Assembly (NCBI GenBank): GCA_017428115.1
Contig: JAFRRK010000089.1
Coordinates: forward strand, 1 to 32,780
Source: Bacteroidales bacterium
GTDB lineage: Bacteria; Bacteroidota; Bacteroidia; Bacteroidales; P3
Length of the DNA: 32,780 bases
Direction of reading: 5' to 3'
The notes beneath the pieces are model-generated. The model worked only from the letters and a program-made list of their open reading frames with translations. It made no database searches and had not been told where the DNA came from. The position numbers and the translations under genes were made by a program. Positions 1-32,780 of this stretch are shown piece by piece (the stretch's first letter is position 1; each line of letters begins with the position of its first letter).

Positions 1-55
1 GCAGACAAGCAAGCTTGTCTGCGCCCGGCCTAACGAAAACGTTGAAATTTTGGGT
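1..55. repeat. Hairpin and right part of a palindromic repeat, cut by the window edge
   Basis: Bases 1-10 and 13-22 are perfect reverse complements separated by AA, giving a 10-bp stem. About 15 bases further on is GAAAACGTTG. The same order, a long perfect stem with an AA centre followed by TGAAACGTTG, occurs in the nested palindrome at 28096-28323. I read this as the right half of another member of that family whose left half lies outside the window. No coding frame is visible here. Confidence 0.5.
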
Positions 56-166
56 GTTTCTTTTTGGTGTGTATAACTATCTGATTAGTAGATAACGGTT
101 GTGGATAAGGCGGAGGTGTGGCAGATTGTTTTTGCCAAAAAAAGTTTCTATATAAAAAAAAAGTCG

Positions 167-174
167 TATCTTTA
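167..174 (+). promoter_or_regulatory. Weak -7-like box upstream of recJ
   Basis: TATCTTTA resembles the Bacteroidota -7 consensus TAnnTTTG with the last base changed. It lies 13 bp before the chosen recJ start and I see no convincing -33 box at the usual distance. It also overlaps an upstream in-frame extension of recJ, which is one reason for preferring the start at 188. Confidence 0.3.
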
Positions 175-187
175 CACCCAGAAAAAA

Positions 188-2023
188 ATGAAAAGTAAAC
201 GTTGGATTTTAAAAGAAGGATATGACAAAGAGCTAGTTAGAAAACTTTCGGAAGAGATCGGTGTTGATGAAATTATTGCTACGTTGTTGGTTGAACGTGG
301 CATTTCGACCTTTGAGGAGGCACGATGTTTCTTCCGGCCTAGTCTAGATCAGTTGCATGATCCTTTTATGATGAAGGATATGGAGCTCGCCATTGCCCGC
401 ATCAATGAGGCGGTGCGACGACGCGAACGCATCCTTATTTATGGTGACTACGATGTGGACGGCACCTCGGCAGTGGCGTTGGTGTATTCTTATTTGCAGT
501 CGTTTAACAGAAATATCGACTTTTATATCCCCGACCGCGACAGCGAGGGGTACGGCATCTCGTACAAGGGTATTGACTATGCCAGAGAGACGGGGGTGAA
601 GCTGATTATAGCACTCGACTGCGGCATTAAGGCGATGGAGCAGGTGGCGTATGCCAAAGAGCTTGGCATCGATTTCATCATTGGCGACCATCACCTGCCT
701 GACGGCGACAATATACCAGCGGCGGTGGCTGTGCTCGACCCTAAGCGCTCGGATTGTCCCTACCCCTATAAGGAGCTGTCGGGCTGTGGCATCGGCTTTA
801 AGATAGTGGAGGCCCATCAGGAGCAAAGGTTGGGTGTGAGGCTTTGCGACGAGGTGGAGCATTTGGACGAGGTGCACCGCGAGAAACGCGAGCGGTTGAA
901 GCTGACGCTGCTGAAATATCTCGACTTGGTGGCGGTGAGCATAGCGTCGGACATAGTGCCTATCATGGGTGAAAACCGTGTGCTGGCAGCCTATGGGTTG
1001 AAGGTGATTAATACCCGTCCGCGACCCGGTATAGAGGCGATATTGACCTACGGACACATAGAGCGGCGCAGCGAGGAGGAGATACGTAACCACCCCGAGG
1101 ATAAGTCTTATTTCCGCAAGGAGTTGAACATATCTGACTTGGTCTTTTTGGTGGGTCCGCGCATCAATGCGGCAGGACGTATCAGGAGCGCTTTCGACTC
1201 GGTGAGGCTGCTACTGAGCGACAATCCCGTACAGGCAGGTATGCTGGCCGAGGAGATTAACCAGTATAATACTGAGCGAAAGGACCTTGACAGTGCTGCC
1301 ACGGAGGAGGCGAAACGCCGCATAGAGAGTAGCCCCGCCATGAAGGGAAAGAAGAGCATTGTGCTGTTTGACAAAGAATGGCACAAGGGAGTGGTGGGTA
1401 TTGTGGCGTCGAGGCTGGTGGAGGCTTATTATAAACCCACGATTATCTTCACCCAATCGGCCGACAACCTTATCACCGGCTCGGCACGAAGCATCAAGGA
1501 GTTTGATGTGCATACTGCATTGGAGCAGTGTGCCGACCTGCTGGAACATTTCGGAGGGCACAGGTGCGCTGCAGGCGTGAGTGTCCGTCCCGAGAATTTC
1601 GAGGCTTTCAAAGTCCGTTTTGAGCAGGTGGTGGAGCAGAGCCTCACGGCTGCCAGTATGGTGCCGGAGATTGAGATAGATGCTGAGTTGGATTTCGGCA
1701 GGCATATTACGCCTAAGTTTCTGCGTATCCTGAAACAGTTCAGCCCCTTTGGCCCAGAGAACAACATGCCGGTGTTTGTGTCGCACGATTTGGTGGACAC
1801 GGGCTATGCCCGTATAGTGGGGACGAACCATCTGAAATTTAGTGCCACCTCCATCACCTCTCGCTCGGGCTTTTATCCTGCCATCGGCTTTGGTCTGGGC
1901 GAATACTTCAACCGTGTGAAGAGGGGCGACCCATTCACCATTTGCTACACTCTGGAGGAGAACTATTGGAACGGCCGCACTGAGATACAGCTTAATGTGA
2001 AAGATATGCAGTTCGACGACTAA
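188..2023 (+). CDS. recJ: Single-stranded-DNA-specific 5'-3' exonuclease RecJ
   Basis: The 611-residue product is a DHH-family nuclease of the RecJ type, which degrades single-stranded DNA 5' to 3' in recombination and mismatch repair in the cytoplasm. Visible motifs are DYDVDG at residues 87-92, the DHH triad at 167-169 and the GGH motif of the DHHA1 domain at 456-458 (GGHRCAAG). The C-terminal part fits the RecJ OB domain. Length is normal for the family. An in-frame ATG at 101 would add 29 lysine-rich residues unlike RecJ; I chose the ATG at 188, which begins MKSKRWILKEGYD as in Bacteroidota homologues. Only 20 bp separate it from the following acetyltransferase, so the three genes are probably one transcript. 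Confidence 0.96.
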   Translation: MKSKRWILKEGYDKELVRKLSEEIGVDEIIATLLVERGISTFEEARCFFRPSLDQLHDPFMMKDMELAIARINEAVRRRERILIYGDYDVDGTSAVALVYSYLQSFNRNIDFYIPDRDSEGYGISYKGIDYARETGVKLIIALDCGIKAMEQVAYAKELGIDFIIGDHHLPDGDNIPAAVAVLDPKRSDCPYPYKELSGCGIGFKIVEAHQEQRLGVRLCDEVEHLDEVHREKRERLKLTLLKYLDLVAVSIASDIVPIMGENRVLAAYGLKVINTRPRPGIEAILTYGHIERRSEEEIRNHPEDKSYFRKELNISDLVFLVGPRINAAGRIRSAFDSVRLLLSDNPVQAGMLAEEINQYNTERKDLDSAATEEAKRRIESSPAMKGKKSIVLFDKEWHKGVVGIVASRLVEAYYKPTIIFTQSADNLITGSARSIKEFDVHTALEQCADLLEHFGGHRCAAGVSVRPENFEAFKVRFEQVVEQSLTAASMVPEIEIDAELDFGRHITPKFLRILKQFSPFGPENNMPVFVSHDLVDTGYARIVGTNHLKFSATSITSRSGFYPAIGFGLGEYFNRVKRGDPFTICYTLEENYWNGRTEIQLNVKDMQFDD

Positions 2024-2043
2024 CCCACCCCAATTGCCTGCTT

Positions 2044-2544
2044 ATGCTGAAACTTAGACAATGGTACTTAAATGACGTGCAGGCGATAGTGTGGCTCACT
2101 AGCCATGCTGACTATCGCTATATGGATGACTTTCTGCCCCAATGCCTGGCCGTTGAGAGTGCGAGGAGTGTGATTATGAGTTTGGTCGATTTGATGTATT
2201 TTGTAGGCGATGTTCACCAGGCTGTGGAATGGGATGGCAGGGTGGTGGGTGGCGTAGGAGTGTCGCGTATGGAGGGCAACTATTGCGACAATGGATTGTT
2301 GCGCTGTATGCTCCTGCCCGAAATGTGTGGCCACGGTATTGGTACCGAGGTGATACGCCGTGTGGTGGAGGAGGCGGCGTCGAGCGGCAGTTTCCATCGG
2401 CTGACTGCTCAGGTGTTTGATCCCAATAGCATGGCGGTAAAGGTGTTGGAAAAGAACGGGTTCGTCCATGAAGGCACCAAGCGCCGTGCGGTAAGTAAAG
2501 GCGGGATTGTGTATGACGAATTGATATACGGAATGGTATGGTAG
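2044..2544 (+). CDS. GNAT-family N-acetyltransferase (RimJ/RimL-like), copy 1
   Basis: A 166-residue GNAT acetyltransferase, expected to move an acetyl group from acetyl-CoA to an unknown amine. The acetyl-CoA-binding motif A is LPEMCGHGIGTEVIRRVV (x-x-G-x-G core at GHGIG), followed by a motif-B-like stretch with NSMAVKVLEKNGF, the usual Asn and LEKxGF pattern of RimL-type enzymes. It lies 20 bp after recJ and overlaps the next gene by 7 bp. Its C-terminal half closely matches that gene's product, so the two arose by tandem duplication. The substrate cannot be told from sequence. Confidence 0.85.
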   Translation: MLKLRQWYLNDVQAIVWLTSHADYRYMDDFLPQCLAVESARSVIMSLVDLMYFVGDVHQAVEWDGRVVGGVGVSRMEGNYCDNGLLRCMLLPEMCGHGIGTEVIRRVVEEAASSGSFHRLTAQVFDPNSMAVKVLEKNGFVHEGTKRRAVSKGGIVYDELIYGMVW

Positions 2545-3056
2545 CGGTAGAGTTGAGACCATGGCAAAGATGGGATGCCGCTAACTATGCCTACATGTTG
2601 AACCATGTGGACTTCAGTTATCTGGAGGATACCTACTTGGAATATAGGGATGCCAGAGCTGCCAAAAGACATATAGAGCAAGCGCTAAGCGACGAAGAGC
2701 AGCGGGGCGACTTGTACCGTGCCGTGATAGTGAATGGCGTGTTGGCCGGCGAGGTGCAGGTGGTGTCGCAGTATGGTGTGCATCATATCGATGCTTTCTT
2801 AGGTTGCCTCCTTATGGAGGAGTATACGGGCAGAGGTGTGGGCTATCAGGCTTGCCGACAAATAATAGAGATGGCCTTCGAAAAGAATGACTATCAACGC
2901 CTCACGGCTCAAGTGTATGACCCCAACAAAGCATCGATAGGCATGTTGGAGAAACTGGGTTTCGCACATGAGGTGACGCTACGTAACGGAGTGAGGAAGG
3001 ATGAAAATGTGTATGACGTGCATGTGTACGGCTTGTTGAGGGAGGACTTTAGCTAA
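2538..3056 (+). CDS. GNAT-family N-acetyltransferase (RimJ/RimL-like), copy 2
   Basis: A 172-residue paralogue of the preceding enzyme. The ATG lies inside the end of copy 1, in an ATGGTATGGTAG overlap, which suggests translational coupling. It shares RLTAQVxDPN, LEKxGFxHE and VYDxxxYG with copy 1. The acetyl-CoA loop is EEYTGRGVGYQACRQIIE, with a cleaner RGxG core than copy 1. Probable protein or small-molecule acetyltransferase; substrate unknown. It is the last gene of the recJ cluster; no clear terminator follows. Confidence 0.85.
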   Translation: MVAVELRPWQRWDAANYAYMLNHVDFSYLEDTYLEYRDARAAKRHIEQALSDEEQRGDLYRAVIVNGVLAGEVQVVSQYGVHHIDAFLGCLLMEEYTGRGVGYQACRQIIEMAFEKNDYQRLTAQVYDPNKASIGMLEKLGFAHEVTLRNGVRKDENVYDVHVYGLLREDFS

Positions 3057-3123
3057 TTGACATCTATTTCAAATTGCAAAACAAATAATCAGGGTGCCCT
3101 CTAATAAATAATATCCATTATTA

Positions 3124-3340
3124 AACCCAAATCGGTCATTAGGGTTTATGGCAGATTAGCATTTGTTTCGAGCAGATTGACCGCATCGCTGGTGAAGGTG
3201 AGAAAGGCATCCAGTGAATGCCTTTCAGCTACGGTGAGACAGGGATGTGGACAAGATGCCGAAAGAAATGCTGATATGGCTTAAACAGACTAAAAAAGAC
3301 ATGTATAATTGAAAAGTCGGCCTAATGACCGATTTGGGTT
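3124..3340. mobile_element. 217-bp element with 20-bp perfect terminal inverted repeats (MITE-like or IS remnant)
   Basis: Bases 3124-3143 (AACCCAAATCGG...) and 3321-3340 are exact reverse complements over 20 bp. The interior has no ORF of useful size. It has a 9-bp perfect hairpin (3202-3210 with 3218-3226) and a short coding-like patch reading FEQIDRIAGEGEKGIQ before a stop. A non-autonomous transposable element or an internally deleted insertion sequence fits best. I could not identify a clean target-site duplication or the IS family. Confidence 0.55.
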
Positions 3341-3603
3341 AAAACCTCTAAAAAATAAATATCAATTATTCAACAATATAAATTATAATTCTGCGTTATA
3401 CAACCTGTAGAAACAACAACACTTATGAGCAGGTACAAGGCCACAGGCATCCAGCCCCTTTTCAACGCAGAAAAAGCTGTGTGGAAAGAGACGAAAAACC
3501 ATGTGATAGACAGAAAAATATCAACCTAAACCGAGGTCTTCAACTGAAATACGAACCTCGAACAATCATTGCAGTCAATTAGAAAGCTGGTGAAACGGAT
3601 AAA

Positions 3604-3656
3604 GTAGGCTCTCCGTCTAAACCAGAAAACAAAAAACATCAATCATTAGAGCCTAC
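3604..3656 (+). promoter_or_regulatory. Inverted repeat in the leader of ettA
   Basis: GTAGGCTCT (3604-3612) is an exact reverse complement of AGAGCCTAC (3648-3656). The second arm ends 10 bases before the ettA ATG. If both arms are transcribed they would form a 9-bp stem closing a 35-base loop next to the start codon. That could affect initiation, but I see no leader peptide, so regulation is only a possibility. Confidence 0.35.
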
Positions 3657-3666
3657 CTCATGTATT

Positions 3667-5337
3667 ATGGCTGACGACAAGAAGATTATTTTTTCAATGG
3701 TGGGGGTGGGTAAGCTTATTCCTCCTAGCCGACAAATACTCAAGGATATATATCTTAGTTTCTTTTATGGTGCCAAGATAGGCATCATAGGCCTCAACGG
3801 CTCGGGTAAGTCATCGCTCCTCAAGATAATAGCAGGTGTAGATAAGGACTATCAGGGCGAGGTGGTCTTTGCTCCCGGCTACAGCGTAGGCTATCTCGAA
3901 CAGGAACCTAGGCTTGACGACAACAAGACTGTCAAAGAGGTGGTTCAGGAGGCTGTACAGCCCATCGTCGATGCGCTGAAGGAATATGACGAGGTGAACA
4001 ATGCCTTCGCCGAACCTGATGCCGACTTCGACAAACTATGCCAACGGCAGGGCGAGCTGACCGAGCTGCTGGAGCAATACGATGCTTGGAACCTTGACAG
4101 CCGTCTCGAGCGGGCGATGGATGCGCTGCGTTGCCCCGACGAGGATGCCATGGTGTCGACCCTCAGCGGCGGAGAACGCCGTCGGGTGGCATTGTGCCGC
4201 CTGCTGCTGCAGGAGCCAGACATCCTCCTGCTCGACGAACCCACCAACCACCTTGATGCCGAGAGCATCGAGTGGCTGGAACAGCATCTGCGCCAGTATA
4301 AAGGCACCGTCATCGCTGTGACGCACGACCGCTATTTCCTCGACAATGTGGCAGGCTGGATTCTCGAGCTGGACCGTGGCGAGGGCATCCCCTGGCAGGG
4401 CAACTACAGCAGCTGGCTCGACCAGAAGACCCAACGGCTAGCCATGGAAGAGAAGCAGGAGAGCAAACGCCGTAAGACCCTACAGCGCGAGCTGGAGTGG
4501 GTGCGCATGGCCCCCAAGGCCCGTCATGCCAAGGGCAAAGCCCGTCTGGCCGCATACGACCGCATGATGAACGAGGATGTGAAAGAAAAGGAGCAAAACC
4601 TCGAAATATTCATTCCAAACGGTCCTCGCTTAGGCAACAAGGTGTTGGAGGTGGAGGGCGTGAGCAAGGCCTATGGCGATAAACTGCTGTATGAGAACCT
4701 CACCTTCTCACTCCCACCGGCAGGCATCGTAGGCGTCATAGGACCAAACGGATGCGGCAAGACCACACTCTTCCGTCTTATCATGGGACTGGAGAAACCC
4801 GACACCGGTACTTTCACTGTGGGCGAGACGGTAAAGATAGGCTATGTAGACCAGCAGCATGTGCAGATAGACCCCGAGAAGAGCGTCTACGATGTCGTAT
4901 CTGAAGGCAACGAACTCATCCCCATGGGAGGCAGGCTGGTCAACGCCCGTGCATATCTGTCGCGCTTCAACTTCACCGGCACCGACCAAAGCAAGAAGGC
5001 CGGCGTGCTCAGTGGTGGCGAACGCAACCGTCTGCATTTGGCATTAACCTTGAAGAGCGAGGCCAACGTGCTACTCCTCGACGAGCCAACCAACGATATA
5101 GATGTCAACACTATGCGGGCATTGGAGGAAGGCCTGGAGAACTTTGCAGGCTGCGCTGTGGTCATCAGCCACGACCGCTGGTTCCTCGACCGCATATGTA
5201 CCCATATCCTTGCCTTCGAGGGCGACTCGCAGGTATATTTCTTTGAAGGCTCATATAGCGAGTATGAGGAGAACCGCAGGAAGCGCCTCGGCGACGACAC
5301 ACCGCACCGCCTACGATATAAGAAACTGATGAAGTAA
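3667..5337 (+). CDS. ettA: ABC-F protein EttA (energy-dependent translational throttle)
   Basis: The 556-residue product matches E. coli EttA (555 residues) nearly end to end by recalled sequence. EttA binds the ribosomal E site and gates translation by ATP/ADP state. Two ABC domains are visible. The first has Walker A GLNGSGKS at residues 42-49, signature LSGGE at 166-170 and Walker B LLLDEPTNHLD with catalytic Glu191. The second has Walker A GPNGCGKTT from residue 359 and Walker B DEPTNDID with Glu473. Between them are the EttA-typical LDRGEGIPWEGNYSSW-like segment and a charged linker. Both catalytic glutamates are present, so it should be active. There is no membrane domain. The Cys in the second Walker A is unusual but tolerated. 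Confidence 0.95.
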   Translation: MADDKKIIFSMVGVGKLIPPSRQILKDIYLSFFYGAKIGIIGLNGSGKSSLLKIIAGVDKDYQGEVVFAPGYSVGYLEQEPRLDDNKTVKEVVQEAVQPIVDALKEYDEVNNAFAEPDADFDKLCQRQGELTELLEQYDAWNLDSRLERAMDALRCPDEDAMVSTLSGGERRRVALCRLLLQEPDILLLDEPTNHLDAESIEWLEQHLRQYKGTVIAVTHDRYFLDNVAGWILELDRGEGIPWQGNYSSWLDQKTQRLAMEEKQESKRRKTLQRELEWVRMAPKARHAKGKARLAAYDRMMNEDVKEKEQNLEIFIPNGPRLGNKVLEVEGVSKAYGDKLLYENLTFSLPPAGIVGVIGPNGCGKTTLFRLIMGLEKPDTGTFTVGETVKIGYVDQQHVQIDPEKSVYDVVSEGNELIPMGGRLVNARAYLSRFNFTGTDQSKKAGVLSGGERNRLHLALTLKSEANVLLLDEPTNDIDVNTMRALEEGLENFAGCAVVISHDRWFLDRICTHILAFEGDSQVYFFEGSYSEYEENRRKRLGDDTPHRLRYKKLMK

Positions 5338-5352
5338 TCAAACAACCCACCC

Positions 5353-5853
5353 ATGCCCACACAAAAAATAATACTGATACTCCTCTTTCTCGGTTTCACT
5401 ATCGGAAGTCCGCAGGATTTCATTCTTCCCAATTCCCAATTCTCAATTCTCAATTCTCTTTCGGCTCAAGAAATTGGAGTGGTTCACAATGAGCAGGGCA
5501 GTGTGGTGAGCTCTTCGCACGGCGTGGTCGACGCCGACGACCGCTTGGCAGTGCTTATCACCTATTCCTACGACAGCGTCGGCGTGGTGGAGACCCGCTC
5601 GCTGCAGAGCTACGACAGGCATGGGCGCCCCATGCGCAAAGAGGTGTATACCGTGGACGAGTATCTGCTCTTCACTGAGGATAACCGCTACGACCGCCAC
5701 GGCAACCGCATCCGCTGTGTCCAAACCACCTACGACGAAGATGGCCGCCCCGACCGCGTAGTATACAAGTACCGCTATCGCCGTCAACCCGACAACACTT
5801 GGGCGCTGACCTCCATGAAGATAAACGGTATAGATGTGCTGTCGGAAGAATAG
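5353..5853 (+). CDS. Small exported protein with YD-like motifs and a heptamer repeat in its signal region
   Basis: A 166-residue protein of unknown function, 15 bp after ettA and probably co-transcribed. The N-terminus is a signal peptide (MPTQKIILILLFLGFTIG), but the likely cleavage site SLSAQ lies about 20 residues later than usual. The extra residues include NSQFSILNS, encoded by four tandem 7-bp units AATTCYC (5431-5458). The mature part has two YDRHGxx motifs and one YDEDGR motif, reminiscent of YD/RHS-type beta-hairpin repeats but too few to assign a family. Likely periplasmic or surface-located. I infer that the repeat expanded or inserted within an ordinary signal peptide. Confidence 0.65.
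   Translation: MPTQKIILILLFLGFTIGSPQDFILPNSQFSILNSLSAQEIGVVHNEQGSVVSSSHGVVDADDRLAVLITYSYDSVGVVETRSLQSYDRHGRPMRKEVYTVDEYLLFTEDNRYDRHGNRIRCVQTTYDEDGRPDRVVYKYRYRRQPDNTWALTSMKINGIDVLSEE
5431..5458 (+). repeat. Tandem heptanucleotide repeat (AATTCYC x4) inside a signal-peptide region
   Basis: Four consecutive 7-bp units: one AATTCCC followed by three AATTCTC. Seven is not a multiple of three, so gain or loss of a unit would shift the frame of the 5353-5853 gene. Related AATTCTC runs occur outside genes at about 22740-22757 (complement) and within the dispersed repeats near 19258 and 25740. Confidence 0.8.
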
Positions 5854-5865
5854 CCCTCCTTTGAC

Positions 5866-5884
5866 AATCTCTAAAAAAGAGATT
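5866..5884 (+). terminator. Weak hairpin after the 5353-5853 gene
   Basis: AATCTCT (5866-5872) pairs with AGAGATT (5878-5884) around an A5 loop, 13 bp after the stop codon. The stem is AT-rich and is not followed by a long T run, so termination would be inefficient. Confidence 0.35.
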
Positions 5885-5946
5885 TGTTAATGCGTTAGAC
5901 CGTCAGCTTTGCAGCGAATTTGCGGTATAACAAACCTTACCTTATT

Positions 5947-6190
5947 GTTATTGTAACCATAGTTTGACAAGTCATAGTCTTGATAAAAAAACAATAATAA
6001 CACCTTTGTTTCTTTCATCAGACTTTGTTGAGTGACAATGATTTAGCTGTAGAATTGTTGTTCGTTCTGCGTTAATAAGACGGAGATCAAACTGAGAATA
6101 AACGGATGTCAATCAAAGAAAAAACGTAGTTTTATGACTCGAACTTATTTGTCAAACTATTGTTACAATTACAACTATGGTTTGACAAGT
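5947..6190. repeat. Inverted repeat with core GTTTGACAAGT, three arms
   Basis: Arm A (5947-5972) and arm B (6147-6172) match in opposite orientation at 22 of 26 positions. Arm C (6172-6190, CAACTATGGTTTGACAAGT) repeats the core of arm A in direct orientation. Arms B and C also form a local hairpin, TTGTCAAAC (6149-6157) with GTTTGACAA (6180-6188). No ORF lies between A and B. Confidence 0.55.
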
Positions 6191-6315
6191 TGTTTTTTTT
6201 CTCCCCAAAAGTGATACATGCATCCATCCCTATTGTCATCGTCATCGTCATCATGTCGTACTATATTTCTCGACGTTGCTTGGGCTTGGCAAAGAAAGCG
6301 AGCTTTGTAGAACGA

Positions 6316-6356
6316 GGTGCCGCTTTTTTATTTTAAAAGTGGCACCCTAATTTTTT
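6316..6356 (+). terminator. Rho-independent terminator-like hairpin
   Basis: GGTGCCGCTTTT (6316-6327) pairs with AAAAGTGGCACC (6335-6346) with a single G-T wobble. It is followed by CTAA and a T6 run on the + strand. It lies 460 bp after the nearest + gene, so it may end read-through from 5353-5853 or an unannotated short transcript. Confidence 0.5.
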
Positions 6357-6622
6357 GCCTTTTTCGGTATAATTGTATTATGAACGGCCGACAGCACTCA
6401 TTCCAATCACACGCCATGCCTTCGTCGTGCCTTCGTCGTGTGTTCGTTTGCGGAGACGAAAACAGGGCGAAGTCAGGAACAAGGCAGACAGCCTCCACAA
6501 CAGCCCGCCTGTGGGACGGGAAGAAGTAGACAAAAGCGTATGGCTAAAAAAACGGCTCGGGGTGCAGGCCTGTTTTTAAATAGTCAATCTTTGGTAAAAA
6601 AATATGTATATCAGAGGTCTAA

Positions 6623-7624
6623 CTATTGGAGGTGTATTTCACTTTTCATGGAGCAGAATTGTTGGGCGCGGAGGGAGAGGTTGTGACGGAGGGGCTGCTG
6701 GTAGAGGGAGATTTCGAGGGTGTGGTAGTTGCCTTCGCGACCGAAAAGGGGCAGGATATAGTCGTTGCGGGTGTAGCCGCTGACTTGCAGAAGGAGGCTG
6801 TTGGTGTCGAGGACGACGGTGAGGGGCTCTTCATGGCCGGTGGGGTGGGGGTTGGCGATTGTGGCGGGGGTGGCGTCGGTGCGCCAGTTGACGGGGTTGA
6901 TGGCAAAGCGGTTGCCCTGACTGAGCATGGGGATGGCGCAAGAGTTGTCGCGCACGGAGTTGTAGCAGACCACAACACCGAGGTCGGCACTGTCTTGCGC
7001 GGGGCGCAGGTAGGGGGCGGCTTTTAGGTCAGCTTCGGTGACTTTCCAGCCAATGACATAGGCGGCTACCAGCTGTTTTTGTACTTCGGGCTGGAGGTGT
7101 TTGAGGATTTCGACCACGGCAGTGCCGCCTTGGCTGAAGCCGGCGAGGATGAACGGTCGGCCGCCGTTGAGGTGTTCGAGATAGTGTGCAAAGGCTTTTC
7201 GGGCGTCGCCCATGGCCAGGGGTAGGCGGGAGCGCATGAGGGTGTCGGAGGTGAACGACTGAAGGGTGCATTGGCGGTAGTAGGGCGAAAAGAAATTCAA
7301 CCCGCCAGACAAGAGCTGGTCGACACCCACCATCTCGCCTAGGAGCAGTTGGCGTGTGCTGTCGTTGTAAGTGTCGGCATAGTGGCAGGAGAGCCCGCGG
7401 AGGGAGTAGTCGCCAGTTTCGGTAGAGGTGATGTAGAAGAGGTCGACCGATGCATGACGGTCGACGATGTACCATTGCGAGTTGTCGGCATAGTTGGGAG
7501 CTGTGGGGATGGTGGCAAGGGGGCTTGTGGCAGGCTGGTTTCTGCACGACAGGGTGCTACAGACGTATGCCAGACAGAGTAATGATAATGGTAAAAATGT
7601 TGATATTGAGTGTTTTTTTTTCAT
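6623..7624 (-). CDS. DUF3089-like alpha/beta hydrolase lipoprotein
   Basis: The 333-residue product starts MKKKHSISTFLPLSLLCLAYVCSTLSC, a lipoprotein signal with the likely lipidated Cys at residue 27. The mature part has the nucleophile-elbow motif GFSQGG of serine hydrolases, preceded by HYLEHLNGGRPFILA, and a run of features (YADTYND, FFSPYYRQ) that recall the DUF3089 family. A secreted or outer-membrane esterase/lipase-like role is inferred; the substrate is unknown. The ATG at complement 7624 is preferred to upstream extensions because it gives the signal peptide directly and lies downstream of a promoter-like site. Transcribed divergently from dnaE. Confidence 0.7.
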   Translation of the reverse strand: MKKKHSISTFLPLSLLCLAYVCSTLSCRNQPATSPLATIPTAPNYADNSQWYIVDRHASVDLFYITSTETGDYSLRGLSCHYADTYNDSTRQLLLGEMVGVDQLLSGGLNFFSPYYRQCTLQSFTSDTLMRSRLPLAMGDARKAFAHYLEHLNGGRPFILAGFSQGGTAVVEILKHLQPEVQKQLVAAYVIGWKVTEADLKAAPYLRPAQDSADLGVVVCYNSVRDNSCAIPMLSQGNRFAINPVNWRTDATPATIANPHPTGHEEPLTVVLDTNSLLLQVSGYTRNDYILPLFGREGNYHTLEISLYQQPLRHNLSLRAQQFCSMKSEIHLQ

Positions 7625-7645
7625 AATGGATGATTGCTGTTGGTT

Positions 7646-7654
7646 GCAAAGATA
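7646..7654 (-). promoter_or_regulatory. -7 box for the divergent lipoprotein gene
   Basis: On the - strand this reads TATCTTTGC, a perfect TAnnTTTG box, 21 bp before the ATG at 7624. A T-rich stretch (TTTATTTTC) lies at about the -33 distance but there is no exact TTTG there. Confidence 0.6.
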
Positions 7655-7661
7655 CTTCTTT

Positions 7662-7692
7662 TTTGTGGATTGAAAATAAATTTGTATATTTG
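7662..7692 (+). promoter_or_regulatory. Consensus Bacteroidota promoter for dnaE
   Basis: TTTG at 7662-7665, a 19-bp spacer and TATATTTG at 7685-7692 match the sigma-ABfr consensus exactly. The dnaE ATG follows 34 bp downstream. It overlaps the control region of the divergent gene. Confidence 0.8.
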
Positions 7693-7726
7693 CAAATTGA
7701 AGATATAACTCTCTTTCTTTTTTAGC

Positions 7727-10700
7727 ATGATGAACTTTACACACTTGCATGTGCACTCGCACTACTCAATGCTCGACGGAATGTCGAAGATTGCCGACCT
7801 GGTGAAGAAGGCGAAAAAGAACGGCATGTATGCCATGGCATTGACCGACCATGGCAATATGTTTGGTATCAAGGATTTTGTGGATACTGTGGCTAAGGAG
7901 AACGGCAAGGTGAAGGATCGCATCAAGGAGCATGAGGCGGTGCTAAAGAACGACGGTGCGACTGCAGAGGAGAAGCAGGAGGCGGAATATCAGATTGAAC
8001 AGCTGAAGGGGCAGCTGTTTAAGCCCATAATCGGCACCGAGGCTTACTGTGCCCGCCGTACGCTGTATGACAAGGATAAGGATGTGAAGGAGCTCAATCC
8101 CGAGACAGGGCGCGAGCGTATAAAGGACAGCAGCGGCTACCATTTGATACTGTTGGCCAAGAACAGCAAGGGCTATCACAACCTATGCAAGTTGGCCTCG
8201 ATAGCGTATACTGACGGTTTTTATAGTAGGCCGAGAATAGACCACAATGTGTTGGAGCAGTACCATGAGGGTTTGATAGTTTGTTCGGCATGTTTGGGTG
8301 GCGAGATTCCTCAGCTGATAATGGCTGGAAAACTGGAGGAGGCTGAGCAGGCGGTGTTGTGGTTCAAACGGGTGTTTGGCGACGACTACTACATAGAGTT
8401 GCAACGCCATAAGACCGACAAGCCCAATGCGAACCGTGAAACCTACGAGTTGCAGCAGCGGGTGAATCCGGTGCTGGTGGAGTTGGCTCACAAGCACCAT
8501 ATCAAGATTGTGGCCACCAACGATGTGCATTTCGTTGAGGAGGAACACGGGGAGGCGCACGACCACTTGATATGTCTGGCAACGCAGAAGGACTATTTCG
8601 ATCCCGACCGACTGCACTACACCAAGCAGGAATGGCTGAAAACGCCACAGCAAATGGCCGATATTTTCGATGATTTGCCTGAAGCAATAGAGAACACGAT
8701 GGAGGTGGCAGAGAAGGTGGAGGTGTATAGTATCGACAGTGACCCCATTATGCCTATGTTTGACATTCCCGCCTCGTTTGGCAGTGAGGCAGAATACCGC
8801 CAGAGAATCACCGAGGAGGAGCTGTTTGACGAGTTCACGCAGAACGAGAAGCACGAGGTGGTGATGGACCGTGAGGCGGCCGAGAAGAAGATAAAGAAGC
8901 TGGGAGGGTATGACAAGCTATACAGAATAAAGTTTGAGGCAGACTATTTGGAGAAACTGGTGTGGGAAGGCGCTAGGAATAGGTATCTGTCGGACATGGC
9001 CGACTTGTCCGACCTGTCTGACCAGAAGGAGATTAAGATGGCGCTGACCGAGGAACAACGCGAACGAATAGTGTTTGAACTGCACACTATCAAGACCATG
9101 GGCTTTCCTGGCTATTTTCTGATAGTGGCCGACTATATACGTGGGGCAAGAGAGGAGCTGGGTGTAAGCGTTGGCCCAGGCCGTGGGTCGGCAGCTGGCA
9201 GCGTGGTGGCCTACTGCCTGTGGATTACCGATATCGACCCTCTGAAGTACGACCTTCTGTTTGAACGTTTTTTGAATCCCGACCGTATATCGCTGCCTGA
9301 TATTGATGTGGACTTCGACGATGCCGGGCGCGGCCGTGTGCTGGACTGGATTACAAAAAAATATGGTAAAGAGAAGGTGGCGCATATCATCACCTATGGC
9401 ACTATGGCCACCAAGAGCGCTATTGCCGATGTGGGACGAGTTGAGAAGGTACCCCTCAGCGAGGTCAACAAGCTCAAGGAGCTTATTCCGGATAGAAGTT
9501 TCCCCGACAGTGTGAAGGACGAGAACGGCAAGTCTCCCAAGGTGAACCTGGTGAACTGCTACAAGTATGTGCCCGAATTGAAGCACATCATGGAGGATAA
9601 AGAGCATGAGGAGCTGAAGAATATGCTGACTTACGCTGCCGAGTTGGAGGATACCAACCGCCAGGTGGGCATACATGCCTGCGGTGTGATTATCGGTGCC
9701 GACGACCTGACCAATTTTGCACCAGTGTGCACTATTTACGACAAGGAGTCGAAGCAGGATGTGTTGGTGACCCAATACGACGGCCATGTGGTGGAGACTG
9801 TGGGATTGATTAAAATGGATTTTTTGGGGCTTAAGAACCTCACCATCATCAAGAATGCCATTGAAATGATAGAACGCAACCACGGCGTGAAGGTGGATGT
9901 CGACCACCTGCCTATTGATGACGAGAAGACATATCAGCTCTTCTGTCAGGGCAACACGGTAGGCACCTTCCAATTTGAGTCGGCAGGTATGCAGAAGTAT
10001 CTGCGAGAGCTGGAGCCGCACGTCTTCGAGGACCTCATTGCTATGAATGCGCTCTACCGCCCAGGTCCCATGGACTATATACCCGACTTTATTGATAGAA
10101 AGCAGGGGCGCAAACCCATCGAATACGACATCCCCTGTATGGAAAAGTATCTGAAGGATACCTACGGCATCACTGTGTATCAAGAGCAGGTGATGCTGTT
10201 GAGCCGACAGCTGGCAGGCTTCACCCGTGGACAAAGCGACACCCTACGCAAGGCTATGGGAAAGAAGCAGATTGAGAAGATGAACGAGCTGGAGGTGCTC
10301 TTCTACCAGGGCGGAGAGGAGAGAGGCCACCCCCACGACAAGCTACATAAGATTTGGGAGGACTGGAAGAAGTTTGCCTCCTACGCCTTCAACAAGTCGC
10401 ACGCTACCTGCTATTCGTGGGTGGCATATCAGACCGCCTATCTCAAGGCGCACTACCCTGCAGAGTATATGGCTGCGGTGATGACTAGCGGACAGAACGA
10501 CATTAAGCGCATCACTGAGCTGATGGACGACTGCCGTAAGCATGGGTTGGAAATTCTGGCCCCATCGGTCAACGAGTCGCAGATGGATTTCTCGGTCAAC
10601 AGCAAGGGACAGATACGCTTTGGCCTGAAGGCCATCAGCGGCATGGGCGAAGCCGCTTCCGAGGCTATTATCTCTGAGCGCGAGAAGGATGGTCCTTACA

Positions 10701-11671
10701 CTGATATATTCGACTTTCTGGAACGTGTAGACCTCCGTTCGGTCAACAGAAAGAATTTGGAGGTGCTGGTCAAGTCGGGTGCTTTCGACGGGGTGGGCGA
10801 CATGCATCGTGCTCAATATTTTTACAAAGAGAATGACAATGAGGCCACGCCCACTTTTATAGAGAAGTTGATGCGCTGGGCAGTGCGTAACCGTGAGAAT
10901 GCCGAGAGCGCCCAAATGTCGCTATTCGACACCTGCGAGCAGACCAAACAGGAGTCGCTGCCACCAGTGCCCCAATGTCAGCCGTGGACGGTGGTGGAGC
11001 AGTGCCGTGAAGAGTATAGTGTGGTGGGATTTTATCTGAGTGCCCATCCGCTAGATGAAGACAAATTTGCCATGGACCATTTTGTCAACACGCAGTGTGC
11101 CGACTTGGCCGACTTGACCCCTTTCATTGACAAACCTGTCCACATTGGGGGCATTATCACTGATGCCCATACGGGCATATCTGCCAAAAATGGAGACCCC
11201 TACGGCATCATGGTTGTCGAAGACTACAGTGGGGCCTATACCCTCAGACTATACAAGGGCGAGTATCTGAAGTATGCCAGCTTCTTTCAACGCGACCTGC
11301 ATATCTATATCAAAGCCACAGTGCGCCAGTTTACTGGACGCAATCGCGACGGCTCACCCTATCTCTCTAAGCCTCAGCTGAAGGTGTCTGAGATGATGTT
11401 GTTGGACGAGGCACTTGAGCGCAATACCAAGCTAATCCGTTTTACTATCAACATTGGCGACATCACTGGAGATTTCTGCAGACGTATAGACTCGCTGGCC
11501 CACGATAACGAGGGCAAGGTGCCGATTGAGGCTTACGTTGTCGACCCCGAACATAACCTTACGCTCACTATGCGCACGCGCGACCTCTTGGTCAATCCCA
11601 AGAAGATGCTACGGGCATTGCAGCAAGTGCCTGGTGTTACCGACATCAAACCTCTCACATATCAATTATAA
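7727..11671 (+). CDS. dnaE: DNA polymerase III subunit alpha (replicative polymerase)
   Basis: The 1314-residue product is the catalytic subunit of the replicative polymerase. The N-terminus begins the PHP domain with HLHVHSHYSMLDG. The polymerase core has GPGRGSAAGS and PDIDVDF, with Asp525 and Asp527 as the paired metal ligands, and Asp698 in MDFLGLKNLT as the third acidic residue. Next come ALYRPGPMDYIPDF and KSHATCYSWVAYQTAYLKAHYPAEYMAA of the fingers, and a C-terminal OB-fold region (HIGGIITD to about residue 1225). It is longer than E. coli DnaE (1160). Part of the excess is a DLSDLSD insertion at residues 421-432 made by a 9-bp tandem repeat. The start could be either of two adjacent ATGs. 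Confidence 0.97.
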   Translation: MMNFTHLHVHSHYSMLDGMSKIADLVKKAKKNGMYAMALTDHGNMFGIKDFVDTVAKENGKVKDRIKEHEAVLKNDGATAEEKQEAEYQIEQLKGQLFKPIIGTEAYCARRTLYDKDKDVKELNPETGRERIKDSSGYHLILLAKNSKGYHNLCKLASIAYTDGFYSRPRIDHNVLEQYHEGLIVCSACLGGEIPQLIMAGKLEEAEQAVLWFKRVFGDDYYIELQRHKTDKPNANRETYELQQRVNPVLVELAHKHHIKIVATNDVHFVEEEHGEAHDHLICLATQKDYFDPDRLHYTKQEWLKTPQQMADIFDDLPEAIENTMEVAEKVEVYSIDSDPIMPMFDIPASFGSEAEYRQRITEEELFDEFTQNEKHEVVMDREAAEKKIKKLGGYDKLYRIKFEADYLEKLVWEGARNRYLSDMADLSDLSDQKEIKMALTEEQRERIVFELHTIKTMGFPGYFLIVADYIRGAREELGVSVGPGRGSAAGSVVAYCLWITDIDPLKYDLLFERFLNPDRISLPDIDVDFDDAGRGRVLDWITKKYGKEKVAHIITYGTMATKSAIADVGRVEKVPLSEVNKLKELIPDRSFPDSVKDENGKSPKVNLVNCYKYVPELKHIMEDKEHEELKNMLTYAAELEDTNRQVGIHACGVIIGADDLTNFAPVCTIYDKESKQDVLVTQYDGHVVETVGLIKMDFLGLKNLTIIKNAIEMIERNHGVKVDVDHLPIDDEKTYQLFCQGNTVGTFQFESAGMQKYLRELEPHVFEDLIAMNALYRPGPMDYIPDFIDRKQGRKPIEYDIPCMEKYLKDTYGITVYQEQVMLLSRQLAGFTRGQSDTLRKAMGKKQIEKMNELEVLFYQGGEERGHPHDKLHKIWEDWKKFASYAFNKSHATCYSWVAYQTAYLKAHYPAEYMAAVMTSGQNDIKRITELMDDCRKHGLEILAPSVNESQMDFSVNSKGQIRFGLKAISGMGEAASEAIISEREKDGPYTDIFDFLERVDLRSVNRKNLEVLVKSGAFDGVGDMHRAQYFYKENDNEATPTFIEKLMRWAVRNRENAESAQMSLFDTCEQTKQESLPPVPQCQPWTVVEQCREEYSVVGFYLSAHPLDEDKFAMDHFVNTQCADLADLTPFIDKPVHIGGIITDAHTGISAKNGDPYGIMVVEDYSGAYTLRLYKGEYLKYASFFQRDLHIYIKATVRQFTGRNRDGSPYLSKPQLKVSEMMLLDEALERNTKLIRFTINIGDITGDFCRRIDSLAHDNEGKVPIEAYVVDPEHNLTLTMRTRDLLVNPKKMLRALQQVPGVTDIKPLTYQL
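8987..9022 (+). repeat. Tandem 9-bp repeat inside dnaE (DLSDLSD stretch)
   Basis: Four imperfect 9-bp units of the form NTGtCcGAC encode LSD-MAD-LSD-LSD, residues 421-432 of DnaE. The unit length preserves the reading frame. It lies in a charged linker between the PHP region and the polymerase core. Confidence 0.7.
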
Positions 11672-11721
11672 ATACACCAATATTCAAACACAATAAGGTA
11701 CTAACGCTATAATACATCATC

Positions 11722-12567
11722 ATGCTCCTCACTACCCCGGTTTCTATCCCACCCTCATCGTTGCGCATCCATCACGAGGTACCCCTGCTGTTGCTGGGCT
11801 CCTGTTTCACCGACGAGGTGGGGGGGAAACTGCGTGACGCGGGTTTTGACATGTTGTGCAACCCCTTTGGCACACTATATAACCCCCTCTCAATAGCCAC
11901 CTGCCTGCAGCGTGCGGAGGAGGGCCTACTAATGACGGCCGACGAGCTGGTGTGCTATGAGGGTGTGTGGCATTCGTGGCTGCATCACAGCCGTTTCTCG
12001 CATTCCGACAGAGACTGTTGTTTGGCATTGTGTAATGGTGCTATACGTCGCACTCACGATTTCTTGAAACGTAAACCTATACTGCTGGTGACTTTCGGAA
12101 CGGCGTGGGTCTACTATCATCGTGGCAGTGTGGTGGCTAACTGCCATAAGTTGCCGCCACAACATTTTGAACGCTGTCGGCTCACGGCGAAAGAGATTGT
12201 TGACCGATGGGTACCACTTGTTGAAAGACTTTCATGTTCGACACTTTTCACTGTAAGTCCCATACGCCATTTGGCGGATGGAGCCCATGGCAATCAGCTG
12301 AGTAAGGCTACGTTGCTGCTGGCAGTCGACTCGCTGTTGGAGTGCTGTGCCCAGACGGGTTATTTCGACAGCTATGAGCTACTGATGGACGAACTGCGCG
12401 ACTATCGTTTCTATGCCCGCGACATGTGCCACCCATCTGAAGTGGCGATAGAGATAGTGTGGGAACGCTTTCAGGAGACCTATATGTCGCCCGCAACTCG
12501 ACAGCGTTGTCGTGAGATGGAAAAAAAATCACGTATGGCTCACCACCGCCCAATTATTGGTAATTGA
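11722..12567 (+). CDS. GSCFA-domain protein
   Basis: The 281-residue protein has the family signature LLGSCFTDEVGG (Gly26-Ser27-Cys28-Phe29-Thr30, so GSCFT here) followed by NPFGTLYNP and later VTFGTAWVY and FTVSPIRHLADG. These are typical of GSCFA proteins, which are common in Bacteroidota and resemble SGNH/GDSL hydrolases. The biochemical role is not established. There is no signal peptide. It lies 50 bp after dnaE and 79 bp before ddl on the same strand. Confidence 0.85.
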   Translation: MLLTTPVSIPPSSLRIHHEVPLLLLGSCFTDEVGGKLRDAGFDMLCNPFGTLYNPLSIATCLQRAEEGLLMTADELVCYEGVWHSWLHHSRFSHSDRDCCLALCNGAIRRTHDFLKRKPILLVTFGTAWVYYHRGSVVANCHKLPPQHFERCRLTAKEIVDRWVPLVERLSCSTLFTVSPIRHLADGAHGNQLSKATLLLAVDSLLECCAQTGYFDSYELLMDELRDYRFYARDMCHPSEVAIEIVWERFQETYMSPATRQRCREMEKKSRMAHHRPIIGN

Positions 12568-12646
12568 GATGAAACTGAAACTATTGTTTGACGCACCTTC
12601 TAAACTTTGAACCTCTTACATTTTCAATATATAAACCTATCATCAG

Positions 12647-13627
12647 ATGAATAAGATTAATATAGCCCTTGTTATGGGCGGTTTTTCGGGAGAACATGAT
12701 ATCTCCATCAATAGCGGTTGTCAGGTATATGAAAATCTAGACCACGATAAGTATAATGTTTACAAGATAGTCATCGACCGAAAGGGTTGGTACTGGTTGG
12801 CCGATGATGGCAGCCACCGTGCAGTGAATCGCGGCAATTTTACTGTGGAAGGGGTTGACCGTTTCGATCTTGCCTTTATTATTGTTCATGGCAACCCTGG
12901 CGAAAATGGCGTTTTACAAGGCTATTTTGATCTGTTGGGCATACGCTATACTACCTGTGGATTCTATACCTCGGCACTTACTTTCAATAAAGGCTATTGC
13001 AATCCCATGGTGCGTAATCTGGGTATTGTAAGCGTGGCGAAATCGAGGTTGTTGTATGCCGACCAGCCCATTGAGCCCCAGCAATTGCTCGAGGAATTGT
13101 CGTTGCCATTGTTTGTCAAGCCTGCAGCTGGAGGTAGCAGTGTGGCCACCACCAAGGTGAAGAGCGCCGACCAGCTGATGCCCGCCATTCAGGAAGCCCT
13201 GACGGAGGATAAGGCGGTGCTTGTGGAAGAGTGTATCCAGGGGCGTGAATTTGACTGCGGAGTGCTGCGCACGAAGGAAAAAAAATATGTCTTTCCTATC
13301 ACCGAGATTATTCCCAAGGGCGGACATGAGTTTTTCGACTATGCGGCTAAATACGATGGATTTAGCGATGAGGTGACTCCCGCTCAGGTTGACAAAGAGG
13401 TGAGCGACCATATACAGGAGGTCTCCTCCCAGCTGTACGACATGCTGGACTGCCGTGGGGTGGTGCGATTCGACTATATATATGACACGGCGAAGCGCGA
13501 GCTCTTCTTCCTTGAAGTGAACACTATCCCAGGACAAAGCTCCGAAAGCATTGTCCCTAAACAGGCCCGTGCTATGGGTATAAGCACTCGGCAACTATAT
13601 GAAATGATTATACAAAGCAGCTTGTAA
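12647..13627 (+). CDS. ddl: D-alanine--D-alanine ligase
   Basis: The 326-residue ATP-grasp ligase joins two D-alanines for peptidoglycan precursors in the cytoplasm. The N-terminal substrate-binding motif is LVMGGFSGEHDIS. The ATP-grasp core has PLFVKPAAGGSSVATTKV and VEECIQGREFDCGVL, and the metal-binding end has FLEVNTIPGQSSES, with Glu290 and Asn292 in the usual positions. Length is normal. Nine bases separate it from the following gene. It could in principle make another D-Ala-D-X dipeptide, but nothing suggests this. Confidence 0.93.
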   Translation: MNKINIALVMGGFSGEHDISINSGCQVYENLDHDKYNVYKIVIDRKGWYWLADDGSHRAVNRGNFTVEGVDRFDLAFIIVHGNPGENGVLQGYFDLLGIRYTTCGFYTSALTFNKGYCNPMVRNLGIVSVAKSRLLYADQPIEPQQLLEELSLPLFVKPAAGGSSVATTKVKSADQLMPAIQEALTEDKAVLVEECIQGREFDCGVLRTKEKKYVFPITEIIPKGGHEFFDYAAKYDGFSDEVTPAQVDKEVSDHIQEVSSQLYDMLDCRGVVRFDYIYDTAKRELFFLEVNTIPGQSSESIVPKQARAMGISTRQLYEMIIQSSL

Positions 13628-13635
13628 AAGCCAGG

Positions 13636-14706
13636 ATGCTCCTTGGACATATGAATGATAGGGACCATACTCACCATTGTAGCGCATTATGCTGGCTAGC
13701 AGTATTCATTATGCTGTTGGCACCAGGTGGCTATGGCCAGCGGCCATGCAGAGATACATTGGTTTATGTATACGACTCTATCTGCGAGGGCGACACCTAC
13801 CTATTTAACGATAGGGAACTTACTTATACGGGACTCTTTTTCGATACCCTTCCCCGTGTGGCTGGCGAGTGCGATAGCATTATAATTCTAAGACTTACTG
13901 TGCTAATGATTCCAGAGGTCCATTTTTATCCCTATCGTCGTTGTGAGGGCAATGTGGGCTACGACCTGTATAGCTCGGGCATTGGTACCTATTATCGCTG
14001 GTGGTCATCGCCTCCCGACTCTACCTTGCTGGATCAGCAAAACCGGTCGTGGGTGCATGTCAATCCTCAAGTTCCTACCACCTATTATCTATACAATGAC
14101 TATCGAGAATCGCCTCAATGTCCCGACTCGGGAAGTGTGCAGATTAATCCAATAGTGTTATGTGTGGGTGCAATGAGGCTGACACCCGACGAGATTACGC
14201 TCGACCACCTCGACTTTACGGTCGAGGATTTCAGTGTGGGTACACGTGAGTATCATTATGGTGGCTGGGGGGGACGTCATTGGTACATAAACGGTGTGCA
14301 CCAAGATGAGAATGGAGAGAAGGCAACCTTCCATGCCGAGCCCTGGTGGCCCGACACGGTGGAGGTGATGATGCAAGCTTTTACGCCAACATGTATCGAC
14401 ACTGTAATAAAGAGATTACCATTCAAAAAGATTTCACTCTACTTTCCCAATATTTTCACCCCCGAGGGTGACGGTAATAGTCTTTTCGCACCTGTATTGA
14501 CTGGTGTAATTGAGTTCGAAATGTGGATATACAATCGTTACGGCACCTTGATATTCCACTCTTTTGATGCCAATACCCCATGGGACGGTACCTACGATGG
14601 CAGGCCTTGCCCGTCGGGTAGCTATGTGTATCGCTGCCGCTATAGTGACATTTATACCCCTGATGGTTTCCAAAGCCTCGAAGGTTGTGTGACATTGCTG
14701 CGGTGA
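13636..14706 (+). CDS. Secreted protein with type-B T9SS C-terminal domain (CHU_C)
   Basis: A 356-residue protein with an N-terminal signal peptide (hydrophobic stretch LCWLAVFIMLLAPGG, likely cleaved near YGQ). Its C-terminal 90 residues match the gliding-motility-associated CTD: FPNIFTPEGDGNSLFAP, MWIYNRYGTLIFHS, WDGTYDGRPCPSGSYVYRCRY. This type-B tail directs export through the type IX system, usually with a PorP/SprF-like partner. The middle (RDTLVYVYDSICEGDTYLF and cysteine-containing stretches) is like other such adhesin-type proteins but gives no function. It starts 9 bp after ddl; the start could be at 13636 or at 13651, the latter giving a shorter charged N-region. Confidence 0.8.
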   Translation: MLLGHMNDRDHTHHCSALCWLAVFIMLLAPGGYGQRPCRDTLVYVYDSICEGDTYLFNDRELTYTGLFFDTLPRVAGECDSIIILRLTVLMIPEVHFYPYRRCEGNVGYDLYSSGIGTYYRWWSSPPDSTLLDQQNRSWVHVNPQVPTTYYLYNDYRESPQCPDSGSVQINPIVLCVGAMRLTPDEITLDHLDFTVEDFSVGTREYHYGGWGGRHWYINGVHQDENGEKATFHAEPWWPDTVEVMMQAFTPTCIDTVIKRLPFKKISLYFPNIFTPEGDGNSLFAPVLTGVIEFEMWIYNRYGTLIFHSFDANTPWDGTYDGRPCPSGSYVYRCRYSDIYTPDGFQSLEGCVTLLR

Positions 14707-14808
14707 AGGCAATGACTGGTGGCTTTTTTTACGAAACTATTGCTTCATAGGTCTACCTGCCGATATGAGCTACAGGTGGTTTCTTATTGCAAGGACTTTT
14801 CTGAAGGA

Positions 14809-14855
14809 CAAAAAAAGAAACACAGTCGACACCCTCAAAAAAAGTGCCGACTGTG
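14809..14855 (-). terminator. Rho-independent terminator of the sugar transporter gene
   Basis: CACAGTCG (14821-14828) pairs with CGACTGTG (14848-14855), continued after one mismatch by CAC/GTG. On the - strand the stem is followed by TTTCTTTTTTTG, a good U-tract. It lies 30 bp beyond the stop codon of the 14885-16147 gene. On the + strand no T-run follows, so it serves mainly the - strand gene. Confidence 0.75.
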
Positions 14856-14884
14856 CTATGTTTGATGTTAGGAGCTGATGACTA

Positions 14885-16147
14885 TTATTCAACAGGTATG
14901 TCTTTGTTGACGTTTTTGCTACCCCATATGGCATAGAAGAGGATATATCCAAATCCAAGGATTACCAGCCAGTAGCTGCCTACGAAGCCAATGCCATCGG
15001 CAAGCATGTTTTGGAAGAAGGGCATGATGCCGCCGCCACAAACAAGAGTCATAAATATGCCACTGGCCATGGGGGTGTATTTCCCCAAGCCTTCGGCCGA
15101 GAGGTTGAAAATAGCTCCCCACATGACTGAGGTGCAGAGTCCGCAGAGTGTGGCAAAGGCTATCTTGAGCGGCACATCAGCACCATGGAGATGAACTATG
15201 GCGGTGGTGGGTATAAATATGAGGCATAGTAGGAAACAGATGGCGATGATGGCAGTGGTGGAAAGCATGGCTCGAGATGAGACTTTGCCTCCCAGCAGCC
15301 CACCAATAAAGCGGCCACAAAGCATAAGGAACCAGTAGGCTCCGACAAACCATCCTGCCAAATCGGCACCCATACCAAGTCCACCGCCATCGGCAGAGGT
15401 GGTCATGTAGAGGTTTGCGGTATTAGGAATCCCCACCTCTACACCCACATAGAAGAAGATTGCTATGGCACCTAGCACAAAGTGGCGGAAGCTGAGAGGG
15501 GAATGGGGGTCGTGGGGTTTGGCAGCACGCATCTCGCGGGTTTCTAGGTGGGGCTCGGGTATCTTGGTGAGTAGGATTACTATAAAGGCAACAGCAAAGA
15601 TAGACATGGCTATAATCATGGCAGGTGCTGCATCGCTGACGTTTGCCTTATCAACGGCACCTCCAATCAGGTAGCCCAATAGGATGGGGGCAAGGGTGCC
15701 TCCAGTAGAATTGATGGTGCCTCCCCATTGGATGAGTTGGTTGCCGCGGTTGCCACCGCCACCGAGGGTGTTAAGCATGGGATTGACAACAATGTTGAGC
15801 AGGCACATCGAAAAACCTGCCACCAGGGCACCGGTGACATAAACGGCAAAACTGCCGGCATAGCCTGAAAGAAACTGGATGCCCACACCTATGAGTCCGA
15901 CAGTGACAGCGAGCAGCGAGGTGAATTTATAGCCTTTGCGTCGCAAGATAATGCCCGCGGGGATGCCCATACAGGCATAGGCAATAAAGTTGGCTAGGGT
16001 GCCTAGCTGGGCAATGGCGTTGCTGGTGCCAAATTGGTTTTTGACGATGACTCCCATTGAGCCTGCAAAGTTGGTGACAAATGCTATCATGAAGAATAGC
16101 AGAAACATCACGATGATAGGAATGGTGTAGTTTTGTTTCTTTTCCAT
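14885..16147 (-). CDS. MFS sugar transporter of the FHS/FucP-GluP type
   Basis: A 420-residue inner-membrane protein with about 12 hydrophobic segments. Features of the fucose/glucose-galactose:H+ symporter group are visible: NPMLNTLGGG near the middle of the first half, NQLIQWGGTINSTGGTLAPILLG, and GRFIGGLLGGKVSSR opening the second half of the repeat. Such proteins import a monosaccharide with protons; the exact sugar is not readable. The preferred start is the ATG at complement 16147 (MEKKQNYTIP); an ATG 27 bases upstream adds residues of no evident use. It follows the C10 protease gene by 79 bp in the same direction, and no sugar-metabolism gene lies next to it. Confidence 0.87.
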   Translation of the reverse strand: MEKKQNYTIPIIVMFLLFFMIAFVTNFAGSMGVIVKNQFGTSNAIAQLGTLANFIAYACMGIPAGIILRRKGYKFTSLLAVTVGLIGVGIQFLSGYAGSFAVYVTGALVAGFSMCLLNIVVNPMLNTLGGGGNRGNQLIQWGGTINSTGGTLAPILLGYLIGGAVDKANVSDAAPAMIIAMSIFAVAFIVILLTKIPEPHLETREMRAAKPHDPHSPLSFRHFVLGAIAIFFYVGVEVGIPNTANLYMTTSADGGGLGMGADLAGWFVGAYWFLMLCGRFIGGLLGGKVSSRAMLSTTAIIAICFLLCLIFIPTTAIVHLHGADVPLKIAFATLCGLCTSVMWGAIFNLSAEGLGKYTPMASGIFMTLVCGGGIMPFFQNMLADGIGFVGSYWLVILGFGYILFYAIWGSKNVNKDIPVE

Positions 16148-16226
16148 AGTGTTATTTATTTTTATTTCGTTCAATTGTCATCAGGCGTCTTCTTTCCTCA
16201 TTATCCAAACACTCTTTACTAGTGAG

Positions 16227-19097
16227 CTAGAAGGGGGCAACTATTTTTTGAATGGTTTGGCTGTTGAGGCGAATGATGTAGACTCCGGCAGCTGGCAGCA
16301 TGATGGAGTGTTTTGTGTGGCTGGAGGTTTTGTAGATACAACGGCCAAGAGCATCGTAGACGCTGAGCGGAAGGCCTTCTGCACCGCGTACATATAGGTT
16401 GTGCCCCTCAACATGTATTGTCATTTGGTCGAGCAGGCTAGGACTAATGCCGAGTTCTCCTTCGTCAAAAATGGCGCGTATCAACAGATTGTCTTTGACG
16501 TAGAGTGTTCGGGGATTAGTGGTGTCGTTGTCGCTCCAACGCTCGAAATGAAAGCCTTCGGCTGGGGTGGCGGTGAGGGTTGCCGCCTCGCCATAGCGAT
16601 AGACACCGCCGCCGGTGGCTGTGCCCCACTTACGATTGTTGGTGGAGACGTTAAGGGTGTACTCGTTGGGGTCGACGGGCATGTGGGCACGCAGCATCCA
16701 TGTGGCATGTATTCCTTCGTCGGTCAGCGGATGCCAGTCCTCACCGTCGCTAGAAACCCAGCTGCCATCGTTGTTGCCACACCAGCTGCTGACAGTGGCG
16801 GGTGCACCATCAGATTGGCATCCCATGACCACCCAGAGCGGTTTGCTATGATCTATGTGTATGGGGTCGTTAAGACGTTGCTCTATCCAGCGGTAGCGCG
16901 CTTGACGGTTGAGGTAGAATGTTTGGGTGCTTATCAGGTTCGCCATCCGTGGAGAGTCGCCTTGGTACACGTTGAGGGTGTAGTTGTTTGAGCGTATATT
17001 GTAGAACTTGATGCTCTCGAGGGTGGGATGCCCCACAAGTTGGCTTGTTGGAATACGGATGGCCCAGTAGATTTCATCATCCGTGCCATAGGCGGTTACT
17101 ATGTTGCCGTTGTCGTAATGTAGGGTGTCGGTTCCTAGGTTCTCAAAGCGGGCTGTTAGGTTGCGGTTGGCTGTGACGGTAAGGGTGCGGGGGTTGGAAA
17201 CAGAGCCGTCGTTCCATTTGGTGAACCGGTACCCTTCGTTTGCATTAGCTGTGAGCGTGACACTTTCGCCAAAGGAGATGGGGCTGTCTGCACCCTGCAC
17301 GTTACCACGGGTGGAGTCGTTTACCATAGTCGTTAGGGTGAATACTATGGGTTCGAGGCCGCCAGAAGTGTCGCATGGGTTAGTTATCATAAAGGTGTCT
17401 GCTATGGTGTTGCCAGGTTCATGGCTAATCCAGACCACTCCGTTGGCATTCTCGATAAAGAAACCGCATTCGGTGTCGGATGAACCGTGATGCCAAATGG
17501 CAAGCACTGTGTCGGGGCAGACAGAGAAGGACTGTATGCCGTAGGAGCCATCGTTCAGTTTCATCTCGCCATATGTGGAGCCGGAGGTAGAACTCAATGT
17601 GAGGCTGCCTCCTTCCCAACCGTTGCTGCGACTGTCATAGACGTTGATAGTAAGTACACACATCTCGCTGGCGGAGCAGGCTAGTTGTTGTACGGGCAGG
17701 CGCATGGTATCGTTGCCTTGTACTAAGATGATGTAGCCGAAACGGTCTCTGTTGCTATTGTTGGGCTGTGCGCTGACGGTGCCTGTCACTATTGCGCCAT
17801 TGCCGGTTCCGGTGGTGGGATTGAGCACAAGCCATGTCTCTGTGCATGTGGCTGTCCAGTTGGATGTGTTGTTGAAGAAGCTGGTGATTTCTACATTCTG
17901 TTCTCCGCCTTCGGCTGTGAAGGTAAGGAGGGCAGGGGAGAAGCCGGTGCGTGCCATGGGTTGGACACCGACGATGGCTTGGTTGGAATTGTTGAAGGTG
18001 TTGGAGGTGTTGGTTCCTACCCCTCCACCGCCAGGGTTGAGGGCTCCCATGGCATAGAATCCGTTATAGGAGCCACCCCACCCCCAGTTGATGTGGAAAT
18101 GGTTGCTGCTGTTGTAGCCGTCAAACACAAAGGCATGTCCGGCTGAGTTGTCATAACCAGAGTAGAGGACGGGCCTCCCTGCATCCAACTCTTCTTTGAG
18201 CAACTCTATCCACTCGGCATCAGTAAATGAGCTCTTTTGCACACCGTGGATGGTGCTGTTGTTGTAGCCGAAATAGTTTTGGAGTGCCCTCAGCCCCGAG
18301 GCTCCATACCATCCGCCTACTAGGCTGGCCCCACTGCCGTCGGTTTCGTAGTTCATCTCTACCGCCACGCCAATGTGGTAGCTGAGCTCCGCCACGGCGT
18401 GTATCTGTTGCATGGTGCTGGAGGTGGTGAGTCTGTTGGGCATGTTGTCCCAGTCGTAGTAGGTGCTGTCGAAATTGGCACTCAGTATTCCGTATGTGGT
18501 GTTGTAGCTGTGGCTGCCAGAGCCTTTGATAGGATGGTTCCAATATTTCATCACCTGAGCCATGGCTGTGGCAACACAACCGGCAGGGCATCCCGATGGA
18601 CAGTAGTAATTGTATAGGGGACTTTGGTCCCAGCGGGTGGAAATAAGGGCTGGTACCATATGGCCACTCTTGGGTTGGGTCCAGGTGTTGGAGAGTAGCC
18701 GGCTCCACTCCCGGGCTATATAGTCGGCAAGCATGACATCGTCATTGCGTACCGTACCCGTTGCCAAAGCCTCTATTTCGTGTTCATACTGTTGAAGCCA
18801 AAACCGAGTTTCAGGCCCCATGTCTCCAACTACGTTATCAATGCCATAACCAAGAATTGGGTAAGCTCGGTCGTCGGCAGATACCACTACAAATCCTTCC
18901 GACTGGTTGACATGGATGATGTAGAGGTGTTGGAATGACGATTCTGGAATCAGTTCTACATTGGCTACTTTCGAGGTGACACCTTTCCAGAAGTTTTGTG
19001 CCACACGGAGTGCCGTCTGTGGATTGATAGGGGCTGCCGTCGCGCTGCTCAGTCCTAGCAACATGGCTAAGACAAACGAATATTGTTTTATTTTCAT
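16227..19097 (-). CDS. Secreted C10 (streptopain-like) cysteine protease with type-A T9SS tail
   Basis: The 956-residue multidomain protein has a signal peptide (MKIKQYSFVLAMLLGLSSATAA) and a streptopain-type propeptide (FVVVSADDRAYPILGYG). The C10 catalytic domain has Cys174 in CPAGCVATAMAQVMKYW and His321 in AGHAFVFDGY, followed by HINWGWGG. After it come a BACON-like domain (about 386-472, WLVLNPTTGTG), a domain at about 477-575 seen in other T9SS cargo, two B-repeat-like modules (about 586-652 and 813-878, TLTANANEGYRFTKW and TLTATPAEGFHFERW), a carbohydrate-binding-like region between them and a Por-secretion tail (LSVYDALGRCIYK, GVYIIRL) at about 893-956. It should be exported, activated by proteolysis and anchored or released at the surface. 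Confidence 0.9.
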   Translation of the reverse strand: MKIKQYSFVLAMLLGLSSATAAPINPQTALRVAQNFWKGVTSKVANVELIPESSFQHLYIIHVNQSEGFVVVSADDRAYPILGYGIDNVVGDMGPETRFWLQQYEHEIEALATGTVRNDDVMLADYIAREWSRLLSNTWTQPKSGHMVPALISTRWDQSPLYNYYCPSGCPAGCVATAMAQVMKYWNHPIKGSGSHSYNTTYGILSANFDSTYYDWDNMPNRLTTSSTMQQIHAVAELSYHIGVAVEMNYETDGSGASLVGGWYGASGLRALQNYFGYNNSTIHGVQKSSFTDAEWIELLKEELDAGRPVLYSGYDNSAGHAFVFDGYNSSNHFHINWGWGGSYNGFYAMGALNPGGGGVGTNTSNTFNNSNQAIVGVQPMARTGFSPALLTFTAEGGEQNVEITSFFNNTSNWTATCTETWLVLNPTTGTGNGAIVTGTVSAQPNNSNRDRFGYIILVQGNDTMRLPVQQLACSASEMCVLTINVYDSRSNGWEGGSLTLSSTSGSTYGEMKLNDGSYGIQSFSVCPDTVLAIWHHGSSDTECGFFIENANGVVWISHEPGNTIADTFMITNPCDTSGGLEPIVFTLTTMVNDSTRGNVQGADSPISFGESVTLTANANEGYRFTKWNDGSVSNPRTLTVTANRNLTARFENLGTDTLHYDNGNIVTAYGTDDEIYWAIRIPTSQLVGHPTLESIKFYNIRSNNYTLNVYQGDSPRMANLISTQTFYLNRQARYRWIEQRLNDPIHIDHSKPLWVVMGCQSDGAPATVSSWCGNNDGSWVSSDGEDWHPLTDEGIHATWMLRAHMPVDPNEYTLNVSTNNRKWGTATGGGVYRYGEAATLTATPAEGFHFERWSDNDTTNPRTLYVKDNLLIRAIFDEGELGISPSLLDQMTIHVEGHNLYVRGAEGLPLSVYDALGRCIYKTSSHTKHSIMLPAAGVYIIRLNSQTIQKIVAPF

Positions 19098-19193
19098 CGT
19101 TATGCTGTTATGTGTTTTTTCTCCTTAGTAGAAGGGTTGTTGTCTCTAAATGATTTGAACGCTTTCGTTAAGCCGAATGCTGTTGGTCTTGAG

Positions 19194-19295
19194 GTGGGTT
19201 CTATTAATTGCTCGCAATTGTGGTCTTTAATTCTTATTGGATTCAAAGTGTGTAATTTCAAATTCTCTCATTCTCAAATTCTTGATAGATAGAAG
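19194..19295 (+). repeat. Dispersed ~100-bp repeat, copy A
   Basis: Starts GTGGGTTCTATTAATTGC and ends TCAAATTCTTGATAGATAG plus a few bases. It aligns along its whole length with 25661-25766, with small gaps and roughly 80 percent identity by eye. It has no ORF. It contains a local inverted repeat, AATTGCtcGCAATT. Confidence 0.75.
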
Positions 19296-19465
19296 CTCCC
19301 ATGATTGAGTGCAGTGGCAGGATGAGAAATGTTCGCTAGGCTATCGATTGTGAAACTGTGATTACCAGCGTAATCTATGGTTCTATAGCTATAGCGACTA
19401 AGACTCTCACACCTTTTTAGTTCCTACTTTTTAGTTTATCTTTTGAATTCTGGTTCGAAATAGAA

Positions 19466-19496
19466 AATGGCATACGGGTTATTCCCGCATGCCATT
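19466..19496 (-). terminator. Terminator of the atp gene cluster
   Basis: AATGGCAT (19466-19473) pairs with ATGCCATT (19489-19496); after one A-C mismatch CGGG pairs with CCCG around a TTATT loop. On the - strand the sequence continues TTCTATTTC, a moderate T-tract. It is 40 bp past the atpG stop. Confidence 0.7.
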
Positions 19497-19536
19497 AACC
19501 ATAAAAACTAAGTAAACCATGGAATTGATAATAGCT

Positions 19537-20433
19537 CTACCCTTTAAGTGCTTCAGAACCACTTACAATTTCGATAATCTCGTTGGTGATGGCTGCCTGA
19601 CGTGCCTTGTTGTAGCTAAGACGGAGTTCCTTGAGCAGCTCTGTGGCGTTATCTGTGGCTTTCTGCATGGCATTCATGCGGGCGCCATGTTCTGATGCCA
19701 GCGAGTCGAGAACCACTCGATAGAACTGTGAACGCAGTGTCAAGGGTATTATCTCGGCCAGTATGGACTCTTTTGAGGGCTCGTATATGTAGTCGTTGGC
19801 AGTTTGTTTGATGGCTGTAGTACCCTGACCGCTGGTGGTATTGGGCGTAACGGGCAGGAATTGCTCGGTCATCAATATCTGCACCAATGAGTTTTTAAAT
19901 TGGTTGTATATGAGCTCTACTCGGTCGTATTTTTTGTCGCAGTATTGTTGTAAGATGTCGTCGGCAAGGGTGGCAACGGCATCGAACGAGGCATTGTCCA
20001 GTAGCTGGTCGTAGCTGCCGACGATATTGTCGAATCGTTTGCCAAAATATTCGCTGCAACGCTTGCCGATGGTTATCATGCTCAGTTGTGCAGGCTGTTC
20101 GGCGGTGGCGTTGGAACGGTAGTAGTCGATACGGGCCTGAGCCTGTTTGATAACATTGCTGTTGAAGGCTCCGCATAGACCCTTGTTGGAGGTGACCACC
20201 ACAAGCAGCACATGCTCCAGCTTGCGCACTTCATGGTAGGGGGTCTGCACACCGTCGCCAGTGTCAATGTCTGACACTATTTCGCCCAGCTGGTTGGCAT
20301 AAGGCCTCATACCGATGATGGCGTTTTGCGCACGGCGAAACTTGGCGGCGGATACCATCTTCATGGCTGAGGTAATCTGCTGTGTGGAGCTGACCGAGGC
20401 TATGCGGGTGCGTACTTCTTTAAGATTTGCCAT
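19537..20433 (-). CDS. atpG: ATP synthase F1 subunit gamma
   Basis: The 298-residue central-stalk subunit links rotation of the c-ring to the catalytic head of F1. The N-terminal helix MANLKEVRTRIASVSSTQQITSAMKMVSAAKFRRAQ and the C-terminal helix with RQAAITNEIIEIVSGSEAL are conserved ends that form the coiled coil. The frame opens 54 bp further upstream, but the ATG at complement 20433 gives the standard N-terminus. It is the last gene of the cluster and is followed by a terminator hairpin. Confidence 0.95.
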   Translation of the reverse strand: MANLKEVRTRIASVSSTQQITSAMKMVSAAKFRRAQNAIIGMRPYANQLGEIVSDIDTGDGVQTPYHEVRKLEHVLLVVVTSNKGLCGAFNSNVIKQAQARIDYYRSNATAEQPAQLSMITIGKRCSEYFGKRFDNIVGSYDQLLDNASFDAVATLADDILQQYCDKKYDRVELIYNQFKNSLVQILMTEQFLPVTPNTTSGQGTTAIKQTANDYIYEPSKESILAEIIPLTLRSQFYRVVLDSLASEHGARMNAMQKATDNATELLKELRLSYNKARQAAITNEIIEIVSGSEALKG

Positions 20434-20507
20434 AGGGATAGGTTTTAGCGCATCGACTGTGGGGTGGGGCATTTGCCCCAAACCCACAATCTAGCGTATG
20501 CGTTGTT

Positions 20508-22088
20508 TTATTTAGCGTATTTGCCCGCCATGTCGAGTGCCACTTTCTTGAGGGTTTCGAGGTCTTCGTCGAGCAGCTTGCCCTTGCCCAGATTGTCTAG
20601 GATACCGGGGTGGTTCTGATGCAGGAAGAAGAGATATTCGGTCTCAAAGTTGCGCACTTGCTCTGTGGGCACTTTTTGCAGTAGACCCTTGGTGCCACAA
20701 TAGATGATAGCCACCTGGTCTGCTACGGCCATGGGGGTGTATTGTGGCTGTTTGAGGATTTCGACGTTACGTGCACCCTTGTCTAGCACCGCCTTGGTGG
20801 CGGCATCTAGGTCGGAACCGAATTTGGAGAATGCCTCCAGCTCACGATACTGTGCTTGGTCGAGTTTCAACGTGCCGGCAATCTTTTTCATCGACTTAAT
20901 CTGCGCCTTGCCTCCCACACGCGACACGGAGATACCCACATTGATGGCCGGACGGATGCCTGAGTTGAACAGGTTGGTTTCCAAGAATATCTGTCCGTCG
21001 GTGATGGAGATGACGTTGGTTGGGATGTATGCCGACACATCGCCAGCTTGTGTCTCGATGATGGGCAATGCCGTTAGCGAACCTCCGCCCTTGACCTTGT
21101 CTTTCAGGCAGGCAGGCAGGTCGTTCATCTGGCGTGCAATCTCGTCGCTCTGGATGATGCGGGCGGCACGTTCCAGTAGACGGCTGTGCAGGTAGAACAC
21201 ATCGCCAGGGTATGCCTCACGTCCCGGCGGGCGACGCAGCAGCAACGAGACTTCGCGGTAGGCAACGGCCTGTTTGCTCAAGTCGTCGTATATCACCAAG
21301 GCGTTGCGTCCCGTGTCACGGAAATACTCGCCAATGGCGGCACCGGCAAAGGGTGCGTAGAATTGCATGGCGGCAGGGTCGGAGGCGGTGGCAGCCACTA
21401 CGATAGTGTAGGCCATGGCGCCCTTTTCCTCCAGGTTTTTCACCAAATTGGCAACCGTGGAGCCTTTCTGTCCGCAAGCCACATAGATACAATACACTGG
21501 GTCGCCGGCATCATAGAAGTTCTTCTGGTTGATGATGGTGTCGATGGCAATGGCGGTCTTGCCCGTCTGGCGGTCGCCGATAATCAGCTCGCGCTGACCG
21601 CGACCGATAGGAATCATTGAGTCAATGGCCTTGATACCTGTCTGCAAGGGCTGTTCCACAGGCTGGCGAAATATGACACCGGGAGCCTTGCGCTCAATGG
21701 GCATCTCAAACAGCTCGCCTTCTATGGGGCCTTTTCCGTCGATGGGGTGGCCGATGGTGTTGATGACTCGGCCCACAAGGCCTTCGCCCACCTTGATAGA
21801 GGCGATGCGCTTGGTACGTTTCACCGTGTCGCCTTCATTGATGGTACTTGCCTCGGCCAGCATCACTACACCCACATTGTCCTCTTCAAGGTTCTGCACA
21901 ATACCCTGTTCGCCTGTGGAGAATTCCACCAGCTCGCCCGACTGGGCGTTGTTGAGGCCGTACACACGGGCAATACCGTCTCCGACGGTCAGCACCGTGC
22001 CTACCTCCTCCAGCGCTACGTCGAGGTTGACGTCTGCCAGTTGCTTCTTCAGAATTGCCGATACCTCGGCGGGTTTAATTTCTGACAT
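20508..22088 (-). CDS. atpA: ATP synthase F1 subunit alpha
   Basis: The 526-residue non-catalytic nucleotide-binding subunit of F1. Walker A is GDRQTGKTA at residues 171-179, preceded by GRGQRELII; later [23 protein letters not shown] and the [10 protein letters not shown] segment are diagnostic. The N-terminus ([22 protein letters not shown]) contains the region that contacts the delta subunit. Slightly longer than the E. coli protein. Gap to atpG is 74 bp and to atpH is 47 bp. Confidence 0.97.
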
Positions 22089-22135
22089 ATATTAGTATTT
22101 TATTTTGTTATTTCTTTTTGATAAATCGATGAGGG

Positions 22136-22693
22136 TCACAGCTTGCTCTCGTATACGTTCTCATCAAAGGCGTGCCGCAACCTCATCAAGTGGGTGCTGA
22201 TGCGGGCGTCATACATCCTGTTGTCAAATTCCATTGCCAGCCCTCCTATGATACTGGGGTCCGTCTTCGACACCAGCTCCACCTCTTTGTGGGTGTAATC
22301 GGCTATCACCTTGACAGCCATAGCCCGTGTCGACTCGTCCACAGGCTCTGCCGTAGTGATGTGCGACAGCACAATGCCCCGGCTTTCGCGGTAGAGGTCT
22401 AGATATGCGGCACTGATGCCCTTTAGGTTCACCGAGCGCCTCTTGCGGACCACAAAGTCGATAAAGGCCATGGTGGTCTTGCATACCTTAGCACCAAAGA
22501 TGTCTGCCACTATTGAGGCTTTTTTGGGAGCCTTAATCTCTGGGTTGCGGAACACTACATTCAGCATCCGGTTTTCGCCGCACACAGCGTTCACCAGCCG
22601 CATGTCTTCCGCCACTCGCTCCTGTTCGTGAGTTTCGTCGGCAAGCAGGAAAAGTGCCTTGGCGTAATTGATATTGATTCTATAATCTTGCAT
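22136..22693 (-). CDS. atpH: ATP synthase F1 subunit delta
   Basis: The 185-residue peripheral-stalk subunit joins the top of F1 to the b-subunit stalk. It has the family N-terminus (YRININYAKALFLLADE), FVVRKRRSVNLKGISAAYLDLYRESRG in the middle and a C-terminal DPSIIGGLAMEFDNRMYDARIS motif matching the conserved D-x-x-I-x-G-G pattern. Its position between atpF and atpA confirms the call. Confidence 0.93.
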   Translation of the reverse strand: MQDYRININYAKALFLLADETHEQERVAEDMRLVNAVCGENRMLNVVFRNPEIKAPKKASIVADIFGAKVCKTTMAFIDFVVRKRRSVNLKGISAAYLDLYRESRGIVLSHITTAEPVDESTRAMAVKVIADYTHKEVELVSKTDPSIIGGLAMEFDNRMYDARISTHLMRLRHAFDENVYESKL

Positions 22694-22798
22694 GCTCTGT
22701 AACTTTTAAAACTGAAATGAGAATCGACTACTTTTAAATAATTGAGAATTGAGAATAAAATCAACTTTCAATTAGTATCAGTCTTCATCTTCCAATTT

Positions 22799-23299
22799 TC
22801 AATTCAAGTGTGCGTTTTCTAGCTCTTGCTGTATCAGTTTGTCTGCACGCTGGCGGTCACTCAGTTCCGACTTCATCAACTTCTCGGCTATGTCAATCGA
22901 CAGTGAGGCAATCTGATTCTTCAGTTCGTGCATGGCCTTCAACTTTTCGTAGTTGATGTTCTCGCGGGCATTCTCCACAATGCGGTCGGCCTCCTCGGTG
23001 GCCTTCAAACGGGCATCTTCCACAATCTTTTCACTGGTCAGGCGTGCGTTGCGCAGCATCTCGTCGCGCTCCGCCTTTGCCTCTTTCAGCAGGTCTTCGT
23101 TGTGCGCCACCAGCTGTTTCATCTCCTCGCGTGCCTTCTCGGCAGCGTTCAACGAGTCGGCTATGGCTTTCTCACGATTTTTCAGCGCCTTCAGCAGCAT
23201 GGGCCATCCCCATTTGCCGAGAATGAACACTAGGACGCCAAACGATACCAGCATCCATACGAATGTACCCAGTCCAGGATTAATTAACGGATTATTCAT
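22799..23299 (-). CDS. atpF: ATP synthase F0 subunit b
   Basis: The 166-residue peripheral-stalk subunit. A single N-terminal membrane segment (about residues 9-30, GTFVWMLVSFGVLVFILGKW) is followed by a long charged amphipathic helix rich in Lys, Glu and Ala, the dimeric stalk. The 105-bp gap to atpH contains AATTCTC-type repeat sequence, so it is not tightly packed. Confidence 0.93.
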   Translation of the reverse strand: MNNPLINPGLGTFVWMLVSFGVLVFILGKWGWPMLLKALKNREKAIADSLNAAEKAREEMKQLVAHNEDLLKEAKAERDEMLRNARLTSEKIVEDARLKATEEADRIVENARENINYEKLKAMHELKNQIASLSIDIAEKLMKSELSDRQRADKLIQQELENAHLN

Positions 23300-23350
23300 C
23301 TATTATTGTCTGTTAGTTGTTTCAGTGTGATTTGTTAGCTGATAACAGGA

Positions 23351-23373
23351 TGTTGGCGCCAATCGCGCCAACA
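23351..23373 (-). promoter_or_regulatory. Intercistronic hairpin between atpE and atpF
   Basis: TGTTGGCGC (23351-23359) is an exact reverse complement of GCGCCAACA (23365-23373) around a 5-base loop. No T-run follows on the - strand. A GC-rich hairpin just after the c-subunit gene may protect its mRNA 3' end or reduce read-through, giving more c subunit than b. This is inference. Confidence 0.5.
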
Positions 23374-23395
23374 CCCTATTCTTTCATTGGAGGTC

Positions 23396-23650
23396 TTACT
23401 TGAGGACAACCAGCAAGCAGACAACCACTGCGAAGAAGGCAACACCTTCAACCAGGGCGGCGGCGATAATCATGGTCGAACGGATGTAGCCACCAGCTTC
23501 AGGCTGGCGGGCCATGCCTTCCATGGCGCCCTGACCAATCTTACCAATGCCCAGACCTGCACCAATAGTGGCAAGGCCGGCTCCAACGGCTGCACCGAAA
23601 TAGCCCCAGGCCATCTGTGCGGCAGCTTGTAACAAAATGAGTAATGACAT
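23396..23650 (-). CDS. atpE: ATP synthase F0 subunit c
   Basis: The 84-residue rotor-ring subunit has two membrane helices joined by the conserved polar loop ARQPEA. Helix 1 is glycine-rich (AAVGAGLATIGAGLGIG). Helix 2 has the ion-binding Glu in AAALVEGVAFFAVVV. The residues that co-ordinate Na+ in sodium-type rings (the helix-1 Gln and the Ser/Thr after the Glu) are not present at matching positions, so proton coupling is likelier. It is the first gene of the cluster; no atpB precedes it. Confidence 0.94.
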   Translation of the reverse strand: MSLLILLQAAAQMAWGYFGAAVGAGLATIGAGLGIGKIGQGAMEGMARQPEAGGYIRSTMIIAAALVEGVAFFAVVVCLLVVLK

Positions 23651-23747
23651 AGTTGTGTTTTTTATGTTTATAAATATGTGTATTACCTTGTTTTGTAGTA
23701 ATCTAAGCGCACATTCTCCCCCTCTATAACGTTCTCAAATGAGGAAA

Positions 23748-23778
23748 CAAAAGTAGACATTTTTTTTTATCTACACAA
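23748..23778 (-). promoter_or_regulatory. Promoter of the atpEFHAG cluster
   Basis: On the - strand TTG (complement of 23776-23778), a 20-bp spacer and TACTTTTG (complement of 23748-23755) fit the Bacteroidota consensus. It lies about 98 bp before the atpE ATG and supports transcription starting at atpE rather than from an upstream atpB. Confidence 0.7.
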
Positions 23779-23973
23779 GTTTTTAACACTTAAAAACCAA
23801 AAAAAAATTTTAACACTCTAGGTATCAACCCCTTTATTTTTGCCCTATATGCTGTCTGTCGCTGCCCGATTATCGTCAAGCCCTTTTTTGCTCTCTTTTT
23901 GGCAGTACCGCTGTCCTAGTTTCTCTCCTTACGCTGTTGAAAGACAATCATATTATAGAGGACTTCTATAAAA

Positions 23974-24059
23974 TGCCTCGGAGAGGCAAACTCTCAATAT
24001 CCCTCACTTATAGCGTCGGGTATATCAGGCGAATGCATATCAGCGAGCCGAAGGTACGC
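23974..24059 (+). repeat. Decayed third core of the three-hairpin element
   Basis: TGCCTC-GGA-GAGGCA (23974-23988) and GCGAGCC-GAA-GGTACGC (24043-24059) are stems closed by G-purine-A triloops, as in the two intact copies. Between them CTCAATATCCCTCAC resembles CTCAATAACCCCACAC of the 25455 copy. Terminal inverted repeats are not recognisable, so this is an old or truncated copy. Confidence 0.45.
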
Positions 24060-24107
24060 GTTCTCAAAAAACATATTAATAGAACTCATCTATTCTATAT
24101 AGTGTTG

Positions 24108-24278
24108 GCTCTTATGCAATATATGACTGTTTTTTCAACAGCCTCGAAGAGGCTGAATATTAATAACACCGTACAAGCGAAGCGCAGTGCGGTGGCAAGA
24201 GATACTCTCTATCAGCGTCTCGGAGAGACGCGACATTAAGAATGTTTGATAAAAATCAGTCATTTGTTGTATTAGAGC
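24108..24278 (+). mobile_element. 171-bp three-hairpin element with terminal inverted repeats, copy 1
   Basis: The ends are imperfect inverted repeats of about 28 bp (GCTCTTATGC... at the left, reverse complement GCTCTAATAC... at the right), each with a GACTG-TTTTT inner part. Inside are hairpin 1 (24139-24155, CAGCCTC-GAA-GAGGCTG), hairpin 2 (24167-24174 with 24187-24194) and hairpin 3 (24215-24231, GCGTCTC-GGA-GAGACGC). The 93-bp core matches the copy at 25455-25624 in length and layout. There is no transposase, so it would be non-autonomous. Confidence 0.7.
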
Positions 24279-24321
24279 GATTGTGTTTTTTAGGACCTCT
24301 CCGGGTGTATGAAAAAAACTA

Positions 24322-24347
24322 AAGGAGACACTTTCTGGTGTCTCCTT
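24322..24347 (-). terminator. Terminator of tRNA-Cys
   Basis: AAGGAGACAC (24322-24331) pairs perfectly with GTGTCTCCTT (24338-24347) over 10 bp with a 6-base loop. On the - strand it is followed by TAGTTTTTTTC. It starts 4 bases past the CCA end of the tRNA. Confidence 0.85.
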
Positions 24348-24350
24348 CTT

Positions 24351-24424
24351 TGGAGGTCGCTTCCGGATTTGAACCGGAGTAGCAGGTTTTGCAGACCTGT
24401 GCCTAGCCCCTCGGCCAAACGACC
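24351..24424 (-). tRNA. tRNA-Cys (anticodon GCA)
   Basis: The - strand folds as a tRNA. The acceptor stem is GGTCGTT paired with AGCGACC, the discriminator base is U (as expected for tRNA-Cys) and CCA is encoded. The anticodon stem CAGGT/ACCTG closes the loop CTGCAAA with anticodon GCA (complement of 24390-24392). The T arm is TCCGG-TTCAAAT-CCGGA. It has its own promoter and terminator and stands alone. Confidence 0.95.
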
Positions 24425-24446
24425 CTTTTCGCTCTAAAAGCGGTTG

Positions 24447-24477
24447 CAAAAGTACAAACATTTTCCCAATTGACAAA
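24447..24477 (-). promoter_or_regulatory. Promoter of tRNA-Cys
   Basis: On the - strand TTTG (complement of 24474-24477), a 19-bp spacer and TACTTTTG (complement of 24447-24454) match the Bacteroidota consensus exactly, 22 bp before the first tRNA base. Confidence 0.8.
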
Positions 24478-24611
24478 ATATTTTTTTATATTTTATCTTG
24501 AGTGGTTGTGTATGAGTGTTTTATTTTTCTGTCAATAATACAGGTGGAGGTGCTTTTCAAACTACTTAAATGTGCTGTCTTTGCATTTTTTGACGACTGA
24601 CAGGCGACCCT

Positions 24612-25421
24612 TCATCGTTTCAGGTACTTAATCTCCTTTGGGTCAATAAGTCCGTATTGCATAGCTTTAGCTATGCGCGCACCCGATTTGTTCACTATGT
24701 CTAGCTTGCGCGATAGTTCTTTCTGTCTCTCTTGTATGCTTTTGTCGGTTTCGCACAGGTTGCTGGCTATCTCCGAGGCTGTGCACCCCGCCGCTTCCAG
24801 CAGTAACAACCGTCGTTCGGTATCGTTGAGAACCACATTGCATTTTTGGTCTGCCATCCGTTTCACATATAGTTCGGCGGCCTCTTTCAGGGTCAGCATC
24901 ACGGGATAGTTAAAATAATATCGCTCGCCGCGTTCGATTGATTCAATGGCACGCAACACATTCTCTACCGAGAACCCACCGGCCGCATTCTTGCTCACAA
25001 ATGCCTGCACTCCGTGTTCGAGCGATTCAAACAGCACACGGGCTATCTCCATCATCCTGTCTTGGCGGTCCGCCTCGTCGGGCAGCGGATTGTCAAAACG
25101 GCCTGAGAATAGGGCTATCTTTATCTCGGGGTATTTCTTGTGCACACGCTCGGCGATGAAGATGCCTCCTGTTGGTTCGCCTTGAAACTCGATGTCCAGC
25201 AACAGATAGTCGGGCATCTCGTGTTCTGCCGGGCTGTCCAGTGCTGCCATCAGCTGTGCCCCATTGGCAAAGGTGTCCAGCACCACCACCGTGCGGTAGT
25301 CCACCTCTCCGTCGTCGTTCATCCCACAGGCTACGCGGTGGGGCTGTCCGTTCAGTTCTAGTTTGAGCGCCTTCCGAATAATTGGCTCGTCGTCCACAAT
25401 CATTATCTTGATTGGTTCCAT
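24612..25421 (-). CDS. Response regulator with LuxR/NarL-like C-terminal region
   Basis: The 269-residue protein starts with a receiver domain: acidic pair Asp10-Asp11 (IMIVDDEP), phospho-acceptor Asp76 (YLLLDIEF), Ser106 (ALFSGR) and Lys144 (AFVSKNA). The receiver is enlarged by an insertion after residue 24 (NGQPHRVACGMNDDGEVDYR). The C-terminal part (LNDTERRLLLLEAAGCTASEIASNLCETDKSIQERQKEL) follows the LuxR/NarL helix-turn-helix pattern, with GCTASEIASNL for the turn. It probably binds DNA and answers to the histidine kinase at 25798-27948, which lies upstream on the same strand but is separated by 376 bp of repeats. Confidence 0.87.
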   Translation of the reverse strand: MEPIKIMIVDDEPIIRKALKLELNGQPHRVACGMNDDGEVDYRTVVVLDTFANGAQLMAALDSPAEHEMPDYLLLDIEFQGEPTGGIFIAERVHKKYPEIKIALFSGRFDNPLPDEADRQDRMMEIARVLFESLEHGVQAFVSKNAAGGFSVENVLRAIESIERGERYYFNYPVMLTLKEAAELYVKRMADQKCNVVLNDTERRLLLLEAAGCTASEIASNLCETDKSIQERQKELSRKLDIVNKSGARIAKAMQYGLIDPKEIKYLKR

Positions 25422-25454
25422 TGTTAAGTTGAATGTTTAAAAGGTTTTGAGTTG

Positions 25455-25624
25455 GCTCTATTTTGATAAAAGACTGATTTTTTACAGCCTCGAAGAGGCT
25501 GAATCTCAATAACCCCACACAAGGAACGTAGTGTGGGGGCAATGAAACCCCTACTATTCTGCGTCTCGAAGAGACGCGACATTGGGACATGTTGGCAAAA
25601 ATCAGTCATACTTTATACTAGAGC
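25455..25624 (+). mobile_element. 170-bp three-hairpin element with terminal inverted repeats, copy 2
   Basis: Its ends are inverted repeats: GCTCT (25455-25459) with AGAGC (25620-25624), and a perfect inner 11 bp, GACTGATTTTT (25472-25482) with AAAAATCAGTC (25597-25607). Hairpin 1 is CAGCCTC-GAA-GAGGCTG (25485-25501), hairpin 2 is CCCCACAC (25513-25520) with GTGTGGGG (25531-25538), and hairpin 3 is GCGTCTC-GAA-GAGACGC (25561-25577). The core is 93 bp, equal to the 24108 copy. Hairpin 2 differs from that copy at several positions but keeps full pairing. Confidence 0.75.
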
Positions 25625-25660
25625 GTTTGTGTTTAAATGGTGCGGCACATTATATTTCTT

Positions 25661-25766
25661 GTGGGTTCTATTAATTGCCTGCAATTATTAAAGTCTTAAA
25701 TTCTTATTAGATTAGATTCAAAGTGTGAAATATACATTTTCTCAAATTCTTGATAAATAGAAAACT
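25661..25766 (+). repeat. Dispersed ~100-bp repeat, copy B
   Basis: Begins GTGGGTTCTATTAATTGC and contains AATTCTTATT, GATTCAAAGTGTG and CTCAAATTCTTGATA, in the same order as copy A at 19194-19295. It starts 36 bp beyond the end of the three-hairpin element. It has no ORF. Confidence 0.75.
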
Positions 25767-25797
25767 CTTTCTATAACTGGGGGTTAACTTCTCCATC

Positions 25798-27948
25798 CTA
25801 CGGCTTTGGGTCGTCGTTGTCGCTTCCGGCCAGCAGGCAGTGGAATGTGCTCCCCTTGCCCGGCTGGCTTTCTGCCCAAATGCGGCAGCCGCGTGTCGTG
25901 TTGTCGTCGTGCCGTTTAATAATGTATTTGCATAGTATCAGACCAAAGCCTGTCCCATGGGTCGCTGAGGGGTCGTTGTTGGGTCGCACTTTCTTGTCTG
26001 CACGGAAGAGGTTCTCCAGCGTCTCCTCGTCCATGCCGCTGCCGGTGTCTGCCACCTCTATATGCACAAAACGCTTGTCCGCCGCGTATACCTCCGCGTT
26101 TATGGTCACTTTCCCTTGCTGGGTGTGCTGCAGGGCGTTGTTCACCAAATTGCGCAGCATGATTTCTGTCAACTGCCTGTCGCCATCGATTTTCAGTGTT
26201 GTGGGGTGGAAAATGAGGTCTACGTCATGCTCTAGCCTTACACATGAGGCGGCCACACTCTCAAACACCTCTTCCAAAGCAAACACCGATGGCTGGAACT
26301 GCATCCCGCTGGGGATGGACAGGTTGGTCCAGCTCTTTATGTTGGCAAAGGTGCGCAGCAGCTGGTCCAGCACCTCCTGCCGCATTTCGTTGCTCAGCTG
26401 CTTGTTGGTGAGGTAGGTGAGGAAAGGGTTGATGTCGTGCCTCAGCACCGACAGGCAGGTCTCCACATTGGCTATACGCTCTATGCTCTGTCGGCGGGCT
26501 CGTTGTAGGGCTGCTTTCTCGTTTCTCAACACTTTCGAACGGCGGTTCAACAACACCACCATCGTTGCCAGCAGCAGCAGAAACACCGTGCCCACGATGA
26601 TGGCCACCACGTAATAGTGGTTGCGGTTTTCTGACTGTTGGAGGCGGTCTTGAAGCATGGCGTCTGCGCTTTCGTTCTGGTGGATAAAGGTCAGCAGCTC
26701 CATCTCGCGGGCATACCATTGGCGGTTCACTTCCTCCGAGGGGGAATAGCCCATGCGTATCAGGCCATCGTATAGCATCGCCTCAAACTTCGGCGCCATG
26801 CCGTCGTGCCAACTGCTGTCGCACAAGGCTCGGGTATAGTAGCTGTATGCCAGGTCGTAGTAGCCCTCGCGCAGACAGTATTCGGCAGCTGCCACCACGG
26901 CACCCAGATGCTGGTAGGGGTCGCTGGTCTGAAAGAAGAGGTCCGTCGACACATCAAACATGTCCAGCCCGTAATCGCCCGTCGCCACTATCGAGTCGTG
27001 CGGATATAGCCTGTCGCCCAATCGGCTTAGCTCGGCAATGCGTGCCGCACACAGCCGTTGATAGCTGTCCGGGCGTATGTTGGTGTCGGCTACGATAAAC
27101 GCCTGTAGCTGGAACACGTTGGCCAAGTGGTAGATGCTATGCTGGTTAGGCCGGCTCATTATCTTCAGGTTGTCTGCCAGATACTGATAGGCTTTGCCAA
27201 GCAGTTTCGCATCGCTTCCTGTGGCCGAGGCCAAGCGGTAGTAGCTGTGCGCCAATGCGTAGTTGAGCGACATATCTTCCGCATAGTCGCACTTTAGCCC
27301 CGGACGGGCCTCCTCTACCTCCTTCAACAGGTCTGCCATGTTCTTCTGCGTGCTGGCATTGAGCAGTGTGCCCGACGACGATGCCACCGCGCTGTTGCGG
27401 TAGTGGTAGTTCAGTGTCAGCGACGTGATATAGTATTCCATCTGCGCATAGGCATAGAGATAGTTGTCGCTCTTCCTGCGCAGAAGGGCCGAGCGGTCGA
27501 TATCGTATAGCAGCTGATACGACTCTGCTATGCGGCAGCTCCGTTGCAGCAGGCGTATCTCCATCAGCTGTGCCACCAACCGCTCCACCTCGCTGTTGCG
27601 GCTTTGGTACGCGTGCCTGCCATGGGGTGGCGCTGTGGCCGCAAGCACACTGTCTATATATGCCGCTGCCGAGTCGTGCTCCGCCAGCATGTAGTAGCCG
27701 AATGCCAGATTGTTGTATGCCCGCAGCCGTCCGTCATGGTAGTTGGGCAACGAGTCGCGCACCATTGCCAGTGCGGCGTAGGCCTCCGCTATCGAACGGT
27801 ACGAGTCTTGGTAGCGGTTGATAAACGAGGCCTTGTTGTGGCTGTCCACACCACCCCGCAGCCGCAGGTTCACCCCGCTGTACCGTGCCTGCTGCCGGCA
27901 TCCCGTCAGCAGCAGCACGACCATGAATAATATGTTGAGGCGTCTCAT
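25798..27948 (-). CDS. Lipoprotein-type sensor histidine kinase with TPR-like periplasmic region
   Basis: The 716-residue protein begins MRRLNILFMVVLLLTGC, a lipoprotein signal with Cys17. Residues about 18-440 are helical, with repeated Tyr/Ala-rich pairs as in TPR arrays, and should lie in the periplasm. One membrane helix spans about 445-467 (VVAIIVGTVFLLLLATMVVLL), followed by a basic coiled coil. The kinase part has His504 in VLRHDINPF (HisKA-like), the N box LRNLVNNALQH (about 598-608), G1 DTGSGM (634-639) and G2 GTGFGL (665-670). The layout resembles Bacteroidota sensor kinases with DUF5112/DUF5113-like sensor domains; that assignment is from memory and unchecked. Its partner is probably the regulator at 24612-25421. 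Signal unknown. Confidence 0.85.
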   Translation of the reverse strand: MRRLNILFMVVLLLTGCRQQARYSGVNLRLRGGVDSHNKASFINRYQDSYRSIAEAYAALAMVRDSLPNYHDGRLRAYNNLAFGYYMLAEHDSAAAYIDSVLAATAPPHGRHAYQSRNSEVERLVAQLMEIRLLQRSCRIAESYQLLYDIDRSALLRRKSDNYLYAYAQMEYYITSLTLNYHYRNSAVASSSGTLLNASTQKNMADLLKEVEEARPGLKCDYAEDMSLNYALAHSYYRLASATGSDAKLLGKAYQYLADNLKIMSRPNQHSIYHLANVFQLQAFIVADTNIRPDSYQRLCAARIAELSRLGDRLYPHDSIVATGDYGLDMFDVSTDLFFQTSDPYQHLGAVVAAAEYCLREGYYDLAYSYYTRALCDSSWHDGMAPKFEAMLYDGLIRMGYSPSEEVNRQWYAREMELLTFIHQNESADAMLQDRLQQSENRNHYYVVAIIVGTVFLLLLATMVVLLNRRSKVLRNEKAALQRARRQSIERIANVETCLSVLRHDINPFLTYLTNKQLSNEMRQEVLDQLLRTFANIKSWTNLSIPSGMQFQPSVFALEEVFESVAASCVRLEHDVDLIFHPTTLKIDGDRQLTEIMLRNLVNNALQHTQQGKVTINAEVYAADKRFVHIEVADTGSGMDEETLENLFRADKKVRPNNDPSATHGTGFGLILCKYIIKRHDDNTTRGCRIWAESQPGKGSTFHCLLAGSDNDDPKP

Positions 27949-28005
27949 AACAATTGCTTGATCTCAGGGGGAGCCTCCCATGGCGCACCCCATTCAAAAC
28001 TTTTG

Positions 28006-28013
28006 CAAAAATA
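28006..28013 (-). promoter_or_regulatory. -7 box upstream of the sensor kinase gene
   Basis: The - strand reads TATTTTTG, matching TAnnTTTG, 57 bp before the kinase ATG. I do not see a matching -33 box at 19-21 bp. Confidence 0.45.
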
Positions 28014-28095
28014 CGAATTATTTTCAATATATACAGATTATCTCCCTCACACCCCTCCATGAAGGGGCTCTCTAAGCCCCTCTCCCGTTGTTAAA

Positions 28096-28323
28096 AAGCT
28101 GTTTAATTTAATTCAAGGACTTTCTTAAAGCACCTGAACGGCATCTTTTGCTTCTTTTTTCGGTTACAATGGAACCCCATTAGCTTCGCTGACGTTTCTT
28201 TGCCTCGGCATAGCGAGCAAGCTCGCTATGCGCTCACCTTGTGAAACGTTGCGCCCTCAAAAAGAAGCAAAATATGCTCGTTCATGTCCATAATAAACCT
28301 CATCAATCAAATTTAAACAGCTT
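28096..28323. mobile_element. 228-bp nested palindromic element
   Basis: Four pairs of arms nest around one centre. The outermost is AAGCTGTTTAA (28096-28106) with TTAAACAGCTT (28313-28323), extended inward to about 18 bp with one gap. Inside are TTTTGCTTCTTTTT (28146-28159) with AAAAAGAAGCAAAA (28259-28272), ACGTTTC (28192-28198) with GAAACGT (28243-28249) and the centre GCATAGCGAGC-AA-GCTCGCTATGC (28208-28231). All listed arms are perfect. There is no ORF. A non-autonomous mobile repeat is the simplest reading. Confidence 0.7.
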
Positions 28324-28352
28324 CTAAAAATGATCAACGAAAGCTCGTTTTT

Positions 28353-28384
28353 TTTCAAGAGTTCTAAAAAAAGTGGTATATTTG
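28353..28384 (+). promoter_or_regulatory. Promoter of the small membrane protein gene
   Basis: TATATTTG at 28377-28384 is a perfect -7 box. TTTC at 28353-28356, 20 bp upstream, is a near match to the -33 box. The chosen ATG is 24 bp downstream. Confidence 0.6.
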
Positions 28385-28408
28385 CAAAATCATAAACAAT
28401 CACATCTT

Positions 28409-28858
28409 ATGGAAGAAAACGATCTTATCATTCTGAACAATAGCAAAAAGCATATTGTTCGCGCAGGAAAATGGATGAATGTCTTTTCCATCTTTGCCGT
28501 CTTTAGTGTCCTCTTTTTGGTTGCAGGTGGCATTGTGCTGCTGTTCGTGAGCGGCTATCTCGACGAGGCCACCCCCTATTACCTCGACAACGTGCTAGGC
28601 TTTGCCGGCATCGCGCTCATCATCCTGGGAGCTGCCCTGCTGCCAGCCATCGTCTGCATGCGCCGCGCCGTACAGTCTGCCAAGCAGGTCTACTACAACA
28701 ACGACCTCACCCCCTCGGTCGAATATCTGCGTCAAACACGCTATCTCTGGCATTATCTGATGACGCTCTTCGTCATCGGCTTCAGCATCGCACTGATTGC
28801 AGCCGTTGTGGCACTCATCATCTATTGGCCTTCGCTCCGTTTGGTGTTCACTGTCTAG
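28409..28858 (+). CDS. Small integral membrane protein of unknown function
   Basis: A 149-residue protein with three strongly hydrophobic segments, at about 24-48 (FSIFAVFSVLFLVAGGIVLLF), 61-84 (VLGFAGIALIILGAALLPAIV) and 113-140 (LMTLFVIGFSIALIAAVVALII). A soluble loop between the last two has AVQSAKQVYYNNDLTPSVEYLRQTRYLWHYL, where the helical Ala/Gln/Tyr pattern suggests a regulatory or docking segment. It vaguely recalls DUF5362-type proteins but I would not assign it. The upstream in-frame ATG at 28373 lies inside the promoter, so the start at 28409 is preferred. nadB begins 18 bp later. Confidence 0.75.
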   Translation: MEENDLIILNNSKKHIVRAGKWMNVFSIFAVFSVLFLVAGGIVLLFVSGYLDEATPYYLDNVLGFAGIALIILGAALLPAIVCMRRAVQSAKQVYYNNDLTPSVEYLRQTRYLWHYLMTLFVIGFSIALIAAVVALIIYWPSLRLVFTV

Positions 28859-28876
28859 CTTTTCCTTAGTGGCTCT

Positions 28877-30442
28877 ATGAGATACGAGGTCGATTTTCTC
28901 GTCATCGGCTCGGGCATCGCCGGGCTGAGCTTTGCCCTCAAAGTGGCCCCCTATGGCAAAGTATGCATCCTCTGCAAAGGCGAGGCTGCCGAAGGCTCCA
29001 CACGCTATGCCCAAGGAGGTATCGCCGCCGTGATGTACGACAGCGACAGCTTTGATAAGCATATCCAAGACACCCTCATCGCCGGCGATGGCATCTGCGA
29101 CCGCAGTGTCGTCGAGATGACCATCCGCGAAGCCCCCGACCGCATCCGCGAGCTGGTACAGTATGGTGTCAATTTCGACAAAAGCCGTGCCGGCGACCGC
29201 TTCGACCTCCACCGCGAAGGCGGCCACTCCGAGTTCCGCATACTCCACCACAAGGACAACACCGGTGCCGAAATCGAACGCGGCCTGCTCGAGGCTGTCG
29301 CCAACCACCCCAATATCGAACTTAAACAGCACCAGTTTGCAATCGACATCATCACCCAGCACCACCTCGGACAGCGTGTCACCAAACACACCCCCGACAT
29401 CGAGTGCTACGGTGTCTATGCCCTCGACTGCCAGACCAACCAAATCGACACCTACCTCGCCAAGGTCACCCTCCTTGCCACCGGTGGCATGGGCAACGTC
29501 TACACCACCACCACCACACCCATCGTCTCCACTGGCGACGGCGTGGCCATGGTACACCGTGCCCGCGGCGTGCTGGCCGACTTGGAGTTCATGCAGTTCC
29601 ACCCCACGTCGCTGTATAACCCTGCCGAAAAACCCGCCTTCCTCATCACCGAGGCCATGCGTGGCGCAGGGGCCATCCTCAAAGACTTCAAGGGCAACGA
29701 GTTCATGCATAAGTACGACCCCCGACTCTCTCTCGCCCCACGCGACATAGTGGCCCGTGCCATCGACAACGAGATGAAAATAGCCGGCGTCGACCACCTC
29801 TACCTCGATGCCCGCGGCATTGGCAAAAACGAGATCATCAACGGCTTCCCCACCATCTACGCCAAATGCCTCGAACTCGGCATCAACATCACCAAAGACA
29901 TGATACCTATCCGTCCGGCCGCCCACTATCAGTGTGGCGGCATCAAGGTGAACCGCGACGGCGAGTCCTCAATCCACCATCTCTATGCTGCCGGCGAATG
30001 CGCCTGCACCGGCCTGCACGGCAGCAACCGCCTCGCCAGCAACTCGCTGCTTGAAGCTGTGGTCTACGCCCACAATGCGGCCATGAGCGCCATCGAGCGG
30101 GTCAAAACACGCCAAATATGCCAACAAGTGCCCGACTGGAATGCCGAAGGCATGGTACTCAACGAAGAGATGGTGCTCATCACCCAGACCAAACGCGAAC
30201 TCCAGGAACTCATGTGGAACTACGTCGGCATCGTCCGCAGCGACCTCCGCCTGCAACGCGCCTTCGACCGCCTCAACCTCATCTTCCGCGAAACCGAAGA
30301 CCTATACAACCGCTCGGTCCTCACCGAGGAACTCAGCGAACTGCGCAACCTCATAGCCTGCGCCTACCTAATAATCAAAATGGCACGCGCACGTCGTGTC
30401 AATGTGGGCCTCCACTACAGCATCGACCTCGTCAATCAGTAG
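28877..30442 (+). CDS. nadB: L-aspartate oxidase
   Basis: The 521-residue flavoenzyme oxidises L-aspartate to iminoaspartate, the first step of de novo NAD synthesis. The FAD-binding motif GSGIAGL lies at residues 11-17. Family-specific stretches include EGSTRYAQGGIAAV, REGGHSEFRILHHKDNTG, LADLEFMQFHPTSL, RPAAHYQCGGI and GLHGSNRLASNSLLEAVV. The first five and HPTS patterns separate it from succinate dehydrogenase flavoprotein. Length is normal. nadA and nadC are not adjacent in this window. Codons strongly favour C at the third position, unlike the genes before 27000. Confidence 0.95.
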   Translation: MRYEVDFLVIGSGIAGLSFALKVAPYGKVCILCKGEAAEGSTRYAQGGIAAVMYDSDSFDKHIQDTLIAGDGICDRSVVEMTIREAPDRIRELVQYGVNFDKSRAGDRFDLHREGGHSEFRILHHKDNTGAEIERGLLEAVANHPNIELKQHQFAIDIITQHHLGQRVTKHTPDIECYGVYALDCQTNQIDTYLAKVTLLATGGMGNVYTTTTTPIVSTGDGVAMVHRARGVLADLEFMQFHPTSLYNPAEKPAFLITEAMRGAGAILKDFKGNEFMHKYDPRLSLAPRDIVARAIDNEMKIAGVDHLYLDARGIGKNEIINGFPTIYAKCLELGINITKDMIPIRPAAHYQCGGIKVNRDGESSIHHLYAAGECACTGLHGSNRLASNSLLEAVVYAHNAAMSAIERVKTRQICQQVPDWNAEGMVLNEEMVLITQTKRELQELMWNYVGIVRSDLRLQRAFDRLNLIFRETEDLYNRSVLTEELSELRNLIACAYLIIKMARARRVNVGLHYSIDLVNQ

Positions 30443-30473
30443 CCCCCCACACTCCTCACTCCCAAACTACTAT

Positions 30474-31637
30474 ATGATATATAACTTCGACGAGCCTATC
30501 TCACGCAAAGGCACCAACTGCATCAAGCACGATGCCCTCCAACAATTCTTTGGCAGCGACGACCTCCTGCCCATGTGGGTGGCAGACATGGATTTCCGCT
30601 CACCCGATTTTGTCATCAATGCCCTTCGCCATCGCCTCGACCACGAGGTGCTGGGCTATCCCACCGCCCCCGACAGCTATTGGCAGGCCGTCACCCATTG
30701 GATGCGCTCGCACTACTCCATCCAGGCCGACCGCGCCCAGCTCCACTTCATCCCCGGCATAGTGGCAGGCATAGCCTTCGTGCTCCAGGCCATGACCAAC
30801 CCCGGCGACGGCATCCTAGTCACCACCCCCGTCTATCCCCCCTTCCTCAACCTGCCCCAAAACGGACATCGTCAGCTGGTATGCAGCCCGCTTAAGGTCG
30901 TGGAGGGCCGCTTCGTCATCGACTTCGACGACTTCGAGTGGCGCGCCCACCAGTGCCGTTGGCTCATCCTCAGCAACCCCCACAACCCCGGCGGCACCGT
31001 CTGGGACCACGGCACCCTCAGCCGCATCGCCGACATCTGCTATCGCAACAACGTCAACGTCATCTCCGACGAGATACACGCCGACCTCACCCTGCCGCCC
31101 CACCAGCACATCAGCTTCAGCACCGTCAGCCCCACCGCCCGCGACATCTCTATCACCTTCCTCGCACCCAGCAAAACCTTCAACATTGCCGGCCTCTCCA
31201 GCTCCGTATGCTACTGCCCCAACGAGCAGTTGCGCCAACGCTTCTTTGGCTATCTCGACGGCTATGGGCTGGCAGGCGGCGACATCTTCGCCTACGTGGG
31301 CGCCGAGGCCGCCTTCGCCCAGGGCGACGAGTGGCTCCGCCAGCTCCTCCAATACCTCCAAGGCAATGTCGACACCCTCCGCGCCTTCCTCGCCCACCGC
31401 CTGCCACAGGTCCGCGCCATACTGCCCGAGGCCTCATACCTCGCCTGGCTCGATTTCTCCCCCTTGGGACTCGACCACGACCAGCTCCTCTTCCGCCTCC
31501 TCAATCGCGCCCATGTGGCCCTCAACGACGGCACCACCTTCGGCGGCAACGACTACCGCTGCTGCTTCCGCCTCAACCTCGGCTGTCCCCGCGCCACCCT
31601 GCTCGACGCCCTCAACCGCATCGCCGACGCACTCTAG
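30474..31637 (+). CDS. PatB/MalY-type pyridoxal-phosphate aminotransferase (putative C-S lyase)
   Basis: A 387-residue fold-type-I PLP enzyme. Family features are LPMWVADMDFRSP near the N-terminus, PVYPPF, LSNPHNPGG, ISDEIHADL (PLP-binding Asp) and SKTFNIAGL with Lys234 as the Schiff-base lysine. MalY/PatB proteins split cystathionine or related C-S bonds, and some are aminotransferases; which applies cannot be told here. The frame is open back to 30396 within nadB, but the ATG at 30474, 31 bp after the nadB stop, gives the usual N-terminus MIYNFDEPISRKGTNCIKHD. Probably co-transcribed with nadB. Confidence 0.9.
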   Translation: MIYNFDEPISRKGTNCIKHDALQQFFGSDDLLPMWVADMDFRSPDFVINALRHRLDHEVLGYPTAPDSYWQAVTHWMRSHYSIQADRAQLHFIPGIVAGIAFVLQAMTNPGDGILVTTPVYPPFLNLPQNGHRQLVCSPLKVVEGRFVIDFDDFEWRAHQCRWLILSNPHNPGGTVWDHGTLSRIADICYRNNVNVISDEIHADLTLPPHQHISFSTVSPTARDISITFLAPSKTFNIAGLSSSVCYCPNEQLRQRFFGYLDGYGLAGGDIFAYVGAEAAFAQGDEWLRQLLQYLQGNVDTLRAFLAHRLPQVRAILPEASYLAWLDFSPLGLDHDQLLFRLLNRAHVALNDGTTFGGNDYRCCFRLNLGCPRATLLDALNRIADAL

Positions 31638-31821
31638 TCCTTGATCCTCTTTGGCTACCCTTCTTCCCCTTCAACCGCATGCTATTGGCCCGGCCAAACG
31701 TGCCTCCTGCCTTTTCCCGACTATTAGTGCTCACCCCTCGTTCTGACCCATTGGTCACAACCCCGCAACGTAGTTGAGCCTTCGCCCTACCTTCGTCCTA
31801 CCTTCGTTCCTTATAGTATAT

Positions 31822-31910
31822 ATATACTATATTTATACTATATCTATACCTCAGTTATACTTCTATATGTAGTATAAACAAAGTATATACATAGTATAAA
31901 TATAGTATAT
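31822..31910. repeat. AT-rich palindrome built from TAGTATA units
   Basis: ATACTATATTTATACTAT (31824-31841) is an exact reverse complement of 31891-31908. With two mismatches the arms extend to 31822-31849 and 31883-31910. A smaller inner hairpin (TTATAC 31855-31860 with GTATAA 31872-31877) fills the loop. The motif (A)TAGTATA recurs several times. It would extrude readily as a cruciform. Confidence 0.75.
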
Positions 31911-32126
31911 GGAACGTTTCTTCATCGGAGCTTCAACGTTCCTTGTGTGGTTCATTCAGCAGGGTAGCAGGGCGTTGTGTTGTGTTCCTTTGATTTTGTT
32001 ATTTTATGGGGGACATATTGAGGACAAATGGATCTTTTAGGGTTGAAAAGTAGATGGATAATTAACCGTTGATTTATTATTATTATATTAATTATCAGTG
32101 TATTACCCCCCCCATGTGTTTTTTAT

Positions 32127-32157
32127 TTTGTCAATCAAAAATATGTTTGTACTTTTG
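32127..32157 (+). promoter_or_regulatory. Consensus promoter of the fimbrillin-like locus
   Basis: TTTG (32127-32130), a 19-bp spacer and TACTTTTG (32150-32157) match the Bacteroidota consensus exactly. The 5' leader to the small ORF would be about 108 nt. Confidence 0.8.
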
Positions 32158-32271
32158 CAGCGTGATTTGTGCACTGGGGTGCATGTGTTGTGTGTGTGAT
32201 TTGGTGTGGCTTTTTGTAGTAAAACATTATAAATTAATTATAGTATAAACAAAAAAATCAATAAACCAACA

Positions 32272-32412
32272 ATGGAGAAGAAAACGAAGTATTGTAAACC
32301 CGAAATCGAGGTGATGAACGCCCGCATAGAGCGTGGCTATTTCCTTTCGGCCGGCAACGAGCGCCTGGAAGAGCAGGGCACTGTCGACAACTCAAACTTC
32401 AGGTTTAACTAA
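32272..32412 (+). CDS. 46-residue leader-type protein upstream of a surface lipoprotein gene
   Basis: An ATG-to-TAA frame of 46 codons beginning MEKKTKYCKPEIEVMNARIERGYFLS. It follows a consensus promoter and is followed 21 bp later by a lipoprotein gene. The pattern of a short basic start, a KPxIEV segment and a hydrophobic-Ser turn is like the small proteins often found before fimbrillin-type genes in Bacteroidales, though this is from memory. No signal peptide is present. Function unknown; it could be a regulatory peptide or a secretion-related accessory. Confidence 0.6.
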   Translation: MEKKTKYCKPEIEVMNARIERGYFLSAGNERLEEQGTVDNSNFRFN

Positions 32413-32433
32413 CTCTTAAAGTCCAACGGAATT

Positions 32434-32780
32434 ATGAGAAGAACAGTTATTGCTATTGCTTCAGCGCTGCTGGTGTTGGCAGCCGCATCCTGCAAGAAGG
32501 ATACCGAGAAAAACGAGTATAGCGACCGTCCCGTGCGTTTCACCGCCACGATGGAGGGTTCGCAAGATGTCAAGACCCAGCTGGTGGGCCACGACCTGAA
32601 GTGGCAGAACGGCGACATGGTGGCAGTGGTATGCCCCGAGTTCGGCACCAAGGAGATGTACACGCCCAACGCTGCCGGTTCTACCCATGCCGAGTTTGTG
32701 TATGCCGGCAATATGGACGACGAGCCTACGCTCTCCACCCCCATCACGGCTGCCTATCCGGCCGACTATTGGAGCGACGA
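32434..32780 (+). CDS. Fimbrillin-like lipoprotein, 5' part only
   Basis: Open to the window edge after 115 codons. It starts MRRTVIAIASALLVLAAASC, a lipoprotein signal with Cys20, then a short charged linker. The mature start has VRFTATMEG, VKTQLVGHDLKWQNGDMVAVV and the ITAAYPADYW region. The I-x-F-x-A, T-R/Q-T and W-x-x-GD-x-x-x-V pattern is typical of fimbrillin-family surface proteins of Bacteroidales. It may be a pilus subunit or a tip/anchor protein; the C-terminus needed to decide is missing. Confidence 0.75.
   Translation, partial: MRRTVIAIASALLVLAAASCKKDTEKNEYSDRPVRFTATMEGSQDVKTQLVGHDLKWQNGDMVAVVCPEFGTKEMYTPNAAGSTHAEFVYAGNMDDEPTLSTPITAAYPADYWSD

Follow-up and report, generated by a model that had tools for sequence, protein, structure and literature searches.

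Several described systems join structured DNA repeats to transposases of the Y1 (HUH) type. IS200/IS605 elements encode a Y1 enzyme and carry hairpins at their ends, which are not inverted copies of each other. REP repeats, known as BIMEs, REPINs and REPtrons together with TnpA_REP (RAYT), are single hairpins of 21-65 nt with a GTAG or GTGG foot; they bracket a Y1 gene and are scattered, mostly between genes, as single copies and inverted pairs. RAYT enzymes belong to class 2 and carry the motif Y---NP. In TIRYT, a Y1 gene is flanked by long terminal inverted repeats of which the genome has further copies (PMC3733652), and the consulted part of a later classification relates this group to subclass 2.1 (PMC6006769). 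The same classification named in 2018 TnpA_Y1 subclass 1.2, an IS200-like group without IS properties, made up of Bacteroidetes enzymes of about 150 aa with Y---Q--HH and DH[IV]H motifs and low copy number; the part of the text consulted lists no REP for the group, which 'generally' lacks the terminal structures typical of IS200 (PMC6006769).

This article describes a family of repeats from a Bacteroidales genome that shares features with these systems and differs from them. The repeats are read here, with a probability of roughly 0.78, as two-layer non-autonomous transposons, in which DDE transposon ends form the outside and a core, most likely recognized as single-stranded DNA by a Y1 enzyme, the inside. 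Like MITEs of the IS1595 family they have terminal repeats, 8-bp target duplications and a length below that of a transposase gene; unlike a plain IS1595-family MITE, they enclose a foreign, conserved core in which three hairpins follow in fixed order over about 100 nt, and which is common to IS5-type elements. Like REP, the core brackets Y1 genes in related genomes and occurs as single copies and inverted pairs, mostly in intergenic positions. It differs from the single REP hairpin in its size and three-hairpin order, and in having GACAT (49 of 58 aligned cores) in place of the GTAG/GTGG foot, CTAC being present in some core copies of two genomes (G398 and G178); the enzymes it brackets are of the Y---Q--HH type and not Y---NP. 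The Y1 enzyme (best match NF033573) and the end hairpins are as in IS200/IS605, whereas the two ends are here inverted copies, the second core lying inverted after the stop codon. As in TIRYT, the inverted repeats on either side of the Y1 gene have further copies in the genome, while the consulted part of the TIRYT description mentions no three-hairpin architecture (PMC3733652). The likeness to TnpA_Y1 subclass 1.2 extends to both motifs, protein length, host phylum and low copy number; in contrast to that subclass as described in the part consulted, an inverted three-hairpin pair brackets several of the genes and some enzymes have W-S instead of W-Q (PMC6006769). No description of a three-hairpin element was found in the literature searched, which was mostly non-subscription.

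The window, that is, the whole stretch of DNA analysed, is a contig of 32,780 nt. A sequence-only reading of it had described two repeats of about 170 bp with three hairpins. Both are present, with true ends one base further out on each side than had been proposed. When the sequence was re-read, the inverted terminal repeats of both copies and the 7-bp stems and G-purine-A triloops of hairpins 1 and 3 were as described, and the hairpin-2 arms also stand as given (CACCGTAC/GTGCGGTG in one copy and CCCCACAC/GTGTGGGG in the other). The view that no gene in the window explains the movement of the repeats agrees with the list of open reading frames, inspected by eye. A third related element with different ends, and an end fragment of the same family (family B), had been missed. 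The features are as follows.

23958..24090, + strand: third element, family B (IS5-type ends), decayed, 133 bp; core HMM E 0.01, and ends; flanks TATA / TATT
24099..24106, no strand: copy 1 left target-site duplication, ATAGTGTT; 7 of 8 bases match
24107..24279, + strand: copy 1 of family A, a putative MITE of 173 bp; blastn, terminal-repeat pattern, re-reading of the sequence
24107..24135, + strand: copy 1 left terminal inverted repeat; 20-22 of 29 bases identical to each of four IS1595-family ends
24139..24155, + strand: copy 1 hairpin 1, 7-bp stem, loop GAA; fold, covariation
24167..24194, + strand: copy 1 hairpin 2, 8-bp stem including its one T.G wobble pair, plus inner stem; fold, covariation
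24215..24231, + strand: copy 1 hairpin 3, 7-bp stem, loop GGA; fold, covariation
24251..24279, - strand: copy 1 right terminal inverted repeat; 25 of 29 bases identical to the left end of an intact IS1595-family element
24280..24287, no strand: copy 1 right target-site duplication, ATTGTGTT
25446..25453, no strand: copy 2 left target-site duplication, TTTGAGTT
25454..25625, + strand: copy 2 of family A, a putative MITE of 172 bp; blastn, terminal-repeat pattern
25454..25482, + strand: copy 2 left terminal inverted repeat; 25 of 29 bases identical to an IS1595-family right end
25485..25501, + strand: copy 2 hairpin 1, loop GAA; fold
25513..25538, + strand: copy 2 hairpin 2; fold
25561..25577, + strand: copy 2 hairpin 3, loop GAA; fold
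25597..25625, - strand: copy 2 right terminal inverted repeat; 20-24 of 29 bases identical to IS1595-family ends
25626..25633, no strand: copy 2 right target-site duplication, TTTGTGTT; 7 of 8 bases match
25661..25676, + strand: family B end fragment, GTGGGTTCTATTAATT

Folding of the two cores is not due to chance, as none of 200 shuffles folded as low in any case, for RNA or DNA and on either strand. Folded as RNA, the plus-strand cores gave z values of -5.9 (copy 1) and -3.9 (copy 2) and the minus-strand cores did nearly as well (-4.4 and -5.5); as DNA, the values were -5.9 and -6.1 for the plus strand and -5.6 and -5.6 for the minus strand. In the third element only hairpin 1 still folds (DNA fold z -0.4).

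The two copies belong to a high-copy family. Copy 2 gave 64 blastn matches in its own genome (2.78 Mb in 103 contigs, 80% complete) and the terminal-repeat pattern 53, with none for the reversed control; many contigs of this genome begin or end within a family A element. With at most one mismatch, the pattern is patchily distributed over 15 of 59 genomes of the same genus, five of which have more than 40 matches each. A search with the hairpin 3 pattern found at least 97 stretches in named genomes; all except one of the matches listed are titled Bacteroidales or Bacteroidetes, many of them ruminant-derived, and the lone Rokubacteria match (L064) looks like a chance hit. In loci of at least 5 kb, 39 of 40 family A copies lie outside open reading frames of 130 codons or more.

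Family A is delimited by terminal repeats of about 29 bp and 8-bp target duplications. The duplication is exact in 35 of the 61 complete elements in the loci fetched (a few nested end pairs being counted twice), for a chance expectation of about 0.004; those of the window copies match at seven of eight positions each and are not exact. Ends of the same kind delimit two elements of 1118 and 1119 bp in a genome of the same genus (G028), each enclosing a 353-aa transposase of the IS1595 family (NCBIfam NF033547, E 2.3e-54; PF12762, 1e-12), and further copies of this element were recognized by their ends in G021 and G027. The terminal repeats of the window copies are identical to four IS1595-family ends at 20-25 of 29 positions, and the commonest family A left end agrees with an IS1595-family end at 26 of 29. 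By eye, no clear 8-bp duplication was seen around the intact G028 copies. The window's own genome, 80% complete, gave no match to an IS1595 transposase, and a decayed left end of an IS1595-family element was recognized by eye on one of its contigs (C37). Family A elements are too short for a transposase gene. Their 8-bp duplications, and the terminal repeats that they have in common with the IS1595-family element, mark the window copies, as far as can be read from sequence, as MITEs of a DDE transposon of the IS1595 family, a double-stranded kind of element that the sequence-only reading had not foreseen. An IS1595-family transposase is presumed to have moved family A in trans as double-stranded DNA.

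Two other candidate partners of family A were rejected. ISL3 elements have GGCTCT-like ends and 8-bp duplications, and ISL3 genes are present in the genome; three of their end types were seen (GGGTTAA.., GGTTCATCC.. and GGTTCAGC..) and none resembles family A. ISL3-family transposases of three or more kinds occur in the window's genome, all at contig ends (C42, C68, C37, C70, C76 and C89; L051-L056). A 1049-bp piece of G021 bounded by terminal inverted repeats (L168) turned out to be a fragment of a MITE beside a PF01609 piece.

The core itself is distinct from the DDE ends and is also found between two other kinds of end. Among 18 complete elements of family B, which has the ends GGGGACTTCTATAAAT and GGTGGGTTCTATTTATT, 11 show an exact 4-bp duplication (chance expectation about 0.15). 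These ends are nearly identical, with one mismatch each by eye, to those of decayed IS5-family elements, whose pieces match NCBIfam IS5_4 (5.2e-18), PF05598 and PF01609. Family C has a third kind of end, TGATTATCCGCA..., with an exact 8-bp duplication in 3 of 12 complete elements when the boundary is set one base outward. After exclusion of redundant loci and of hits with E above 1e-3, 176 core hits were divided into 76 of type A, 24 of type B, 31 of type C and 45 with none of these ends. In two JAGAYN contigs (L067 and L130) family C-like elements form tandem pairs with common ends. The open reading frame at L206 was considered as a family B partner and rejected, its ends assigning it to another element. 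This other element, seen at L206:820-2110 and at the end of L158, has ATCCTGCAATTTGACCTAT-like ends and a transposase-like reading frame; an end of this kind also truncates a family A end on C43.

Conservation of the core was assessed in an alignment (A3) of 58 distinct cores, built from sequence only and selected partly by hand, near-identical cores and those with a hairpin 2 loop above 22 nt being left out. The prediction that other copies preserve the pairing of hairpin 2 was borne out, with 95.3% of cells paired over the structure as a whole versus 88.3% after shuffling; the inner stem of hairpin 2 is its weak part (13, 21 and 24 unpaired cells). Double changes occur at 12 of 25 pairs (shuffled mean 6.3), none of 500 shuffles reached any of the five covariation measures, and pairing falls to 28-55% when the partner is shifted by 1-3 columns. 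Of 149 copies, 136 have a GNA loop in hairpin 1, which the search pattern left unconstrained; the loops of hairpin 3 were partly fixed by the pattern. Two stretches outside the stems are also conserved, AATAAC before hairpin 2 (exact in 48 of 58 cores) and GACAT after hairpin 3 (exact in 49 of 58). At pair 6 of hairpin 2 the alignment has U.G in 36 cores, C-G in 16 and G-C in 6, and the pair is never broken.

Polymerase template switching can 'correct' imperfect palindromes, and the paired changes might in principle be mutational in this way, pairing being kept without selection. All three structures are short palindromes whose changes preserve pairing, as such a process would produce; it would also erase mismatches, yet 36 of 58 cores retain the U.G of hairpin 2 next to pairs that covary. 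Template switching also leaves unexplained both why one strand keeps G-N-A loops (136 of 149 for hairpin 1) and why the unpaired AATAAC and GACAT are conserved (48 and 49 of 58). This origin is considered very improbable.

A role as RNA was also weighed, the core being kept as a transcribed regulatory or stabilizing element and, beside a Y1 gene, as the 5' leader and 3' end of its mRNA. The persistent U.G at pair 6, in 36 of 58 cores and never broken, speaks for it, as does an excess of G.U over A.C in the other outer-stem pairs of A3, the inner stem being left aside (13 versus 4, p 0.049), and in a separate symmetric scoring over distinct stems (41 versus 25, p 0.064). Outside pair 6 this excess is a trend that weakly favours RNA, and the asymmetry fades within hairpin 2 alone (17 versus 15). 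Family A is antisense to both flanking reading frames in 16 of 29 cases, sense to both in 6 and mixed in 7 (loci of at least 5 kb), so that the flanking genes have no consistent orientation. Searches of Rfam returned only a tRNA in positions 23000-27000 of the window (E up to 5) and no core match at 11 loci (E up to 0.1), which rules out a known Rfam RNA as the identity of the core and also speaks against an RNA role. Inverted cores flanking a gene suit a transposition end better than a single transcript. Such a role is regarded as unlikely.

Evidence on the enzyme came from related genomes. In the covariance-model search proposed in the sequence-only reading, the model (R1) matched 66 of the 393 genomes searched in the order, including the window's own and one genus mate, and 50 of 206 genera; E-values are rough, and both counts are lower bounds because only 10 candidates per genome were scored. 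Among 29 loci from this search (L230-L258), IS200-like Y1-type reading frames adjoin some of the cores, and PF01797 and core positions coincide in at least nine genomes (G161, G178, G190, G250, G275, G287, G342, G395 and G398). A PF01797 gene was found in 57 of 64 core-positive versus 50 of 80 core-negative genomes of the order (p 2.6e-4; groups unmatched for genome size). The Y1 unit consists of a core, a Y1 gene of about 150 aa and an inverted core; dispersed copies occur as inverted pairs and singles, and gene-less inverted pairs 5-15 nt apart were seen at L233, L235, L239 and L251.

The bracketing extends to loci that had been fetched for PF01797 alone: in the same genus (L277, L296, L297 and L302-L308) six of ten have cores on both sides, the exceptions being L277, L296, L303 and L307. 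Inspection covered 11 of the 23 PF01797 matches in the nine PF01797-bearing members of the genus. Across 44 Y1 loci, 34 (32 distinct) have a frame matching the HuH motif; the ten left out include L301, with an EHIH-type gene. In 10 of the 34 (L270, L289, L297, L298, L300, L302, L304, L305, L306 and L308) the inverted core starts between -2 and +8 nt from the stop codon, and all ten encode Y---Q--HH enzymes; five of the 44 (L289 and L298-L301) had been chosen for a known core, and seven of the ten stop-codon loci without such knowledge. The 30 top-scoring PF01797 loci (L259-L288) include 16 of the Y---Q--HH type, only L270 having an inverted core at the stop codon according to the genus-based model. 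The L289 protein, of 149 aa, carries DHIHI and YIRNQKEHH. With the IS200/IS605 model NF033573 (cut-off 55) the L289 reading frame scores 53.3 bits and the L299 protein 69.9, the RAYT model being weak for both (25.2 and 22.1; cut-off 80); at the position of the W-Q motif, read by eye, L298 has WQ, and L289 and L299 have WS. What follows the Y---Q--HH transposase at L296 (G398:C2:275372) is not the three-hairpin core but several single CCCCTACGGGG-type hairpins one after another; this enzyme group may also have such simpler ends.

Because inverted cores bracket Y1 genes in relatives, the core is most likely the single-stranded DNA end structure of a Y---Q--HH Y1 transposase of the TnpA_Y1 subclass 1.2 kind. 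That it would be recognized as single-stranded DNA is suggested by the G-N-A triloops kept on one strand, the covarying stems and the conserved AATAAC and GACAT; recognition of the folded core by a Y1 enzyme would explain the paired changes. The IS200/RAYT-type transposase gene that the sequence-only reading had suspected thus has its counterpart in relatives, where it is bracketed by cores; the 80% complete genome of the window itself yielded no such gene.

The distribution of end types indicates that the core changed its surroundings. On a core tree of 114 rows and 104 columns, poorly resolved, the end-type labels require 23 changes (minimum 4, shuffled mean 61), and the starred branches force at least 4 changes for type A; the core has therefore acquired different ends on more than one occasion, through capture or through recombination, and on this sequence evidence has been joined repeatedly to DDE ends of the IS1595, IS5 and third types. 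Copy 1 falls in a 17-row clade of type A near C cores; copy 2 belongs to a group of 46 rows that mixes A and B cores with Y1-bracketing and unlabelled ones. Since the copies thus belong to separate core lineages (on a tree of few columns), the 'compensatory changes' reported between them, which do keep pairing, are differences between lineages and not changes seen in situ.

Hairpin 2 takes extra hairpin modules inside its loop or just 5' of it (GTTGCGGAAGTCGAGAGC... and GAAAGTCCAGTGGACTTTC...; L042, L117, L121 and L134; L073, L080 and L116), as if it were a docking site for modules. In several copies of the window's genome an IS lies inside hairpin 1 or 3, directly after CTCGAAGA (the end of C36, L017; C58, L035; the right ends of C20, C43, C52 and C64, L028-L031), and this IS was also found once in other sequence, at TGTCGAAGA (C2, L156); the core hairpins may be a landing site for it.

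Common cores could also have arisen by recombination or gene conversion between co-resident elements and not by capture of a Y1 substrate. Types A and B are found together in the window's genome and whole modules are exchanged at hairpin 2, both of which fit such a process; it accounts for spread from MITE to MITE, but not for the inverted pair around Y1 genes, which also occurs outside the genus, and as a full explanation it is judged quite unlikely. Somewhat less doubtful, though still rather unlikely, is that the window copies are plain MITEs whose core is inert filler that an ancient Y1 element left behind and that now has no function. Their good IS1595-type ends, a Y1 gene not found in the window's genome and the loss of two hairpins in its family B copy are as expected for filler; the preservation of 95.3% of the pairing among 58 cores of many different genomes is not, nor would filler need to recur under at least two DDE end types.

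In the preferred two-layer reading, an IS1595-family transposase would act in trans on the terminal repeats of the outer layer as double-stranded DNA. The inner layer is homologous to the inverted, structured ends of a Y1 gene present in the same genus and in some other genomes of the order, and the Y---Q--HH enzyme of that gene would recognize the core as folded single-stranded DNA; the core would have been carried repeatedly by DDE transposon ends. The selection on structure and the Y1 link put forward in the sequence-only reading find support here, as a single-stranded structure tied to an IS200/RAYT-type gene. Counting against the two-layer reading are the lack of Y1_Tnp and IS1595 matches in the window's own genome, the four of ten genus loci without brackets and the 15 of 16 top-scoring Y---Q--HH loci that are bare. 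Both strands of the core fold well, the intact IS1595-family copies show by eye no 8-bp duplication of their own, and the excess of G.U over A.C leans, though weakly, towards RNA. No replication-strand bias was seen (23 of 40 family A copies lie on the G-richer strand), which movement as lagging-strand single-stranded DNA might leave.

A bolder version, tentative and held at less than even odds, treats the core as a module that is still active and can be exchanged. As a substrate of the Y---Q--HH TnpA it would go on changing vehicles, moving by single-strand HUH chemistry within its Y1 units and hitch-hiking on the unrelated DDE ends of the IS1595, IS5 and third types for double-strand transposition. 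If true, one element of 170 bp would have two ways of moving. The inverted three-hairpin pair at the stop codon would be a candidate substrate for the subclass 1.2 enzymes, which previously had none, and the presence of one structured module inside two unrelated DDE transposon families is an unusual instance of a change of vehicle. For the organism itself, the family accounts for a class of repeats at which the contigs of this genome break off.
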